Program-made: the position numbers and the translations under genes
The notes under the pieces: model-generated
What the model was told of the DNA's origin: nothing
Database searches by the model: none
The model's input: the letters and a program-made list of their open reading frames with translations, nothing else
Shown here: in pieces, positions 1 through 64,000 of the stretch
Layout: each line of letters opens with the position of its first letter
How positions within the stretch are numbered: the stretch's first letter is position 1
Origin: Microbacteriaceae bacterium VKM Ac-2855
GTDB lineage: Bacteria; Actinomycetota; Actinomycetes; Actinomycetales; Microbacteriaceae
Assembly (NCBI GenBank): GCA_013204985.1
Contig: JABMLG010000004.1
Coordinates: 124,001 to 188,000 of the forward strand
Direction: 5' to 3'
Length of the DNA stretch: 64,000 nucleotides

Positions 1-1248
1 ACCCGGCGGGACGAGCAGCGAGACGCGGTCGCCGGCCTTGACCCCGGTCGCCGCGAGCCCGGCCGCGATCTCGGTCACGCGCTGCGACAGCAGCCGCCAC
101 GACACGGTGCGGACCCCGCCCGGCGCGGCCATCTCGACCAGCGCGGTCGAGTCGTCCGCGGCGTTCACATCGAGGTAGTGCCAGAGCGGGCGCGGATCCG
201 TGGAAGCGCGCAGGATGGGAACCGCCGGCTCGAAGGCTTCGGCCAGCCACGACAGCGCGACGCCGGCGTAATCGACGTCCTCCGCGATCAGGTGCCCGGC
301 GCCCTCGAAACGGTGCACCTGCGCGTGCGGCAGCCGCTCGACGAGGTCGTCGAGGTAGCGGTCCGAGAAGATGGGGTCGCGCGGGCCCCACAGCATCAGG
401 GTGGGCACGGTCAGCTCGGTAACCGCATCCGCGATCCGCTGCAATTCGACGAACGACGGATGCGCGGGCCCGACCGGGATATCGGCCACGAACGCGCCGA
501 TACCGCCCCGCCAACGGGCCGCCTCGTACGGCGAGCGGTAGGCGTCCTTCACGGCCGGGTCGAGCGGCGGATGCGCGAGCGCCAACGTCGTCTCGAGGAA
601 TCCGCCGGTGCGCACGGTCGCCGCCCCCAGCACGCCACTGGCCAGAGTCAACCGCAGCGGTGCCGGGATCGGGTCGTCGGTGGGCTGGTGGATCGCGGTG
701 TTCAGCAGCATCACTCCGGCCAGCAACTCGGGATGCTCGATCGCCCACCCCAGCGAGACCACCCCGCCCCAGTCGTGCCCGAGGGTGACGACCGGGCCGG
801 CGAGGCCGAGCGCATCGGTCAGCGCGCCGAGATCGGCGACGCGGTCGCGGAGGATGCGCGGCGAACCGCCGCGCTCCGAGAAGCCCATGTCGAGCTGGTC
901 GACGGCGATCACACGCCACGCCTCGCCGCCCGCGCGCGCCTGCTCGAGGCTCGCCGCGGCGATCGAGCGCCAGAGGTACGACCACGTGGGGTTGCCGTGC
1001 ACGGCGAGGATCGTGCCCGCGACGGCGGCGTCACCCACCGCGGCGTCACCCAGAGCGACGTTACCCAGAGCGGCGCCCGTGTCGAGCAGGTGCCAGGTGC
1101 GCGGGATGCCGTGCGCATCCGGTGCCGTGACGTGCCTCGACCACGACGGGTCCAGGCCCGGCAGGCCCGCGGGCGGCAGGGCGGCCGGCGCGGGCGTGGC
1201 CGCGATCTCGGGCAGCCGGGCGGCGGGGTGGCTGAGAGGCGGCGTCAC
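1..1248 (-). CDS. oleBC: OleBC fusion, N-terminal part (beta-lactone decarboxylase plus start of beta-lactone synthetase)
   Basis: Partial gene running off the left edge (416 codons visible). Residues about 75-300 form a haloalkane-dehalogenase-like alpha/beta hydrolase with HGNPTWSY and the nucleophile motif GHDWGG (Asp159), as in OleB. After about residue 330 an AMP-binding domain begins, ending at the edge in a run of the type GVKAGDRVSLLVPPG, as in OleC. In olefin synthesis OleC closes beta-hydroxy acids to beta-lactones and OleB decarboxylates these to long-chain cis-alkenes; fused OleBC is known from actinobacteria. The GTG start overlaps the oleA stop (GTGA), so the two are translationally coupled. 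Residues 60-78 carry a short internal repeat (ALGNVALGDAAVGDAAVAG). OleD is not in the window. Confidence 0.9.
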   Translation of the reverse strand, partial: MTPPLSHPAARLPEIAATPAPAALPPAGLPGLDPSWSRHVTAPDAHGIPRTWHLLDTGAALGNVALGDAAVGDAAVAGTILAVHGNPTWSYLWRSIAAASLEQARAGGEAWRVIAVDQLDMGFSERGGSPRILRDRVADLGALTDALGLAGPVVTLGHDWGGVVSLGWAIEHPELLAGVMLLNTAIHQPTDDPIPAPLRLTLASGVLGAATVRTGGFLETTLALAHPPLDPAVKDAYRSPYEAARWRGGIGAFVADIPVGPAHPSFVELQRIADAVTELTVPTLMLWGPRDPIFSDRYLDDLVERLPHAQVHRFEGAGHLIAEDVDYAGVALSWLAEAFEPAVPILRASTDPRPLWHYLDVNAADDSTALVEMAAPGGVRTVSWRLLSQRVTEIAAGLAATGVKAGDRVSLLVPPG

Positions 1249-2267
1249 CAGGCGATCTCGAGCATCGCCGTGTTGATCCCGGAACCGACACCCATCAGCA
1301 GAACGCGGTTGCCCTTGGTCAGTTTCGCCGACTCACGCTGCAGCGTGATCGGGATCGAGGCCGGGCCGACGTTGCCGAGCGACGGGTACGTCAGGGGCAC
1401 CCGATCGCGATCGATGCCGATCGCCTTGATGAACGCGTTCGTGTGCACATCCGACACCTGGTGCATGATGTAGCGGTCCATGCCGCCCCAGTTCCAGTCG
1501 CGCTTGGCGTCCTTCCAGGCGGAGACCACCAGCTCCATGCCGCCCTTGAGCAGCGCCTTCGCGTCGGTGAACATGCCGTCGACGCTGCCGACGCAGAGCT
1601 GATTGAACTGCGTCGCCGCGCGGGTCACGCCGCCGAGGATGCGGTGCCCGTTCGGATGCGCATCCGCCGGGCCGAGGATCGCGGCGGCCGCGCCGGAGCC
1701 GAGCGTGAGGCTGGCGAACTCGCTCATGAAGTCTTTGCGCTTGATGCCCTCGCGCAGCAGACGCGTGATCGTGTTGCGCTGCACCTCGTCGGCGTCCTCG
1801 CCGTCGATGATCATCGCGTACTTGATCTGGCCCGAGTCGATGAGCTGCGCGGCCAGGCTGATGCCGTTGATGAAGCCGAGGCAGGCGTTGGCGATGTCGA
1901 AGTTGATGGCCGAGGAGGGCAGGCCGAGTCCATGATGCATCCGCACGGCCACGCTGGGCTCGAGGTGCGGGCGGGTGACGCTGGTGTTGATCAGCAGGCC
2001 GATCTCGTCGGCGCGGATGCCGGCCTCCGTCAGAGCACGCTTGCCCGCGTCGATCGCGGCCGCATCGAAGCCCTGCTCGGGGCCCCAGTTGCGGCGTTCG
2101 AACACGCCGGCGACACGCTGCAACAGCCCCATGGGCAGCTTGAGACGCTTGAGGGCGGGCGCGAGGCTGGCGTCGATCTCCTCCGAAGTGGTGATGCGCG
2201 GTGCGATGGTGCTCGCGACAGACAGCAACGCGACGTTGCGGTGCGTGGTCGTTGCGTTTCCGTCCAA
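1245..2267 (-). CDS. oleA: OleA, thiolase-fold acyl-CoA condensing enzyme
   Basis: 340-residue 3-oxoacyl-ACP synthase III family protein. OleA joins two long-chain acyl-CoAs head to head into a beta-keto acid, the first step of olefin synthesis. The active-site Cys is in NFDIANACLGF (Cys129). The catalytic His is probably in DRYIMHQVSDVH and the Asn in SLGNVGPASI. I chose the TTG start at 2267 because AGGGAG lies 5 nt upstream and homologues usually begin close to the motif GNAT-HRNVALLSV; an in-frame ATG at 2339 would add 24 residues that look non-coding. It is followed immediately by oleBC. KASIII identity is certain; the OleA assignment rests on sequence style and the OleBC neighbour. Confidence 0.9.
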   Translation of the reverse strand: MDGNATTTHRNVALLSVASTIAPRITTSEEIDASLAPALKRLKLPMGLLQRVAGVFERRNWGPEQGFDAAAIDAGKRALTEAGIRADEIGLLINTSVTRPHLEPSVAVRMHHGLGLPSSAINFDIANACLGFINGISLAAQLIDSGQIKYAMIIDGEDADEVQRNTITRLLREGIKRKDFMSEFASLTLGSGAAAAILGPADAHPNGHRILGGVTRAATQFNQLCVGSVDGMFTDAKALLKGGMELVVSAWKDAKRDWNWGGMDRYIMHQVSDVHTNAFIKAIGIDRDRVPLTYPSLGNVGPASIPITLQRESAKLTKGNRVLLMGVGSGINTAMLEIAW

Positions 2268-2455
2268 CGGAACTCCCTGTCGAGTTGTAGCTCTGGTCGC
2301 CGTATTTTCATGCGGATGGTGGATGGTCGGCACGGACATGCCGCGATGATTTTACGCTGGTCCGCGCTCGACGCTCGCTGGATGCCCGCTGGACGCCTAC
2401 TCGACGGCCACAGGGGTTGACAATACGGGCGCGGATCACGCTGGCGGAGCCGGTC

Positions 2456-2540
2456 GTCCTCGGGCGAGGACGAATCGAACGGATGCGGAGGTGACCGGCG
2501 ATTCTGCCCGCATCCGCTTCGTATCTCCTCGGCTGAGGAG
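2456..2540. repeat. Composite palindromic element between oleA and the peroxidase gene
   Basis: A symmetric structure. Hairpin GTCCTCGGGCGAGGAC (2456-2471) is followed by arm GAATCGAACGGATGCGG (2472-2488). After a 19-nt centre containing GTGACCGGCG comes arm CCGCATCCGCTTCGTATC (2508-2525), then hairpin CTCCTCGGCTGAGGAG (2525-2540). The inner arms resemble the TGAAACGAAGGAT ends of the 112-bp elements at 9426 and 24044, so it may be a shortened relative. It lies between divergent genes, so it is unlikely to be a terminator. The rest of the 2268-2635 gap holds promoters only. Confidence 0.5.
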
Positions 2541-2623
2541 GTACGGCGCGCCGGCTGCCCTTCGCCGGGAGGGAGCGACGACCCCCTTCGAGGCGCACAG
2601 CCCCGCAGAAGCACGGAGATAGC

Positions 2624-2629
2624 TAGGCT
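2624..2629 (+). promoter_or_regulatory. -10 hexamer for leaderless peroxidase transcript
   Basis: TAGGCT with exactly 6 nt before the GTG start at 2636 and no Shine-Dalgarno sequence in between, the usual spacing for leaderless actinobacterial promoters. Confidence 0.5.
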
Positions 2630-2635
2630 CGACAC

Positions 2636-3124
2636 GTGACGGATATCTACGACATCGAGTTCGAGACGGCCACCGGCGAGACCACCACCCTCGCCCCCTA
2701 TCGCGACGAGTTGCTGTTGCTGGTGAACGTCGCCAGCAAGTGCGGCCTCACCCCGCAGTACGGCGAACTGCAGACGTTGAACGAGACGTACGACGGCCTC
2801 AACATCGTCGGGTTCCCCTGCAACCAGTTCGCCGGGCAGGAGCCCGGTACGAACGACGAGATCCAGGAGTTCTGCTCGACGACGTACGGCGTCGACTTCC
2901 CGGTCGTCGCCAAGATCGCGGTGAACGGTGCCGACCGGCACCCGCTCTACGCCGAGCTGACGCAGGCGACGGATGCCGCGGGCGAGGCCGGCGATGTGGC
3001 CTGGAACTTCGAGAAGTTCCTCGTGAAGAACGGCGCCGTGATCGCGCGCGTACGCCCCCGCGAGTCGCCCTCGACGCCCGAGTTCATCGCGCTGGTGGAA
3101 CAGAACCTGCCGGTCTCGGCGTAG
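2636..3124 (+). CDS. gpx: Glutathione peroxidase family thiol peroxidase
   Basis: 162-residue cytosolic peroxidase that reduces H2O2 and organic hydroperoxides. The catalytic Cys is in NVASKCGLTPQY, the conserved Gln in GFPCNQFAGQEPG and the Trp-Asn pair in VAWNFEKFLV, so the tetrad is complete. As a Cys (not Sec) enzyme in a bacterium it probably uses thioredoxin or mycothiol systems rather than glutathione. The GTG start is set by a leaderless-type promoter. It is divergent from oleA and monocistronic. Confidence 0.93.
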   Translation: MTDIYDIEFETATGETTTLAPYRDELLLLVNVASKCGLTPQYGELQTLNETYDGLNIVGFPCNQFAGQEPGTNDEIQEFCSTTYGVDFPVVAKIAVNGADRHPLYAELTQATDAAGEAGDVAWNFEKFLVKNGAVIARVRPRESPSTPEFIALVEQNLPVSA

Positions 3125-3270
3125 CGTTCCGGCTCACCCGGTGGGCCGTGCGGCCCCCAGCACGACCAGAGCGATCATTCGTCGCATCCGAACCCCCATC
3201 CGTTCCCCACAGGCTACTCCGGCCACTGCTCCGACACGTGCCCGAAACGAGCGGCGCCTACGGTGTTCGG

Positions 3271-4668
3271 ATGCAGAACGGTCAGAAGAAACGGATGCGG
3301 CTGGGGCTCTTCGAGGTCGCGTCGCCGCAGGTGGGCGGCACACTGAGTTGGCCGCATCCGCGGAGCGAGTCGACACGGTTCGCCGAGCTGGACTACTGGA
3401 TCCACATCGCGCAGGTGCTCGAGAACGGCGGCTTCGACTTCCTGTTCTTCGCCGACGGCTACGGGTACCCGTTCCTCGACGGCGACCTGCCCGACGTCGC
3501 GATCCGCGGCGGCATCAACTTCCCCTCCCTCGATCCATCCCTGTACATCCCCACGCTGGCGCGCGAGACCGAGAGGCTCGGCTTCGTGGTGACGAGCTCG
3601 ACGGGCCTGGACCATCCGGCGCAGACGGCGCGACGTTTCGCGACGCTCGACCACCTCACCGGCGGCCGGATCGGCTGGAACATCGTCACGGGCGCGTCGC
3701 AGGATGCGGTGGCGGCGCTGTTCGGCCACGACGCGATGGCGCAGCACGCCGACCGGTACGCCGCCGCGAACGAGTACGTCGACGTCGCCCTGCAGCTCTG
3801 GGAGGGCAGCTGGGAGGACGACGCCGTGCTCGCCGACAAGGCCACCGCGACCTACGCGGACCCCGCCAAGCTGCACCGCGTCGAGCACAGCGGCACCGCG
3901 TACCGCTCCTCCGGCTACCTCGCCGCCCCGCCGTCCCCGCAGCGCACGCCACTGCTCTTCCAGGCCGGCACCTCGGCGCCCGGGCGCGAGCTCGCCGCGA
4001 CGAACGCGGAGTGCGTCTTCGTGCAGGGCACGACGCCGGCGCTGACCGCGGCCGCGGTGACGGACATCCGCGCACGGGCGTCGGCGCACGGCCGCGATCC
4101 CGAGTCGATCGCGATCCTGGTGGGCGCGACCGTTGTGGTGGCGCCGACGCGCGAGGAGGCGCTGGCGAAGCGCGCCGAGTTCGACGCGCTGCAGAGCGAC
4201 GAGGTCGTGGCGACGCTCTACGCCGGCAACACCGGCATCGACCTGCTCTCGCTCGATCCGGATCGCGATCTGACGCAGGCGCTCGAGGGTGGTCGGGTGG
4301 GGCAGATGGGGGTCTCGAACATCGAGCGATTCCTGCCGCGAGACGGCAAGCCGGGGCCGACCGTGCGCGAGATCCTCGACCAGCTCCGCGGTCGGGGCAC
4401 CCGCGGCTTCGCGGTGACCGGTTCGACGGAGGAGGTCGCGGACGCTCTCGAGGAGCTGATGGACGCGACCGGCCTCGACGGCTTCCTGCTGGAGCAGACC
4501 GTCTCGCCGGGCGACATCGAAGACTTCACGTCGCTCGTAGTACCCGAACTGCGGCGCCGCGGCCGGGTGCCGCTCGCGCCCGACCCCGGCCCGACGTTCC
4601 GCGAACGCATGACCGGCGGCACCCGGCGCCTCGCCTCGACGCATCGCGGGGCACGCTACTCCCGCTGA
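3271..4668 (+). CDS. NtaA/DszA-type FMN-dependent monooxygenase (LLM class)
   Basis: About 465 residues, bacterial luciferase-like TIM barrel of the nitrilotriacetate/desulfurization monooxygenase branch, using reduced FMN from a separate reductase. Typical segments are GGFDFLFFADGYGYP, GRIGWNIVTGASQDAV, YRSSGYLAAPPSPQRTPLLFQAG and GTRGFAVTGSTEEVADAL. The open frame extends upstream to 2740 but overlaps the peroxidase gene. I use the ATG at 3271; an ATG at 3295 (MRLGLFEVASPQVGG) is a good alternative. No reductase gene is adjacent, and the substrate is unknown. It converges on the ECF sigma gene. Confidence 0.85.
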   Translation: MQNGQKKRMRLGLFEVASPQVGGTLSWPHPRSESTRFAELDYWIHIAQVLENGGFDFLFFADGYGYPFLDGDLPDVAIRGGINFPSLDPSLYIPTLARETERLGFVVTSSTGLDHPAQTARRFATLDHLTGGRIGWNIVTGASQDAVAALFGHDAMAQHADRYAAANEYVDVALQLWEGSWEDDAVLADKATATYADPAKLHRVEHSGTAYRSSGYLAAPPSPQRTPLLFQAGTSAPGRELAATNAECVFVQGTTPALTAAAVTDIRARASAHGRDPESIAILVGATVVVAPTREEALAKRAEFDALQSDEVVATLYAGNTGIDLLSLDPDRDLTQALEGGRVGQMGVSNIERFLPRDGKPGPTVREILDQLRGRGTRGFAVTGSTEEVADALEELMDATGLDGFLLEQTVSPGDIEDFTSLVVPELRRRGRVPLAPDPGPTFRERMTGGTRRLASTHRGARYSR

Positions 4669-4725
4669 CGCTGGCGCGGACGCGGACGCTGCTGCGAATG
4701 CGAACGCGAAAAGAGGGGTGGGCCG

Positions 4726-5934
4726 TCACGGCCGAGCCTGGGCCGAGAGCCACGCGCGCAGCGGCGCATCCGTGGTGAGGGCGATCGCGCGGGCGTAGGC
4801 GGCGGACGCGTCGCGCCCGGCGCTCGCGAGCAGTGCGGCGCGGGTCGCCCACGCCGGCTGGAACCGCTCGGCCCCGGTGATCGCGTCGAGGGCGGCGAGG
4901 CCCGCCTCGGGGCTCTCGTCGCGGGCGATCGCCGCGGCGAGCGCCACCTGCGAGCCGAGCGTCGGGGTGTCGGCGACGAGCGCGGAGTAGAGCGCACGCA
5001 GTGCAGCCCAGTCGGTGCGGCCCGTCCGCGCCCGGTCGGTGTGCACCGACTGGATGGCCGCCTCCCACTGGAACCGTCCCGGTGCGCCCAGCATCGATGC
5101 CGTGTGCAGCATCCGCTCGCCGTCGGTGATCGCCGCCGCGTTCCAGAGCGCGGTGCTCTGCTCGTCGAGCGGGATGTAGACGCCCGGCACCCGCGATCCC
5201 GCGCGAGCAAGGCCGAGCGTCAGCAGCGCCGCGAGCCCCCACGCCTCGGGTTGCGTGCCGAGCAGTCCCGCAGCGGTCACGGCCAGGTAGCGCGCCTCAT
5301 CCGCCATCGACGTGCGCACCTCGGGCCCCGCGACGAGCGCCTCGATCGTGTAGCAGGCGTAGATCGCCTCGAGCACCGGCGGCAGCCGCGTCGGCATATC
5401 CTCGAGACCCGGCACCTGAAACGGGATCCCCGCGTCACGGATCCGCCGCTTCGCCCGCACCAGTCGCTGCGCCAGCCTCGCCGTCGGCACGGCGAAAGCG
5501 GATGCGATCTGCCGCGCTTCGAATCCGAGCACCGTCTGCAGCATCAGCGGTGCACGGATGCCGACCTCGATCGCCGGATGCGCGCACGCGAACAGCAACT
5601 CGAGACGCTTGTCGGGGATGGCGGAGGGATCGGCGGCGTGGTCGAGTGTGACGGCGTCCACGTCGTCCAACGGCGCTCGGGTGCGGCGCGCGGCCGAGCC
5701 GAGCAGGTCGCGTTGCCGGTTGCGGGCGACGGTGAGCAGCCACGCCTCCGGGTTCTCGGGCACGCCGGTCTCGGGCCAGCCGCGCAGGGCCCGCTCGAAC
5801 GCGTCGGCGAGGGCGTCCTCCGCGAGCGCGACGTCGCGGGTGGGCGCTGCGAGCAGGGCGAGCAGCCGCCCGTACGAGGAGCGGGCCGCGACCTCCGCCG
5901 CGGCCCGCGCCCGCTCGCGGCTCAGCTCGTCCAC
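4726..5934 (-). CDS. ECF42-type RNA polymerase sigma factor with C-terminal extension
   Basis: 402 residues. Sigma region 2 is at the N-terminus (EDALADAFERALRGWPETGVPENPEAWLLTVARNRQRD) and region 4 around residues 110-165 (LMLQTVLGFEARQIASAFAVPTARLAQRLVRAKRRI). A helical, TPR-like C-terminal extension covers the second half. This length and the DGPF partner gene just upstream are the hallmarks of group ECF42, which lacks a classical anti-sigma factor and depends on its C-terminal extension. The start overlaps the DGPF gene by 13 nt, so they form one operon. The signal and targets are unknown. Confidence 0.9.
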   Translation of the reverse strand: MDELSRERARAAAEVAARSSYGRLLALLAAPTRDVALAEDALADAFERALRGWPETGVPENPEAWLLTVARNRQRDLLGSAARRTRAPLDDVDAVTLDHAADPSAIPDKRLELLFACAHPAIEVGIRAPLMLQTVLGFEARQIASAFAVPTARLAQRLVRAKRRIRDAGIPFQVPGLEDMPTRLPPVLEAIYACYTIEALVAGPEVRTSMADEARYLAVTAAGLLGTQPEAWGLAALLTLGLARAGSRVPGVYIPLDEQSTALWNAAAITDGERMLHTASMLGAPGRFQWEAAIQSVHTDRARTGRTDWAALRALYSALVADTPTLGSQVALAAAIARDESPEAGLAALDAITGAERFQPAWATRAALLASAGRDASAAYARAIALTTDAPLRAWLSAQARP

Positions 5935-6296
5935 GCGCCGTTCTCGACGTGCGTCGCGCTCGGGCGGATCTCGATCGGACCCCAGTACGCGCTCGGCGCC
6001 TTCTCGGCCCAGGCGATCGCGGCGTCGAGGTCGGGTACGTCGATCACGAAGGTGCCGCCGAGCTGCTCCTTCGTGTCGGCGTAGGGGCCGTCCTGCACGG
6101 TCAGTGCGCCGTCGACCAGGCGGAGCGTCGAGGTGGTGGAGGAGGGTTGCAGCACCTCGCCCGAAACGAGGACCCCCGCCTCATGCGCGGCCTGCGCGTA
6201 ATCGCGGAAGGCCGCCTGACCCTCCTCGAGGGCCACCTCGTCGAGCTCTCCGGCGGCCTGCATCTCGGGGTAGTGCAGCAGCAGTGTGTAACGCAT
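5922..6296 (-). CDS. YCII/DGPF domain protein, ECF42 partner
   Basis: 124-residue ferredoxin-like (dimeric alpha/beta barrel) YCII-related protein. The DGPF-type motif appears as VQDGPYADTKEQLGGTFVIDVPDLDAAIAWAEKAP. It is the first gene of the operon, and AAAGGA lies 9 nt before the ATG. DGPF proteins are consistently encoded next to ECF42 sigma factors and are probable targets or co-regulators of that sigma factor; the molecular role is not established. Confidence 0.9.
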   Translation of the reverse strand: MRYTLLLHYPEMQAAGELDEVALEEGQAAFRDYAQAAHEAGVLVSGEVLQPSSTTSTLRLVDGALTVQDGPYADTKEQLGGTFVIDVPDLDAAIAWAEKAPSAYWGPIEIRPSATHVENGAWTS

Positions 6297-6379
6297 GGTG
6301 TCGTCCTTTCATCGGTGTCTTGCCGTGATGACGATCGACGCCGCCTTCGATCGACACCTCCTCCGAAAAGGGTGCGGGG

Positions 6380-8011
6380 TCAGACGGCGCCCCCGAAGGC
6401 CCAGGGTTCGCGGTCGCCGCGGAGTCGTGCGGCGAGGGCGATGGCCTGCTCATCGGTGAGGGACGCGACGTAGTCGAGGATGCCGCGGGCCCGGCCCAGG
6501 CGTACGAGATCGGCGGGGCCGGCCGCATCCGCCGGCAGCCACTCGGGCGCGTCGACCCGCAGACGGAAGTAGCCGTCGGTCGCGAGCTCGATCAGGTCGA
6601 GCAGCTTCTGCGGCGCGCGAGCGCCGTCGCGCGCATCCGAGAGCCACGAATCCAGATGCGTCACCAGCACGTCGAGCACCCGCGACTGACCGCGCTGGTA
6701 GGTCGCGAAGTCGGGGCGATCGATCACGAAGCGGGTGTGCACGAACTTCAGCACGGCCACGTCGTGCCACGCATCCGGCAGCAGCGAGACGTGCCCGCTG
6801 CGCACGTTCGGTGTGGCGAGCACGAGCACCGACTGCTGCAGCCGAGCGATCCAGCTCGAGACGAAACGCTCGATGTTGCGCTCGGTCTGCGTGGATCCGT
6901 CGAACGGCACCGCGAGCAGACCCTCGACCAGCTCGGTCGCGACACGCTCGACGGAGGCACGGAACAGCTCATCGCCGGCGATCCACGGGTCGCGGGCGAC
7001 CAGCCGCCGGCGCAGCATCTCGAGCGAGTGACCCGGCGCGCGCACCCACAGCTCGGCGGCGTCGAGCTCGGCGAGAGCCGACTGCTCGCGCAGGAAGGCG
7101 CGGAACTCCACGGCCACGGCCGCCTGCTGCAGCACGCCCGCGCGGTAGAAGTCGTCGAGGTCGTGCAGCGAGTAGGCGATGTCGTCGGCGACGTCCATCA
7201 CCGAACACTCGAGGGTCTGCTGCCACGGCGCGATCGCGGTGAAGTTGCTGCGCGCGTCGAGCAGGTCGTGCAGGTCGAGCGTGTAGGCCGAGAACTTCGG
7301 TGGCGCGGTCTCCCACTGGCTGGCGGTGGAGCCGCGGGGCAGCTCCGTCGGATCGCTCGTGTCGATGTCGGGCCGGCACTGGAAGCGGCCCCACGGATAC
7401 TTCAGGACCGCAGCGCGGGAGGCGGCGGTGAGATTCAACCCGGCCTCGACCGTCTCGCAGACGTCGAGTTCGGAGAGGATGCGGAACGACTGCGCGTTGC
7501 CCTCGAAGCCCTCCGCAAGGCCGAGCCGTTCGCGGGCCAGCCGGTCGAGTACCTGCTCGCCGAGGTGGCCGAACGGTGGATGTCCGAGGTCGTGCGCCGA
7601 CGCGGCCGCCTGCACGACCACCGGATCGCATCCGCCGAGCCGGTCGACCAGGTCGCGCTGCGCCCGATCGGTGGTGGTCAACTGCATCGCGATCGCGCGG
7701 GCGACGGCGGTCACCTTGATCGAGTGCGTCAGCCGATTGTGCACGACCTGCCCGACGCCGCTGGGCGAGATCACCTGGGTCACCGCCGAGAGCCGGGCGA
7801 AGTAGGGCGAGAAGCGGATGCGCTCCAGATCGACCCGGTACTCCGGGAACTCCTCGCCCGTCGAGAAGCGGTCGACCGCCTCGAGGATGCGCCTCTCGCG
7901 GCGCCAGTCGCGCGGCCGACGATGCTCGCCCACAGTGCGCACACCGCCGGTGTTCGCGCCGAGCAGCGCGCCCTCGTCGGCGGGGGTCGGGGGAACAGCG
8001 GCCTCGCTCAT
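6380..8011 (-). CDS. dgt: Deoxyguanosinetriphosphate triphosphohydrolase-like HD protein
   Basis: 543-residue cytosolic HD-domain phosphohydrolase that would cleave dNTPs to deoxynucleoside plus triphosphate. Metal-binding residues are visible in NRLTHSIKV (His96), AAASAHDLGHPPFGH (His140, Asp141) and SVMDVADDIAYSLHDLDDF. Actinobacterial members are longer than enterobacterial Dgt. The start ATG overlaps the stop of the DUF2809 gene (ATGA). A TAGGGT hexamer 6 nt before the ATG suggests an additional internal leaderless promoter. Confidence 0.92.
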   Translation of the reverse strand: MSEAAVPPTPADEGALLGANTGGVRTVGEHRRPRDWRRERRILEAVDRFSTGEEFPEYRVDLERIRFSPYFARLSAVTQVISPSGVGQVVHNRLTHSIKVTAVARAIAMQLTTTDRAQRDLVDRLGGCDPVVVQAAASAHDLGHPPFGHLGEQVLDRLARERLGLAEGFEGNAQSFRILSELDVCETVEAGLNLTAASRAAVLKYPWGRFQCRPDIDTSDPTELPRGSTASQWETAPPKFSAYTLDLHDLLDARSNFTAIAPWQQTLECSVMDVADDIAYSLHDLDDFYRAGVLQQAAVAVEFRAFLREQSALAELDAAELWVRAPGHSLEMLRRRLVARDPWIAGDELFRASVERVATELVEGLLAVPFDGSTQTERNIERFVSSWIARLQQSVLVLATPNVRSGHVSLLPDAWHDVAVLKFVHTRFVIDRPDFATYQRGQSRVLDVLVTHLDSWLSDARDGARAPQKLLDLIELATDGYFRLRVDAPEWLPADAAGPADLVRLGRARGILDYVASLTDEQAIALAARLRGDREPWAFGGAV

Positions 8012-8397
8012 GGCTTCACCCTAGTGAGGTGGGCGACGACCAGGCGGGCAGCGGTGTCGACCGCGGCCGCGATCACGGCGCCCACGGCGTAGGCGAGCAG
8101 GTCGGTCCACACGAACCCCACGCCCGTGATCAACCGCAGTGGCGACCACAGCTGCACCAGCGCGCCGGCGATTCCGACGAGTTGCAGCAGCTCCATCAGC
8201 GCCGACCACGCGAAGGCGGTCAGTGCGACGACGGGTGGGCGCATCCGCACGGCGACGAAGGCGACGAGGAGGTACACCAGCGCGGTGTACAGCACCCCGC
8301 CGGCCAGGTCGCCGACAGCGCCACCGACCCCGAAGCGCAGGGCGAGCCCGGCGGCGACGACCACGACCGCGGCGAGCGCGAGTCGCAGCCGTCTCAC
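8008..8397 (-). CDS. DUF2809 family small membrane protein
   Basis: 129 residues with about four hydrophobic segments (LALAAVVVVAAGLALRFGV; LYTALVYLLVAFVAV; LTAFAWSALMELLQLVGI; WTDLLAYAVGAVIAAAVDTAARL). The acidic WSALMEL and GFVWTDLLAYAVGA signatures fit DUF2809, a VanZ-like family of unknown function. The GTG start overlaps the stop of the upstream gene (GTGA) and its own stop overlaps the dgt start, so three genes are coupled. Function unknown. Confidence 0.8.
   Translation of the reverse strand: MRRLRLALAAVVVVAAGLALRFGVGGAVGDLAGGVLYTALVYLLVAFVAVRMRPPVVALTAFAWSALMELLQLVGIAGALVQLWSPLRLITGVGFVWTDLLAYAVGAVIAAAVDTAARLVVAHLTRVKP
8018..8023 (-). promoter_or_regulatory. Internal -10 hexamer for dgt
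   Basis: TAGGGT on the minus strand, 6 nt before the dgt ATG. It lies inside the end of the upstream gene and could drive a leaderless dgt transcript. Confidence 0.35.
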
Positions 8398-8930
8398 CCG
8401 CGCGCCTTCAGCAGCATCCGATAGGCGGTGAGGAAGGCGGGGTCGTCGGCGACGTCCCACAGCAGGCCACCGCGCAGCTGCAGCACCACGAGCGGCAGCA
8501 CGATGCGCCCGCGCCCCTGCGCGATCTGCAGCATCGCGGCGCGCACGCGGCGCACGTCGAGGCCGACCGTGCCGACGCCCACCGCTGTGACGCGAGCCCA
8601 CGGTAGCTCCAGCCGGGCGTCGACGCCGGGCGCCGCGAACGAGACGCCATGCCGATCGGCGGTGACCACGTCGAACGGATGCCGCGGTGCGGCGGGTTCG
8701 ATCGGCTTGAGTCGCCGACGCAGTTCGGCCCCGCGCGCGATCACGAAGCCGCCGCTCGCCCGCGCATGCTCGGCGAGCACACGCGGGGCGGGTCGCGCCG
8801 TGGGGCGCCGCGCGGGCGCGACCAACCCGGCCGGGTTGAAGGCGACGCGCGGCGGCAGCGCGATCGGCGCGAGCGGCTGACCCCAATCGGGCTCCGCGGC
8901 GCTGCCCCACTCGGGCTCATCACTGGTCAT
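8394..8930 (-). CDS. Hypothetical protein, first gene of the dgt operon
   Basis: 178 residues. The N-terminal third is proline- and arginine-rich and probably disordered. The C-terminal part (residues about 85-178, DRHGVSFAAPGVDARLELPWARVTAVGVG...) looks like a small beta-barrel with a terminal helix, in the style of bacterial PH-like domains. I do not recognise a named family. The start was taken at MTSDEPEWG because coding character fades upstream and the divergent copper-chaperone promoter lies there. Confidence 0.65.
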   Translation of the reverse strand: MTSDEPEWGSAAEPDWGQPLAPIALPPRVAFNPAGLVAPARRPTARPAPRVLAEHARASGGFVIARGAELRRRLKPIEPAAPRHPFDVVTADRHGVSFAAPGVDARLELPWARVTAVGVGTVGLDVRRVRAAMLQIAQGRGRIVLPLVVLQLRGGLLWDVADDPAFLTAYRMLLKARG

Positions 8931-8941
8931 CGCTCCACATC

Positions 8942-8970
8942 TTGCTCCTCGCGCGCTGCGAACGTACGAT
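8942..8970 (+). promoter_or_regulatory. Promoter of the copper-chaperone-like gene
   Basis: TTGCTC (8942-8947) and TACGAT (8965-8970) separated by 17 nt. Transcription would start near the CsoR-like palindrome just downstream. Confidence 0.5.
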
Positions 8971-8976
8971 GAGATG

Positions 8977-8991
8977 TACCCCATGGGGGTA
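8977..8991. promoter_or_regulatory. CsoR-type copper operator
   Basis: TACCCCATGGGGGTA, a near-perfect GC-rich palindrome matching the known CsoR operator pattern TACCCCnnnGGGGTA. It lies 6 nt after the -10 hexamer, over the likely transcription start, as expected for Cu(I)-relieved repression. csoR itself is not in the window. Confidence 0.7.
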
Positions 8992-9018
8992 TCCACCCGA
9001 TCCCGTTCAGGAGATTCC

Positions 9019-9375
9019 ATGAGTTCATTCCTCGACCTCGGCCTCACCGCGAAGGGCGCGAGCGACGCCGCGTGCGGCTGCGGTTCGACCGGCGAATGCG
9101 CGTGCGGCGGCCACGGATCGTCCGCGCACCAGCACGGTTCGGCGGGCGCCGCCTCGGTGCAGAGCTTCGGCGTGGCGGGCATGACCTGCGAACACTGCGT
9201 TCGGAGCGTCACCGAAGAGCTCGCGTCGTACGACGACGTCGTCAGCGTCGACATTTCCCTCGTGCCCGACGGCACCTCGACCGTGACCGTCGGCAGCCGC
9301 CGTCCGCTCGGCACGGAGGAGATCGCGGGCGCTATCGCTGATGCGGGCTACCGGCTCGCGCCGCTGAACGCGTAG
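9019..9375 (+). CDS. Heavy-metal-associated (CopZ-like) protein with Cys/His-rich N-terminus
   Basis: 118 residues. The C-terminal HMA domain (about 46-118) has the copper-binding motif MTCEHC (Cys57, Cys60). Before it is a metal-ligand-rich tail with four Cys (19, 21, 27, 29) and His32, 37 and 39 in a Gly/Ser context, which could bind extra Cu(I) or Zn(II). The start is fixed by AGGAG 5 nt before the ATG at 9019. It sits behind a CsoR-type operator, so copper induction is likely. No CopA ATPase is adjacent, which suggests a stand-alone cytosolic copper buffer or chaperone. Confidence 0.88.
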   Translation: MSSFLDLGLTAKGASDAACGCGSTGECACGGHGSSAHQHGSAGAASVQSFGVAGMTCEHCVRSVTEELASYDDVVSVDISLVPDGTSTVTVGSRRPLGTEEIAGAIADAGYRLAPLNA

Positions 9376-9425
9376 GTCGTGACCCGCCGGCGACCGATCG
9401 GGAAGCGTTCGACTCGCCCGACGTA

Positions 9426-9537
9426 TGAAACGAAGGACGCGCCAGCACCGCACCATCGCCCGCGTGAAATAATCCCCGGAATCCCGCGGATCCACGTCAG
9501 CCGAAAGTGGTGACCGTCGGGCGCGTCCTTCGTTTCA
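9426..9537. repeat. 112-bp palindrome-ended element, copy A
   Basis: Perfect 18-bp terminal inverted repeats: TGAAACGAAGGACGCGCC at the left end and its complement at the right (9520-9537). A second copy of exactly the same length lies at 24044-24155 and aligns without gaps at roughly two thirds identity by hand count. It has no coding capacity and is MITE-like. It lies in the 9376-9802 gap, which holds only this element, a gene relic and a third palindromic element. Confidence 0.7.
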
Positions 9538-9567
9538 CACACGAACGACCTCACACACCAGGAGCGA

Positions 9568-9666
9568 TCAGACCGAGACGGGCTGGCCCAGCGCTGCGAG
9601 CGTCTCGAACGGCTGCTCGCGGAAGTCGCGGATTCGGAGTACGGGCTCCTGCCGCTGAACGGGTAG
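9568..9666. pseudogene. Chimeric relic of two neighbouring gene ends
   Basis: Positions 9568-9619 are identical (52 nt) to 9803-9854, the 3' end of the hydrolase gene including its stop. The next stretch resembles 9891-9911 of the same gene. It then passes, at a shared GCGGATNCGG, into a diverged copy of the last 35 nt of the CopZ-like gene (ending GCCGCTGAACGGGTAG versus GCCGCTGAACGCGTAG). It is therefore a recombinant fragment of both flanking genes and not an expressed gene. Confidence 0.75.
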
Positions 9667-9680
9667 CTCGCTGCCCCGGC

Positions 9681-9798
9681 GTACCGGATATCAGACGGCC
9701 CACGACGGCACTGATCTGGAGCTCCGAAGATCCACATGATCACAGGCATCTCGCGACGAGCGGAGCGGTGGCCGCCGCGCCGATCTGAGATCCGGTAC
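9681..9798. repeat. 118-bp palindrome-ended element with different termini
   Basis: Inverted ends GTACCGGATATCAGA (9681-9695) and TCTGAGATCCGGTAC (9784-9798), one mismatch. The internal sequence shares short blocks with the 112-bp elements (GATCCAC, GTGGCCG near the right end), so it may be the same family with other ends. It abuts the 3' end of the hydrolase gene. Confidence 0.5.
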
Positions 9799-9802
9799 GG
9801 GG

Positions 9803-10774
9803 TCAGACCGAGACGGGCTGGCCCAGCGCTGCGAGCGTCTCGAACGGCTGCTCGACCGCGGCGAAGTGCCCGGCACCCGGCAGCACCGTCTCGCGGAAAT
9901 CGCGGATGCGGGAGGCGAAGCCCGCCGCATCGGCGGGTCCCACGAAAACGTCGTCAGCACCGCGCACCGAACGGACGGGGCAGCGGATCCAGCGCCAGCG
10001 GTCGAGCCGGTACTCCGCCGCGGAACGCGCGGCGACGGCGAACGAACGCGGCCGGATCTCGGTCGAGAGCGCCTCGATCACGGTCGCGTCGATCCGACGA
10101 CGGCGGGCGAACAGCGGCGCGGCCAGCGCGGGGAGCAGACCGAGGTGGAACAGGCCGCGCACCAGCGCGACCCCGGCGGATCCGAACAGCGCGAGAATCC
10201 GCATCGCCAACAGCATCCCGGCGAAACCGGGCAGTGCCGAGCCACCGCGCAGCGGATGCCGCACCGCCTCGACGACGCCGGTGCCCGTGCCCGAGACCAG
10301 GCCGACGCTGAGCGTCGCCGCCGGGTAGGACGCCGCCAGGTCGAGCGCGACGACACCGCCGAGCGAGTGTCCGATCACGTTCCAACGTTCGTAACCGAGC
10401 GAGCGGGCCACCTCGGCGACCGTCTCGCTCATCCGCTGCACATCGATCGCGTCGGGCAGTGCGCTCTCGCCCCAGCCCGGCAGATCGATGGCGATCACAT
10501 CCGTGAGCGGCGTCGCCGTATCGTCGGACGCCTCGAGCAGTGGTGTCCAGGTCGACCAGGATCCGGCCGCGCCGTGCAACAGGATCGTCGCCGGCGCTCC
10601 GGCGACTCGACCCGCGTGAACGACGACGGGGCCCACCACGGACGGAACGACGCGTCGCCACAGCCCGACCCGTTCCGGAGCAGAACTCCGGAGCGGGAAG
10701 GGACAGTAGGCGGGCAGCCTCGACTCCCCGGCGCCCATGCGCGACAGGGAATCGATGGCGGGGATGCTGCTCAC
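9803..10774 (-). CDS. Alpha/beta hydrolase
   Basis: 323-residue alpha/beta hydrolase. Visible are the oxyanion-loop HGAAGSWSTW, the nucleophile elbow GHSLGG, a lid segment about 170-240 (VRHPLRGGSALPG...RRRRIDATVIEAL) and the catalytic Asp/His region DDVFVGP...GAGHFAAVEQP. Substrate unknown. The GTG start is poorly supported; ATG at 10738 (MGAGESRLPAY) is possible. Its 3' terminal 52 nt are duplicated at 9568. Confidence 0.8.
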   Translation of the reverse strand: MSSIPAIDSLSRMGAGESRLPAYCPFPLRSSAPERVGLWRRVVPSVVGPVVVHAGRVAGAPATILLHGAAGSWSTWTPLLEASDDTATPLTDVIAIDLPGWGESALPDAIDVQRMSETVAEVARSLGYERWNVIGHSLGGVVALDLAASYPAATLSVGLVSGTGTGVVEAVRHPLRGGSALPGFAGMLLAMRILALFGSAGVALVRGLFHLGLLPALAAPLFARRRRIDATVIEALSTEIRPRSFAVAARSAAEYRLDRWRWIRCPVRSVRGADDVFVGPADAAGFASRIRDFRETVLPGAGHFAAVEQPFETLAALGQPVSV

Positions 10775-10825
10775 ACCTCATCTTCGTCAGCACCCCCGAC
10801 ATCGGATGGGAGACACACTGGATCC

Positions 10826-11431
10826 ATGACCACTCGTGTGCTGCTGCTCGCCGATACGCACCTCCCCACGCGCGCCCGCGCCCTCCCTGAGCAGGTGTGG
10901 GCGGCCGTGGACGCGGCGGATGTGGTGTTCCACGCGGGCGACTGGGTGCACGAGCCGTTGCTCGACGAATTGCTCGAGCGATCGGCGCGTCTCGTCGGCG
11001 TCTACGGCAACAACGACGGCCCAGGACTGCGGCAGCGGCTGCCGGAGATCGCCCGGGTCGAGCTCGAGGGCGTCCGCTTCGCGATGGTGCACGAGACGGG
11101 AGCCGCGGCCGGTCGGGAGCGCCGGTGCGATGCGGCCTTTCCCGACACCGACGTGCTGGTGTTCGGTCACAGCCACATCCCGTGGGACACCACGACCCCC
11201 ACGGGGATGCGTCTGCTCAATCCCGGATCACCGACGGATCGGCGACGCCAACCCGCGTGCAGCTACATGACGGCCGTGGTCGAAGACGGGGCGCTCGGCC
11301 ACGTAGAACTCGTCGCGCTGCCACCCCGGGCTCAGTCGACCCGAGCACTGCCGCCCCGGGCTCAGTCGACCGCGCCGCAGAGCGAGGACGTCGCGATCCG
11401 CACGGAGCCGTCACCGAAGCGCACGTCGTAG
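10826..11431 (+). CDS. YfcE/MJ0936-type metallophosphoesterase
   Basis: 201 residues, calcineurin-like phosphoesterase. Metal ligands are in LLADTHLP, HAGDWVHEP, GVYGNNDGP, MVHETG and VFGHSHIPWD. It probably hydrolyses phosphodiesters; the substrate is unknown. The conserved domain ends near residue 165. The last 30-40 residues include a duplicated ALPPRAQST segment, produced by a DNA repeat, and read about 70 nt into the convergent DUF4245 gene, so the C-terminal tail is probably not functional. Confidence 0.85.
   Translation: MTTRVLLLADTHLPTRARALPEQVWAAVDAADVVFHAGDWVHEPLLDELLERSARLVGVYGNNDGPGLRQRLPEIARVELEGVRFAMVHETGAAAGRERRCDAAFPDTDVLVFGHSHIPWDTTTPTGMRLLNPGSPTDRRRQPACSYMTAVVEDGALGHVELVALPPRAQSTRALPPRAQSTAPQSEDVAIRTEPSPKRTS
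11318..11371. repeat. Direct repeat at the 3' end of the DUF4245 gene
   Basis: Two 24-nt copies (11318-11341 and 11348-11371, one mismatch, period 30), each containing CCCCGGGCTCAGTCGACC. The second covers the minus-strand stop codon at 11362-11364; the first repeats that stop. Confidence 0.8.
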
Positions 11432-11880
11432 CCGCGCCCCTCCGGGGTGACCATCGTGATGGTCGCCGGAGTCGGACTCTGCTCGCTCGAGATGTTCCAG
11501 CCCTGCGCACCGGCGTAGTCGGCGAGGGTGTCGGCCCACGCATCCGTCGCACCGGTCGTGGTCAGGGTGCGCACGGTCGCCACCCGCGCCGTGCCGGCGG
11601 TACAGGCGAGCGTGCTCTGCTCGTCGTCGACCGCGAGCACCTCATCCGCCGGCAATGCGGCCGTGACGGATCCGAGTTCTGCGCTCGCGATCGCCGTCTC
11701 GTCGGCGAGGACGGCCGGTTTCGGCACGAAGAAGACCGCCGCGATCATCGCGACGGCGATGCCCAGCACGGCGAGAACGATGGCGAGCCAGAGCTTCCAG
11801 CGCGACGGACGCAGGTCGGGCGGCCGGCCCTCGCGGTACTGCGACGTGAGATGCACCTCGGTCGGATTGATGATGCTCAT
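11362..11880 (-). CDS. DUF4245-like single-pass membrane protein
   Basis: 172 residues. A short cytoplasmic N-terminus (MSIINPTEVHLTSQYREGRPPDLRPSRWK) is followed by one membrane segment (LWLAIVLAVLGIAVAMIAAVFFV) and an extracytoplasmic domain of about 120 residues. This layout and VTPEGRGYDVRFG fit the actinobacterial DUF4245 family, whose function is unknown. A TTG start at 11892 would add four residues. It overlaps the convergent phosphoesterase gene by 70 nt. Confidence 0.7.
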   Translation of the reverse strand: MSIINPTEVHLTSQYREGRPPDLRPSRWKLWLAIVLAVLGIAVAMIAAVFFVPKPAVLADETAIASAELGSVTAALPADEVLAVDDEQSTLACTAGTARVATVRTLTTTGATDAWADTLADYAGAQGWNISSEQSPTPATITMVTPEGRGYDVRFGDGSVRIATSSLCGAVD

Positions 11881-11932
11881 GAATCCAGCCAACGCCTCGC
11901 GGCACCGTCGCGATCGGGTTCACCCGTGATAC

Positions 11933-12004
11933 TCAGGTGCCCGCCGAATCAGGTGCCCGCCGCCTCAGGTGCCCGCCGCCTCAGGTGCCCGCCGCCTCAG
12001 GTGC
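11933..12004. repeat. 16-bp tandem repeat derived from a gene 3' end
   Basis: Four full copies of TCAGGTGCCCGCCGCC (first copy ends GAA) plus a partial fifth that is the real 3' end of the oxidoreductase gene, whose minus-strand stop is 11997-11999. Each unit repeats the gene's terminal GGCACCTGA. Confidence 0.9.
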
Positions 12005-12947
12005 CGTCGTACCCCGTCGTCAGCACGACCTTGCCGCCCGCGTGGCCGCCCTCCACCAGCGCCAGCGCCTCGGCCGCCTGCTCGAGAGCGAAGGATGCGC
12101 CCAGCGTCACCTCGAGGCGACCCTCGCCGGCGAGCTGCAGCAGCGTGCCGCGCGCGGCGTTGCGCAGCGACGAGCCGGCGTCGGCGCCCGGGCCGCCGCC
12201 GAGCTTCTTGATGCCGCCGATGGCGCTCGCCCGCGCGAAACCGGCGATGGTCGCGATGCGGGTCTTCAGCGGCGTGACGACGACGGAGACGTCGAGTGCC
12301 TCATCCGTGCCGACCGTGTCGAGGGCTGCGTCGATGCCGTGCGGCGCGACCGCGCGGATCCGCTCGACGAGCCCGGGCCCGTAGGCGACGGGTTCAGCGC
12401 CGAAGCGCGCCAGCAATTCGTGATTGCGTTCGGAGGCAGTGCCGATCACGCGAGCGCCGCGGATGCGCGCCAGCTGCACCGCGAGCAGACCCACGCTGCC
12501 GGATGCGCCGTGGATCAGCACGGTGTCGCCCGCGCCGACGTGCGTGGCCTCGAGCAGGTGGTAGGCCGTGACACCGGTGAGCAGCAGGCCGGCCGCCTCG
12601 TGCCAGCTCAGCGTCGGAGGCTTACGCAGAACCGTCGCGCTCGTGGTCTGCAACTCCTCCGCATAGCCGCCCGCGACGCGATACGCCACGACCTCGTCGC
12701 CGACCGCGAACGGGACATCCGACCCACCGACCGCGCTGACGACGCCCGAGACCTCGCTGCCCGGTCGCAGCGGCAGACGAGCACCTCGACCGAACTGCCC
12801 GCGCACGAGCTTCGCATCCGACGGATTCACGCCGGCCGCGACCACCCGGATGTTCAGGTGCCCCGGCCCGGGGTGGGGCACCTCGACATCGACGACGCGG
12901 AGTTCGGCCGGGCTTCCGTACTCGGGTGCAATGACTGCTCTGACCAT
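11997..12947 (-). CDS. Zinc-free quinone reductase-like NADP-dependent oxidoreductase
   Basis: 316-residue medium-chain reductase. The N-terminal GroES-like domain (AAGVNPSDAKLVRGQFG, GSEVSGVVSAVG) is followed by a Rossmann domain with GASGSVGLLAVQLA. No structural-zinc Cys cluster is present, consistent with the QOR/NADPH:quinone reductase branch. The ATG at 12947 was chosen because GAGGTGG sits 5 nt upstream; the GTG at 12956 overlaps that site. The physiological substrate is unknown. Confidence 0.88.
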   Translation of the reverse strand: MVRAVIAPEYGSPAELRVVDVEVPHPGPGHLNIRVVAAGVNPSDAKLVRGQFGRGARLPLRPGSEVSGVVSAVGGSDVPFAVGDEVVAYRVAGGYAEELQTTSATVLRKPPTLSWHEAAGLLLTGVTAYHLLEATHVGAGDTVLIHGASGSVGLLAVQLARIRGARVIGTASERNHELLARFGAEPVAYGPGLVERIRAVAPHGIDAALDTVGTDEALDVSVVVTPLKTRIATIAGFARASAIGGIKKLGGGPGADAGSSLRNAARGTLLQLAGEGRLEVTLGASFALEQAAEALALVEGGHAGGKVVLTTGYDGT

Positions 12948-13025
12948 GCTGACCACCTCGTCGTGAAAGTACCACTCGCGGATGGCCCGGGCCCGGGTTC
13001 GCGCGAGATGGCGCCGCCCCGAGTC

Positions 13026-13892
13026 CTAGAGGGCGCTCAGGCGGCCCATCAGGGGTTCGAGGCCGGCGACCCAGCCCTGCGGGTCGGGGCCCTGAGGGGC
13101 GAGTTCGACGAGGGTGATGCCCTCGGCGGCGTACTCCTCCATCGAGCGGAGGAAGCCGTCGGGATCGCCGATGGGGTCGCCGCCGCCGATGATCGTCTTC
13201 GTGATCGTGTCGTAGTCGCGGCCCACGTCGTCGCAGTGCGCGCGCAGCACATCCAGCTTGCCGCGGATGCCCTCGGCGCCGATCGCGAAGAGGTTGCAGG
13301 CGTCGCCGTACTGCGCGACGAGGCGCAGCGTCTTCTTCTCGCCGCTGCCGCCGATGAGGATGGGCGGGCCCGGCTGCTGCAGGGGCTCGGGGTGGCAGAG
13401 GGTCTCGGCGAGCTGGTAGTGCGCGCCGTTGTAGGGCCCGTCGTCATCGCTCCACATCTGCTTGCAGATCTGCAGCGCCTCCTCCAGCCGCTCGAAACGC
13501 TCCTTGAGCGGCGGATACGGCACGCCCAGCGCGAGGTGCTCGCGCTCGTACCAGGCGGCGCCGATGCCGAGGATCGCGCGGCCACCGGAGAGGATGTCGA
13601 GCGCGGTCACGGTCTTCGCGAGCAGGCCGGGGTGGCGGTAGGTGACGCCGGTGACCAACAGCCCCAGTTTCATCCGCGAGGTCTGGCCGGCGATGAAACC
13701 GAGCGAGGTGTAGCCCTCGAGCATCGGATCCTCGCTGGTGGCGAACTGCTCCATCTGGAACCAGTGGTCCATCAGGGTGAACCACTCGGCGCCGAGGTCT
13801 TCGGCGGTGCGTGCGGTGGCGGCCAGAGTCGGCGCCAGCGCCGCTCCTCCGCCCGGAAGGGTGAAGTTCATGAAGTGGATGCCGAGCTGCAA
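13026..13892 (-). CDS. F420-dependent LLM class oxidoreductase
   Basis: 288-residue luciferase-like TIM barrel. GIHFMNFTLPGG at the start, LMDHWFQME, TGVTYRHPGLLAKTVTALDILSGGRAILGIGAAWYEREH and LIGGSGEKKTLRLVAQYGDACNLF are typical of F420-binding LLM proteins. The TTG start at 13892 (LQLGIHFMNF) has CTGGAG 7 nt upstream. It probably reduces an unknown substrate with F420H2 supplied by the nearby glucose-6-phosphate dehydrogenase homologue. Confidence 0.87.
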   Translation of the reverse strand: MQLGIHFMNFTLPGGGAALAPTLAATARTAEDLGAEWFTLMDHWFQMEQFATSEDPMLEGYTSLGFIAGQTSRMKLGLLVTGVTYRHPGLLAKTVTALDILSGGRAILGIGAAWYEREHLALGVPYPPLKERFERLEEALQICKQMWSDDDGPYNGAHYQLAETLCHPEPLQQPGPPILIGGSGEKKTLRLVAQYGDACNLFAIGAEGIRGKLDVLRAHCDDVGRDYDTITKTIIGGGDPIGDPDGFLRSMEEYAAEGITLVELAPQGPDPQGWVAGLEPLMGRLSAL

Positions 13893-13971
13893 GGGTGTGC
13901 TCCAGACGTCGAGAGGGGTGTGTTCAGCCTCGCACGTCCGCGCCACGACGCCCCCGGCTTCCACTGCGTTC

Positions 13972-14424
13972 TCAGGCGCCGGGCGGGCCGACGACCAGAA
14001 GCCCGGTGAATACGAGCGCAACGGCCACGGCCAGCAGCCCGGCCGCGAGGATCGGCCGGGCGAGCGACCAGCGCAGCGCACGGCTGGGCAGGCGGGCGTC
14101 GCGCGGATCCGCCGTCGCGTGTCGGCGCCACGGGCCGGCGAGCATCCCCCGACGATCGAAGCCGATCTCGACCGGGATGGTCGCGTACGGGATGACGGCG
14201 GCGGCGATCGCGAGCACCGTCGCGCGGATGCTCCAGCGCTGGTTCACGGCCAGCACGATCGCCGAGGCGCCGTAGGCGAGGAAGGCGAAGCCGTGGATCG
14301 GCCCGGCGACGCTGACCGCCCAATCCAAACCGGCGCCGTACTTCGCGAACATCGCGATGATCAGCAGCGTCCAGGTCACCGCCTCGGCGAGGCTCAACAA
14401 GCGGAAGGACTGACGCGGCGACAT
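13972..14424 (-). CDS. DUF3817 domain integral membrane protein
   Basis: 150 residues. The DUF3817 part (MSPRQSFRLLSLAEAVTWTLLIIAMFAKYG...AGPIHGFAFLAYG) has three membrane segments, with a fourth near the C-terminus (ILAAGLLAVAVALVFTGLLVVG). Function unknown. Start fixed by a leaderless-type promoter (TATTCT 6 nt before ATG). Confidence 0.8.
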   Translation of the reverse strand: MSPRQSFRLLSLAEAVTWTLLIIAMFAKYGAGLDWAVSVAGPIHGFAFLAYGASAIVLAVNQRWSIRATVLAIAAAVIPYATIPVEIGFDRRGMLAGPWRRHATADPRDARLPSRALRWSLARPILAAGLLAVAVALVFTGLLVVGPPGA

Positions 14425-14430
14425 GCTTCG

Positions 14431-14436
14431 AGAATA
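14431..14436 (-). promoter_or_regulatory. -10 hexamer for the DUF3817 gene
   Basis: TATTCT on the minus strand, 6 nt before the ATG, with no Shine-Dalgarno: leaderless arrangement. Confidence 0.5.
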
Positions 14437-14477
14437 CTCAGATTCGCTGGGAAGGCGCGCCGACGAAGAGCCCGGGT

Positions 14478-15437
14478 TCAATGTCCCAGGATGCGCGCGA
14501 CCAGCGCATCCGCGAAACCGTCCTCGACCTCGAGGGCGACGGCGGTACGCGACAGGCCGGCGTCGACGTAGCCCGTGTAGCGGGTGCGGAGGTCGACGAT
14601 GGTCTGGCCGCGGCCCGGCCCGCGGGTGGTGTCGACCTCGACGGGCACGATCGGAGCCAGACGAAGCCCGCCCGTGCCCAGCGCGACGGCGACGGCGAGC
14701 GGGTCGTGCAGCGCGGCGGACCGGCCGCCGAGGATCGGCACGTAGAAGGCGAAGTAGTAGTCGAGCGCCTGGCCGATCGCGACGGCGAGCGGATCGCCGG
14801 AGCCGAGGAGCTCGTCGCGATGCCGCTCCTCGATGCGCTGGGTCATCGTCACGTCGAGCCCGACCATCACAACATCCCAGTCGGCGGCGAACACCGCAGC
14901 GGCCGCCTCGGGATCGTGCCAGATGTTGGCCTCGGCGACCGGGGTGACGTTGCCCGGATGCTGAGCGGATCCGCCCATGATGGTCACCGAGTGCACCATC
15001 GCCGGCAGATCGGGGTAGCGCTCGAGCGCGATCGCGAGGTTCGTCAGCGGCCCGACGGCGATCACACGCAGGGCTCCCGGATGCGCGAGCGCCAGCCGGT
15101 GCAGCAGCGCGGCGGCATCCTCATCCGCCACCGACGCGGCAGCAGCGGTCAGGGCGACGTTGCCGAAGCCGTTGTCGCCGTGCACCTGCGGCGACCCTCC
15201 CGCGTACTCCTCGGCGAGGAAGTGGTGCGCCCCGATAGCGACCGGCACGTCGTCGCGGCCCGCCAGAGCGAGCAGCGCGAGCGTGTTCGCGGCGGCCGTG
15301 GTCGAGTCGGTGTTGCCGCTCACCGTGCCGATACCGACGATCTCGGCCTCGGGCGAACGCAGCAGGTAGGCGAGCGCGAGCGCGTCGTCGATCCCGGTGT
15401 CGCAGTCGAAATAGAACGGTGAAGCAGGGGCGGGCAT
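14478..15437 (-). CDS. Nucleoside hydrolase (IU-NH family)
   Basis: 319-residue inosine-uridine preferring nucleoside hydrolase. The family signature [13 protein letters not shown] binds Ca2+ at the N-terminus. [26 protein letters not shown] and [15 protein letters not shown] complete the active-site segments, and the late Asp/His motif is [10 protein letters not shown]. It cleaves ribonucleosides to base plus ribose in salvage. The ATG is set by a TACTCT hexamer 7 nt upstream. Confidence 0.92.
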
Positions 15438-15444
15438 GCGCACG

Positions 15445-15450
15445 AGAGTA
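15445..15450 (-). promoter_or_regulatory. -10 hexamer for the nucleoside hydrolase gene
   Basis: TACTCT on the minus strand, 7 nt before the ATG; leaderless arrangement. Confidence 0.4.
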
Positions 15451-15582
15451 TCCGGGGCACGTTGCGGCGAGGTTTCAGACGAAGGCTCGCTCGATACCGG
15501 TATTGACGGACCCCGCCACGACCCGATGGCGCTGGCTAGCATTGAAGAGCCCCTCGATCGCCCGCGAACGTCAGGATCCACC

Positions 15583-16629
15583 GTGCCGCTCACCCCCGGA
15601 ACGCTCACCCTCGGCTACAAGGCCTCGGCCGAACAGTTCGCCCCGCGCGAGCTGGTCGAGATCGCCGTCGCGGCCGAGAGGCACGGCATGCAGTCGGTCA
15701 CCGTCAGCGACCATTTCCAGCCGTGGCGGCACACGGGCGGGCACGCACCGTTCTCGCTGAGCTGGATGGCTGCCGTCGGTGAACGCACGAGCGACATCCT
15801 GATCGGCACCAGCGTGATGACGCCGACTTTCCGCTACAACCCGGCCGTGCTGGCGCAGGCGTTCGCGACGATGGGCTGCCTGTACCCGGGCCGGATCATG
15901 CTCGGTGTCGGCACCGGCGAGGCTTTGAACGAGATCGCCACCGGCTTCCGCGGCGCGGGCGAGCAGGACTGGCCCGAGTTCAAGGAGCGCTTCGCGCGGC
16001 TGCGCGAATCCGTCGCCCTGATGCGCGCGCTCTGGAAGGGCGACCGGGTCAGCTTCGAGGGCGAGTACTACTCGACGCACGAGGCCTCGATCTACGACGC
16101 GCCGGAAGGCGGCATCCCCGTGTACATCGCGGCGGGCGGCCCCGTCGTCGCCAAGTACGCCGGCCGCGCGGGCGACGGCTTCATCTGCACCTCCGGCAAG
16201 GGAATGGATCTCTACACCGAGAAGCTGATGCCCGCCGTGGCCGCCGGGGCCGAGGCCGCTGGCAAGTCGATCAGCGCCGTCGACACCATGATCGAGATCA
16301 AGCTCAGCTACGACACCGACCCCGATCTCGCTCTCGAGAACACCCGCTTCTGGTCGCCGCTGTCGTTGAGCAAGGAGCAGAAGCACGACATCACCGACCC
16401 GATCGAGATGGAGAAGGCGGCGGATGCGCTGCCGATCGAGGAGATCGCCAAGCGGTGGATCGTCGCATCCGACCCCGAGGCCGCGGTCGAGCAGATCAAG
16501 CAGTACGTCGATGCCGGCTTCCGCCACCTGGTCTTCCACGGCCCGGGCGGCGACCAGGCCCGGTTCCTCGAGCAGTTCGAGCGCGACCTCGCGCCGCGGC
16601 TGCGTGCCCTGGACCTCCCCGAGGCGTGA
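15583..16629 (+). CDS. fgd: F420-dependent glucose-6-phosphate dehydrogenase homologue
   Basis: 348-residue LLM-fold enzyme close to mycobacterial Fgd1. Matching segments are [87 protein letters not shown] and [27 protein letters not shown]. It oxidises glucose-6-phosphate and reduces F420 to F420H2. GTG start at 15583 with AGGA 6 nt upstream. First gene of an overlapping F420 operon (GTGA overlap with cofC). Confidence 0.93.
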
Positions 16630-17246
16630 GCGCGGCCGCAACGCGCTGGTCGATCGTCGTGCCGGTGAAGGGCACGCCGACCGCGAAGTCGCGCCTGGGC
16701 TCCGATCCGCAGCTGGCCGAGGCGATCGCCGCCGACACCGTGGCTGCCGCCCTCGTGGTCGCGCGGGTGCTCGTGGTGACCGCGGGCCCGATGACCGCGT
16801 TCGACGGCGCCGAGTTCATCGCGGATCCGGGCCGTGGCCTGGGTGACGCGATCGCCGCCGGGGTGCGCGCGGCCGGCAGCGGCCCCGTCGCCGTGCTGCT
16901 CGGCGACCTGCCCGCGCTCCTGCCCGTCGAACTGAGCGCGGCGCTGGCCGCGGCGCAGGCGCATCCGCGGGCGATGGTGCCGGATGCGGACGGCATCGGT
17001 ACCGTGCTCGTCACAGCGCGCTCCGGCCACGAGCTGGTGGCCTCGTTCGGCGACGACTCCCGCGCGGCGCACCGCGCCGCGGGCTACGTCGAACTCGAGG
17101 TGGCGGGCGACTCCGGCCTGCGCCGCGACGTCGACACCATCGAGCATCTGGCCGCGCTGTTCGACGCCGGTCGGCTGGGCGCGCGGACCGCCGCTCGCGC
17201 CGCCGCGCACGTGGCCGCGACGAACGTCTCGGAAGAAGCAGCATGA
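16626..17246 (+). CDS. cofC: CofC/FbiD guanylyltransferase for F420 synthesis
   Basis: 206-residue nucleotidyltransferase. The N-terminus carries [18 protein letters not shown], the CofC signature, followed by [17 protein letters not shown] and [10 protein letters not shown]. It activates 2-phospholactate or phosphoenolpyruvate with GTP to make the F420 side chain. GTG start overlaps the fgd stop, and its own stop overlaps the fbiC ATG, so the three are coupled. Confidence 0.92.
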
Positions 17247-19672
17247 GCCACGATGCACTGAGCCACGACGCACTGATCCACGACGCACTGGATCGCGCCG
17301 AACGCGATCGCGCCACGACGCAGGCGGATGCGGAGCTGCTGCTGGCGGCTCGGGGCGACGACCTCGAGCGCCTGCTCGATCTCGCGTCGAGCATCCGCGA
17401 CGAGGGCCTCGCCGCGACGGGTCGCGACGGCGTGATCACGTACTCGCGCAAGGTGTTCGTGCCGATAACGAAGCTGTGCCGCGATCGCTGCCACTATTGC
17501 ATCTTCGTCGACACGCCGGGCGGTCTCGCGGCCAAGGGCGAGTCGACCTTCATGGAGCCGGAGGAGATCCTGCAGGTCGCCCGCGACGGCGCGGCACTGG
17601 GCTGCAAGGAGGCGCTGTTCACCCTCGGCGACCGCCCGGAGGATCGCTGGCCCGTCGCCCGGCAGTGGCTCGCGGAACACGGCTACTCCTCGACGATCGA
17701 GTACATCCGCGCGATGGCGATCCGGGTCACCGAGGAGACGGGGCTGCTCTGTCACCTCAACCCCGGCGTGATGAGCTGGGCCGAGCTGCAGCGGCTGCGC
17801 CCCGTCGCGCCGTCGATGGGCATGATGCTCGAGACCACCGCGACGCGGCTCTGGAGCGAGAAGGGCGGTGTGCACTACGGCTCGCCCGACAAAGACCCGG
17901 CACTGCGGATGCGCGTCATCGACGATGCCGGCCGCGCGCGCGTCCCGTTCACCACAGGGGTGCTGCTGGGGATCGGTGAGAACGACGCCGAGCGCGCCGA
18001 GGCGCTGTTCGCGATCCGCGGCTCGCACGAGACCTTCGGCCACGTGCAGGAGACCATCGTGCAGAACTTCCGGGCGAAACCGCGCACGGCGATGCAGAAC
18101 GAGGTCGACCTCGAACTGCAGGAGTACATCGCCGCGGTCGCCGTCGCACGCCTGGTGATGGGCCCGATCGCGACGATCCAGGCACCGCCGAACCTCACGG
18201 ATGCGCAGGAGCTCGGCCTGCTGATCCGGGCCGGCATCGACGACTGGGGCGGTGTCTCACCGCTGACCGCCGATCACGTGAACCCCGAGCGGCCGTGGCC
18301 GAACATCGACGACCTCGCCACGCTGACCCGCGCGAGCGGTTACGAGCTGCGCGAGCGGCTGACCGCGCATCCGCCCTACCTCGCCGACCCCGAGACCTGG
18401 ATCGACGCGCGCCTGCACCCGCACCTGGAGGCGCTGACCGACCCGTCGACGCACCTCGCGATCCAGGATGCGCCGGTCGTCGGCCGCCCCTACGAGGCCT
18501 CGCTGAGACGCCCCGTCGGCACGCGCACCCCGCTGATCGAGCGCGCCGCGGCCGACCCGGCCGGGCTCTCGGACCCCGACTACGTCGCGCTGCTGAACAC
18601 CGATGGCAACGAGCTGGATGCGCTGGCCGCACTCGCCGACGACGTGCGCCGCGAGCGCGTCGGCGACGAGATCTCCTTCGTCGCCAACCGCAACCTCGAC
18701 TCGACGATGTTCGGCCCCTCAGAACTTCTCGGCCCGGATGCGCTGACCCACGAGCGCCTGAGCGAACTGGTCGCCGAAGCGGTCGAGCTGGGCGCCAGTG
18801 AGATCTGCCTGCAGGGCGCCGTCTCGGCCGCGCCCGGCTACGACTACCTCGACCTGATCGAGCGGATCCACACGCAGGCCCCCGAACTGCACCTGCACGC
18901 CTTCCGCCCCGCGGAGGTGCTCGACGGCGCGGCCCGCCTGGGGCTGACGCTCGAGCAGTTCCTGGTCCGGTTGCGCGAGGCGGGCGTGGGCACCGTGCCC
19001 GGCACCGGCGCGCGCATCCTCGACCAGCGCATCCGCGACGTGCTCAGCGGCAACACCGACCCGAGCGTCGAGAGCTGGGCGGATGCGATCACGACCGCGC
19101 ATCGGGCGGGCCTGCGCTCGACCGCGACGATGGTCTACGGCCACATCGAGACCCCCGAGCAGCAGCTCGCGCACCTGCGCCGGCTGGCCGAACTGCAGGA
19201 TGCGGCGATCGCGGCCGGGGTCGGCGGCTTCACCGAGTTCATCGCGATGCCGTTCGTGCCGTCGGAGATGCTTCTTCCGGACGGTGGGTCGGTCGACGGC
19301 GCCCGCCCCGGCCCGTCCCTCCGCGAGACCCGCGCGGTGCACGCCGTCGCACGGCTGCTGCTCGCCGGGCGGATCGACAACGTGCAGACCGCCTGGACCA
19401 AGGTCGGCCTGCGCACCGCGCAGACCCTGCTGATGGGCGGCGCGAACGATCTCGGCGGCCTGCTGCTCGACGGCACGATCCGCCCCGAAGCCGGCGCCGA
19501 GGCCTACCGTCAGCTGAGCCTGGCCGATGTGCAGCACGTGGCGGCCGAGCTCGGTCGGCCCGTGCGCCAGCGCAGCACCGATTACGGGGTGCCGACGCAT
19601 CCTCTGACCGCCGCGAACGCCGCCGCGCCCGTGCGGATGCGCCTGCCGCTGCGCGAGCGCCGCGCGTCGTGA
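17243..19672 (+). CDS. fbiC: FbiC (CofG-CofH fusion) with degenerate CofH radical-SAM site
   Basis: 809 residues; mycobacterial FbiC is about 50 longer. FO synthase joins 5-amino-6-ribitylamino-uracil and tyrosine into the F420 chromophore using two radical-SAM halves. The CofG half (about 50-400) is intact: KLCRDRCHYC holds Cys79, 83 and 86. The CofH half (about 440-809) has the right body (NRN at 482-484, PELHLHAF, GVGTVPGTGARILDQRIRDVLS, STATMVYGHIE, GGFTEFIAMPF, MGGANDLGG), but where the [4Fe-4S] CxxxCxxC should follow NRN it reads NRNLDSTMFGPSELLGPDAL with no Cys. No frameshift explains this. The enzyme may be half-active or altered. Confidence 0.9.
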   Translation: MSHDALSHDALIHDALDRAERDRATTQADAELLLAARGDDLERLLDLASSIRDEGLAATGRDGVITYSRKVFVPITKLCRDRCHYCIFVDTPGGLAAKGESTFMEPEEILQVARDGAALGCKEALFTLGDRPEDRWPVARQWLAEHGYSSTIEYIRAMAIRVTEETGLLCHLNPGVMSWAELQRLRPVAPSMGMMLETTATRLWSEKGGVHYGSPDKDPALRMRVIDDAGRARVPFTTGVLLGIGENDAERAEALFAIRGSHETFGHVQETIVQNFRAKPRTAMQNEVDLELQEYIAAVAVARLVMGPIATIQAPPNLTDAQELGLLIRAGIDDWGGVSPLTADHVNPERPWPNIDDLATLTRASGYELRERLTAHPPYLADPETWIDARLHPHLEALTDPSTHLAIQDAPVVGRPYEASLRRPVGTRTPLIERAAADPAGLSDPDYVALLNTDGNELDALAALADDVRRERVGDEISFVANRNLDSTMFGPSELLGPDALTHERLSELVAEAVELGASEICLQGAVSAAPGYDYLDLIERIHTQAPELHLHAFRPAEVLDGAARLGLTLEQFLVRLREAGVGTVPGTGARILDQRIRDVLSGNTDPSVESWADAITTAHRAGLRSTATMVYGHIETPEQQLAHLRRLAELQDAAIAAGVGGFTEFIAMPFVPSEMLLPDGGSVDGARPGPSLRETRAVHAVARLLLAGRIDNVQTAWTKVGLRTAQTLLMGGANDLGGLLLDGTIRPEAGAEAYRQLSLADVQHVAAELGRPVRQRSTDYGVPTHPLTAANAAAPVRMRLPLRERRAS

Positions 19673-20484
19673 GCGGCCCACCCGCCGACTCCCGGCACGC
19701 CGAGTACCTCGCGCGTCGGGCCGCGGTGCTGCACGCGGTCGGCGGGGGTCCGGCGGGCGGCGGTCTGGGCGATGGTCTGGCGGGCGATGGTCTGGCGGGC
19801 GGCGGTCTGGCGGGCGGCGACGGGCCGCTCATGGTGCTGCTGCCGGGGTTCGGCGGGCTCGACGAATTCGAATTCCTCGCACCGATGCTCGCGAGGCGGC
19901 ACCGGGTGCTCGCGCTCGAACTCGCGGATGCGCCCTTCGACGAGGTCGTCGCGCACGTGCACGCGGCGCTGCCCGTCGAGCCGCTGACCCTGGTCGGATT
20001 CTCCTTCGGCGCGCTCGTCGCCCTGGCTGTGGCCGAGGAGGTGCCGTCGCTCGATGCCCTGGTGCTCGGCAGCGGACGACTCGAGCCCGACGATGCGTTC
20101 ACCCGTTTCGCCCGGCTCTGGCTGCGCCTGCGCGAGACCGACCCCGATGCCCTGCCCGAACTCGAGCGGTTCGCGCTGCTCGGGCCGGCCTCGCGCGACG
20201 ACGCGCGCATCCGCAAGACGGCGGGGGCGCAGCTGCGCGCCGCTCTCGAGGTGGACCTCTCGGCACACCAGGTCGCCGCGCCGACCCTCGTGCTCGCCGG
20301 CGAGCACGACGCTCTGGTCGCGCGCGAGCACTCCGAGCGCCTGTTCGGCTCGTTCGACGACGCCCGCCTCGAGACGCTCGACGCCGGCCACGCGCTGCTC
20401 GCCGAACGACCCGCCGAGGTGCTGGCGCTGATCGAGCGCTTCCTCACCGACACCGCGCATCCGCTGGTGCGAGTCGCCGGATGA
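19669..20484 (+). CDS. Alpha/beta hydrolase in the F420 operon
   Basis: 271 residues. A Gly-rich insert at about residues 21-46 is encoded by a 12-15 bp repeat (GGTCTGGCGGGCGGC-like units, 19762-19820) before the hydrolase core. The nucleophile elbow is GFSFGA, Asp is probably in AGEHDALV and His in DAGHALLAERP. GTGA overlap with fbiC upstream and 4-nt overlap with the flavin monooxygenase downstream. The substrate is unknown; it may act on the product of the following Baeyer-Villiger-like enzyme. Confidence 0.82.
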   Translation: MSGPPADSRHAEYLARRAAVLHAVGGGPAGGGLGDGLAGDGLAGGGLAGGDGPLMVLLPGFGGLDEFEFLAPMLARRHRVLALELADAPFDEVVAHVHAALPVEPLTLVGFSFGALVALAVAEEVPSLDALVLGSGRLEPDDAFTRFARLWLRLRETDPDALPELERFALLGPASRDDARIRKTAGAQLRAALEVDLSAHQVAAPTLVLAGEHDALVAREHSERLFGSFDDARLETLDAGHALLAERPAEVLALIERFLTDTAHPLVRVAG

Positions 20485-21986
20485 ACGCGCCGGTCACGGA
20501 GGCACGCGACGTCGACACCCTCATCGTCGGCGCCGGATTCGCCGGACTCGGCGTCGCGATCCGGCTCACGCGGCAGGGCGACACCGACTTCGTGCTGCTC
20601 GAGCGCGCCGACGACGTGGGCGGAACCTGGCGAGAGAACGTCTACCCCGACGTCGCCTGCGACATCCCCTCGCACCTGTACTCGTACTCGTTCCGGCCGA
20701 AACCCGATTGGTCGGCGTACTTCGCCCCGGGCGCCGAGATCCAGCAGTACCTGCGCGATGCGGCCCGCGAAGAGGGTGTCCTGCCGCGGCTGCACCTCGG
20801 CGTCGAGGTGCTCGAGATGCGCTGGCACGACGCGGATGCGCGCTGGGACGTGAGCACAACGGCCGGGTCGTATCGCGCTCGCGCCCTCATCCTGTGCGCC
20901 GGTCGCCTCTCGGAGCCGCGCATCCCCGCCGCCGACGGGCTGGAGTCCTTCGACGGCCCGCTGTTCCACTCGGCCCGCTGGGATTCCTCCGTCGAGCTCG
21001 GCGGGAAGCGCGTCGGCATCGTCGGCTCCGGCGCGTCGGCGGTGCAGCTGCTGCCGCATCTAGCGCGCGAGGCGGCGAGCGTCACGCTCTTCCAGCGCAG
21101 CGCGCCGTACGTGGTGCCGCGCCGCAACCAGGAGTACTCGGTTGCCGAACGGCGGGCGTTCAGCCGGGTGCCCGGCGCGGTCGAACGGCTGCGCTCGCGG
21201 CTGTTCTGGGCCATGGAACGCGGTTTTGCGGGCCGTGTGGCGACGCCCGGCTTCCTCGACCGGTTGCGCGCGGAGGCGCTCGATCATCTGACCGCGCAGG
21301 TCCCGGATCCGCAGGTGCGCGCGACGCTCACCCCCGACTACGAGATCGGCTGCAAGCGCGTGCTGCTCTCGGACGACTACTACCCCGCCCTCGCCCAGCC
21401 GCACGTGACGGTGGTGCCCTCGCCGCTCGCCCGCGTCGCCGGCTCGACCGTGGTCGCGGTCGACGGATCCGCTCACGAGCTCGATGTCCTCATCCTCGCC
21501 ACCGGCTTCCAGGCCACCCGGCCGCCCTTCGCCCGGCGCGTGTTCGGCCGTAACGGTCGGCTGCTCGCCGACAGTTGGAGCGACGGGATGCGCGCCTACG
21601 CCTCGACCACGGTGCACGGGTATCCGAACCTGTTCGTGATCAACGGACCCAACGCCAGCCTCGGCCACAACTCCGCGGTCTTTATGATCGAGACGCAGAT
21701 CGACTACGTGCTGGGCGCTCTGGCTGCTCTGGCTGCTCTGGTTGCTCTGGTCGAGCAGCCCTCGCTCGAGGTGAGCCGCGCCGCCGAAGACGCGTACGTC
21801 GCCGAACTCGACGCGCTCGCCGCCGACACGGTGTGGACGAACGGCGGATGCGGCAGCTGGTACGTCGACGCCGCGAGCCGCCGGCTCACCCTGCTCTGGC
21901 CCGACTTCGCCTACGTCTTCCGCCAGCGCGTCGGCGCCTTCGACCCGGCACCCTACGCCGCGCCGGCGCTCGACCCGACGCCGTAG
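20481..21986 (+). CDS. Class B flavin monooxygenase (Baeyer-Villiger type)
   Basis: 501 residues with two Rossmann motifs: FAD-binding VGAGFAGLGVAIRL at the N-terminus and NADPH-binding GIVGSGASAVQLLP near 175. The Baeyer-Villiger fingerprint appears as FDGPLFHSARWD between them. VGGTWRENVYPDVACDIPSHLYSYSF is typical of cyclohexanone-type monooxygenases. It would insert oxygen next to a ketone or oxidise a heteroatom. Residues 411-422 are a simple LAALAALVAL run from a 9-12 bp DNA repeat. Last gene of the coupled series starting at fgd. Confidence 0.88.
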   Translation: MNAPVTEARDVDTLIVGAGFAGLGVAIRLTRQGDTDFVLLERADDVGGTWRENVYPDVACDIPSHLYSYSFRPKPDWSAYFAPGAEIQQYLRDAAREEGVLPRLHLGVEVLEMRWHDADARWDVSTTAGSYRARALILCAGRLSEPRIPAADGLESFDGPLFHSARWDSSVELGGKRVGIVGSGASAVQLLPHLAREAASVTLFQRSAPYVVPRRNQEYSVAERRAFSRVPGAVERLRSRLFWAMERGFAGRVATPGFLDRLRAEALDHLTAQVPDPQVRATLTPDYEIGCKRVLLSDDYYPALAQPHVTVVPSPLARVAGSTVVAVDGSAHELDVLILATGFQATRPPFARRVFGRNGRLLADSWSDGMRAYASTTVHGYPNLFVINGPNASLGHNSAVFMIETQIDYVLGALAALAALVALVEQPSLEVSRAAEDAYVAELDALAADTVWTNGGCGSWYVDAASRRLTLLWPDFAYVFRQRVGAFDPAPYAAPALDPTP

Positions 21987-22021
21987 CCCGCGGACTGCAC
22001 CCTGTATACAGCCTGAGGGCT

Positions 22022-22027
22022 TACCTT
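22022..22027 (+). promoter_or_regulatory. -10 hexamer for deaD
   Basis: TACCTT, 6 nt (TACAGG) before the ATG at 22034. It is either leaderless or has a minimal leader. Confidence 0.4.
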
Positions 22028-22033
22028 TACAGG

Positions 22034-23887
22034 ATGACGACTTCCGATACCGCCGCAGTGGACGAGGAGCAGGCCGCTACCGAGCAGGCCGCCCCCACCG
22101 CAACCTTCGCCGACCTCGGGCTCGGTGATGCCGTGCTGAAATCCCTCAAGGATGTCGGCTACGAGATCCCCTCCGCCATTCAGGCCGCCACCATCCCCTC
22201 CCTTCTCGCCGGCCGCGACGTGCTCGGCGTCGCCCAGACCGGAACCGGCAAGACCGCCGCGTTCGCCCTGCCCATCCTCGATCGGCTCGACCTCTCGCAG
22301 AAGTCGCCGCAGGCACTCGTCCTCGCGCCGACCCGCGAGCTCGCCCTGCAGGTGTGCGAAGCGTTCGAGCGCTACGCCTCGCACCTGCGCGGCGTGCACG
22401 TGCTGCCGGTCTACGGCGGCCAGGGCTACGGCACCCAGCTCTCCGCACTGCGACGCGGTGTGCACGTGGTCGTCGGTACCCCCGGCCGCATCATGGACCA
22501 CCTCGACAAGGGCACGCTCGACCTCTCGCAGCTGAAGTACCTGGTGCTCGACGAGGCCGACGAGATGCTGAAGATGGGCTTCGCGGAGGACGTCGAGTCG
22601 ATCCTCGCCGACACTCCCGACGAGAAGCAGATCGCGCTCTTCTCGGCGACGATGCCCTCGCAGATCCGCCGCATCTCCGGCAAGTACCTCAAGGATCCCG
22701 AAGAGATCACGGTCAAGAACAAGACCACGACCTCGGCGAACACCACCCAGCGCTACCTGATGGTGTCGTACCCGCAGAAGATCGACGCGCTCACGCGCAT
22801 CCTCGAGGTCGAGAACTTCGAGGGCATGATCGTCTTCGTCCGCACCAAGAGCGAGACGGAGCTGCTGGCCGAGAAGCTGCGCGCCCGCGGCTACACGGCC
22901 GCCGCGATCAGCGGAGACGTGGCCCAGGCGCAGCGCGAGCGCACCGTCGAGCAGCTGAAGAACGGCAAGCTCGACATCCTCGTGGCGACGGATGTGGCCG
23001 CTCGCGGTCTCGACGTCGAGCGCATCTCGCACGTGGTCAACTACGACATCCCGATCGACACCGAGTCGTACGTGCACCGCATCGGACGCACGGGGCGCGC
23101 CGGCCGCAGCGGCGCCGCGATCAGCTTCGTCACGCCCCGCGAGCGCCGCCTGCTCGCAGCGATCGAGAAGGCGACCCGTCAGCCGCTGACCGAGATGCGC
23201 TTGCCGAGCGTGGAAGACGCCAACGTCATCCGCCTCAGCCGCTTCGACGACCAGATCACCGAGGCGCTGGGCAACGACGAGCGGATGAACCAGTTCCGCG
23301 ACATCATCGCCCACTACGTGAACCACCACGACGTGGTCGAGTCGGATGTCGCGGCAGCGCTGGCGATCGTCGCCCAAGGGGACAGCCCCCTGCTGCTCGA
23401 GGCCGACGACCCGCGCTTCTCGCGCCGCGAGCGTGAGCGCGAAGAGCGCGACCGTCCCGAGCGGGGCGACCGCGGTGAGCGCAGCGGGCGTTTCGAGCGT
23501 GACCGTCCGAATCGTGATCGTCCGGAGCGTCGTCCGCGCTCGGGTGTCGCGCTCGCCTCGTACCGCATCGAGGTCGGCAAGCGTCACCGTGTCGAACCGC
23601 GCCAGATCGTGGGAGCGCTCGCGAACGAGGGCGGCTTGAGCCGCGACGACTTCGGGCACATCGACATCCGCCCCGATTTCTCGATCGTGGAGCTGCCGGC
23701 CGACCTGCCGGCCGAGACGCTCGACAAGCTCGCCGACACCCGCATCAGCGGTCGCCTCATCGAGCTCCGCCCGGATCGCGGTCGCCCGCAGCGCCGCGAC
23801 GACCGCGGTGGCGAGCGCTCGGAGCGCCCCGACCGCACCCCGCGCTACGACCGCGACGACCGGCCGCCGCGCAAGCCCCGCTACTGA
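22034..23887 (+). CDS. deaD: DEAD-box ATP-dependent RNA helicase (DeaD/CsdA type)
   Basis: 617 residues. The order is Q-motif region (FADLGLGDAVLKSLKDVGYEIPSAIQ), AQTGTGKT, PTRELA, TPGRIMDHL, LDEADEML, FSATMP, VATDVAARGLDVE and HRIGRTGRAGRSG. An Arg/Asp/Glu-rich tail follows (about 440-490). The DbpA/CsdA-like RNA-binding domain is about 495-575 (ASYRIEVGKRHRVEPRQIVGAL...HIDIRPDFSIVELP), and there is a final RD/RE-rich tail. It remodels RNA in ribosome assembly and RNA decay. Monocistronic, followed by a hairpin at 23914. Confidence 0.95.
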   Translation: MTTSDTAAVDEEQAATEQAAPTATFADLGLGDAVLKSLKDVGYEIPSAIQAATIPSLLAGRDVLGVAQTGTGKTAAFALPILDRLDLSQKSPQALVLAPTRELALQVCEAFERYASHLRGVHVLPVYGGQGYGTQLSALRRGVHVVVGTPGRIMDHLDKGTLDLSQLKYLVLDEADEMLKMGFAEDVESILADTPDEKQIALFSATMPSQIRRISGKYLKDPEEITVKNKTTTSANTTQRYLMVSYPQKIDALTRILEVENFEGMIVFVRTKSETELLAEKLRARGYTAAAISGDVAQAQRERTVEQLKNGKLDILVATDVAARGLDVERISHVVNYDIPIDTESYVHRIGRTGRAGRSGAAISFVTPRERRLLAAIEKATRQPLTEMRLPSVEDANVIRLSRFDDQITEALGNDERMNQFRDIIAHYVNHHDVVESDVAAALAIVAQGDSPLLLEADDPRFSRREREREERDRPERGDRGERSGRFERDRPNRDRPERRPRSGVALASYRIEVGKRHRVEPRQIVGALANEGGLSRDDFGHIDIRPDFSIVELPADLPAETLDKLADTRISGRLIELRPDRGRPQRRDDRGGERSERPDRTPRYDRDDRPPRKPRY

Positions 23888-23913
23888 GCCGAGCGCGAGG
23901 GGCCTCCTCGAAT

Positions 23914-23958
23914 GGGTTGCCGTTTCTTTGACACGCCTCGTCAAAGATACGGCAACCC
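23914..23958. terminator. Palindrome GGGTTGCC family, copy 1 (downstream of deaD)
   Basis: Arms GGGTTGCCGTTTCTTTGAC (23914-23932) and its complement with one mismatch (23940-23958), loop 7 nt, no T-tract. It is placed to end deaD transcription. The same arm sequence occurs at 25385 and 29209. The rest of the 23888-24337 gap holds a 112-bp element and the lacI control region. Confidence 0.6.
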
Positions 23959-24043
23959 ACTCATGGGCCTCGTCCTGCCGCTCGGTCTGCCTCTGACGGC
24001 GCTTCTTCGCACCAGCCCGAGGGCCTCTCGGTACCTCACGGTG

Positions 24044-24155
24044 TGAAACGAAGGATCCGACGGCAGCGCACCCCCCGCCGCGTGTGGACTTCCGCTGAAT
24101 TCCGCGAGTCTTCGGCGGCCGGATGAGGTGACTTCGTCCGGCATCCTTCGTTTCA
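24044..24155. repeat. 112-bp palindrome-ended element, copy B
   Basis: Ends TGAAACGAAGGAT (24044-24056) and ATCCTTCGTTTCA (24143-24155). It has the same length as copy A at 9426 and aligns without gaps. Shared internal blocks include GCACC, CGCGTG, GAAT-CCGCG and GGTGAC. No coding capacity. Confidence 0.7.
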
Positions 24156-24247
24156 TACGCGGCGCGCCACGGCCCGCAGCGATTCAGACGGCGGCGACCC
24201 TCGGGAGGGGTGGGGACGTCGTTGTCATCCGTGGTTTCCGTTCGTCC

Positions 24248-24263
24248 ATGTTCACGAAAACAT
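24248..24263. promoter_or_regulatory. LacI-type operator upstream of lacI
   Basis: ATGTTCACGAAAACAT, 13 of 16 positions equal to the perfect palindrome ATGTTGACGTCAACAT in front of the GH30 gene. It lies about 75 nt before the regulator start; probable autoregulation site. Confidence 0.5.
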
Positions 24264-24323
24264 GCGCCCCCCTCTCGCGAGCTCTCGCCTCCGGAACGCG
24301 CGATGAACGCATCCGGGACGCGC

Positions 24324-24330
24324 TATAAAT
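24324..24330 (+). promoter_or_regulatory. -10 region of lacI
   Basis: TATAAAT, 7 nt before the ATG at 24338; leaderless or very short leader. No clear -35. Confidence 0.4.
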
Positions 24331-24337
24331 GGGGAGC

Positions 24338-25372
24338 ATGACCGCCGAGAGCATCCCACCGACCACCGCGCGCCGACGCGGCCCGTCGATGGCCGACGTC
24401 GCCCGCGAGGCCGGCGTCTCCGGTCAAACCGTCTCGCGCGTGTCGAACGGCAAACACAACGTCGACGCCGACACCCGCGAGCGCGTGCTCGGGGCCATGC
24501 GCTCGCTCGGTTACCGGCCCAACAGCGCGGCGCGGGCGCTGCGTACGGGCCGATTCCACAGCATCGGCGTGATCATGTTCACGCTGTCGACGTTCGGCAA
24601 CATGCGCACCCTCGACGCCATCGCGGTCGCGGCAGCGGATGCGGGCTACTCGATCACGCTCATCCCGGTGTCGCACCCGACGCAGGGTGAGGTCTCGGTC
24701 GCGTTCCACCGGCTCAGCGAGGAGGCGGTCGACGGCGTGATCATCATCGTCGAGGCGCACCTGCTCGACGAGGCCGACATCGAACTGCCGCCGGAGCTGC
24801 CGGTCGTTGTGGTCGACTCGACCGCGAGCGACCGCTACCCCGTGGTCGACACCGACCAGGCCGCCGGCGCTCGGCAGGCCACCGAGCATCTGCTGGCGCT
24901 CGGGCATCGCACCGTGCAGCACGTCGCGGGGCCCGAGCGCTCCTACTCCGCCGAACGACGGCGCACCGAGTGGGAGCACACGCTGCGGATGCACGGCGCG
25001 CCGGTACCGGAGCCGCTCGTGGGCGACTGGTCCAGCGGGTCCGGCTACCGCCTCGGACTGCAACTGGCGGCCGACCCGACGGTGACGGCGATCTTCGCCG
25101 CCAACGACCAGATGGCGTTGGGCGTGCTGCGCGCCCTGCACGAGCGCGGTCGCGCCGTGCCGGGCGAGGTGAGCGTCGTCGGCTTCGACGACATGGAGGA
25201 GGCGGCGAGCTTCTGGCCGCCGCTCACGACGGTGCGGCAGTCGTTCGGCGACACCGGCCGCCGCAGCGTCGAGAACCTGCTGCACGAGCTCGAGACGGGC
25301 GTGGGGTCCGGCGTGACACTGGTGCCGACGGAGCTCATCGTGCGCGACAGCACGGGCCCCGCGCCTGTTTGA
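24338..25372 (+). CDS. LacI family transcriptional regulator
   Basis: 344 residues. The N-terminal helix-turn-helix and hinge (about 18-70) read SMADVAREAGVSGQTVSRVSNGKHNVDADTRERVLGAMRSLGYRPNSAARALRTGR. A periplasmic-binding-protein-like sugar sensor fills residues 75-340 (FAANDQMALGVLRALHERGRAVPGEVSVVGFDDMEEA). It is convergent with the GH30 glycosidase, and matching palindromic operators stand in front of both genes, so it probably represses the glycosidase until an oligosaccharide is present. A start at 24329 would add three residues. Confidence 0.92.
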   Translation: MTAESIPPTTARRRGPSMADVAREAGVSGQTVSRVSNGKHNVDADTRERVLGAMRSLGYRPNSAARALRTGRFHSIGVIMFTLSTFGNMRTLDAIAVAAADAGYSITLIPVSHPTQGEVSVAFHRLSEEAVDGVIIIVEAHLLDEADIELPPELPVVVVDSTASDRYPVVDTDQAAGARQATEHLLALGHRTVQHVAGPERSYSAERRRTEWEHTLRMHGAPVPEPLVGDWSSGSGYRLGLQLAADPTVTAIFAANDQMALGVLRALHERGRAVPGEVSVVGFDDMEEAASFWPPLTTVRQSFGDTGRRSVENLLHELETGVGSGVTLVPTELIVRDSTGPAPV

Positions 25373-25384
25373 GCGCAGCGAGCA

Positions 25385-25434
25385 GGGTTGCCGTTTCTGT
25401 GACGAGCTGACGCTCGTCAAAGAAACGGCAACCC
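25385..25434. terminator. Palindrome GGGTTGCC family, copy 2 (between convergent lacI and GH30 genes)
   Basis: A 23-bp stem with one mismatch: arms starting GGGTTGCCGTTTCTGTGAC (25385-25407) and the complement at 25412-25434, loop TGAC. It sits between the two stop codons and could act in both directions. Confidence 0.65.
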
Positions 25435-25441
25435 GATCAGC

Positions 25442-28400
25442 TCAGCAGCTGCGCGCCGGGTAGGCGGCCGGAACGACCGTGGTCACCGGGGCGCCATTGA
25501 GGGTCGCGGTCGCGGTGACCGTGACCTCGCCGGCGGGCACCGACACGGCACGGGTGCTGAACGCCGCGGAAGCGTTCTTGCCCGGGGCGACGGCGGTGAA
25601 CTGCTTCGAGCCGTAGCCGCTGGTGACGTTGAGGTCGACCGGCACCGCAGATCCGTTCGTCGCCTGCACCGTCAGCGTCACCTTGCCCGCGACGCAGCGG
25701 GTGGAGGCGATCACGGCGACGTTCAGCGCCGGCGGCGCGACCACGTCGACCGCGACCGTGGTGGTCGTGCTGCGCGAGCCGTCGGCCGAGGTGACCGCGA
25801 TCGTGCCCACTCGCCCGTTCTGCTCGGTGGGCTGCGTCACGCGCACCCGGGCGGCGGAGTCGGTCGCGACGGCGCCGATGACGGGCATCCGCTCGGCCGT
25901 GACCGCGTACTCCGTGCGCGCCGGGTCGAAGCCGGCGATGCCGACCCCGTCGATCCGCAGTGCCGCGAGGGTGCTGACCGCGGCCGCCGAGGCGACCGAC
26001 TCCGAGATCTGCACCTCCGAGACGATGAGGTGCGTCGCCGCGTAGGCGTTCATCACCACCCGGAGTCCGGTCGCGGTGATCGGCGCGAACGTCGCCGTTA
26101 CCGTGGGCGCCGTGCCGTCGGCCGGCGAGGCGACGGGCTGCGCCGTCTCCCAGCCGGGCACGGCGACCCACGAGCCGTCGGCCGCGCGGGTCTGCAGCTG
26201 CATCGTCTGCGCCCAGCTGTTCGTGCCGTCGCGGTAGAACTGCACCGAGACCTGCTGCACCTGGTGCGCCGCCGCGAAGGCGTACGTCAGGGTGCTCTGG
26301 GTCGGCTTGTTCGTCGAGACCCAGTTCGACCAGCCCTTGTCGCCGAACACGCCGTTGCGGGTGCGGTCGGCGCCGTAACCGGATTCGGCGGAGGTGGCGG
26401 TCGCGGTGTTGCCCGCATCCGGGTTGAAGTTGCGCAGCGTGCCCGCGGTGACCAGCACCGTGAGCTGCGCCGGCAGCGTCGCTCCGTCGGCCGTCGCGGT
26501 GCCCGTGATCGTCACGGCTCCGGGCTGCGCGAGGGTGGCTGCGGTGAGCGGCGACCAGTTCCACACCACCGGCACCGCGAAGGTGCTGCTGGAGGCGCCG
26601 ACACGTGCCGGCACGGTGGCCGGTGCCGCGGCCTGCACGCCCGCGACGGATGCGCCCGCCGCGACCGTGATCGAGACCGGGTCCGCGGCGGTCAGCCCGC
26701 CGACGTCGACCAGCGCCGTGACCGTGATGGTCTGGCCGTAGAGGTCGGTCGCGGTGCCGGGCACCTCGACGCGACCGGCGCTCGCCCACGCGGAGGCGGC
26801 CGGCAGCTGCCAGCTCGCCGCCGTCGCGGGGCCCACGCCCCAGGCGTACTGCGGCGTGACGGAGGCGGGCAGCGTCGGAGCGACACCCACAGCGGTGCGC
26901 GCCGGCACGGTCTGCCCGGCGAGAGGCGCGAGATCGCGCAGTTGCCACGACTGGTTCGTACCGCCGTTGGATCCGTAGACACCGACGCCGGTGTTGTCGG
27001 CGCTCGACTGCCCGGCGACGTCGAGCGAGAGCGCGAGCGCCTCGTTGACGAGGGTGAAGCGGATGCCGTCCGTGCTGTTCACGATCCAGCGGGTGGCCGG
27101 TGTGGTCGCCGCGGTGGCCGCGGTGATGCTGCGCAGGTCCGTGCCGTTGCTCGTGGCGCCCAGGATGCGGCCGTCGGCCGTCTCGAGGACGACCCGATCG
27201 GTCGCCTCGCGCTCACCGGCCGGCACCTCGTGCACGGTCCAGGTCTGCTTGGCGGCGGTCGCGGAGTCGGTGCCGAGGGTGGTGATGGTGGTCGCGGTGC
27301 CGGAGGCGTTCGCGGTGAAGGCCTTCCCGCTCTGCGTGCCGACGAGCTGGTAGCGGTGGCCGTCGCGCAGCGCGGGGGCGCTCGCGGCGATGCCCGTGAC
27401 GCCGTCGATGACGAAGCTGGTGACCGACTTGGCCGGAACCGTGAACGTCGCCGTCTTCGCGCCGCGGTCGATCGCGACGGCGGGCTTCTGCACCAGTGCG
27501 TTGCCGGTCGGATCCGCAGCCGAGGAGGCCTGCGTGGTCACGTACGGCGTGACGCTCGCACCGGCGGCGATGCTGCCGAAGCGGGAGAGGTCGATGGTGA
27601 CGGTGCGCTCCGAGGTGGCCGTGTTGCTGTGCACGAGAGTCGCGCCCGTGCCGTCGGCCCGGATCGCGGCGGTGCTGGTGGTGTCGTCGACCGCCATCAG
27701 GTGGTCGCCCTCGTGGATGAACTTGGTGAAGTTGCGGATGGTGTTGAACTTCGAGTTCACCTCGACGCCGCAGACGGGCGCGAGGGTCGAGTCGCCGCCC
27801 GCATCCGCTACGCGCCGCGCCGACTTCCAGACCTCGCCGCCGGCCTCCTGGTACGGCTGGCAGTCGAGGTCGATGAAGATCGAACCCCAGTTGAGGTTCT
27901 CGCCCTTGGGGCTCATGTTGTAGAGGTCCTCGACGGGCTGCCAGAGCACCCACGCCTTAGGCTCCAGCTCGCGCAGGTCGTCGGTGATGCGGGAGGCGAT
28001 GCCGAGGCCGTTCTCGATGTTGACCGGGTTGTAGCCCGAGACCCAGTTGCCCTCGATCTCGCTCATCCAGAGGTCGGTGTCGGCGCTCTTGGCGAGGTCG
28101 CGCACGGTGAGGCGACCCGAGGTGCCGTAGGTGTGCACGTTCATCCGGTCGACGAGCGCGCGGGTGGCGGCGGGATACGCGGCCCAGTTCGTGGCGAAGA
28201 TGCCCGGGTTCGTCTCGTCCATCGCGGCCAGGCCGGCGTCGGTGCTGGATGCGGCCAGCGCGGCGGCGACGTCGTCGATCAGCCCGACTTGGCGGGTCGG
28301 CCCGACGTGCATGCCCTCCTGGCGACCGCCGACCGGCACGCCGTTGCTCAACGTGGTGCCCCAGTAGTTGGTGTTCGGCTCGTTGAACGGGTCGAGCGAG

Positions 28401-29098
28401 TCGACGCTGATGCCGTACTCGTCTTCGAGGTGTTCGGTGACCGTGGTCAGGTACTGGGCGAACTGCGCCTCGGCGGCAGGCTTGAGCTGCTCACTCGTGG
28501 CATTGAAGCCGCCCGAGACGTAGCCGCTCTCGGTCATGAAGTAGGGCGCGCTGTTGGCGAAGGTCTCCCAGTGCGTGATCTGGTCCTCCGCGGCGAGCTT
28601 CTCGACCCACCAGCGCTGGGTCGCGTCGGCGCTCCAGTCGTAGGAGTCGGGGTTGTTCGCATCCCAGGCGGCGAGCACGGCGTCGCGGTCGGCGTACTTC
28701 GTGGTGGCGCCGCCGTAGGTGCCGGCGCTGCCGTCCGCATCCGCCGCCCAGTAGCCCTCGACCGCGCCGCCTGGGCGGAGGTAGTCGTTCACGTCGGAGG
28801 CGTTGCCGCCGCCGATGTTGTAGCGCGCGATGTTGAGGTCGAGGCCGTCCTCGCCGAAGACCTTCTGGTAGAGGTCTTCGCGCAGCGCCTCGGGGTAGTC
28901 GCCGGTGGCGTTGGCGAACCAGACGAGGCTCGTACCCCAGCCCTCGTAGGCCTCGCCGGCGACGGCGGGGTTGGGCGTGATGCGCACCCCGTCGGCCGCC
29001 TGCGCGGGCTCGGCCGCGCTCGGAAGGGCGAGCAGCGCCCCGGCTGTGAGCGCGGCGCATGTGGCGAGCGCGATCATCCGTTTCGAATACATCGTCAT
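25442..29098 (-). CDS. Secreted GH30 family glycoside hydrolase, endo-beta-1,6-galactanase-like, multi-domain
   Basis: 1218 residues. Signal peptide 1-34 (RMIALATCAALTAGALLAL, cleavage near AQA-A). The GH30 barrel with its side beta-domain covers about 37-565: acid/base Glu240 in DPFNEPNTNYWG, nucleophile Glu347 in LWMSEIEGNW. Then a ricin-type beta-trefoil (about 578-722, QTW and QSW repeats), two bacterial Ig-like modules (about 725-885), an F5/8 type C module (about 888-1033, DGTNSWAQTMQLQTRAADG) and two further beta-sandwich modules to the C-terminus (Cys1135, Cys1218). Retaining endo-enzyme for plant arabinogalactan-like chains is the best guess. AAGGA precedes the ATG at 29098. A LacI-type operator lies 79 nt upstream. 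Confidence 0.9.
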   Translation of the reverse strand: MTMYSKRMIALATCAALTAGALLALPSAAEPAQAADGVRITPNPAVAGEAYEGWGTSLVWFANATGDYPEALREDLYQKVFGEDGLDLNIARYNIGGGNASDVNDYLRPGGAVEGYWAADADGSAGTYGGATTKYADRDAVLAAWDANNPDSYDWSADATQRWWVEKLAAEDQITHWETFANSAPYFMTESGYVSGGFNATSEQLKPAAEAQFAQYLTTVTEHLEDEYGISVDSLDPFNEPNTNYWGTTLSNGVPVGGRQEGMHVGPTRQVGLIDDVAAALAASSTDAGLAAMDETNPGIFATNWAAYPAATRALVDRMNVHTYGTSGRLTVRDLAKSADTDLWMSEIEGNWVSGYNPVNIENGLGIASRITDDLRELEPKAWVLWQPVEDLYNMSPKGENLNWGSIFIDLDCQPYQEAGGEVWKSARRVADAGGDSTLAPVCGVEVNSKFNTIRNFTKFIHEGDHLMAVDDTTSTAAIRADGTGATLVHSNTATSERTVTIDLSRFGSIAAGASVTPYVTTQASSAADPTGNALVQKPAVAIDRGAKTATFTVPAKSVTSFVIDGVTGIAASAPALRDGHRYQLVGTQSGKAFTANASGTATTITTLGTDSATAAKQTWTVHEVPAGEREATDRVVLETADGRILGATSNGTDLRSITAATAATTPATRWIVNSTDGIRFTLVNEALALSLDVAGQSSADNTGVGVYGSNGGTNQSWQLRDLAPLAGQTVPARTAVGVAPTLPASVTPQYAWGVGPATAASWQLPAASAWASAGRVEVPGTATDLYGQTITVTALVDVGGLTAADPVSITVAAGASVAGVQAAAPATVPARVGASSSTFAVPVVWNWSPLTAATLAQPGAVTITGTATADGATLPAQLTVLVTAGTLRNFNPDAGNTATATSAESGYGADRTRNGVFGDKGWSNWVSTNKPTQSTLTYAFAAAHQVQQVSVQFYRDGTNSWAQTMQLQTRAADGSWVAVPGWETAQPVASPADGTAPTVTATFAPITATGLRVVMNAYAATHLIVSEVQISESVASAAAVSTLAALRIDGVGIAGFDPARTEYAVTAERMPVIGAVATDSAARVRVTQPTEQNGRVGTIAVTSADGSRSTTTTVAVDVVAPPALNVAVIASTRCVAGKVTLTVQATNGSAVPVDLNVTSGYGSKQFTAVAPGKNASAAFSTRAVSVPAGEVTVTATATLNGAPVTTVVPAAYPARSC

Positions 29099-29176
29099 TG
29101 ATGCCGTCCTTCTGTGGGGCCGTCGGAGGAGGCCATCCACGGATGTTCCCGGGAACAGTCTCCCTAGTGACACTAC

Positions 29177-29192
29177 ATGTTGACGTCAACAT
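29177..29192. promoter_or_regulatory. LacI-type operator of the GH30 gene
   Basis: ATGTTGACGTCAACAT, a perfect 16-bp palindrome with central CG as in LacI-family operators, 79 nt upstream of the GH30 start on the minus strand. Confidence 0.7.
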
Positions 29193-29208
29193 CTGGCTAG
29201 AGGTTCCT

Positions 29209-29326
29209 GGGTTGCCGTTTCTTTGACAAACACACCCCATCGACGGGTTGCCGTTTCTTTGACAAACACACCCCATCGACCGGTTGCCGTTTCTTTGACG
29301 AACGCCCGTCAAAGAAACGGCAACCC
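29209..29326. repeat. Palindrome GGGTTGCC family, copy 3, with two extra tandem half-sites
   Basis: Three tandem units of period 36 each begin (G)GGTTGCCGTTTCTTTGAC (29209, 29245, 29281). The first two continue with an identical AAACACACCCCATCGAC. The third is followed by the complementary arm GTCAAAGAAACGGCAACCC (29308-29326), completing a 19-bp hairpin just after the SDR gene stop. Confidence 0.85.
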
Positions 29327-29330
29327 GGAT

Positions 29331-30224
29331 TCAGGACGCGTACGCGCCCGCCGCGATGTCCTCTCCGAGCGTCGGCCCCGTCGGCGTCCAGCCGAGCAAC
29401 TCCTGCGTGCGGATGCTCGATGCCGACATCTCGGCGCCGAAGAACCGGCCGAGGACGCCGAAGTGCGCCACCGCATCCGCCGGGTCGATCGAGGTGGTCG
29501 GCACACCGAGCGCGGCGCCGATGTACCCCGCGATCTCGCGGGTCGGCACGCCCTCCTCGCCGACGGCGTGCAGCCGGCTGCCGGCCGGCGCGGCCTCGAG
29601 GCCGAGGCGGACGACGCGGGCCGCATCCGCTCGATGCACGGCCGCCCACCGATTCGTGCCCTCGCCGATATAGCCGGCGACGCCCTTCTCGCGCGCCACC
29701 TGCGTCAAGATCGCGATGAAGCCGTGGTCGCCCATACCGTGCACCGTCGGAGCGAAGCGGGCGCTGAGCGCGTGCACGCCGCGGTCGAGGTAGTCGAGCG
29801 CCAGGTTCTCGGTGCCGCCGCGCATCGCGTCGGGGCCGCTGAAGGGCGAGGCGTCCCGCTCGGTCGACGGCCGACCGCTGGCGAGCCCGGCGACGCCCGA
29901 AGCGAGCATGAAACGTCGACCTGACCCCTCGAGGGCGTCGAGCAGGGTCTGCACGGCGACGCGCTCGGCCCGGTTCGATTCGGCGGGGTTCACCCAGTCG
30001 TGCTTGTTGGCCAGGTGCAGTACGGCCTCGGAATCGGCGGCGCCGGCGCGCAGGCTGTCGAGATCGTCGAGATCGCCGCGCAGCACATCCGCCCCCTTCG
30101 CGGCGAGCGACGCGGCGGAGGCATCCGACCGGGCGAGCCCGAGGACCTGGTGGCCGGTGGCGAGCAACTCGTCGACGGCGGCGGAGCCGATCCAACCCGA
30201 GGCTCCGGTGATGAAGACGCGCAT
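29331..30224 (-). CDS. NAD(P)-dependent extended SDR family oxidoreductase
   Basis: 297 residues. Nucleotide-binding TGASGWIGSAAVDELLATGHQVLGLARS at the N-terminus, GDLDDLDSLRAGAADSEAVLHLAN, and a substrate region with NRWAAVHRADAARVVRLGLE. The usual YxxxK is not clear, as in atypical SDRs of the NAD-epimerase/NmrA-like group. AAAGG lies 8 nt before the ATG. Divergent from a TetR regulator, which probably controls it. Confidence 0.87.
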   Translation of the reverse strand: MRVFITGASGWIGSAAVDELLATGHQVLGLARSDASAASLAAKGADVLRGDLDDLDSLRAGAADSEAVLHLANKHDWVNPAESNRAERVAVQTLLDALEGSGRRFMLASGVAGLASGRPSTERDASPFSGPDAMRGGTENLALDYLDRGVHALSARFAPTVHGMGDHGFIAILTQVAREKGVAGYIGEGTNRWAAVHRADAARVVRLGLEAAPAGSRLHAVGEEGVPTREIAGYIGAALGVPTTSIDPADAVAHFGVLGRFFGAEMSASSIRTQELLGWTPTGPTLGEDIAAGAYAS

Positions 30225-30264
30225 GATGCGACCTTTCGTTCTGCTCCTCCGTCTCGGACGAGCG

Positions 30265-30316
30265 ATGTCAGCGACTGTCATGTCAGCCGCAGACATCACG
30301 GTACACCCTGATGACA
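30265..30316. promoter_or_regulatory. Candidate TetR operator region
   Basis: In the SDR/tetR intergenic region, TGTCA half-sites occur at 30266, 30276 and 30281 and TGACA at 30312. TGTCAGCCGCAGACA (30281-30295) is a short palindrome. The clustering suggests regulator binding, but the exact operator is not certain. Confidence 0.35.
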
Positions 30317-30346
30317 CTCACTGCCATCGGTAGAACGCGTCATCGG

Positions 30347-30352
30347 TAGGAT
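30347..30352 (+). promoter_or_regulatory. -10 hexamer for the tetR gene
   Basis: TAGGAT, 7 nt before the ATG at 30360; leaderless arrangement. Confidence 0.45.
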
Positions 30353-30359
30353 GGGTCGT

Positions 30360-30923
30360 ATGGTGCGATGGCAGCCGGGCGCGAAAGAACGCCTGCAGGG
30401 GGCGGCGATGCAGCTCTACGCCGAGCGCGGCTTCGAGCGCACCACGGCCGCCGACATCGCGGCCGCTGCGGGCCTCACCGAGCGCACCTTCTTCCGCCAC
30501 TTCGCCGACAAGCGCGAGGTGCTCTTCGACGGGCAGGATCGACTGCGGCAGAGCATGATCGACGCCGTCGCCGCGGCCCCCACCGACGCCTCACCGGTCG
30601 AGATGGTCGCGGCGGCCCTCGACGCCGTCTCCGACTTCTTCGCGGATGAACGGCGCGAGCACTCCCGCCGGCGCCAGCTCATCATCGAACAGAATCCGGC
30701 GCTGCAGGAGCGCGAACTGCTCAAACGCGCGCGCCTCGCCACCGCGCTGGGCGAGGCTCTCCGGGCGCACGGCATCACCGACCCGGATGCGGCACTCGCG
30801 GCCGAATCCGGCGTCGCGATCTTCCACGTCGCCTTCGGCCAGTGGATCGCTCCCGGCGAGGAGCGCGGCTACCGAGAGCTGCAGCGGGCGGGCCTTCGGG
30901 CGCTCGGGGTGTTGCACCGGTGA
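30360..30923 (+). CDS. TetR/AcrR family transcriptional regulator
   Basis: 187 residues. The N-terminal helix-turn-helix (AMQLYAERGFERTTAADIAAAAGLTERTFFRHFADKREVLF) is typical, with an all-helical ligand-binding part after residue 60. Start chosen from the leaderless promoter; ATG at 30351 would add three residues. Divergent from the SDR gene and GTGA-overlapped with the lipoprotein gene. Confidence 0.92.
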   Translation: MVRWQPGAKERLQGAAMQLYAERGFERTTAADIAAAAGLTERTFFRHFADKREVLFDGQDRLRQSMIDAVAAAPTDASPVEMVAAALDAVSDFFADERREHSRRRQLIIEQNPALQERELLKRARLATALGEALRAHGITDPDAALAAESGVAIFHVAFGQWIAPGEERGYRELQRAGLRALGVLHR

Positions 30924-31408
30924 TCGCGCGCAGGCTCCTCTTCGCCGCGGCGGCCGGATGCGCCCTCGCACTCACCGGCTGCGCGCCGTCGGCGGCTCCC
31001 GGTTCGGGCTCGGTGTTCGGCGGCAACGAGGTGCGCACGATCACCGACGCCTTCCCCGTTCTCGAGACAGCGGCGACCGATGTCGACGCGCTTCCACCGG
31101 GCAGCGATGTCGACCTGAATCTCGATCCGGGATCGACCCGCTTCATCGTCACGCAGGAGGACCGGGGCATCTGGATCGCGACGGACGACGACGGTTCGAC
31201 CGTCTGCATCGTGTCGATCCCTGTCGATCGCGCCGGTGACGGGATCTCCGGATGCGGCACGCCGCAGAACGCCGACGCGGTATCGGGCATGGTCATCGCG
31301 ACCGCGGTACCGGGCGTGGCGGAGCTCGCTCTCTGGGCCGAGGGAAGCGACGCCGAGGCGGAGTCGGCCGGCTGGACCGAGCTGGGCGACAACCTTTGGA
31401 CCCGCTGA
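30920..31408 (+). CDS. Hypothetical lipoprotein
   Basis: 162 residues. A lipoprotein signal peptide ends in LTGC (Cys at about residue 20), followed by a Ser/Gly/Pro linker and a soluble domain with two Cys (VCIVSI, GISGCGTP) that may pair. No family recognised. The GTG start overlaps the tetR stop, so it may be co-expressed with the regulator. Confidence 0.75.
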   Translation: MIARRLLFAAAAGCALALTGCAPSAAPGSGSVFGGNEVRTITDAFPVLETAATDVDALPPGSDVDLNLDPGSTRFIVTQEDRGIWIATDDDGSTVCIVSIPVDRAGDGISGCGTPQNADAVSGMVIATAVPGVAELALWAEGSDAEAESAGWTELGDNLWTR

Positions 31409-31448
31409 GACGGGGAACAACACGCGGCCACCCCCGGTTGGCTCGGGT

Positions 31449-32093
31449 ATGACAACACTCGGCATCATCGGAGCAGGAAACATCGGCAGCCAGGTCGCTC
31501 GCGCGGCGATCGGCGCCGGATACGACATCGTGATCGCGAACTCGCGCGGCCCCGAGACTCTCGCGGATCTCGTCGCGGAGCTCGGTCCGCGGGCGCGCGC
31601 GGCGACCGCCACGGAGGCGGCCGAGGCGGCGGACGTCGCGGTCGTGACCGTGCCGCTCAAGGCCTACGAGCAGATCCCGGTGGCTCCGCTCAACGGCAAG
31701 ATCGTGATCGACACCAACAACTACTACTTCGAGCGCGACGGGCGCATCCCCGAGCTCGACGCGGGCGAGGCGACCGTGAGCGGACTGCTGCAGGCGCACC
31801 TGCAGGGAAGTTTCGTCGCGAAGGGCTTCAACCACATCATGGCGAAGGACATCACCACGGACGGCTCGCCCGCCGGCAGCCCCGACCGCCGCGCGCTCGC
31901 GACCGCCAGCGACTTCGAGGATGCGGCCGGCTTCGTGACGAAGCTGTACAACGAGCTCGGCTTCGACTCCGTGAACGTCGGGCCCCTCTCCGAGAGCTGG
32001 CGCGTCGAGCGCGACCAGCCCGCCTACGTGGTGCGTCAGAACGCCGACGAGCTCGTCGCCAACCTCGCGAAGGCGACGCGCGCCGGCGCCTGA
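31449..32093 (+). CDS. F420-dependent NADP reductase-like protein
   Basis: 214 residues. Rossmann fold with GIIGAGNIGSQVARAAIGAGYDIVIANSRGPETL, then VVTVPLKAYEQIP and VIDTNNYY. This is the F420_oxidored (NADP oxidoreductase, coenzyme F420-dependent) family, which in some members moves hydride between F420H2 and NADP. Given the F420 genes upstream that role is possible, but many bacterial members are not proven F420 enzymes. About 40 nt after the lipoprotein gene. Confidence 0.82.
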   Translation: MTTLGIIGAGNIGSQVARAAIGAGYDIVIANSRGPETLADLVAELGPRARAATATEAAEAADVAVVTVPLKAYEQIPVAPLNGKIVIDTNNYYFERDGRIPELDAGEATVSGLLQAHLQGSFVAKGFNHIMAKDITTDGSPAGSPDRRALATASDFEDAAGFVTKLYNELGFDSVNVGPLSESWRVERDQPAYVVRQNADELVANLAKATRAGA

Positions 32094-32108
32094 CCCACCT
32101 CCCGCATC

Positions 32109-32185
32109 CTTGCGAGGGACCCCTCCTGTGCGCATCGGACCCGCCCAGGGCGGGTCCCACGCGCACAGGGCGGGTCCCTCGCAGG
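32109..32185. terminator. Nested GC-rich palindrome between convergent genes
   Basis: Outer imperfect arms of 25 nt (32109-32133 and 32161-32185; core TGCGAGGGACCC and GGGTCCCTCGCA) enclose an inner perfect hairpin GGACCCGCCC/GGGCGGGTCC (32137-32157). It stands between two convergent stop codons. Confidence 0.65.
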
Positions 32186-32192
32186 AAGGCGG

Positions 32193-33974
32193 TCAGCCCG
32201 CGTTGTGCTCCTGCAGCCACATCTCGAGCAGGGCGAGCTGCCAGAGCGCGTTCGAGCCGAGGTTGGTGCGCGTCTCGTTCGGCGCGGCGAGCATCCGCTC
32301 GACCGTGGCGGGGTCGAACAGGCCGCGCGCGCGGGCGGCCGGGTCGGTCAGCGCATCCGTGACCCGCTGCAGGTACGGCCCCTCGAGTTGCCGGATCGCG
32401 GGCACCGGGAAGTAGCCCTTGCTGCGGTCGATGACCTCATCCGGCACGATGCCGCGCGCGGCGCGCTTCAGCACGCCCTTGCCGCCGTCGGCGAGCTTCA
32501 GCTCGGGTGGGATGCGCCCCGCCAGCTCCACGAACTCGTGATCGAGGAAGGGCACGCGCGCCTCCAACCCCCACGCCATCGTCATGTTGTCGACACGCTT
32601 CACCGGGTCGTCGACGAGGTTGATCGTGGTGTCCTGCCGCAGCGCCGCATCGACCGAGGTGTCGGCCCCCGGCACCGCGAACTGCGCCGCGATGTAGTCG
32701 GTCGCGACATCGCGACCGAGCCACGACGGGGCCATCAACCGCGACAGCTCGTCGTAGCGGCGGTCGAAGAACACGGATGCGTAGGCCTCGGCCGCGTCGC
32801 CGCGCGGCACGGATGCCAGCGGCGGATACCAGTCGTACCCGCCGAGCACCTCATCCGCACCCTGCCCCGACTGCACCACCTTCACGTGCTGCGAAACGTC
32901 TTCGCTGAGCAGGTAGAACGCGACGCAATCGTGCGAGACCATCGGCTCGCTCATCGCCCGGATCGCTCCGTCGATGCCGGGCAGCAGCCGCGAAGAGTCG
33001 ATCTTGATGCGGTGGTGGTCGGTGCCGAACCGTTGCGCGACCAGCGTCGAGTACTCGAACTCGTCGCCGGATTCACCGCCCGCCGAGTCGAAGCCGATCG
33101 AGAAGGTCGCGAGATCCTTCTGCCCCATCTCGGCCAGCAGGGCCACGACAAGGCTCGAGTCGATGCCGCCCGAGAGCAGCACGCCCACGGGAACATCGGC
33201 CACCATCCGTCGCTCGACCGCGGTGCGGAAGGAGGCGATCAACGCATCCTCCCAGTCGCGGGCCGACCAGTCGGCACGCGTGGCGTCGCGGCTGAACTCC
33301 GGCGTCCAGTACACGTGCTCGTGCCGCGAACCGTCGGGTTCGTACACCCGCACCGTCGCGGGCGGCAGCTTCTTCACGCCGTTCAGGATGGTGCGCGGAG
33401 CCGGCACCACCGAGTGGAACGACATGTAGAACATCAGGGCTTCGCGGTCGATCGAGGTGTCGGTGCCGCCCCCGTCGAGCAGCGCCTGCACCGTTGAGGC
33501 GAAGCGGATGCGGTCGCCCGACTCATCGAGGTACAGCGGCTTGATGCCCAGCCGGTCGCGGCCCATCACGATGCGGCCCGAGACGTGCTCGACGATCACG
33601 AAGGCGAACATCCCGAGGAAATGGTCGACGCAGTCGGTGCCCCACTCGGCGTAGGCCTTACCGATCACCTCGGTGTCGGAGTGCGAGAAGAAGGTGTGGC
33701 CCTTCGCGATCAGCTCGTCGCGCAGCTGCTCGTAGTTGTAGATGCAGCCGTTGAACACCACCGAGAGCCCGGCCGCGGAATCGACCATCGGCTGCCCGCC
33801 GGCGGCCGACAGATCGATGATCGACAGGCGGCGGTGGCCGAGGGCGACCGGTCCGCGTGCCCAGATGCCGTCACCATCAGGGCCGCGATGCGTCATGCAC
33901 TGCGTCATCCGGTCGACGGCGCCGACATCGGCCGTGCGCCCGTCGAGGCGGATCTCTCCGGCCAGTCCGCACAT
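32193..33974 (-). CDS. asnB: Asparagine synthetase-like glutamine amidotransferase
   Basis: 593 residues. Class II glutaminase domain with nucleophile Cys2 (MCGLAGEIRL), RGPDGDG, NGCIYNYEQLR and SHSDTEV. The C-terminal synthetase domain has the PPi loop LLSGGIDSSLV and a late DHEFVELAGRIPPELK. It transfers glutamine-derived NH3 to an adenylated carboxylate. Length and neighbours resemble amidotransferases that amidate small peptides (for example N-acetylglutaminylglutamine amide) more than free Asp enzymes. GGAGG lies 6 nt before the ATG. Second gene of a two-gene operon with the ligase fusion 16 nt upstream. Confidence 0.9.
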   Translation of the reverse strand: MCGLAGEIRLDGRTADVGAVDRMTQCMTHRGPDGDGIWARGPVALGHRRLSIIDLSAAGGQPMVDSAAGLSVVFNGCIYNYEQLRDELIAKGHTFFSHSDTEVIGKAYAEWGTDCVDHFLGMFAFVIVEHVSGRIVMGRDRLGIKPLYLDESGDRIRFASTVQALLDGGGTDTSIDREALMFYMSFHSVVPAPRTILNGVKKLPPATVRVYEPDGSRHEHVYWTPEFSRDATRADWSARDWEDALIASFRTAVERRMVADVPVGVLLSGGIDSSLVVALLAEMGQKDLATFSIGFDSAGGESGDEFEYSTLVAQRFGTDHHRIKIDSSRLLPGIDGAIRAMSEPMVSHDCVAFYLLSEDVSQHVKVVQSGQGADEVLGGYDWYPPLASVPRGDAAEAYASVFFDRRYDELSRLMAPSWLGRDVATDYIAAQFAVPGADTSVDAALRQDTTINLVDDPVKRVDNMTMAWGLEARVPFLDHEFVELAGRIPPELKLADGGKGVLKRAARGIVPDEVIDRSKGYFPVPAIRQLEGPYLQRVTDALTDPAARARGLFDPATVERMLAAPNETRTNLGSNALWQLALLEMWLQEHNAG

Positions 33975-34003
33975 CAGTTGCCTCCGCGCATCAGTTGCCT
34001 CCG
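33972..34003. repeat. 15-bp direct repeat spanning the ligase stop and the asnB start
   Basis: CATCAGTTGCCTCCG occurs at 33972-33986 and 33989-34003. On the coding (minus) strand one copy holds the stop of the ligase gene, the other supplies both the Shine-Dalgarno and the ATG of asnB. Confidence 0.85.
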
Positions 34004-36516
34004 ATGATCCAGGTGTCTTTCGCGCCGCCGCCCTGCGAGGAGTTCACGACCATGCTGCCCTCGGCCGCGACGCGGGTGAGGGCCAGGTCGGCGAGCTCGA
34101 CGTCGTCGGGGCCGGTGCCCGTGACGAACACGAAGGCGCGCAGGTCGACGTGCCGCGGCTGCAGCTGCGTGCCCGAGAAGGTGGGCAGCGACGAGAGCGT
34201 GACGACCTCCTGCGCGACCCAGCCCGACGGATCCGCTGCGATCTCAGCGCGCCGCTCGGCGACCGTCGCAGCCGCCGCGGACGGACCGATCAACACACCG
34301 CGCCCGCCGAATCCGTCGACCGGTTTGGTCACCAGCTCGCCGACACGTTCGAGCACGATGCGCCGCTCGGCCTCGTCGCCGGGCCGGTAGGTGGGCACCG
34401 CCTCCAGCAGCGGACGCTCGTCGAGGTAGTAGCCGATCAGCTCGGGCACGTTGCAGTACATCGCCTTGTCGTCGGCGAGGCCGTTGCCGGGCGCGTTCAC
34501 CAGCGCCACCGCCCCCGCTTCGGCGACGCCGAGGATCTCGGCGCCGAGCGGATGCCCGTCCGCCGCCACGATGTCGGCCAGCTCGCCATCGAGTCGCAGG
34601 TAGAGCGCGTCGATGGCCGAGTCGCCCGCGAAGACGCGGCCGGCCCGCACGCGCAGATCCCCGGCGGTGACCAGCAGCAGCCCCGCACCCTCGGCGAGGC
34701 GACGGTGCTCGTACCAGGCCGAGCTATCGGATCCGCTGGAGAAGAGTGCCAGCACCGGCGCCGCGATACCCGGCGTACCCGCTGCCGCCGAGATGAGGGT
34801 GCGCCGCAGGGCACCGAAGGCGGTGTGCGGATCGCGCAGGGTGGTTGGACGCGGAAGGTCGGGTACGACCTCGTCGAGCAGTTCGCGGATGCCCATCGCG
34901 TAGGCGAGGCCGCTGGGGTTGCGCACGTTGTCCTCGAGCACCCGCCAGCCGCCGAACTCGTTGCGCACGAGGTCGAAGCCCATGATCGGCGCTCGCACGG
35001 CGCCACGCGGAAGGCGCGTCGCCTCGTCGCGCCAGCCGGCGGAGCCGCGAAGCGGGGGCAGGATGCCGTCGGCGACCACGCGCGCCTCGCCGTAAGCATC
35101 GCGGAGGAACGACTCGATCGCCCGCGCCCGTTGGCCCAGGCCCGCGGCCAGTTCGGTCCACTCGTGCGACTGCAGCACCCGCGGCATCAGGTCGACCGGG
35201 AAAGGTCGATCCTCGCCGTCCACCCGGAAGCTGAACCCGGCGGCGGCGACCCGCTCGTCGCGAGCGCTGTTGCGCTGGGCGAGACCGGCATCGCCGAGCT
35301 CGCGGAAGTGGTCGACGAGAGGCGCGTAGGCGCTGCGCGGTCGGCCGCCCGAGCCGACGGCCTCGTCACCCGCGCGAACGCGGTAGCTGCGCAGGCTCGG
35401 TTCGGCGAGAGGCGGGCCGGATGCGGGCCCGTGCGTTTCGGCGACGACCGCGTCGACCACGGCGTCGAGCGTGCCGAGCTCGGCGTAGACGGCGCGCTGG
35501 CGGTCGGCGGAATTGCCGCGGGCGAGGGCGATCTCGGCCAACTCGCGCACCTGCTCGAGGTCGCCGAGCTCGTCGAGCGCGGGCTGCAACCGCGCGATCA
35601 TGCTGCGCAGGGCCTCGGCGGCCGGCACCGGTCGCGGATGCGCGGTGTGATCGAGCAGTTCGCCCGCCAGGCCGCCGCGCGCGGCCTGCCACATCGCGGC
35701 GCGATGGATGGGCGGCGGAGTCTGTCGGAAGGGCCGACCGGCCTCGATGTCGAGTTCGGCCGCGCGGACCAGCCCGCGGAAGAGACCGGCGATCAGCACC
35801 GCGTCGTCGACGATCGGCGTGGCGTCGCAGACGCGCAGCTCGAGTGTCGGCGCGTGCGACGACGGCCGTACGTCGAAATAGGCCATCTTCGAGTCGGCGA
35901 TCACGCCGGTGGCGATGAGGTCTTCGAGAAGCCGGTCGTACTCGGCGGCCGAGGCGAGCGGACCGGTGGCGCCGGCGCTCGGCCAGCGCTGCCAGATGAT
36001 CGTGCGGATGCTCGCGTAGCCGGTGTCCTGGCCGTTGAGGTACGGGCTCGAGGCGCTGAGCGAGAGCAGCACCGGCAGGTCGCGGGCGATGCGCTGCGCG
36101 ATCTGCACCGCCAGCTCGCGGTCGGAGACGCCGACGTGGATCTGCGTGCCGCAGATCAGCTGCTCATCGACGAGCATCCGGTACTGCTCCTGCATCCGGC
36201 CGTAGCGACCCGTGCTGGTGAGCTCGAAGTCGGAGTAGTCGGAGCGCGGGGCCGTGCCGACGGCGGCGATGCCGATGCCGTCGGGGGCGGCCGCCTCGAT
36301 CACCGCCTGCCGCAGCCGGACCAGTTCGGTGCGCAGCCCGTCGAGCGTGTCGACGACCGGGGTGTTGGTCTCGACGGTAGTGCGCTGCAGCTCGGCCGAG
36401 AAGAACTCCTTCGGCAGCCTCGCGAGCACCTGCGGCGCATGCGCCGACAGCTGCTTCGTCTTCAGATCGATGAGATGGAGCTCTTCTTCCGCGCCGAGCG
36501 TCAGTTCTGCGGCCAT
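33991..36516 (-). CDS. GCS2-type carboxylate-amine ligase fused to circularly permuted ATP-grasp
   Basis: 841 residues. Residues 1-370 are a glutamate-cysteine ligase family 2 (YbdK-like) domain: LGAEEELHLIDL, VETNTPVVDT, ICGTQIHVGVSD, LELRVCDATPIVDD. Residues about 390-841 are a circularly permuted type 2 ATP-grasp ligase: MGFDLVRNEFGGWRVLEDNVRNPSGLAYAMG, NAPGNGLADDKAMY, VTKPVDGFGGRGVLIG, HVDLRAFV and the C-terminal SSQGGGAKDTWI. Both halves form amide bonds from a carboxylate and an amine with ATP. It precedes asnB by 16 nt. The product is unknown; an amidated peptide or amino-acid conjugate is likely. Transcript probably leaderless. Confidence 0.9.
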   Translation of the reverse strand: MAAELTLGAEEELHLIDLKTKQLSAHAPQVLARLPKEFFSAELQRTTVETNTPVVDTLDGLRTELVRLRQAVIEAAAPDGIGIAAVGTAPRSDYSDFELTSTGRYGRMQEQYRMLVDEQLICGTQIHVGVSDRELAVQIAQRIARDLPVLLSLSASSPYLNGQDTGYASIRTIIWQRWPSAGATGPLASAAEYDRLLEDLIATGVIADSKMAYFDVRPSSHAPTLELRVCDATPIVDDAVLIAGLFRGLVRAAELDIEAGRPFRQTPPPIHRAAMWQAARGGLAGELLDHTAHPRPVPAAEALRSMIARLQPALDELGDLEQVRELAEIALARGNSADRQRAVYAELGTLDAVVDAVVAETHGPASGPPLAEPSLRSYRVRAGDEAVGSGGRPRSAYAPLVDHFRELGDAGLAQRNSARDERVAAAGFSFRVDGEDRPFPVDLMPRVLQSHEWTELAAGLGQRARAIESFLRDAYGEARVVADGILPPLRGSAGWRDEATRLPRGAVRAPIMGFDLVRNEFGGWRVLEDNVRNPSGLAYAMGIRELLDEVVPDLPRPTTLRDPHTAFGALRRTLISAAAGTPGIAAPVLALFSSGSDSSAWYEHRRLAEGAGLLLVTAGDLRVRAGRVFAGDSAIDALYLRLDGELADIVAADGHPLGAEILGVAEAGAVALVNAPGNGLADDKAMYCNVPELIGYYLDERPLLEAVPTYRPGDEAERRIVLERVGELVTKPVDGFGGRGVLIGPSAAAATVAERRAEIAADPSGWVAQEVVTLSSLPTFSGTQLQPRHVDLRAFVFVTGTGPDDVELADLALTRVAAEGSMVVNSSQGGGAKDTWIIGGN

Positions 36517-36522
36517 TCGACC

Positions 36523-36528
36523 ACCGTA
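36523..36528 (-). promoter_or_regulatory. -10 hexamer for the ligase-asnB operon
   Basis: TACGGT on the minus strand, 6 nt before the ATG; leaderless arrangement. The rest of 36517-36679 shows nothing else. Confidence 0.5.
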
Positions 36529-36679
36529 CGTCGTATAACCGTTCGCCGCTCGTGTCTGAGAAGTCGGGTTGTGGGGGTCGCAGGGTCGGGCGTCGGTGGT
36601 CTACGCGCGCGCGAGCGCTTGAGCGGGTATCGGTCTCGAGTGCGAACGGGGGCCAGGACCGCCTGCCGCTCCGCGCGGC

Positions 36680-37126
36680 TCAGTGCAGTGCGCGGACGGT
36701 GTCGCGGCTACGGGCGAGGATTCCGCGCAGCACCGCGATGTCGATGTCGGCGAGCCGCTTGAGGTAGAGGCAGCCCTTTCCCACCGAGTGCGGCCCGAGC
36801 CGATCGAGCTCGACCTCGTGGGCGGCGACGCCGTCCGCCAGGTAGAGGGAGAGCGTGGTTCCGCGAGAGGCGAAGCTCAGCAGCGGCGCGTCACCCTCGC
36901 GTCCGCTGGCGTAACGGTAGTGGTAGCTGCCGAACCCGATGATGCTCGGCCCCCAGAGCACCGGTGCTTCGCCGGAGATCGCCGACATCTCGGCGATGAG
37001 GATGCGGCACTCGGCCTGGCGCGCGAGGGGGAGGCCGGCGAGGTGGAGCTCGACGTCGGCCGCCGTCGGTACGGTCTTCGGGGTGGTCTTCGGGGTGTTC
37101 TTCGGGGTGTTCGAGCCGGGTGCCAT
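36680..37126 (-). CDS. DUF1801 domain protein
   Basis: 148 residues. A short Lys/Thr/Pro tail (NTPKNTPKTTPKTVPT) encoded by a 12-bp tandem repeat precedes a DUF1801 (YdhG-like) domain: WGPSIIGFGSYHYRYASGREGD, FASRGTTLSLYL, HSVGKGCLYLKRLADID. The family function is unknown. A GAGAAT hexamer 6 nt before the ATG suggests a leaderless start. Confidence 0.85.
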   Translation of the reverse strand: MAPGSNTPKNTPKTTPKTVPTAADVELHLAGLPLARQAECRILIAEMSAISGEAPVLWGPSIIGFGSYHYRYASGREGDAPLLSFASRGTTLSLYLADGVAAHEVELDRLGPHSVGKGCLYLKRLADIDIAVLRGILARSRDTVRALH

Positions 37127-37303
37127 GCGGCCATTCTCACGCCCTCCGCGGGGTGCGACGACTCGCCCGGTCCGGGCGGTGCCCCACAGACGGGATCACC
37201 AGTCGGTCAGGCTGCGGATGCCAGGATGGATGCACACGAGGCGCGTCGATCGCGTTCGTTGGTCCTGAACCGAGCGATGGCCGAACCGAGCGATGGAGAG
37301 TCC

Positions 37304-38233
37304 GTGGACACCGAGATCACCCTTGTGGAGGCGGCGCTGAGCGCGGTCGCCGAGAGCGCTCGCCGGGCCGTCGGCGCGACACTGGCCGCCTACACCGAGG
37401 ACGGCGCCTGGGGCCGCCTCCTGCCTGTCGAGGCCGCTCAGGTCGCCGACCCGACTGGGGCGCGACTCCCCCTTCTCGCCTTGACCACCGAGCTCGACGG
37501 CATCGGCCGACCGTTCGCCGAGATCCTCGGTCGCAGCGGTGCCCGCTCGGCCGCGGAACTGCTCGGCATGTGCGAGGCGTGGCAAAGCGGTGTCGTCTTC
37601 GAGGGCGACGACGCCGACCGTGCCGTCGAGGCCGGTTCGCGCCTGCTGCGCGCGCTCGGCGACCACGAGGGAGCTGCGCGAGTCGCGTCACTGGGCCTGG
37701 AGGAGGCGAGCCCGGATGCGGCGGCGGACGAGAGCGTGCCGCAGGTCGTCACGACGGGCGGCGCTTCCGATGTGGTCCCGGCCGCCGATAGCGACTCCGA
37801 CGCCGACGCGACTCTTCCGACCTCGACCGACGTGCGGCTGGGTGACTTCGCGATTCCGCAGGATTCGAATCCCTTCTACTCCTCCGAATCGTTCGTCGAG
37901 CGGATGACCCGCGGCACGGCCGACTTGTTCGGAGCCCGCTCCGACGATCCCGAGCCGGCCGCGGACCCGGAACCGGCTGTCGTCGTCGAAGCCGAGCCGG
38001 CCGCTGCACCCGAGCCTCCCGCGGCGGCGGCGCGCGTGTCTGAGCCGGAACCTCCCGGAGCGATGGCCGCGTTCTTCGCCGCGGCATCGTCGCCCGGTTC
38101 GACTCCTGCGAGCACGGCCTACGCCGCATCCGAACGGCTCCGCGAAGCCCGGGAGGCGGCGACGGAAGCGGAGCGGGTCGCTGCGGAGCGGGCGGCCGCA
38201 GCCGATCCCGACAGCGCCGACCGCCCCGCCTGA
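37304..38233 (+). CDS. Hypothetical protein, disordered acidic C-terminal half
   Basis: 309 residues from the GTG at 37304, which has GGAGAG 3-4 nt upstream; an ATG at 37277 would add nine. Residues 1-120 look folded and helical (EITLVEAALSAVAESARRAVGATLAAY...DHEGAARVASLGLE). From about 125 on it is Ala/Pro/Glu/Asp-rich with EPAADPEPAVVVEAEPAAAPEPP repeats. It ends in a charged Ala-rich helix (SERLREAREAATEAERVAAERAAAA) that may form a coiled coil. No family recognised. Confidence 0.7.
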   Translation: MDTEITLVEAALSAVAESARRAVGATLAAYTEDGAWGRLLPVEAAQVADPTGARLPLLALTTELDGIGRPFAEILGRSGARSAAELLGMCEAWQSGVVFEGDDADRAVEAGSRLLRALGDHEGAARVASLGLEEASPDAAADESVPQVVTTGGASDVVPAADSDSDADATLPTSTDVRLGDFAIPQDSNPFYSSESFVERMTRGTADLFGARSDDPEPAADPEPAVVVEAEPAAAPEPPAAAARVSEPEPPGAMAAFFAAASSPGSTPASTAYAASERLREAREAATEAERVAAERAAAADPDSADRPA

Positions 38234-38237
38234 CCCG

Positions 38238-39359
38238 TCAGCCGATCAGCTCGAGCACCGGACCCTCGTGCACGGCTCGGTAGATCGTGTCGCGGATCAC
38301 GTTCGCCTGCGCATCCGTCAGCGTGCGTTCGATCGGGCGCAGGGTGATCCGCAGCAGCACGTTCTGCTGATCAGCACGGATGCGCAACCGCTCCCGAGCC
38401 GGGGCGGGGAGCGCCGCCGCGGGGGTCGCCGCGAGCACGCGGACCGATTCGATGTCGTCGGCGCTCTCACCGAGAGCTCGGCGCACCTGGTCTCCGAGCG
38501 TCTCCGCATCGGCTTCGGGCCCGACGACGATCGAGAGGTCGCGTCGGATCGACGGCAGGCTCGAGACCGGCCGCCACGGCTCGAGGTCGAGCATCTGCGT
38601 GGCGATGCGCGGCTCCGTCGCGCGCAGCAACCGGATGTCGGGCACGCCTTTGCGCAGCATCAGAGCGCGGTCGAGTCCAAGGCCGAGCGCCAGCCCCGAC
38701 CAACGTTCCGGGCTGAGCCCCGCTGCGCGGAGCACACCCGGGGCGACGAGGCCGCACTCGGCGAGTTCCAGCCACTCACCGTGCATCCGCACGTCGAGCT
38801 GGTAGCCGCCGACGGTGTACGGATGCACGGCGGGCACCGCGCGCCACGCGGCACCGGGCTGTACCGCGTCCACGACCGCGGCCATCGCTTCGCGCAGCTC
38901 GGCATCGGCGAGCGCTGCATCGCCGAGCGGACGGTCGGAACTCAGCCGCCAGACGTCGAGCTGGTGCGGCTCGCCGACGTGGGTGCGATCGATGGCGTCG
39001 CGGCGGTACACCAGGCCCGGGGCGAGCAGCACGCGATCGTCGTCCGCCCGCAGCATTCGCATCCGTGGAGGCATGGCGGCCGAGGTGTGGCTGCGCAGCA
39101 TCACGGTGGATGAGAGGTAGCGGGAGTATCGACGGTCTCGGGTGACGGCAGCCGCGTCGAAGCCGAGCGCGTCGTAGTTGTCGGCGACGGCGACGAGCGG
39201 CCCGTCGCGCACGATCTCGACGGGTCGCGGCCACAGCGCGGCGAGCGCCGCGGTGATCTCGTCTACCACCAGTTGCATGGCGTGCGGGCCGTGCGCCGGA
39301 TCGCTGAGATCACGCAGGGTGAGCGCGGCCGACAGTTCGGCGGGGGTGAGGGTGGGCAT
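38238..39359 (-). CDS. Single-chain phenylalanyl-tRNA synthetase-like protein
   Basis: 373 residues in the layout of the monomeric mitochondrial-type PheRS. The class II catalytic core (about 60-275) shows HTSAAMPPRM, GLVYRRDAIDRTHVGEPHQLDVWRL (motif 2 region) and GLALGLGLDRALMLRKGVPDIRLL (motif 3). A C-terminal ferredoxin-fold anticodon-binding domain follows (about 285-373, LPSIRRDLSIVV...RITLRPIERTLTDAQANVIRDTIYRAV). It has no coiled-coil N-terminus and no PheT gene beside it, so it is a paralogue, not PheST. AAGGA lies about 6 nt before the ATG. A leader ORF and alternative stems lie upstream. Confidence 0.85.
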   Translation of the reverse strand: MPTLTPAELSAALTLRDLSDPAHGPHAMQLVVDEITAALAALWPRPVEIVRDGPLVAVADNYDALGFDAAAVTRDRRYSRYLSSTVMLRSHTSAAMPPRMRMLRADDDRVLLAPGLVYRRDAIDRTHVGEPHQLDVWRLSSDRPLGDAALADAELREAMAAVVDAVQPGAAWRAVPAVHPYTVGGYQLDVRMHGEWLELAECGLVAPGVLRAAGLSPERWSGLALGLGLDRALMLRKGVPDIRLLRATEPRIATQMLDLEPWRPVSSLPSIRRDLSIVVGPEADAETLGDQVRRALGESADDIESVRVLAATPAAALPAPARERLRIRADQQNVLLRITLRPIERTLTDAQANVIRDTIYRAVHEGPVLELIG

Positions 39360-39370
39360 GATGAGTCCTT

Positions 39371-39476
39371 CGGTCGGATGCGGTGAGGAATCTCTCCCCC
39401 GACCGAGCCGACGCGAGCGGACTAGTGCGCAATCAGGCGCGCGGCGAAGCCCTCGCGACCGGGAACCGGTCGGGGG
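39371..39476 (-). promoter_or_regulatory. Attenuator-like leader with mutually exclusive stems
   Basis: On the minus-strand RNA, segment 1 (CCCCCGACCG, 39476-39467) can pair with segment 2 (CGGTCG region, 39462-39456) or perfectly over 10 bp with segment 3 (CGGTCGGGGG, 39405-39396). Segment 3 can instead pair with segment 4 (CCGACCG, 39377-39371), which abuts the AAGGA ribosome site. Segments 1 and 2 lie inside the leader ORF. There is no T-tract, so control would be translational or Rho-linked. Confidence 0.5.
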
Positions 39477-39502
39477 CGCGGAAATCGCTGCGTGGCCTGC
39501 AT
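39422..39502 (-). CDS. Leader peptide upstream of the PheRS-like gene
   Basis: 26 codons, ATG to TAG, ending 62 nt before the PheRS-like ATG. The peptide begins MQATQRFPRPRPVP and ends FAARLIAH. It has two Phe codons (7 = TTT, 19 = TTC) and an Arg/Pro-rich start, with codons rare in this genome (TTT, CGA twice, GTT, ATT). Its codons contain two of the alternative-stem segments, as in amino-acid attenuators. No strong Shine-Dalgarno. Assignment is from architecture only. Confidence 0.5.
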   Translation of the reverse strand: MQATQRFPRPRPVPGREGFAARLIAH

Positions 39503-39657
39503 GACTTCAGGGTAGGCGCATCGCGGCTCTCGGCGCCAGCCACTGCCGATCATCGATCGCCGTTCGTCCGCCGGCGCACATCCGCCGCCGCACATCAGCC
39601 GCCGTTCATCCGCGCGGGGACTCCCTCTCCGGGCCGTCCCCGCTCGGATGCGGGGGC

Positions 39658-39825
39658 TCAGTCGGCAGGGCCACCGGATGCGGTGTCGGCCTCGTCCGGG
39701 TCCGCTGCCGCCTCTTCGTCCTCTTCCGGGTTGAAGTGCGAGGCGCCCCCGACGCCCACGGCCAGGCCGTCCTCCGAGTCAGGGATCGTGTTCTCGCTGC
39801 CGACGCCGTCGTTCTTCTCGCTCAT
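39658..39825 (-). CDS. Small acidic hypothetical protein
   Basis: 55 residues with AAGGAG 7 nt before the ATG, a strong ribosome site. It begins MSEKNDGVGSENTIPDSEDG and ends in an Asp/Glu/Ala-rich tail (NPEEDEEAAADPDEADTASG); no Cys and probably disordered. No family recognised, but the good start signal and codon pattern support a real gene. The 39503-39657 stretch next to it has only short CGCACATCNGCCGCC-like repeats. Confidence 0.65.
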   Translation of the reverse strand: MSEKNDGVGSENTIPDSEDGLAVGVGGASHFNPEEDEEAAADPDEADTASGGPAD

Positions 39826-39988
39826 CGTTCACTCCTTCGTGCTGCGGGCGCCTGATCGACGCCTGGTTCAACCGTAGGCACCGCCGGTTGACAGCCCGCA
39901 GGGGGTGCGCCGTGGCCGCGCGAATGCTAGTGAATGCGCCGCCTGGAGGTCGTAGGCTGCCAGAGGTCGCACCGTCGGAAGGAAGCGC

Positions 39989-41053
39989 ATGCCCCGCTCG
40001 AGCCCCGCCGACGGCGCCGTCACCCCGAGCATCCGGATCGCGGCGGCGTGGAGCTGGCGCTTCCTCGCCGTGGTCGGCGTGCTCGGTCTCGTCTGCTGGC
40101 TCGTCTCGCAGGTGCCCGTCGCCGTCATCCCCGTGATGGTGGCCCTCCTGCTGAGCGCGCTGCTCACTCCCCTGCGGGTCTTCCTGCAGAGCCGGCACTG
40201 GCCGAAATGGCTCGCCGTGCTGGTGACCTTCCTGGTCCTGCTGGTCGCGGTCGGTGGGCTGGTAACGCTCGTCGTGCTGCAGACCCGCTCGGGATTCACG
40301 GGGCTGCGCGAACAGACCCTCACGGCGACGCGCGGCTTCGAGGCCTGGCTCGCCGCCCCGCCGTTCAATGTGACGGATGTGGAGATCAGCGGCTGGATCG
40401 ACACCGGCCTCTCGACACTGCAGACGCAGGCGGGCACGATCGCGTCGGGTGCCGTCCGGGTCGGCTCGGTGGTCGCCGAGATCGGCACGGGGACACTGCT
40501 GACTTTGTTCACGCTGCTGTTCTTCGTGCTCGACGGTCGCGCGATCTGGAACTGGATCGTGCGGTTGTTCCCGCGCAACGCGCGCGCGGCGATCGTCGAA
40601 GCGGGCGACGCCGGCTGGCGCACGCTCAGCCTGTTCGTCCGTGCGCAGCTCGCCGTCGCCGGTATCAACGCCATCGGAATCGGGATCGGTGCCTTCGCTC
40701 TGCAGTTGCCGCTCGCCCTGCCGATCGCGGTCGTGGTCTTCCTCGGCTCCTTCATCCCGATCGTCGGCGCCATCGCCACCGGAGCCGTCGCGGTCGTGAT
40801 CGCGCTGATCTACAACGGCTGGGTCGTGGCGCTCATCATGCTCGCGATCGTGATCGTGGTGCACCAGCTCGAGGGCCACGTGCTGCAGCCCCTGATCCTC
40901 GGCTCCGCTGTGGAGGTGCATCCGCTTGCTGTGGTGCTCGGCGTCGCGTCGGGCCTCGAGATCGCCGGCATCGCGGGGGCGCTGTTCGCCGTGCCGCTCA
41001 TCGCCACCGCGAATGCGATGGTCACCGCGGTCGCACGACGGCAGAGCACCTAG
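39989..41053 (+). CDS. AI-2E family (PerM-like) membrane transporter
   Basis: 354 residues with about seven or eight membrane segments. The family core is LPIAVVVFLGSFIPIVGAIATGAVAVVIALIYNGWVVALIMLAIVIVVHQLEGHVLQPLILG, and the central soluble region includes VRLFPRNARAAIVEAGDAGWRTLSLFVRAQ. Members move small solutes or ions; a role in AI-2 is not implied. GGAAGGAAG precedes the ATG. The next gene starts directly at the base after its stop codon. Confidence 0.9.
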   Translation: MPRSSPADGAVTPSIRIAAAWSWRFLAVVGVLGLVCWLVSQVPVAVIPVMVALLLSALLTPLRVFLQSRHWPKWLAVLVTFLVLLVAVGGLVTLVVLQTRSGFTGLREQTLTATRGFEAWLAAPPFNVTDVEISGWIDTGLSTLQTQAGTIASGAVRVGSVVAEIGTGTLLTLFTLLFFVLDGRAIWNWIVRLFPRNARAAIVEAGDAGWRTLSLFVRAQLAVAGINAIGIGIGAFALQLPLALPIAVVVFLGSFIPIVGAIATGAVAVVIALIYNGWVVALIMLAIVIVVHQLEGHVLQPLILGSAVEVHPLAVVLGVASGLEIAGIAGALFAVPLIATANAMVTAVARRQST

Positions 41054-41905
41054 GTGAATCCGTTCGATCCGGCGACCGCACTCGGCGCCGCCGCCCTCGC
41101 CGCGCTCGCCTGCCCGGTCTGCGGCGAGGCACTGGCGCCGCGCGGACCCGAGCTGGTCTGCGCGCGCGGACACTCCGCGAGCGTCGCCCGCCAGGGCTAC
41201 GCGTCGCTGCTGCGCGGACGGCACGCGACGTCGGGCGACAGCGCTGAGATGGTGGCCGCGCGTGCCGCCTTCCTCGGTGCCGGACACTACGCGCCCATCG
41301 CCACAGCCCTGGCGGGGGCGGCCGGCGCGGCGAGCCCGCACCTCGTCGTCGATCTGGGCGCCGGCACGGGCTTCTACCTCGCCGCGGTCCTCCGCGAGGC
41401 ACCCGACGCCTTCGGCATCGCCCTCGATCTCTCCGCCTACGCGTGCCGCCGTGCCGCGCGGGCGCATCCGCGGGCCGTCGCTGCGACGGCGGATGCGTGG
41501 CAGCCGTTGCCGGTGCGCGACGGCGCCGCCGATCTGCTGCTCAACGTCTTCGCTCCGCGCAACGGAGCCGAGATGCTGCGCATCCTTCGACCCCATGGCA
41601 CCCTCCTCGTGGTGACCCCGACGCCCCGGCACCTCGCGGGCATCCGCGAGCGTTTCGGGATGCTCGCCATCGACGCTCGCAAGGCCGAGCGCCTCGACAC
41701 CCAGCTGGCGGGATTCGACCGGTTGGCTGTCGAGGAGGTCGAGTACGAGACGTCGATGACGGCGGATGATCTGCGCAACGAGGTGATGATGGGACCGAGC
41801 GCCCATCACGTGAGCCCGGACGCCCTGGATCCACTGCTCGCGGAGGTGACGGAACCGGTCGCGGTGACCATCTCCGTTGTGATGGCGCGCTATCGCCGCC
41901 CCTGA
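41054..41905 (+). CDS. RlmA-type 23S rRNA (guanine-N1) methyltransferase
   Basis: 283 residues. The N-terminal zinc site LACPVCGEAL...ELVCARGHS and RQGYASLLRG, then a Rossmann SAM domain (LVVDLGAGTGFYLAAVL), then ADLLLNVFAPRNGAEMLRILRPHG and TPTPRHLAGIRERFGML, match RlmA/TlrB. It would methylate G745/G748 of 23S rRNA; the TlrB branch can give tylosin-type resistance, which I cannot decide here. GTG start adjoining the previous stop (coupled). Confidence 0.88.
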   Translation: MNPFDPATALGAAALAALACPVCGEALAPRGPELVCARGHSASVARQGYASLLRGRHATSGDSAEMVAARAAFLGAGHYAPIATALAGAAGAASPHLVVDLGAGTGFYLAAVLREAPDAFGIALDLSAYACRRAARAHPRAVAATADAWQPLPVRDGAADLLLNVFAPRNGAEMLRILRPHGTLLVVTPTPRHLAGIRERFGMLAIDARKAERLDTQLAGFDRLAVEEVEYETSMTADDLRNEVMMGPSAHHVSPDALDPLLAEVTEPVAVTISVVMARYRRP

Positions 41906-41983
41906 TCCGCCCCCTGGCGGGAACCGCAACAGCATCCGCTACCTCTTCTCTCCATGAACCGCGTGGCTCTCTTCGTAACCGAA

Positions 41984-42021
41984 CGGCGGCGGCCAGAGGG
42001 CCTACTCCCCGGCCGCCGCCG
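41984..42021. terminator. GC-rich hairpin downstream of the rRNA methyltransferase gene
   Basis: CGGCGGCGGCC (41984-41994) and GGCCGCCGCCG (42011-42021), perfect 11-bp stem, 16-nt loop, 79 nt after the stop. It is the main feature of the 41906-42198 gap. Confidence 0.5.
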
Positions 42022-42198
42022 TGCTCTTCGACCGTAGGCTGCCGGGCCATCCCTGCTCGGGCCGTGAGCGCCGATCCGGGACGGTCGCCCGCATCCGCTG
42101 CCCTGTGGAGGAGGAGACCGCGAAGACGGATCGCATTGCGGACGATAACTGTCCTGATTCGCTCGTAGCGTGATCGCAACGAACGAAGGGAACCCCCG

Positions 42199-42609
42199 AT
42201 GACGAACAGCACCCGCACCACCAGCCCCCTGCGCGGGCTCGCGAACATCAGCTATTTCGCCGACGACATTCAGGCCGCCCGCGACTGGTACACCGACTTC
42301 CTCGGCATCGCGCCCTACTTCGAGAGCGGAGGCGCCTACTTCGAGTTCCGCATCGGCGATGATCACGACGAACTCGGGCTCATCGACGCGAAGTGGGCTC
42401 CGCCCGGCGCCGGCGGCTCGGGCGGACCGATCGCGTACTGGCACGTCGACGACGTGTTCTCCGTCTACGAGCGGTTGCTCGAGCTCGGCGCCATCGCGCA
42501 GGACGAGCCCCGCGAGCGCGGCGAGGGTTTCATCACCGCGTCCGTGATCGATCCGTTCGGCAACCAGCTCGGCGTGATGCAGAACCCGAACTGGCTCGAG
42601 CGGCACTGA
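42199..42609 (+). CDS. VOC family (glyoxalase-like) protein
   Basis: 136 residues, one pair of beta-alpha-beta-beta-beta units: LRGLANISYFADDIQAARDWYTDFLGIAPYFES and IAYWHVDDVFSVYERLLELGA...VIDPFGNQLGVMQNP. The PFGN motif with its following segment is typical of VOC proteins. The substrate (metal-dependent lyase, dioxygenase or resistance) is not evident. GAAGGGAA lies upstream of the ATG. Confidence 0.9.
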   Translation: MTNSTRTTSPLRGLANISYFADDIQAARDWYTDFLGIAPYFESGGAYFEFRIGDDHDELGLIDAKWAPPGAGGSGGPIAYWHVDDVFSVYERLLELGAIAQDEPRERGEGFITASVIDPFGNQLGVMQNPNWLERH

Positions 42610-42627
42610 ATCCCAGCAGAGCGCTGC

Positions 42628-45456
42628 TCAGGGGGCTGGGCGATCCAGCCGCGCGGACAGCCGCGCGGACAACAGTTGCGCCAGGTGCTCGCCGTCACGA
42701 CCGGCGAGCTGCTGCGCCTGCGTGCGGCACGAGAAGCCGTCCGCCATGAAGACCGCCTCGCCCGCCTCGCGCAGCGCGGGCAAGAGGCCGTTCTCGGCGA
42801 CCGCGACCGACACGTCGTAGTGCCCCTGCTCCATACCGAAATTGCCGGCCAGGCCGCAGCAGCCGGCGATGCTCTGCACGCTCGCCCCGGCACCGCGCAG
42901 CAGCGCCTCATCGGTGGCGAACCCCATCACCGCGTGCTGGTGGCAGTGCGGTTGGGCCAGCACCGATACGCCGTCCAGTGACGGCGGCTGCCACGCGATG
43001 TCGGTCAGGAATTCGGCGAGTGTGCGCGTTGCCGCAGCCACCGCTCGTGCCCGTGGATCCTCCGGCAGCAGTTCGATCACGTCGCTGCGCAGAACCGCGG
43101 TGCACGACGGTTCGAGACCCACGATCGGCCGGCCCGCCGCGACGTGCGGCGCCAGCGCGTCGACGCTCGAGAGCAGCAGTCGGCGCGCGGTGTCGAGTTG
43201 GCCCGTCGTGATCCAGGTGAGGCCGCAGCACTCCTGCCGCGGCAGCACGATCACCTCGCAGCCGGCATCCTCCAGAACCGCGACGGCCGCCGTGGCGATC
43301 TCGGGCGAGAGCCCGTTCGTGAACGAGTCCAACCAGAGCACCACCTGCCGCCCGCCGCGCCGCACCTCATGCCGTCGCCACCAGCTGCGGGCCGAGCGCC
43401 GAGGCAGTGCAGGCACCGCGCGTCGCGGATCCGCCCCGGCCAGCCGGAGCGCCCAGCGCCGAAGCGAGGGAACTCGCCCGGCCGCGTTCACCAACGGCCC
43501 GAACGGCCCGACGAGCCGCAGCCAGCGCGGCAGCCAGCCGAACGAGTAGTGGCTGATCGGGCGTCTCTTCCCGCGGTACTTCTGGTACAGCGCCTCCGAT
43601 TTGTACGCCGCCATGTTCACCCCCGCCGGGCAGTCGGATCCGCAGGCTCGGCACGAGAGGCAGAGGTCGAGCGACTCGGCGAGCTCCGGGGCGTCGTACC
43701 CGGCGACGAGAGCCCCGTTCGCCAGCTCCTGCAGCACGCGGGCGCGGCCCCGGGTGGAGTCCTTCTCGTCCTTCGTCGCGAGGTACGAGGGGCACATGAA
43801 GCCGCCCGTCGCGCTGTTGTCGGCCCTGCACTTACCGACCCCCACGCAGCGGTGCACGGCCCGGCCCAGGTCGCCGCGGTCATGCAGCAGCGCCAGACCC
43901 TCAGCGGGCAGCGGATGCGTACCCGGCAACCGCAGGTCGACGTCGACCGGCGCGGGCCGCACCACGATGCCCGGGTTCAGCACCCCCTCCGGATCGAACA
44001 CGGCCTTCACCTCGGCGAACAACGCCAGCGCCTGCGCCGTGTACATCGTCGCGAGCAACTCGCCGCGGGCGCGCCCGTCGCCGTGTTCGCCCGACAGAGA
44101 TCCGCCGTGGCGCACCACGATCGCCGCCGCCTCCTCGACGAACGCGCGGAAGCGGGCGGGCGCATCCTGGATCGGCAGGTCGAGGCGGGTGTGCACGCAG
44201 CCGTCGCCGTAGTGCCCGTACGAGAGCCCGCGCACCCCGTGCCGCTGCTTCAACTCCTCGAACTCGCGCAGATACGCGCCGAGCCGTTCGGGCGGCACCG
44301 CCGCGTCCTCCCAGCCGGGCCACGCGGGCTCGCCCTCCGGCGTCCGGCCCGCGAGGCCCACCCCGTCTTCACGGATGCGCCACAACCGGCGCGCCTGCGC
44401 GGCGTCGGCGACGATGCGGGCGTCCAGCGGATGCGCAACAGCGAGCACGCGCTCGGCCCGCTCCCGCGCCTCCTCGACGGTGGCTCCGGCGGTCTCCACG
44501 AAGAGCCACGCGCCGCCCTGCGGCAGTTCGGGCACCCTGCCCTGCGCCCGGGCGACCACCTCGACGAGGTAGGAGTCCATGCTCTCGATCGCCTGCGGCT
44601 GGAGGGGCAGCAGCTCCACCGCGTCGTCCGCCGCGGTCGCCGCATCCGGATACGCGAGCACGGTGAGGACCGTGGCGGCTGGGATCTCGACGAGGTCGAT
44701 CGTCGCCTCGAGGATCAGCCCGCAGCTGCCTTCGGTGCCCACGACCATCTTCGCCAGGTCGCGGCCGTTCTCGGGCAGCAGGTGCTCGAGCGCGAAGCCC
44801 GAGCCCTGGCGAGTGAAACGGCCGAACTCGAGGCGCAGCAGCGCGAGTTCGCGCTGGACCACCGACTCCAGCTCGGGGTAGGGCTCGAAACCGGTGCCGA
44901 GCTCGCGGACCACCCCGCGCCCGTCGAGGATGCGCACCGCGCGGACATTGTCGGAGGTGCGGCCCCAGCGCACCGCTCGCGGACCGCAGGCGTTGTTGCC
45001 GATCATCCCGCCGATCGTGCACCGCGACTGCGTCGACGGGTCGGGGCCGAAGCGGAGGCCGTGCACGGCGGCGGCGCGCTGCAGCTCGGCGAGGATCACG
45101 CCGGGCTGGACCCTCGCCGTGCGGGTCGCAGGGTCGATCGCGAGGATACGGTTGAGATGCCGCGAGAAGTCGAGCACGATGCCCGGGCCGATGGCGTTAC
45201 CCGCGACGCTCGTGCCGCCACCGCGCGCCGTGACGCTCGATCCGTGCGCCCGTGCGTGCGCCAGCACCGCGAGCACGTCGGCTTCGCTGCGCGGGAAGAC
45301 GACCGCCGCGGGCGGCACGCGATAATTCGATGCGTCGCTGGAGTACTCGGCCCGGCGGCGGGCCGAATCGTCCAGCTCGCCCTCGAGCAGTGCGGCCAGA
45401 TCCGCTAGGCCCGGACCGCGCTCACCCGACGGGCGAGGCGGTGCGTTCAAAGCCAT
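42628..45456 (-). CDS. FAD-linked oxidase with Fe-S and CCG domains (D-2-hydroxyacid dehydrogenase, YdiJ-like)
   Basis: 942 residues. The N-terminal FAD-binding PCMH domain (about 40-220, VTARGGGTSVAGNAIGPGIVLDFSRHLNRI) is followed by the FAD-oxidase C domain with SGEHGDGRARGE. A ferredoxin-like region has CVGVGKC (about 535) and CLSCRACGSDCP (about 597-608). Two CCG repeats (QECCGLTWITTGQ and CCGLAGNFGMEQGHY) lie at the C-terminus. It oxidises D-lactate or another D-2-hydroxyacid and passes electrons through Fe-S centres. Single gene, convergent with the VOC gene. Confidence 0.9.
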   Translation of the reverse strand: MALNAPPRPSGERGPGLADLAALLEGELDDSARRRAEYSSDASNYRVPPAAVVFPRSEADVLAVLAHARAHGSSVTARGGGTSVAGNAIGPGIVLDFSRHLNRILAIDPATRTARVQPGVILAELQRAAAVHGLRFGPDPSTQSRCTIGGMIGNNACGPRAVRWGRTSDNVRAVRILDGRGVVRELGTGFEPYPELESVVQRELALLRLEFGRFTRQGSGFALEHLLPENGRDLAKMVVGTEGSCGLILEATIDLVEIPAATVLTVLAYPDAATAADDAVELLPLQPQAIESMDSYLVEVVARAQGRVPELPQGGAWLFVETAGATVEEARERAERVLAVAHPLDARIVADAAQARRLWRIREDGVGLAGRTPEGEPAWPGWEDAAVPPERLGAYLREFEELKQRHGVRGLSYGHYGDGCVHTRLDLPIQDAPARFRAFVEEAAAIVVRHGGSLSGEHGDGRARGELLATMYTAQALALFAEVKAVFDPEGVLNPGIVVRPAPVDVDLRLPGTHPLPAEGLALLHDRGDLGRAVHRCVGVGKCRADNSATGGFMCPSYLATKDEKDSTRGRARVLQELANGALVAGYDAPELAESLDLCLSCRACGSDCPAGVNMAAYKSEALYQKYRGKRRPISHYSFGWLPRWLRLVGPFGPLVNAAGRVPSLRRWALRLAGADPRRAVPALPRRSARSWWRRHEVRRGGRQVVLWLDSFTNGLSPEIATAAVAVLEDAGCEVIVLPRQECCGLTWITTGQLDTARRLLLSSVDALAPHVAAGRPIVGLEPSCTAVLRSDVIELLPEDPRARAVAAATRTLAEFLTDIAWQPPSLDGVSVLAQPHCHQHAVMGFATDEALLRGAGASVQSIAGCCGLAGNFGMEQGHYDVSVAVAENGLLPALREAGEAVFMADGFSCRTQAQQLAGRDGEHLAQLLSARLSARLDRPAP

Positions 45457-45514
45457 GAGCCCATGCTGTCAGTACCCGCCGAGCGACACGACGGCCGCGC
45501 GAGCCGAGATCGCG

Positions 45515-45982
45515 TTACGGCGTGCGGGTGAGTCGCTCGACGAAGCCGGCGAACGCGCGGAGGTCTTCGACCGACCAGGTGCTCAAGCTGCGGTGCATCG
45601 GCATCGTGCCGGCGGGAGCCGCCACGCGCATCCGCTCGATGCCCGACGCGGTCAAGGCGAGGAACCGCGCCCGCCCGTCGCTCGGGTCGGGCCGGGTCTC
45701 GACCAGACCGAGTTCTTCGAGCTGGCGCGCCTGCCGGCTCACCGCGCTGCGGTCGACGTACAGCACGTCGGCCACGGCGGAGGCGTGCAGGGGGCCCGAG
45801 CGTTCGAGCATCCGCAGCAGTCGAAGGCCGAACGGCGGCAGCGACGGGTCGACCGCCGCCGCCGCGTCACGGATGCTCGCTCGGATCTGACCCGCGAGGG
45901 TGCTGATCTGCTCCTCCACCTCGAACAGGGCCTCGCGCGCCGGATCCGCCTGCGTCTCGGCGTCGACCGCCACGGGGAACAT
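45515..45982 (-). CDS. MarR family transcriptional regulator
   Basis: 155 residues with a winged helix (LRLLRMLERSGPLHASAVADVLYVDRSAVSRQARQLEELGLVETRPDPSDGRARFLALT). The ATG overlaps the stop of the MFS gene (ATGA), so both are in one operon. A 20-bp palindrome upstream of the operon is its likely operator. Confidence 0.92.
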   Translation of the reverse strand: MFPVAVDAETQADPAREALFEVEEQISTLAGQIRASIRDAAAAVDPSLPPFGLRLLRMLERSGPLHASAVADVLYVDRSAVSRQARQLEELGLVETRPDPSDGRARFLALTASGIERMRVAAPAGTMPMHRSLSTWSVEDLRAFAGFVERLTRTP

Positions 45983-47673
45983 CAGCGTCGGCGCTCGATC
46001 ACGTCGATCGAGCCGGTCGGATGCGCCTGACCCACCGGAGTGAGCGCAGAGGCACCGTCCGCAGCGGCGATGAGCGCGTCCTCGGCGTCGCCGACGACCC
46101 TGCCGTTCTCGGACTTGAGCTGCACCGCGTTCTGCGTGCCGAGCTTGGCGTTCGGCAGGAAGATGACCGCGATCAGGGTGATGATCGCCAGCGGGATGCT
46201 GAAGAGGAACACGTCGCCGACACCGATGCCGTAGGCGCTCTCGACCACCACGCGCACCGCATCCGGAAGCGTGTTCACCTGCGGGATCGTGCCGCTGCCC
46301 AGCGTCTGCACCGCGATGGCCTGGTCGGCGGGCTCGAGGCCGGCGATGCCGGTCTTGATGCGTTCGGCGATGACGGTGCCGAGCACCGAACCGAGCACCG
46401 AGACACCGATCGTGCCGCCGAGGCTGCGGAAGAAGGTGACCGCGCTGGTCGCGACGCCCAGGTTCTTCACCTCGATCGAGTTCTGCACCACCAGCACGAG
46501 GTTCTGCATCAGCATGCCCAGGCCCGCGCCGAGGATCGCCATGTAGATGCCGACCAGGACCAGGTTCGTGTCGTAGCGCAGCGTGCTCAGCAGGAAGGTG
46601 CCGACGACGGCGAGTACGCCGCCCGAGACCATGATGGTCTTCCATTTGCCGGTGCGCGAGATGATGCCACCGAAGATGGTCGAGGCGATCAACAGGCCAC
46701 CCATCATCGGGATCGTCAACAGACCCGACTGGGTCGGCGTGGCGCCGCGCGACAGCTGCATGTACTGCGCGAGGAAGACCGCCGTGCCGAACATCGAGAC
46801 GCCGACCGAGATGCTCGCGACGACGGCGAGGCTGAAGGTGCGGTTCTTGAACATGCCCATCGGGATGATCGGCTCCGGAACCTTGAGCTCGACGATGACC
46901 GCGGCCACCAGGATCACCACGGCGCCGCCGACCATCAGGGCCGACTGCCACGAGGCCCACTCGAACTGGTTGCCCGCGAGCGAGACCCAGATCAGCAGCA
47001 GCGAGACGCCCGCCGCGATGAGCACCGCGCCGAAGTAGTCGATGTGCACCTTGCGCTTGGGGTGCTTGGGCAGGCGAAGGGTGACCTGCAGCAGGATGAT
47101 CGCCACGATCGCGATCGGCAGCGCGATGAAGAAGTTCCAGCGCCAGCCGAGGGAGTCCGTGACGAGTCCGCCGAGCAGCGGGCCGCCGACCGTACCGATC
47201 GCCATAACGCCGCCGAAGAGACCGGCGTAGCGACCGCGCTCGCGGGGGCTGATGATGTCGGCCATGATGATCTGGCTCAGCGCCGCGAGTCCGCCGCCGC
47301 CGAGGCCCTGGAACACGCGGAACACGATCAGGGTGTTCGTGTCTTGCGAGAAGCCCGCCGCGGCGGAACCCACCACGAAGAGGGCGAGGGCCAGCTGGAT
47401 GAGCAGCTTGCGGTTGAAGAGGTCGGCGAACTTGCCCCAGAGCGGCGTGCTCACGGTCGTTGCCAGCAGGGTCGCGGTGACGACCCAGGTGTAGGCGGAC
47501 TGGTCGCCCTTGAGATCCGAGATGATCAGCGGCAACGAGGTCGAGACGACCGTGCCGGCGAGGATCGAGACGAACATGCCCAGCAGCAGGCCGCTGAGCG
47601 ATTCGAGCACCTGGCGGTGCGACATGGACCCGTCGGGACTGACGGGGGTGGTACTGCGTTCGGCGCGCGACAT
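45982..47673 (-). CDS. MFS drug efflux transporter, DHA2 (EmrB/QacA) family
   Basis: 563 residues with about 14 membrane helices. Family motifs: GKFADLFNRKLL in the first cytoplasmic loop, FRVFQGLGGGGLAALSQIIMADIISPRERGRYAGLFG, and motif C GPLLGGLVTDSLGWRWNFFI. Proton-driven export of drugs or metabolites across the cytoplasmic membrane; substrates cannot be read. It is first in the operon with marR. AGGAG lies upstream of the ATG. Confidence 0.93.
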   Translation of the reverse strand: MSRAERSTTPVSPDGSMSHRQVLESLSGLLLGMFVSILAGTVVSTSLPLIISDLKGDQSAYTWVVTATLLATTVSTPLWGKFADLFNRKLLIQLALALFVVGSAAAGFSQDTNTLIVFRVFQGLGGGGLAALSQIIMADIISPRERGRYAGLFGGVMAIGTVGGPLLGGLVTDSLGWRWNFFIALPIAIVAIILLQVTLRLPKHPKRKVHIDYFGAVLIAAGVSLLLIWVSLAGNQFEWASWQSALMVGGAVVILVAAVIVELKVPEPIIPMGMFKNRTFSLAVVASISVGVSMFGTAVFLAQYMQLSRGATPTQSGLLTIPMMGGLLIASTIFGGIISRTGKWKTIMVSGGVLAVVGTFLLSTLRYDTNLVLVGIYMAILGAGLGMLMQNLVLVVQNSIEVKNLGVATSAVTFFRSLGGTIGVSVLGSVLGTVIAERIKTGIAGLEPADQAIAVQTLGSGTIPQVNTLPDAVRVVVESAYGIGVGDVFLFSIPLAIITLIAVIFLPNAKLGTQNAVQLKSENGRVVGDAEDALIAAADGASALTPVGQAHPTGSIDVIERRR

Positions 47674-47692
47674 AGGACTCCTGAAGACGTTC

Positions 47693-47712
47693 TAGTTGAT
47701 CGGCATCAACTA
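47693..47712. promoter_or_regulatory. MarR-type operator
   Basis: TAGTTGAT-CGGC-ATCAACTA, a perfect inverted repeat 19 nt upstream of the MFS start codon. A further half-site (TGCAACTA, 47722-47729) follows, so two sites may overlap the promoter. Confidence 0.65.
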
Positions 47713-47896
47713 TTGACAGAATGCAACTATATAGCCTGGCTGAGTGTTTGTGCAGCCCTTAGCCGGATTCGTCGCCTCGGCGCGCTTGTGTGTCGCCATC
47801 GTCAACACCTTGCGGCGCACGCCCGAGCCGATCATGCTCGGAGCAGGCACCGCCGCCCGCCCGGGCGCCGATGCGCCGATCACGAAGCGAGGCACC

Positions 47897-48172
47897 ATGA
47901 GCGAAGAGACCACCGGACGCGGACGTCACGCCGCCGAGACGTCCAGCGAGCACACCGAGACCTCGGGCGAGACGGGAATCTCGCGCGAGACCGTTTCGGG
48001 CGAATACACCGAGACCGAGAACTCGCGCTCGCGCGACACCGACGTCGAAGGCGAGTACACCGAATCGGATGACACTCCGCCCATCTCCTCGGAGGAGAAG
48101 GGCAGCTACGTCGACACCGAGTCCCACAGCGAGGACGGGCCCGAGGGCGAGTACACGGACGCCGACCAGTAG
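47897..48172 (+). CDS. Small acidic repeat protein with GEYTE motifs
   Basis: 91 residues, very rich in Glu, Ser and Thr and probably disordered. It repeats a GEYTE-type motif four times: SGEYTETE, EGEYTESD, KGSYVDTE and EGEYTDAD. GAGG lies 5 nt before the ATG; a longer frame from 47744 lacks coding character. No signal peptide, Cys or known domain. Regular Tyr/Thr in an acidic context suggests a phosphorylation or binding platform, but the function is unknown. Confidence 0.7.
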   Translation: MSEETTGRGRHAAETSSEHTETSGETGISRETVSGEYTETENSRSRDTDVEGEYTESDDTPPISSEEKGSYVDTESHSEDGPEGEYTDADQ

Positions 48173-48213
48173 GGCCGGGCCGAACTCGGGCTGGGCCGCA
48201 TGCGGGCTGGGCG

Positions 48214-48909
48214 CTACGGCAGCAAGTGGCCGAGCCCCAGCCCGATCGCCGTCATGAGGCGGCTGCCGTTCATCCGGTAAGACTCGAGCAGAGCGAAGCG
48301 GCCCTCGCTGGTGTGCACATCGCCGTACTGATCGAATAGAGCGACCGGCTGCAGATCACGCAGCAGGACCCAGGCCGCTTGACCGCCGAGGTACAGGGAG
48401 CCGAAGCTCTGCTCCTCCCACCACCACTGTTTCAGCGCGGGCACGCTCGGGAAGCCGCTGAGGTCGCCGGCCCACTCCAGCGAGGCGGTCACCGGCGGGT
48501 CGTCGGGCCGCTCGCCGCGCACCGTCCAGTCGTGTCGATCGTCGACGGTCAGCGCCAGGATCTTCGCGATCACGCGGAACCGGAGGTTGACGGCCGTTGT
48601 CGACGGCCTCGCCTCGGGTGCACTCAACGCGTTCTCGAGTCGCTTGATCACCGTCAGCCTGCTGGTTGCCGCGAACACCTCGGGCCAGCCGATCCGCAGG
48701 GATCCGTGCGGAAGCACCTCGAGACCGCGCGTACGGGTGATCCGCAGTTGCGACCGCTCCTGCGAGCCGAGGTCGGCGACCGTCAGGGCGCTGCCGATCG
48801 ACTCGTCGAACGTCTCGATGACCCCCCAGCCCGCGTGCCGGCGAAGCGTCTCGGCGATCAGCCACCAGCTCTGCGCGTCCACGAAACGGTCGGCGATTGG
48901 AGGAGTCAT
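48214..48909 (-). CDS. Hypothetical protein, possibly TY-Chap-like
   Basis: 231 residues. The N-terminus (DRFVDAQSWWLIAETLRRHAGWGVIETF) recalls the start of actinobacterial TY-Chap (YbjN/CesT-like chaperone) proteins, but the middle (RLENALSAPEARPSTTAVNLRFRVIAKILAL) and the rest are not recognised. The C-terminal 40 residues are mildly hydrophobic (MTAIGLGLGHLLP). ATG at 48909 chosen; 48921 is possible. Confidence 0.6.
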   Translation of the reverse strand: MTPPIADRFVDAQSWWLIAETLRRHAGWGVIETFDESIGSALTVADLGSQERSQLRITRTRGLEVLPHGSLRIGWPEVFAATSRLTVIKRLENALSAPEARPSTTAVNLRFRVIAKILALTVDDRHDWTVRGERPDDPPVTASLEWAGDLSGFPSVPALKQWWWEEQSFGSLYLGGQAAWVLLRDLQPVALFDQYGDVHTSEGRFALLESYRMNGSRLMTAIGLGLGHLLP

Positions 48910-49069
48910 CACCCCCATCATCGCGCAGCATCAGCCTGGATCGGTGGGCTTGCGCCCGGCGAGACGCATACGCGCCAGTAGGGCTGACCAGGCGAGCTAC
49001 GCCGGATCGCAGTCGATACCGTGGCTCCGGACGGATGTTCACTGACCCGTCGAGAGGGGAAGCCGCCAT

Positions 49070-49576
49070 ATGGATGCGGGATCGATCGCGGAGTGGGTAG
49101 CAGCGGCTGCGACTCTCGGGGCACTTGCGGCAGCAGTCGTCGCCGGCATCACGGCCAAGCGAGTACTGCAGGTTGAAGTCGACCGAGATCGCCGTGGGGA
49201 CGCGAAACAGATCGCCGTTTGGGCGGCGTGCGAACTTCCCGATCCGATCGCGCGGCCGACCTCGTGGGGCCTTGTCGTGCACAACGCCTCGAACTCGGTG
49301 GTTTACGACGTGGAGGTCGACTCGATGTTCTTCGGTGAGCCGACCTCGCTGCCGAAGATTCAAGTTCTTCCGCCCGGTGACTTCTACTTCTCGCGAAATC
49401 GCGCGACAGGGTCGTGGAGCTTCGCCCAGAGTTGTGCCGCGATCGGGCATGAGATCAGACCTCTGACCAAGCCGAGCGAATCGACGAAGAAGACTGGGAT
49501 CACCTCGCTTCGGTTCCGCGATTCGGCCGACCAGCGCTGGTTCCGAACCGAAGGCGGTGAACTCCGAGCAGACTGA
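49070..49576 (+). CDS. Hypothetical membrane-anchored protein
   Basis: 168 residues. One N-terminal membrane segment (IAEWVAAAATLGALAAAVVAGIT) is followed by a short helix and an immunoglobulin-like beta domain (GLVVHNASNSVVYDVEVDSMFFG...LPPGDFYFSR...TSLRFRDSADQRWFRTEGG). The layout resembles small actinobacterial proteins of unknown function often found beside mobile or defence genes. GAGGGGA precedes the ATG. GC is slightly lower than around it. Confidence 0.65.
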   Translation: MDAGSIAEWVAAAATLGALAAAVVAGITAKRVLQVEVDRDRRGDAKQIAVWAACELPDPIARPTSWGLVVHNASNSVVYDVEVDSMFFGEPTSLPKIQVLPPGDFYFSRNRATGSWSFAQSCAAIGHEIRPLTKPSESTKKTGITSLRFRDSADQRWFRTEGGELRAD

Positions 49577-49580
49577 CGCC

Positions 49581-50144
49581 TCACCGCGCGACATCGGACG
49601 AAGCGTTCCGTCGGGGAGCCGATGTCAGACGCTCGGTCGCCGCCATGGCGTCGCAGCGGACCCGGTCCAGGAACAGCTCCGACTCGTCCACGTAGTGCTC
49701 GACCAGCATCCGCGGCAGGCACTCCATACCCGGCAGCTGGGCGAGTGAGCCGTAGCCGATGCTCGACCAGCTCGTCTCTTCGTCGTCGTCGAAGACGATA
49801 TAGCCGATCAAGGCGGCTTCCTTCTCGGCGAGTGCCACGATCAGTCGATCGAGCGAGCTCTGCCAGACGGGTCGGCGACCCGCGCGGAGCGCCATCGGAT
49901 TCCCGTGGAAGCAGAGAGCCACGAAAGGCAGACCGGCGGTGGCCGAGACGATGCTGTCGATGAACGGATCGATGTCGCCGTCGAACTCGAGGTGATCACC
50001 TTCGAGGAAGTCGGAGAGGCGAACGGCGCCCACTACCTCCATCTCCATGGAGAAGTACGCGGCGCAGATCTCCTCACCACCGCCGCAGTCGTGCAGCACG
50101 CTGCGCAGAAAAGCCATCAGGTCTCGGCCGGATTCAATGATCAT
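49581..50144 (-). CDS. Hypothetical protein, MIIESG paralogue 1
   Basis: 187 residues. Starts MIIESGRDLMAFLRSVLHDC and has a central LPFVALCFHGNPMALRAGRRPVWQSSLDRLIVALAEKEAALIGYIVFDDDEETSW. It is related to the 50907 gene in its first 10 residues, in the HG...W..SL.RL...L...A.I...I.DDD pattern and in its upstream DNA. No known family. A TACCGT hexamer 6 nt before the ATG suggests leaderless transcription. Confidence 0.65.
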   Translation of the reverse strand: MIIESGRDLMAFLRSVLHDCGGGEEICAAYFSMEMEVVGAVRLSDFLEGDHLEFDGDIDPFIDSIVSATAGLPFVALCFHGNPMALRAGRRPVWQSSLDRLIVALAEKEAALIGYIVFDDDEETSWSSIGYGSLAQLPGMECLPRMLVEHYVDESELFLDRVRCDAMAATERLTSAPRRNASSDVAR

Positions 50145-50150
50145 GCGGCC

Positions 50151-50156
50151 ACGGTA
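50151..50156 (-). promoter_or_regulatory. -10 hexamer for MIIESG paralogue 1
   Basis: TACCGT, minus strand, 6 nt before the ATG; leaderless arrangement. Confidence 0.45.
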
Positions 50157-50260
50157 GGCAGCCGGCGCACCTCGCCGCAGCGAGAATCCGCCGATTGTGG
50201 ATGACTCGCCGAACGGTGTCAGCTGTGGAGGAGGCGACTCGCCACACGTGCCGTGTCGAG

Positions 50261-50881
50261 TCAGCGCACCGCTGCGAACAGCACCGGTTCGGCGTCGTCC
50301 CACCGCCCGACGAGGGTCTCCCCGTCCGCGGCGAGCGCCGCCCCCAGCACCCGCGGCAGGGTGAGCGTGTAACCGTCACCGATCACCACCGTCGCCACCT
50401 CATCGCTTGAGGGGTCGGTCGCGAGCGGAACATCGATGCCGCGATCAGCGGATCCGCTACCGCGCAGCCGCACCGTCGGCTCGCGGCGCTCCGCAGGGGC
50501 TCCGTCCGCTCCCTCGATGAACTGCTCGGCCTGCTCGGCGCCCGTCCGCGCGGCGTTGACGAAGGCGGCGACCGCGACCGGGTCGCCCATGGCGTCGTAC
50601 ACCCAGCGCGTGCCTAGCGCCGAGTGCTCCATCGTGGTGATCAGCGCCGCCTCGCCACCCGGCAACGGCTCGCCGCGGTAGGTGAGCGGCACCTGCAGCA
50701 CGGCCCCGCTCTCGGCGCGGACGACCAGCGTCTCGATGCCGACCTCTCCGGCGGGGTCATCGAAGCGGTACGAACCGAGCTGCGTGTAACCGCCGCCCGA
50801 TCCCCACGGTTGCGTCGGCGCCCACGCCTCTACGAGTTCGAGCTTCGTCGGGGTGATCGTCGCGCGGTGCAGCAGGGCCAT
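50261..50881 (-). CDS. Maltokinase N-terminal cap-like domain protein
   Basis: 206 residues. The start MALLHRATITPTKLELVEAWAPTQPW closely follows the cap domain of actinobacterial maltokinases, with SYRFDDPAGEVGIETLVVRAESGAVLQVPLTYRGEPL and STMEHSALGTRWVYDAMGDPVAVAAF. There is no kinase domain, so this is the stand-alone form, whose function is unknown. TACGAT 5 nt before the ATG suggests a leaderless start. Confidence 0.82.
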   Translation of the reverse strand: MALLHRATITPTKLELVEAWAPTQPWGSGGGYTQLGSYRFDDPAGEVGIETLVVRAESGAVLQVPLTYRGEPLPGGEAALITTMEHSALGTRWVYDAMGDPVAVAAFVNAARTGAEQAEQFIEGADGAPAERREPTVRLRGSGSADRGIDVPLATDPSSDEVATVVIGDGYTLTLPRVLGAALAADGETLVGRWDDAEPVLFAAVR

Positions 50882-50886
50882 GCTCG

Positions 50887-50892
50887 ATCGTA
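50887..50892 (-). promoter_or_regulatory. -10 hexamer for the cap-domain gene
   Basis: TACGAT, minus strand, 5 nt before the ATG; leaderless arrangement. Confidence 0.4.
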
Positions 50893-50906
50893 GAACGCAC
50901 GCGGTC

Positions 50907-51701
50907 TCAGCCGGTCGGCTCCGCATCCGTGAACACCGGTCGACCGTTCGCCCGCCCCGCGCGCCACTCCGAGACGTCGCGACCGGCCAGCAGATCGGCC
51001 ACTCGGTCTATGAGATCGGCTTTGCGGCCGTGACCTTTCAGTCCGTTCTTCTGCAGGAACCGGGTGAGGGCATCCACCTTCCACGTCAATTCACGGAAGT
51101 CCTCCTCGCCGAGCTCGGTCGTAAGCAGAGTGCCCTCGTACGACGTGGGCGGCGGCGGCACGTAGGGCAGCCGTCGCACCCGTTCCTGCTCCTCCAGGGC
51201 GAGCAGCCGCTCTCGCGCGTCGACGCGGGCCCGCTCCAGGGACGCCGCGAAGTCGTCGTCGACGGACTCGCGCGACAGCTGATGCCAGCCATCGACGGAG
51301 ACGCCGTCGTCGTAGATGATGTGCCGGAGGACGATGGCGCCGGCGTCGGCCAGCTCGAGACGCAGCCGTTGCAGCGACGCCGACCACGCCATCCCGTCGG
51401 GCTCGAGTTCGGCGCGCCGTCCGTCACCGCGGTGGGCGAGCACCACGTACCGCCCTCGCTTGTGCACCACCGCGTCGAGAATGCGGCTGGTCGCACGGTG
51501 GAAGTCGTTGAAGAAATTCGACGAAACCTGTTCGAGGTGACTGCACCGCAACGCATCGTCGAGGACCGCGACCACCAGAGGCCCATGGCGTTCGTATCCG
51601 TACGACGGTCGACGAGCCCACGCAGGGACGTCCGGTTCCTCCTGCTCCCGGAAGAACGCGTGAACGAGGAGGTGCAGGTCGTGGCCGCTTTCGATGATCA
51701 T
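50907..51701 (-). CDS. Hypothetical protein with C-terminal SAP domain, MIIESG paralogue 2
   Basis: 264 residues. The N-terminal part (MIIESGHDLHLLVHAFF...VVLAHRGDGRRAELEPDGMAWSASLQRLRLELADAGAIVLRHIIYDDG) is related to the 49581 protein. Residues about 208-245 (LTWKVDALTRFLQKNGLKGHGRKADLIDRVADLLAG) form a SAP helix-linker-helix, usually a DNA/chromatin-binding motif. A charged helix about 160-185 links the two. Function unknown. Leaderless-type start. Confidence 0.7.
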   Translation of the reverse strand: MIIESGHDLHLLVHAFFREQEEPDVPAWARRPSYGYERHGPLVVAVLDDALRCSHLEQVSSNFFNDFHRATSRILDAVVHKRGRYVVLAHRGDGRRAELEPDGMAWSASLQRLRLELADAGAIVLRHIIYDDGVSVDGWHQLSRESVDDDFAASLERARVDARERLLALEEQERVRRLPYVPPPPTSYEGTLLTTELGEEDFRELTWKVDALTRFLQKNGLKGHGRKADLIDRVADLLAGRDVSEWRAGRANGRPVFTDAEPTG

Positions 51702-51707
51702 GCTGCG

Positions 51708-51713
51708 ACCGTA
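51708..51713 (-). promoter_or_regulatory. -10 hexamer for MIIESG paralogue 2
   Basis: TACGGT, minus strand, 6 nt before the ATG; leaderless arrangement. Confidence 0.45.
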
Positions 51714-51836
51714 GGGCGGCACGTCGGCCGCGCACCCCGCATAACGGCCGATCGTGGAAAGGTCGCGTCGAACCCGAGGCTGTGGAGGAGCCGGCAGCCC
51801 TGTGGATAACTTCTGCGAGGCGGGCGCCGAGGCGGC

Positions 51837-51842
51837 TACGGT
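51837..51842 (+). promoter_or_regulatory. -10 hexamer for the 50-residue ORF
   Basis: TACGGT, 6 nt before the ATG at 51849. It is the same hexamer as the divergent gene and may also serve the downstream nuclease-helicase operon. Confidence 0.45.
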
Positions 51843-51848
51843 CGCCGG

Positions 51849-52001
51849 ATGAAACGCATGCTTCACTCCTCCCGGTTCTGGGGTGCCGTCACTCTGGCGC
51901 TCGTCCTCGTCAGCATCGCCGCCGGGCTCGCCTTCGACTCAGCACCGGTGGCACACCGGGCCGCAGGTCATCACGCATCCGATGTCGGGGGTCACCCGTA
52001 G
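51849..52001 (+). CDS. Small secreted or membrane hypothetical protein
   Basis: 50 residues: MKRMLHSSRFWGAVTLALVL, then SIAAGLAFDS and a short His-containing tail ending in DVGGHP. One hydrophobic helix after a basic start, as in a membrane anchor or uncleaved signal. Leaderless-type promoter. Ends 32 nt before the nuclease-helicase gene, so it may be the first gene of that operon. No family recognised. Confidence 0.55.
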   Translation: MKRMLHSSRFWGAVTLALVLVSIAAGLAFDSAPVAHRAAGHHASDVGGHP

Positions 52002-52033
52002 TCTCGGAGGCATCATCACGAATCGAGGTATCG

Positions 52034-55000
52034 GTGTACATCCAGGGCGATCGCGTGGTCTCGAGTCCGAGTGATCTCAAGACCGCCAGCGAATGCGAGT
52101 TCGCATTCCTGCGCGCCCTCGATGTGAAGCTCGGTCGCGCCGAAGCGCTCGAGACCGCCGACGATCCGATGTACCGGCGCACCTCGGCCCTCGGCGACGC
52201 ACACGAACTGCGGATGCTGGAGCGGTACCGCGAGCAGTTCGGTAGCAGCGTGGTCGAGATCGAGCGCCCCGATCTCCGCGATCCCGCGGCGGTGGTCGTC
52301 GCGGTCGAGGGCACCCTCGGTGGTTTCGCGGCGGGAGCCGACGTCGTCTTCCAAGCCACCTTCGTCGACGACGATTTCGTGGGCTTCGCCGACTTCATCG
52401 TGCGCACCGCAGACGGCCGCTACCGCGTGCAAGACACCAAGCTCGCCCGCTCGGCCAAGGTGACGGCCCTGCTCCAGCTCGCCGCCTACGCCGACCGGCT
52501 GCGCCGCGCCGGCATCCCTGTTGCGGATGAAGTCGATCTGCTCCTGGGCGACGGCAGCATCAGCACGCACCTGCTCGCCGACATCCTGCCGGTGTACCGC
52601 AAGCGCCGGCAGCGGCTCGACACGATCATCGCCGAGCGCCTCGCCGAAACCGAGCCGCTCGTCTGGGGCGATCCGCGGTACGCGGTCTGCGGTCGGTGCG
52701 AGGTGTGCGTGGCCGAGATCGACGCCTCGCGCGACGTCTTCCTGGTCGCCGGGATGCGCATCCTGCAGCGCGAGAGGCTTCACGCGGCGGGCATCGCCAC
52801 CATCGAGCAGCTCGCCGCAAGCACGGGAGCCGTCGAGAACATCACGGCCGAGACCCTGGGCAAGCTGCGCAGTCAGGCGCGGCTCCAGCTCGCCGCGTCG
52901 CCGGGTCAACCGCCGCCCGTCGAGGTCTACGCCGCCGAGGCTCTCACCGCCCTCCCCGAACCGTCGCCCGGCGACCTCTACTTCGACTTCGAGGGCGACC
53001 CGCTCTACACCGAGGGTGCGGGCACCAGCTGGGGCATCGACTACCTGTTCGGTTTCGTCGACCGCTCCGAGACCTTCACCGCCTACTGGGCGCACTCGTT
53101 CGCCGACGAGCGGGTGGCCCTGCGCCGATTCCTCGACGACGTGGCCGAGCGCCGAGCGGCCGACCCGAAGCTGCATATCTACCACTACGCCTCCTACGAG
53201 CGCACGCACCTGCTCTCGATCGCCGCCCGGCACGGCATCGGCGTCGACGAGATCGACGCTCTGCTACGCGACGGCGTGCTGGTCGACCTGTACCCGCTGG
53301 TGCGCCGCACCGTGCGCGTCGGTTCGCCGTCGTACTCGATCAAGAAGCTCGAGCCGCTCTACATGGGTGACGAACTGCGCAGTGGTGAGGTCACCAACGC
53401 GGCCGCCTCGATCGTCGAGTACGCGGATGCCCGCGCCCTGATCGCCTCGGGAAAGGTCGCGGAGGGTGAGCACAAGCTCGCCGAGATCGGCGACTACAAC
53501 CGCTACGACTGCGTCTCGACCCTGCGCCTGCACGAGTGGCTGCTCGATAAGGCCCGCGCCGCCGCCGTCGTGCTGCGTGGAGCCGTCGAGGAGGCGACGC
53601 CGACGCCCGCGGCGAGCCCCCTCTACGCCGAGTTGATGGCCCTCGCCGGCGACCCCCTCGACGCGGCCCGCTCTCCCGAACGCACCGCACTCGCCTTCGC
53701 CGCGGCCACCCTCGACTTCCATCGCCGCGAGCAGAAGAGCTTCTGGTGGGAGCACTTCGCGCGGCTGCTCTACCCGATCGACGATTGGGCGGGCCAGAAG
53801 GGCGTGCTCCGCGTCGACCGAGCCGAAGTGGTGCGCGACTGGTACCGCGATCCCGGGCAGCGCGTCGACCGCCGGCGGCTGCGACTGCACGGCGAACTCG
53901 CCGCAGGCGGCTCGCTCAAGCTCGGTTCGCGTCCCTACCTCGTCTACGACTTCGACGCCTCCGTGGTCGGCCCGAAAGACCGGGAGGACCAGCGGCACTA
54001 CCATTCGGCAACCGTCTCGACCGAATACGACGGCATCACCGTCGAGTTCGACGAAACGCTGCCCCGCGGGGTCGAGGCGTTCGACGACCTGCCGATCGCC
54101 GCGACTCCCGAGGCTCCCCCGCAGGCGGGTAAGCAGCAGGACGCCATCACCGAGTGGGCCCAGTCCGTCCTCGACGCGCAGCCCGTCTGGCCGAACGACC
54201 CGGCAGCCGACATCTTCCTGCGCCGCCCGCCGCGAACGCGATCGGGCAGCCTGGTCACCGGCGAGACCCTGCCGGCCGTGATCGCGAGCATCCTCGACCT
54301 CGACGACTCCTACCTCGCCGTGCAAGGCCCACCCGGCACCGGCAAGACCTACCTCGGCTCGCACGTGATCCGAACCCTCGTCGCCGAACACGGCTGGAAG
54401 ATCGGTGTCGTCGCGCAGTCGCACGCCGTGGTCGATAACCTCCTGACCGCGGTCGTGCGGGCCGGCCTGTCCCCCGCTCTGGTGGGCAAGAAACCGCGCA
54501 CCGGCGAACCCGAGTCGCCCGACTACGTACCGCTCAACGCCGACGGCTACCTCGCCTTCGCCGAGGAGAACCCCGGCGGCTTCGTCATCGGCGGTACCGC
54601 ATGGGACTTCGCCAACGCCGACCGCGTTCCGCGCGGCAGCCTCGACCTGCTCGTCATCGACGAGGCCGGCCAGTTCTCGCTCGCCTACACGGTCGCCTCC
54701 GCTGTCGCGGCCCGCAACCTCCTGATGCTCGGCGACCCTCAGCAGTTGCCGCAGGTGAGCCAGGGCATCCATCCCGAACCCGTCGACCGCTCGGCACTCG
54801 GCTGGATCGCCGCCGGCCACGACGTGCTGCCCGCCGAATTCGGCTACTTCCTCGCCGAAAGCCGGCGGATGCACCCGGCCGTCGCCGACGCCGTATCGAC
54901 CCTCTCGTACGAGGGCGCGCTGCGCTCGCACCCGGTCGCGCTGACGCGGCGACTCGACGGGGTCGAGCCGGGCGTGCATCCGCTGCCCGTGGCACACGTC

Positions 55001-55462
55001 GGCAACGCCAACGCCTCGCCCGAGGAGGCGGCCGTCGTGGTCGAACTGGTGCGTCGGCATCTCGGGCTCGGCTGGAGCGACCCCACCCCGGGTCGGCCCG
55101 AGTCGACCATCGTCGAGAGCGACATCATCGTGGTCACGCCCTACAACGCGCAGCTCGAGCTGATTCGTGAGGCGCTCGACGCGGCCGGCTGGCCAGAGGT
55201 GCGCGTCGGCACCGTCGACAAGTTCCAGGGTCAGGAGGCGGCGATCTCGATCGTCTCCCTCGCCGCGTCCTCGGCCGCCGACGTTCCGCGCGGAATGGGC
55301 TTCCTGCTACAGAAGAACCGGCTCAACGTCGCCATCTCACGGGCCAAGTGGGCGAGCTACCTCGTCTACTCCCCCGCGCTGCTCGACGATCTCCCGCACA
55401 CCCCCGCGGGTGTCGCCGAGCTCAGCCGCTTCATCGCGCTCGTCGAACCCGCCGCCGCGTGA
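52034..55462 (+). CDS. TM0106-type RecB-like nuclease fused to an SF1 helicase
   Basis: 1142 residues. The N-terminal PD-(D/E)XK RecB-like domain has GFADFIVRTADGRYRVQDTKLARSAKVTALLQLAAYADRL (about 115-160). A Cys pair CGRCEVC (about 219-225) may bind a metal. An RNase H-like exonuclease segment YFDFEGDPLY (about 315) with HIYHYASYERTHL follows. The UPF1/DNA2-like helicase has GPPGTGKT (about 764), LVIDEAGQFS (about 875), GDPQQLPQV, VDKFQGQEA (about 1060) and NVAISRAKW. It probably acts in DNA repair or foreign-DNA processing. GTG start at 52034 with GAGG 5 nt upstream. GTGA overlap with a DUF429 gene. Confidence 0.9.
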   Translation: MYIQGDRVVSSPSDLKTASECEFAFLRALDVKLGRAEALETADDPMYRRTSALGDAHELRMLERYREQFGSSVVEIERPDLRDPAAVVVAVEGTLGGFAAGADVVFQATFVDDDFVGFADFIVRTADGRYRVQDTKLARSAKVTALLQLAAYADRLRRAGIPVADEVDLLLGDGSISTHLLADILPVYRKRRQRLDTIIAERLAETEPLVWGDPRYAVCGRCEVCVAEIDASRDVFLVAGMRILQRERLHAAGIATIEQLAASTGAVENITAETLGKLRSQARLQLAASPGQPPPVEVYAAEALTALPEPSPGDLYFDFEGDPLYTEGAGTSWGIDYLFGFVDRSETFTAYWAHSFADERVALRRFLDDVAERRAADPKLHIYHYASYERTHLLSIAARHGIGVDEIDALLRDGVLVDLYPLVRRTVRVGSPSYSIKKLEPLYMGDELRSGEVTNAAASIVEYADARALIASGKVAEGEHKLAEIGDYNRYDCVSTLRLHEWLLDKARAAAVVLRGAVEEATPTPAASPLYAELMALAGDPLDAARSPERTALAFAAATLDFHRREQKSFWWEHFARLLYPIDDWAGQKGVLRVDRAEVVRDWYRDPGQRVDRRRLRLHGELAAGGSLKLGSRPYLVYDFDASVVGPKDREDQRHYHSATVSTEYDGITVEFDETLPRGVEAFDDLPIAATPEAPPQAGKQQDAITEWAQSVLDAQPVWPNDPAADIFLRRPPRTRSGSLVTGETLPAVIASILDLDDSYLAVQGPPGTGKTYLGSHVIRTLVAEHGWKIGVVAQSHAVVDNLLTAVVRAGLSPALVGKKPRTGEPESPDYVPLNADGYLAFAEENPGGFVIGGTAWDFANADRVPRGSLDLLVIDEAGQFSLAYTVASAVAARNLLMLGDPQQLPQVSQGIHPEPVDRSALGWIAAGHDVLPAEFGYFLAESRRMHPAVADAVSTLSYEGALRSHPVALTRRLDGVEPGVHPLPVAHVGNANASPEEAAVVVELVRRHLGLGWSDPTPGRPESTIVESDIIVVTPYNAQLELIREALDAAGWPEVRVGTVDKFQGQEAAISIVSLAASSAADVPRGMGFLLQKNRLNVAISRAKWASYLVYSPALLDDLPHTPAGVAELSRFIALVEPAAA

Positions 55463-56277
55463 CCCTGTTCGTCGGCATCGACCTCGCGTGGGGCGAGGGC
55501 AGCGCCGCCCGCCGGGCCAACGAGACGGGCCTCGCAGCGATCGACGCGACCGGCCGGGTTCTCGCCGCCGGCTGGGCCCGCGGCATCGACGCCGTCACCG
55601 ACTGGATCGATCAGACCGTCGGTACCGCGGATGCACTGATCGCCGTCGACGCCCCGCTCGCCGTGCACAACCCGAGCGGGATGCGCGCCGCCGAACGCGA
55701 GGTCGGCCGCGGCTACGGCCGCTGGCGTGTCGCCGCGAACGCGTCGAGCTTGACACTGCCGTGGCTCGGTGGCGTCACGCTGCGTCGCCGGCTCGAAACC
55801 CTCGGCTACGCGTACACCGACGGCCTCGAGCCCACCCCGCCTCGCGCGATGTTCGAGTGCTACCCGTACACGACCATCGTCGGCGCGGCCGAACTGGGCT
55901 ACGACGTCGAACGGCCGCGCTACAAGCGGTTCAACACGTCGCTGCCGCCAGAGGATCGCCGGCCGGCACGCGCGGCGGCCTGCGACGAGTTGATCCGCCG
56001 GCTGGCTCAGCTCGACACCGGGGAGGTGCCTCTCGCGCTGCGGTCGCATCCGCTGACCGCCGCGCTCGTCGACGAACCGTCGCCACTGAAGGACGCCGCC
56101 TACAAGCACCGGGAGGACCTGCTCGACGCGGTGATCGCGGCCTGGACCGCGGCACTGTGGGCACGCCACGGACTCGAACGATGTCAGGTGCTCGGCGCGG
56201 AGGACGAGGTGGTGGCCGGGATGCGCGCCACGATCATCGCGGTGGCGCGACCGGAGCAGCGGGTGCGGCCCGCGTAG
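55459..56277 (+). CDS. DUF429 family protein (predicted RNase H-fold nuclease)
   Basis: 272 residues. LFVGIDLAWGEGSAARRANETGLAAID at the start carries the first acidic residue, ALIAVDAPLAVHNPSGMRAAEREVGRGYG the second, and DAAYKHREDLLDAVIAAWTAALWARHG a late Asp, the usual RNase H-fold pattern of DUF429. Biochemical activity is not established for the family. It is translationally coupled to the nuclease-helicase, which suggests a joint nucleic-acid role. Confidence 0.85.
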   Translation: MTLFVGIDLAWGEGSAARRANETGLAAIDATGRVLAAGWARGIDAVTDWIDQTVGTADALIAVDAPLAVHNPSGMRAAEREVGRGYGRWRVAANASSLTLPWLGGVTLRRRLETLGYAYTDGLEPTPPRAMFECYPYTTIVGAAELGYDVERPRYKRFNTSLPPEDRRPARAAACDELIRRLAQLDTGEVPLALRSHPLTAALVDEPSPLKDAAYKHREDLLDAVIAAWTAALWARHGLERCQVLGAEDEVVAGMRATIIAVARPEQRVRPA

Positions 56278-56295
56278 CGGGGGCGATGACGACGC

Positions 56296-56949
56296 TCACG
56301 CGGGCACGTCCACCACGCGTTCGACGCCCGCGACGGGTTCGAGCGCTCCGCTCGACGCCGCTGCGATGTCGGCCCGCAAGCGGTCGAGCTCGCTCGCCGG
56401 CAGCCACAACTCGAACGTCGCGCGCGCCGCGTAGCTCGTTTCGCCGAGGCTCGCGCCGTTGCCCGACGCCCACTCGCGCAGCAGATTGTCGTAGCGTCCC
56501 GCATCCGCGTGCGGAACCTCCAGGGTCGCCTGGGTCAACACCTCGCGGCGCAGCACCATTGCGCGGTCGAGCGTCTCGGACACCGCCGTGGAGTACGCGC
56601 GCACCAGACCGCCCGCGCCGAGCTTGACCCCGCCGAAGTAGCGGGTGACGACCGCCACCACATCCGTCAGCTCGCGGCGGCGCAGCACCTCGAGCATAGG
56701 AATCCCCGCTGTGCCGGAGGGCTCGCCGTCGTCGGAGGAGCGCGCCTGGTCGCCGAGCAGACCGGTGACCATCGCGACGCAGTTGTGCCGCGCATCCCAG
56801 GCCGCTTTGCGAATGGCCGCGATCACCGCCTCCGCCTCCGCAGGAGAGCGGGCGGGATGCACGTGCGCGATGAACCGCGACTTCTTCACCACGAGCTCGT
56901 GCTCGACCGCGGCGGCGATGGTTGCCGGGTAGCGCCGCGAGGATGTCAT
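56296..56949 (-). CDS. YigZ/IMPACT family protein
   Basis: 217 residues. VKKSRFIAHVHPARSPAEAEAVIAAIRKAAWDARHNCVA, SSDDGEPSGTAGIPMLEVLRRRELTDVVAVVTRYFGGVKLGAGGLVRAYSTAV is the N-terminal UPF0029/Impact domain, followed by a DUF1949-like C-terminal domain. The family is linked to translation or ribosome rescue, but its bacterial role is unclear. TACGCT 7 nt before the ATG suggests a leaderless start. Divergent from the Rid gene. Confidence 0.92.
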   Translation of the reverse strand: MTSSRRYPATIAAAVEHELVVKKSRFIAHVHPARSPAEAEAVIAAIRKAAWDARHNCVAMVTGLLGDQARSSDDGEPSGTAGIPMLEVLRRRELTDVVAVVTRYFGGVKLGAGGLVRAYSTAVSETLDRAMVLRREVLTQATLEVPHADAGRYDNLLREWASGNGASLGETSYAARATFELWLPASELDRLRADIAAASSGALEPVAGVERVVDVPA

Positions 56950-56956
56950 CGCCCCG

Positions 56957-56962
56957 AGCGTA
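56957..56962 (-). promoter_or_regulatory. -10 hexamer for the YigZ gene
   Basis: TACGCT, minus strand, 7 nt before the ATG; leaderless arrangement. Confidence 0.4.
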
Positions 56963-57012
56963 GCTGTGCCAGCATTCTGGAGTCCCTCCCGCACGACCGA
57001 TCGGAGTCCCCC

Positions 57013-57402
57013 ATGCGCACCCTCATCACCTCAGGCTCGCCCTGGGAATCGAAGATGGGCTACTCCCGAGCCGTGGTCGTGGGCGACACCATCTTCATCT
57101 CGGCCTCCGCCGCCACCGGCGCCGACGGCCAGGTCGTCTCGCCGAGCCTCTACGAGCAGACCTCGCACGTGATCCGCGCGCTCGGCACCGTGCTGACCGA
57201 CGCCGGGTTCTCGCTGACCGATGTGGTGCAGAGCCGCCTGTCGGTCGCCGACTCGGCCTGGGCTGACTGGCAAGAGGCCGCGCGTGCCCACGGCGAAGCC
57301 TTCGGCGAGATCCGCCCGGCGTTCGCGATCAACCACGTGCTGCCGTTCGTCGACCCGGCCATCCTGGTCGAGCTCGAGCTGGTCGCGATCCGCGAACGCT
57401 AG
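57013..57402 (+). CDS. RidA/YjgF family protein
   Basis: 129 residues of the Rid (YER057c/UK114) family: YSRAVVVGDTIFISASAATGADGQVVSPSLYEQTSHVIRALGTVLTDAGFSLTDVVQSRLSV and a C-terminal HVLPFVDPAILVELELVAI. RidA deaminates reactive enamines/imines from PLP enzymes using a conserved Arg; here the region around PAFAINHV replaces the usual R-S/T-V, so it may belong to another Rid subgroup. GGAG 6 nt before the ATG. Confidence 0.88.
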   Translation: MRTLITSGSPWESKMGYSRAVVVGDTIFISASAATGADGQVVSPSLYEQTSHVIRALGTVLTDAGFSLTDVVQSRLSVADSAWADWQEAARAHGEAFGEIRPAFAINHVLPFVDPAILVELELVAIRER

Positions 57403-57425
57403 GGCGGCGGCCGGCCTCGCCACCG

Positions 57426-57492
57426 CCCCGCGAGATGCCTCTTATGCACACCTTTCTCGGCGTGTCGCGTGCATAAGAGGCATCTCGCGGGG
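57426..57492. terminator. 24-bp perfect palindrome between convergent genes
   Basis: Arm 57426-57449 (CCCCGCGAGATGCCTCTTAT...) and its exact complement 57469-57492, loop 19 nt. It lies between the Rid and epoxide hydrolase stop codons. Its sequence is unrelated to the other hairpins in the window. Confidence 0.65.
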
Positions 57493-57503
57493 AGGGGCGT
57501 GCG

Positions 57504-58655
57504 CTACCCGAGGACCGACTCCGCCACGAACGCGCGGATGTCGGCGACCAGCGCCTCCGGCTCCTCCATGGCGGCGAAGTGGCCGCCGCGGCCCTCGACT
57601 TCGGTCCACCGGGTGATGGTGAACTCCCGCTCGGCGTAGCGGCGGATGCCGATGTCGTGCGCGAACATGATCGCGCCGACCGGCTGCTCGGGCCGTTCGG
57701 CCTGCGCGCCCCACGAATCCGCGGCGTAGACGATGTACGCGGCCGTACCCGCGCACCGACTCAACCAATAGAGCGTCGCGTGCGCGAGGATGCGGTCGTA
57801 GCCCAGGATCTCGGCCGGATCGGTGTCGAACGGAAAGGTCCACGCCCAGAACTTGTCGAGCAGCCACGCGAGCTGCCCGGTCGGTGAATCCGCCAGGATC
57901 TCGCCGACGAGCGCCGGCCGCGTCGACTGGATGCTGATGTAGCCGAACTCGTTCTGCATGAATTCACCGACCCGGCGGAAGCGATCGCGTTCGACCTCGG
58001 TCGAGCGCTCCAACTCCTCCTCGCTCGGCTGTTCGAACGGCGCACCGATGCTGCCGTTGACGTGCACTGCGACGCAGTGCTGCGGGTCGGCCCGCGCGAG
58101 TTCGGGAGCGACGCCGGCGCCGTAGTCACCACCCTGAGCGACGTAGCGTTCGTAGCCCAAGCCGGCCATCAGCTCGGCGATCACCGAGGCGACCGCCGCT
58201 TCGTTCCAGTCCCGGTCGGCGAGCGGAGTCGAGAAGCCGAAGCCGGGGATACTCGGGATCACCACGTGGAACGCCGGTTCTTCGTTGCTCGGCGGGTTCG
58301 TCAGAGGCTCGATCAGTTCGAGGAATTCCAGGAAGGATCCGGGCCAGCCGTGCAGCAGCACCAGCGCCGCCGCATCCGGTCGCGACGACGGCACGTGCAG
58401 ATAGTGCAGCGTCTGGCCGTCGATCACGGTCGTGAACTGCGGATGCTCGTTCACCCGCTCCTCGATCGCGCGCCACGAGAAGGCGGTGCGCCAGTGCGCC
58501 ACGTACCTCTCGAGCACAGCCGAAGGCACGCCGCGCGACCAGTCGTCACCGGGCAGCGGATGCGGGTACCGAGCGGATCCGAGGCGACGCTGCAGCTCGT
58601 GCAGTTCGCCCTCGGCGACGTTCAGACGGAACGGTTTCGCGGTGAATTCAGCCAT
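57504..58655 (-). CDS. Epoxide hydrolase (EHN family)
   Basis: 383 residues. The N-terminal epoxide-hydrolase cap region (about 5-110, FRLNVAEGELHELQRRLGSARYP, DDWSRGVPSAVLERYVAHWRTAFSWRAIEERVN) precedes an alpha/beta hydrolase core. LHGWPGSFLEF is the oxyanion loop, AQGGDYGAG carries the nucleophile Asp177, and GRGGHFAAMEEPEAL carries the catalytic His. It hydrolyses epoxides to diols, often xenobiotic or juvenile-hormone-like substrates. Monocistronic. Confidence 0.92.
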   Translation of the reverse strand: MAEFTAKPFRLNVAEGELHELQRRLGSARYPHPLPGDDWSRGVPSAVLERYVAHWRTAFSWRAIEERVNEHPQFTTVIDGQTLHYLHVPSSRPDAAALVLLHGWPGSFLEFLELIEPLTNPPSNEEPAFHVVIPSIPGFGFSTPLADRDWNEAAVASVIAELMAGLGYERYVAQGGDYGAGVAPELARADPQHCVAVHVNGSIGAPFEQPSEEELERSTEVERDRFRRVGEFMQNEFGYISIQSTRPALVGEILADSPTGQLAWLLDKFWAWTFPFDTDPAEILGYDRILAHATLYWLSRCAGTAAYIVYAADSWGAQAERPEQPVGAIMFAHDIGIRRYAEREFTITRWTEVEGRGGHFAAMEEPEALVADIRAFVAESVLG

Positions 58656-58714
58656 AACCTCACAGTGCGCCACTATCAGGACACCCCCTGTCCTGATCCG
58701 GAAAGTGGCAGCCC

Positions 58715-61700
58715 TCAGTCGAGCAGGCCCCGAATATCGTCCGCCGTCAGCGTCGAGACCGCGCCCGGGTCGCCGTCGAGCACCTCGTTGAAGAGCTGCG
58801 ACTTCGAATCCTTCAGCGCCATCACCTTCGCCTCGATCGTTCCGCGCGCGACGAGCCGGTACACGACGACGGGTCGGGTCTGCCCGATGCGGTGGGTGCG
58901 GTCGACCGCCTGCGCTTCGGCGGCCGGGTTCCACCACGGGTCGAGCAGGATCACGTAGTCGGCCTCGGTGAGGTTGAGCCCGAATCCGCCGGCCTTCAGC
59001 GAGATGAAGAACACGGATGCGTCGCCCTGACGGAACCCGTCGATCACGTCCGCACGTTTCCGCGTGGATCCGTCGAGGTAGGCGGAGGTGATGCCGCGTG
59101 CATCCGCAGCCTCGCGGGCCCGGGTGAGGAACCGCGTGAACTGGCTGAACACCACAACGCGGTGCCCCTCCGCGGCGGCCTCCTCGAGGATCTCGCCCAG
59201 CGCCTCGAGCTTCACCGAGGGTGCGGTGGAGTCCTCGTCGACCAACGAGGCATCGAGCGCGAGCTGGCGCAGCATCGTGAGCGAGCGGAAGATCTGGAAC
59301 TTGTCGTCCTCGCCCGATTCGATGAGCCCGAGCACCTTCTGCCGCTCGCGCTGCAGGTGCAGCTGGTAGATCTCGCGGTGCTCCGGATGCAGGTCGAGCT
59401 CGAGGGTCTGCTCCTGCTTCTCGGGCAGGTCGGCCGCGACCAGGCTCTTCGTGCGGCGCAGCAGGAACGGCCGCAGCCGCCGCGTCAGCTGCGCGAGCTT
59501 CGCCGCGTCGTGCTCGCGCTCGATCGGCTGCCGGTAGTACTCGGTGAAGTGGGTGACCCCACCGAGCAGGCCCGGGCATACGAGCGACGCGATCGACCAC
59601 AGCTCGAGCACGTTGTTCTCGAGCGGAGTGCCGGTGATGGCGAGCTTGAACGGCACGTCGAGCATCCGCGCACACTTGTAGCCGCGAGAGGTGTGGTTCT
59701 TGATCACCTGCGCCTCGTCGAGCAGCAGGCCCGACCACTCCAGCTCGGAGTACCGCTCGAACTCGAGGCGGAAAAGCGCGTAGCTCGTCACGACCACGTG
59801 CGCGCCGGCCACCGCATCCGCCAGCGCCGCGCCGCGTCGCTTCTGCGTCTCGGTGATCGCGACGACGCTGAGGCCGGGCGCGAACTTCGCGCACTCGCTC
59901 GCCCAGTTGCCCACCACGCTGGTCGGCGCGACGACGAGGAAGGGTGGCATCGCGCCATCGGATTCTTCGCGCGCGATCTCCATCATCGCGATCGCCTGCA
60001 CGGTCTTACCGAGACCCATGTCGTCGCCGAGGATCCCGCCGAGATCGTGGCGGCGGAGGAAGTCCATCCAGTCGAGCCCGGTGCGCTGATAATCGCGAAG
60101 GGTCGCATCGAGCCCGCCCGGCACGGGCACGCGCTCCATCGCCGCGGTGCTGCTGAGGGCCTCGACGGTCGCCCGCCAGGCCTCCTCCTGCTCGTGCACC
60201 ACGCCCAGCTCGACGAGCTGCTGCCAGAGATCGACCTGGTAGCGGCTGAGGCGCAGGTGCTCGACGGGGCGGTCGTTCAGCATCCGCGCTTCTTCGATGA
60301 TCATCCGCAGCCGGTCGAAGTCTTCGCCCTGCAGCGAGAAGTAGCGACCGCTGGGCAGCAGGAAGACGGGGTCACCGAGAACGAGCGCCGCGAAGATCTG
60401 GGCGAAGACCACTTTCTCGTCACCCACCGACACCTCGACCGAGAGATCGAACCAGTCGGATTCGGCGCCCGTCACCGAGAGCTGCACCACGGGCGCCTCG
60501 AGCGCTGCGCTGTACTGCGGGCCGATCTCGTTCTCGACGATCTCCACATCCGCCAGCGCTCGCAGACGCGGCAGCACTTCGCCGAGGAAGAGCACCGCCC
60601 GCCCGCCGGTGAGCGTGTGCGCGGCGAGGCCGGCGAGGAGGTGCGGATGCGCGCCCGCCCCCGCGATCACGGCCGCGGTGATCTCCGACTCCGCCTCCGT
60701 GCCCGCGCGCCCGCGCCGCCAGGTCCAGTCGAGCGTGACGGCGTCCTTCTCGTGGGTGAGGCCGAGCACGAGCACCGGACGCGGCGGTGCCGGCGGTTCG
60801 TACGATCCGTCGGTCGAGCGGATGCGGGCGAGCCGCGTCAGCCGTGGCAGGTACTCGCTCTCGAAGAGGGGACGCTGCTCCTCCGTGACCGAGATCGAGT
60901 CCTTGCGGCGCAGTAACGCCTGGATCTCGGCGGGGATCGGCTCGCGGGTGCGCAGCAGCTCGACGGTCTCACCCTTCGTACCGGCGTCGATGATGCGGGC
61001 GACGCCGATACCGGGCCTGCCGATGAAGCTCATTCCCTCCATCGAGGCGGGTTCGCCGTCGATCGCGAGCTGCGCGTCGATCCGCAGCCGCTTGCGCGCC
61101 TGCTTCGCGTCGAGCTCGACGGATGCGCGCTGGTCGCCGAAGCGGATCGGCGGCTGGCTCTTGCTGTTGTAGATCAGCTCGATGCCGGCGCTCTGGGCCT
61201 CCTCGATCAGGCTCCAGAGGGCGCGCGAATTCAAGGTGTCGAGCGGGAGCCATTCGGGCGGAAGGTAGCTGTAGGTGGTTTCACCGCTGGTGAGGTAGAG
61301 GCGCGTGAACTCGTCGAGGAGGGCGAGGTGGTCGGCGCGGATGGGCGCGGTGCCGAGGCGTCCCCATTCCGTGCCGCCGCGGATCCAGTTGTCGCGCGCC
61401 CCGCGAACCGCCGGCCGGATGGCGAGGTACGGATGCTTCGGCGACGATGTCTGCCACCACTGCTTCTTGCCACCGGGCTGGCGGATGTCGACCACGAGGG
61501 CGGCCGGCGAATCGTCGGGATGCGGCTCATCGCCGAGGATGCCGTCGAGCGTGCGCTGCCACGGCGCGACGGGTGGTGGCGGTTCGAGCGGCACATCCTG
61601 CAGCGCGTAGGCGATCAGCGTCGCAGCCAGGTGGGGGCAGCGGTGCTGCCCGCAGTCGCAGACCCCGTCGATCCGCGTGCCGCCGTCGATGTCTTTCAAC

Positions 61701-61879
61701 TCGATGAACGCCCGGCTCGGCTCCGGGCCGCTGCCCACGGTGCCGGCGAGCGAGACGAAGCCGAGCCCCTCGCGCACGTTCAGGATGACCTCGCCATCGC
61801 TGACGAAGCCGATCCCGTGCGACACCGCGGACGCGGAGGTGAAGGCGGTGACGTCGTCGACGGAGTAGTAGAGGCGCAT
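58715..61879 (-). CDS. SWIM zinc-finger SNF2 family helicase (RapA/HepA-like ATPase)
   Basis: 1054 residues. The N-terminal SWIM finger GVCDCGQHRCPHLAA has Cys74, Cys76, Cys81 and His83. A long middle region (about 100-570) follows, including a DUF/SNF2-associated part. The SNF2 motor has DDMGLGKTVQAIAM (about 617-630), the DEAQ box LLLDEAQVIKN (about 718) and the C-terminal lobe VVFSQFTRFLTRARE, FISLKAGGFGLNLTEADYVILLDPWWNPAAEAQAVDRTHRIGQTRPV. It translocates on double-stranded nucleic acid; the target is unknown. AGGAA just before the ATG. Confidence 0.93.
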   Translation of the reverse strand: MRLYYSVDDVTAFTSASAVSHGIGFVSDGEVILNVREGLGFVSLAGTVGSGPEPSRAFIELKDIDGGTRIDGVCDCGQHRCPHLAATLIAYALQDVPLEPPPPVAPWQRTLDGILGDEPHPDDSPAALVVDIRQPGGKKQWWQTSSPKHPYLAIRPAVRGARDNWIRGGTEWGRLGTAPIRADHLALLDEFTRLYLTSGETTYSYLPPEWLPLDTLNSRALWSLIEEAQSAGIELIYNSKSQPPIRFGDQRASVELDAKQARKRLRIDAQLAIDGEPASMEGMSFIGRPGIGVARIIDAGTKGETVELLRTREPIPAEIQALLRRKDSISVTEEQRPLFESEYLPRLTRLARIRSTDGSYEPPAPPRPVLVLGLTHEKDAVTLDWTWRRGRAGTEAESEITAAVIAGAGAHPHLLAGLAAHTLTGGRAVLFLGEVLPRLRALADVEIVENEIGPQYSAALEAPVVQLSVTGAESDWFDLSVEVSVGDEKVVFAQIFAALVLGDPVFLLPSGRYFSLQGEDFDRLRMIIEEARMLNDRPVEHLRLSRYQVDLWQQLVELGVVHEQEEAWRATVEALSSTAAMERVPVPGGLDATLRDYQRTGLDWMDFLRRHDLGGILGDDMGLGKTVQAIAMMEIAREESDGAMPPFLVVAPTSVVGNWASECAKFAPGLSVVAITETQKRRGAALADAVAGAHVVVTSYALFRLEFERYSELEWSGLLLDEAQVIKNHTSRGYKCARMLDVPFKLAITGTPLENNVLELWSIASLVCPGLLGGVTHFTEYYRQPIEREHDAAKLAQLTRRLRPFLLRRTKSLVAADLPEKQEQTLELDLHPEHREIYQLHLQRERQKVLGLIESGEDDKFQIFRSLTMLRQLALDASLVDEDSTAPSVKLEALGEILEEAAAEGHRVVVFSQFTRFLTRAREAADARGITSAYLDGSTRKRADVIDGFRQGDASVFFISLKAGGFGLNLTEADYVILLDPWWNPAAEAQAVDRTHRIGQTRPVVVYRLVARGTIEAKVMALKDSKSQLFNEVLDGDPGAVSTLTADDIRGLLD

Positions 61880-62044
61880 CTGTTCCTGAGGGCTGGGGCG
61901 CTGGCTTGGACGGTTCCAACGCTACGGGCACCCGGCGCTGGTCAGGCTCGTTCGAGCGTGGATCGGCGCAACTCGTCGGGGCGGTGAGCTTGTGGAGGAG
62001 CCGCGCGCCGTGCCGATGGCGCCGGAGCCTGAGTCGCCGGACGT

Positions 62045-62102
62045 TGAGTTGCGCATTTCGGTCGCATCGCCGGCAACGGATGCAGCCGAACCGCGCAACT
62101 CA
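62045..62102. repeat. Imperfect 25-bp palindrome
   Basis: Arm 62045-62069 (TGAGTTGCGCATTTCGGTCG...) and the near-complement 62078-62102 (ending GCGCAACTCA) with a short loop. With the hairpin at 62132 it fills most of the 61880-62224 gap, where I see no gene. GCGCAACTC occurs once more near 61966. Confidence 0.6.
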
Positions 62103-62131
62103 GGGGGACTAGTCAGCCGATCGTCCGAGGG

Positions 62132-62171
62132 GTCCTTGTGATTGTTTATGGCACTAAACAATCACAAGGAC
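62132..62171. terminator. 17-bp perfect AT-richer hairpin downstream of the cupin gene
   Basis: GTCCTTGTGATTGTTTA (62132-62148), loop TGGCAC, TAAACAATCACAAGGAC (62155-62171). It lies 53 nt after the cupin stop on the minus strand and is much lower in GC than its surroundings. Confidence 0.6.
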
Positions 62172-62224
62172 GCCGTTTCAGCGTCCTTGAGCCCCGATAC
62201 GAAACCCGCCGCGGAAGGCGCCGC

Positions 62225-62842
62225 TCACCCGACCGCCGCCGCGCCCTCTTCCGCCAGCGCCGCGAACGCCCGGTCCTCGATCGCCGCCTTCACCAGCCCG
62301 TACGTGTGAACGCACGCGCCGCCCGCATCCGTGTCGCACGAGAACGACCACTGCCCCGTCACCACGTTCACGCCCACTGTGGCGTACGCCGACCACCCCT
62401 TGTGACGCTCCATCTGCGACGCGTACGAGACCTCCGCATCCCAGCGGGTCGCCTCCGGATCCTCCGCCGAGAGGACCACGCCCGCGTCGACGATTTCGGC
62501 GCCGAAGATCTCGCGGAGCCGCGCGTCGCTGAGCCCGAACCGCGATTCGATCGCAGCGGCAGGGGCACCAGCGCCAGCAGCCGCACCCTTCAACTCGACG
62601 ACGATCGCCCGCGCCGACCCATCGCCGACGTTCTGCACGGCACCCACATGCGCCGGTAGCCACGCGGCCTCGCCCGCAGCCAAGGCGACGCCGCCGGCCC
62701 AGTGCTGCACATCCGTCAGCGCCACGACCACGCTGTTCGGATGCTCGCGCGGCTCACTCTGTGCCCCCGGCTCGGCAGCGTAGGAGAGCACTCGCACGAA
62801 CTCGTTCTCCCAGAGCACGGTGAACTCGCTCGAATCGTTCAT
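62225..62842 (-). CDS. Cupin-like N-terminal domain protein of unknown function
   Basis: 205 residues. Residues 1-95 fit a small cupin barrel (ENEFVRVLSYAAEPGAQSEPREHPNSVVVALTD...LAAGEAAWLPAHVGAVQNVGDGSARAIVVELKG), with the usual metal His pair only partly present. The C-terminal 90 residues (LREIFGAEIVDAGVVLSAEDPEATRWDAEVSYASQMERHKGWSAYATVGVN) are not recognised and contain two Cys (FSCDTDAGGACVHTYG). TAGGCT 6 nt before the ATG suggests a leaderless start. Confidence 0.75.
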   Translation of the reverse strand: MNDSSEFTVLWENEFVRVLSYAAEPGAQSEPREHPNSVVVALTDVQHWAGGVALAAGEAAWLPAHVGAVQNVGDGSARAIVVELKGAAAGAGAPAAAIESRFGLSDARLREIFGAEIVDAGVVLSAEDPEATRWDAEVSYASQMERHKGWSAYATVGVNVVTGQWSFSCDTDAGGACVHTYGLVKAAIEDRAFAALAEEGAAAVG

Positions 62843-62848
62843 CCGGCC

Positions 62849-62854
62849 AGCCTA
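62849..62854 (-). promoter_or_regulatory. -10 hexamer for the cupin gene
   Basis: TAGGCT, minus strand, 6 nt before the ATG; leaderless arrangement. Confidence 0.45.
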
Positions 62855-62876
62855 GGGAGCCTCAAGAAACCCGAAC

Positions 62877-63218
62877 TCACCCCCGCAGCACCTTCTCCAT
62901 CGCCTTCCCCTTCGCCAGCTCGTCGACGAGCTTGTCGAGGTAGCGGATCTTCTGCATCAGCGGGTCCTCGATGGTCTCAACGCGGATGCCGCAGATGAGC
63001 CCGGTGATCTGCGTCACGTTCGGGTTGAGTTGCGCCTGCTCGAAGAACTGCTCGAACGTCGTGCCGTCGTCGAGGTGCGCACGCAGTTCGGTCTCGTCGA
63101 AGCCGGTGAGCCAGCGGATGACCTCGTCGAGTTCGGCGACCGTGCGGCCCTTCTTCTCCACCTTCGTCACGTAATGCGGATACACGGAGGCGACGGGGAC
63201 GGTGAAGATCCTGCTCAT
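62877..63218 (-). CDS. DUF2200 family protein
   Basis: 113 residues. [104 protein letters not shown] matches DUF2200, a small conserved bacterial family with no assigned function. TACGAT 7 nt before the ATG suggests a leaderless start. Confidence 0.88.
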
Positions 63219-63225
63219 GCCCGCG

Positions 63226-63231
63226 ATCGTA
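63226..63231 (-). promoter_or_regulatory. -10 hexamer for the DUF2200 gene
   Basis: TACGAT, minus strand, 7 nt before the ATG; leaderless arrangement. Confidence 0.4.
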
Positions 63232-63428
63232 ACGCGCATCCGACGCGGGTGGCCTGCGCATCCGCACGCAGCCGCATCCGCCCACGCCAGCCCACCCGCC
63301 CGACTCACGCATCGACAGGACCTACCCGAAGTACAGAACCCGCAACTCTCCGCGCGCGATGGGGCACAACATCAGTACGCCCCCGAACTGGCCCTATGCG
63401 GTTTCTGAAAGGAAGAACAGTCTGGCGA

Positions 63429-63452
63429 CGCGGGGGCACCGACGCCCCCGCG
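63429..63452 (+). promoter_or_regulatory. Hairpin in the 5' region of the secreted PPC protein gene
   Basis: CGCGGGGGC-ACCGAC-GCCCCCGCG, a perfect 9-bp stem ending 8 nt before GGAG and 17 nt before the GTG start. It could modulate translation; no known riboswitch is recognised. Confidence 0.4.
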
Positions 63453-63469
63453 AACCTGCTGGAGTGACC

Positions 63470-64000
63470 GTGTCTCGGAACATCCTGTCCATCGCTGTTG
63501 CCACGGCGCTCGCCTTCGGGGCGCTTGTCGCGCCGGCAGCGTTCGCCGACGATCCCGCCCAACTCGGCGGCGTCGCGCACACGAACGCGCGACCCGTGCC
63601 GGATCAGCGCAACAGCGCCCGCGCCCCGGCCGTCGCTCCGCCGCCCAACGATGCGTATGCGAACGCGCAGACGGTGACCACGCTGCCCTACTCGGGCGCC
63701 GTCTCTTACGCCGGCGCTACCCTGCAGCCGGGCGAGACCGGCACGTGCCGCACCACCGATCCCGACGGCACCGAGTACTTCACTGAGGCGATCAGCTCGG
63801 TCTGGTTCCGCTACACCTCGCCCGTGCGGCAGACGCTGACCTTCTCGGGCGGGGTCGACGGGCACTACTCGATCGTCGGCGCGTACAAGGATGCCCCGAT
63901 CGCCTCGCTGCAGCGCATCAGCTGCGTGGAGAGCGAGTACCGAGAGCTGAACTTCGTGCAGGCCGAGGCCGGGCAGACCTACTACTTCCAGGTCAGCGAC
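63470..64000 (+). CDS. Secreted protein with PPC-like beta domain, N-terminal part
   Basis: Partial (177 codons, cut by the window end). Signal peptide SRNILSIAVATALAFGALVAPAAFA with cleavage near AFA-DD, then a Pro/Ala-rich linker. A bacterial pre-peptidase C-terminal-like domain follows (about 58-177): NDAYANAQTVTTLPYSGAVSYAGATLQPGE, SSVWFRYTSPVRQTLTFSGG, GAYKDAPIASLQRISC, AEAGQTYYFQVSD. GGAG 5 nt before the GTG. Exported; whether a peptidase or adhesin domain follows is outside the window. Confidence 0.85.
   Translation, partial: MSRNILSIAVATALAFGALVAPAAFADDPAQLGGVAHTNARPVPDQRNSARAPAVAPPPNDAYANAQTVTTLPYSGAVSYAGATLQPGETGTCRTTDPDGTEYFTEAISSVWFRYTSPVRQTLTFSGGVDGHYSIVGAYKDAPIASLQRISCVESEYRELNFVQAEAGQTYYFQVSD

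Follow-up and report, generated by a model that had tools for sequence, protein, structure and literature searches.

In Microbacteriaceae bacterium VKM Ac-2855 and many other Actinobacteria, the CofH half of the FO synthase FbiC lacks its radical-SAM cysteines, and this Cys-less form, which we call CofH*, is a conserved clade and not an error. Wherever enough contig was visible, CofH* was found beside a flavin monooxygenase, and the pair very probably replaces CofH in function. These data suggest that the host and many other Actinobacteria may have an unrecognised, O2-dependent way of making F420. For the known enzyme, sections of two papers describe how CofH converts the tyrosine side chain to a 4-hydroxybenzyl radical and how this radical is added to the diaminouracil before CofG closes the ring (PMC8498797, PMC8210684), and a passage of a 2021 review presents the use of two SAM-radical domains as universal among the producers studied (PMC8498797). 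If our reading is true, the rule of universal FO synthesis by two radical-SAM domains would be overturned, the annotation of many actinobacterial genomes would be corrected, a radical-SAM barrel would have been reused without its cluster, and production hosts could be given an aerobic way of making FO and F420; part of another paper names the O2 sensitivity of FO synthase as a possible reason for higher FO titres under limited oxygen (PMC11917521). The open-licence papers that we searched held no description of a Cys-less CofH, a monooxygenase partner or an O2-dependent FO route, and in our literature search neither F420 nor FO was reported from an organism with CofH*.

The window, the 64,000-nucleotide stretch of contig JABMLG010000004.1 that was analysed, carries the features listed in Table 1. 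The encoded protein resembles the FbiC/CofG-CofH FO synthase of Actinobacteria and archaea in its fused CofG-CofH order, its intact CofG motif, its fgd-cofC-fbiC setting, its CofH barrel and C-terminal domain, and the presence of FbiA and CofE in the genome. It differs from that enzyme in that CofH* lacks the cluster motif and other radical-SAM residues, contains a new invariant Arg and has a monooxygenase neighbour. A reading of the DNA made earlier from sequence only had described the F420 locus as otherwise intact, and this holds: fgd and cofC, upstream of fbiC, both score above their cut-offs (the cofC/fbiD start, 16626, was chosen by us). The host assembly (4.7 Mb in 26 contigs, completeness estimate 100%) contains a single FbiC locus, and FbiA and CofE are both above cut-off. 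Every F420 step that we searched for is present in the host, canonical CofH excepted. The monooxygenase and the hydrolase gene that precedes it did not figure in the earlier reading.

Table 1 Features of the F420 locus in the window
Feature	Coordinates	Strand	Basis or remark
fgd	15436..16629	+	TIGR03554, 651.3 bits (cut-off 420)
cofC/fbiD, guanylyltransferase	16626..17246	+	TIGR03552, 116 bits (cut-off 105)
fbiC, whole ORF, CofG-CofH fusion, 809 aa	17243..19672	+	
fbiC, CofG half; radical-SAM motif KLCRDRCHYC (17471-17500) intact	17243..18532	+	TIGR03550
fbiC, CofH* half; radical-SAM barrel fold without cluster cysteines	18533..19672	+	
NRN and replaced, shortened loop; canonical CofH has INFTNVCYTGCRFCAF there	18686..18757	+	Alignments
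R555 codon	18905..18907	+	Invariant in CofH*
Alpha/beta hydrolase between fbiC and monooxygenase; not constant	19669..20484	+	PF00561, 53.9 bits
Baeyer-Villiger-type flavin monooxygenase (predicted), CofH* partner	20481..21986	+	PF00743; solved relatives; linkage

The CofG half is a CofG by score and motif, as had been read from the sequence: it reaches 453.8 bits against TIGR03550 (cut-off 213.35) and has KLCRDRCHYC at residues 77-86 of FbiC, from 17471. In the CofH* half (residues 431-809), NRN (residues 482-484, from 18686) is followed by LDSTMFGPSELLGPDAL, where the canonical motif within the host's family is NRNINFTNVCYTGCRFCAF, with the cluster core CYTGCRFC. The reported loss of the radical-SAM motif after NRN was confirmed, as no CxxxCxxC occurs in residues 431-809, and a search for the cysteines elsewhere in this half returned C522 alone, its single cysteine. 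Against TIGR03551 the half scores 333.7 bits as a protein and 301.1 bits in the genome search, both below the cut-off of 374.1, and the CofH/MqnC C-terminal domain PF19288 is found at 51.3 bits (cut-off 27). The half still matches PF04055 just above the cut-off (31.1 against 29.5 bits, over profile positions 25-164 only, without the first 24), an observation that counts against our best explanation. CofH* is not classed as CofH by family because the test for the defining cluster motif found none; judged by its place in the pathway, it seems to act as a CofH. NCBIfam release 20.0 gave no above-cut-off match for the window CofH* half or a free-standing Nocardia CofH*, nor for the two partner monooxygenases scanned.

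Examination of the fold of the CofH half, which had been proposed as a check, showed that the barrel of the CofH/MqnE family is kept, with confident prediction of the barrel and an MqnE-like fold. MqnE aminofutalosine synthase (6xi9/6xig) is itself a radical-SAM enzyme of menaquinone synthesis, with the cysteine motif present in the alignment, and the ThiH/HydG tyrosine lyases, at 12-15% identity, are radical-SAM enzymes with clusters. CofH* retains 74 of 214 canonical CofH invariants, among them H552, T588, H634, E665, Q715, W718 and D736, and has lost 66, including the three cluster Cys, G107 and E173 (canonical numbering), residues that are common to distant homologues. The position of R555, which was gained, is Arg in 53/53 CofH* and Ser in 17/17 canonical CofH; R591 is conserved in 41/53 CofH* and thus not invariant.

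A second CofH as the source of the activity, one of the options in the sequence-only reading, is not found in the host: the search of the 4.7-Mb assembly returned no further CofH. Seven host proteins besides FbiC match PF04055, a profile that may miss some radical-SAM enzymes, and each is above the cut-off of its own family (LipA, MoaA, MiaB, HemW, Rv2578c, MSMEG_0568 and YydG); as candidates for a CofH substitute all were typed and none is CofH-like. The same holds for the single-contig CofH* relative G221, where PF04055 matches, besides FbiC, only MoaA, MiaB, HemW, LipA and an Rv2578c member. It is very unlikely that the radical step is still carried out by radical-SAM chemistry, with the CofG cluster serving both halves or an unrecognised enzyme acting in trans. 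Such a scheme could draw on the intact CofG and on the other radical-SAM proteins of the host, including its YydG, MSMEG_0568 and Rv2578c family members, but the short PF04055 complement of G221 argues against it and the monooxygenase would be left unexplained.

The Cys-less form recurs well beyond the window. An FbiC match was present in 69/299 genomes of the host's family, and the comparison of these proteins, suggested earlier as a check and now run, typed 49 of the loci as Cys-less and 18 as canonical (CYTGCRFC), giving 49/67 typable loci. The remaining two, outside both the 49 and the 18, are fragments: G198, which is cut short by a contig end, belongs to the canonical type (82% to canonical CofH) and G177, in which only query positions 694-798 were matched, has a monooxygenase alongside. 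Both forms occur within each of the numbered genera g12 and g76. A GTDB scan with a Cys-less profile found 253 relatives, and the best 80 of these are all Cys-less, a state that was partly selected by the profile, as the adjacent monooxygenase was not. Some of these loci belong to the same strains or contigs as the family genomes and the 49 and 80 are not additive. The best 80 of 253 come from Rathayibacter, Agreia, Subtercola, Humibacter, Arthrobacter, Sanguibacter, Promicromonospora, Oerskovia, Nocardioides, Kineococcus, Nocardia, Pseudonocardia, Actinomycetospora, Actinoplanes, Tsukamurella, Gordonia and others; two (L133, L189) stand in records titled Acidobacteria, and such bin titles may mislead.

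Analysed in one tree together with 17 canonical CofH and nine distant homologues, 53 CofH* form one clade with a support of 0.924. Measured against L124, the closest relative, the window gives dN/dS values of 0.15 (CofG), 0.26 (CofH*) and 0.31 (monooxygenase), which indicates that each of the three genes is under purifying selection in that pair. A frameshift, already doubted in the sequence-only reading, is excluded, since the same Cys-less form is found in 49 family genomes and the best 80 GTDB loci and dN/dS is 0.26. Faulty sequencing or assembly, or decay to a pseudogene, has next to no chance of being the explanation, as nothing but the loss itself speaks for it, and against it stand the agreement of those 49 genomes and 80 loci, the variety of their loop lengths, their long open frames, the dN/dS of the pair measured and the conserved clade.

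A separate draw covered 394 genomes of the class. CofH was above cut-off in 253 of them and below cut-off only in 20, of which 11 are CofH* by sequence and nine were not shown to be. The nine comprise canonical-type pieces (G396, G625), genomes whose covered stretch carries CofG and neither form of CofH (G341, G617), and genomes with matches of 30-36% only, or none (G335, G378, G394, G563, G678). Three of the 11 (G000, G164, G215) are common to this draw and the family set.

The constant companion of CofH* is the flavin monooxygenase. When the window was first compared with nine other neighbourhoods, only FbiC and the monooxygenase, among the matches listed, were matched in all nine. By scripted count, 48/49 family CofH* loci have a monooxygenase downstream in the same orientation, and at the one exception the contig ends 88 nt on. 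None of the 18 canonical loci in the family has one, in a visible stretch of 1481 nt or more per locus. A downstream monooxygenase is also present in 80/80 GTDB CofH* loci (the best 80 of 253), with a hydrolase homologue between the two genes in 15/80, and, by coordinates, an adjacent one in 11/11 CofH* genomes of the class draw. The linked monooxygenases form one clade (support 0.967) containing 91 linked sequences and 0/19 unlinked homologues; two homologues of 53% identity, from G569 and G375, fall outside it, and no CofH* lies within the 16 kb examined around them. Among the options in the sequence-only reading, the one that FO is made differently here is supported.

The two genes are also tightly packed, with an overlap in 59/80 loci, a gap of at most 100 nt in 66/80 and a median of -4 nt; the counts of 59 and 66 rest on automatic start-codon choice and, given the 15 hydrolase loci, are possibly a few too high. 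This packing bears on a rather unlikely alternative, in which CofH* would be a non-catalytic scaffold or product-binding domain and the monooxygenase alone would supply CofG with its substrate, or would yield a precursor able to react with the diaminouracil unaided. Free-standing CofH* genes abut or overlap the monooxygenase gene, the cluster residues are gone and, in the one pair compared, dN/dS is higher for CofH* than for CofG (0.26 vs 0.15), all of which such a role would accommodate. Against it, CofH* keeps 74/214 canonical invariants together with a confident barrel, and pocket residues, their location being assumed, need not persist in a mere scaffold. The scaffold or substrate-binding domain of the sequence-only reading fits in part: the fold and many CofH residues are kept, and the cluster residues are lost.

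The partner encoded at 20481-21986 is predicted to be a monooxygenase of the Baeyer-Villiger type, with an ester-forming, NADPH/O2-dependent activity. Its closest solved relatives are steroid and phenylacetone monooxygenase, at about 200-210 bits; the latter converts a benzyl ketone to a benzyl ester. The partner differs from both in being shorter (501 vs 542-549 aa), in forming its own clade among the homologues tested and in being tied to CofH*. Type I Baeyer-Villiger monooxygenases carry the fingerprint FxGxxxHxxxW, which is present here as FDGPLFHSARWD; four of the five linked monooxygenases tested match this pattern, the exception being L169, and H163 and W167 are invariant in the aligned partner set. 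In phenylacetone monooxygenase, D66 and R337 form an active-site Asp/Arg pair with a catalytic role; their counterparts in the alignment are D61 and R293, which are invariant in 52/52 aligned linked monooxygenases. The family is broad, and the substrate proposed below is a guess from these solved relatives.

We examined the gene complement of 22 CofH* genomes. In 7/22, CofG is fused to CofH* and there is no other CofG/CofH homologue. Another 9/22 have an unfused CofG and CofH* and no canonical CofH match: Saccharopolyspora G300, Actinoplanes G302, Nocardia miyunensis G306, Pseudonocardia G307 and G309, Kineococcus G312, Actinomycetospora G313, Trebonia G314 and Gordonia amarae G315. Separate contigs carry CofG and CofH* in G300, G302, G306, G307 and G309, the gene order in Gordonia amarae is CofH*-monooxygenase-CofG, and a third homologue in Actinoplanes G302 is MqnC (454.7 bits, cut-off 428.1). 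The final 6/22, five Nocardia and one MAG, have canonical FbiC and the CofH*-monooxygenase pair. Likewise, G398 has a fused CofG-CofH* with monooxygenase plus a CofH that is above cut-off by score. FbiA was found in 38/38 CofH* genomes, above cut-off in 37, and CofE was above cut-off in 28/28, one of these carrying canonical FbiC as well.

The CofG tree, with 94 tips, requires at least four changes of state, compared with 18 or more in 200 label shuffles. By topology only, the CofG of N. miyunensis, a protein without a CofH half, falls among Nocardia proteins of the fused canonical kind. The most economical account is that the cassette is able to take the place of the CofH half, and that this half may be lost afterwards.

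In the genomes that also carry canonical CofH (the 6/22 and G398), the pair could have another product, which counts against our best explanation there. Extended to all CofH* genomes, this becomes the proposal that the pair makes a non-FO product, such as a modified deazaflavin or diaminouracil metabolite, and that genomes with CofH* only salvage FO or use another deazaflavin, to which we give a small chance. Besides the canonical FbiC beside the pair in five Nocardia and a MAG, it could appeal to the related genome G006, which has FbiA, a CofC-like protein and CofE, no CofG/CofH match and importer-like genes adjoining fbiA; with this gene set salvage is therefore conceivable. However, CofG is retained in CofH* genomes, often fused to CofH*, and in several it stands beside fgd, cofC or fbiA. 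Salvage would make CofG useless because CofG, according to a section of PMC8498797, acts on the product of CofH.

Replacement of the radical-SAM CofH by CofH* and the downstream flavin monooxygenase is our best explanation, and on balance we consider it probable. The genomic comparisons leave the putative replacement well supported, and for its chemistry we infer the following route. The monooxygenase, using FAD, NADPH and O2, would convert 4-hydroxyphenylpyruvate or 4-hydroxyphenylacetaldehyde to a 4-hydroxybenzyl ester. Loss of carboxylate from this ester would give p-quinone methide, an electrophile with the same carbon skeleton. CofH* would bind 5-amino-6-ribitylaminouracil and couple its C5 to the p-quinone methide, yielding the adduct of CofH, and CofG, with its cluster motif intact, would then close the ring to FO. 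We hold this particular chemistry only tentatively; attack on an alpha-keto acid could cause decarboxylation instead, which counts against it.

Also possible, if doubtful, is the wider reading that the F420 chromophore has a second origin. A two-gene cassette of CofH* and a Baeyer-Villiger monooxygenase, free-standing or fused to CofG, would use O2 and NADPH to turn a tyrosine-derived carbonyl into p-quinone methide and would couple this to the diaminouracil inside a former radical-SAM barrel, and this O2-dependent counterpart of an O2-sensitive step would have been exchanged repeatedly in Actinobacteria. By arithmetic, the quinone methide route balances: 4-hydroxyphenylpyruvate + O2 + 2[H] equals quinone methide + oxalic acid + H2O, and quinone methide + C9H16N4O6 equals C16H22N4O7, such that a further redox step is unneeded.

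The CofH form that lacks the CxxxCxxC radical-SAM motif (CofH*) and its partner Baeyer-Villiger-type flavin monooxygenase occur as a pair together with canonical FbiC, the CofG–CofH fusion that keeps both radical-SAM motifs, in five Nocardia genomes (loci L146, L171, L172, L177 and L188). The gene neighbors of the pair were unlike one another in the three Nocardia loci that were compared (L146, L171 and L188). A CofG–CofH* fusion accompanied by the partner monooxygenase is also encoded in L288, from a genome (G398) that in addition carries a CofH scoring above the curated profile cut-off. Close homologs of the partner monooxygenase (48–52%; L234–L243) are found in genomes with no FbiC match, and in the tree they adjoin the clade of monooxygenases encoded beside CofH*; these homologs might reveal the ancestral substrate.

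CofG is present in two fragmented assemblies, G617 (L265) and G341 (L267), with neither CofH nor CofH* detected within the stretch examined. In the Microbacteriaceae genome G006, FbiA, a CofC-like gene and CofE are all present, and the family genome search returned no match to CofG or CofH. Here, a set of genes for a substrate-binding protein, a permease and an ATPase resembles, as judged by eye, a BtuFCD-type importer, and its ATPase gene and fbiA overlap. It is possible that FO is taken up and salvaged in G006.

Locations of the G006 locus and of a further radical-SAM protein of VKM Ac-2855
Feature	Source	Coordinates	Profile match
fbiA and importer-like genes	L115 (G006:C1:1956900-1968000)	2119-6587	
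YydG-family radical-SAM peptide epimerase	L105, VKM Ac-2855 contig C12, outside the window	1283-2242	TIGR04078, 332.2 bits (cut-off 300)
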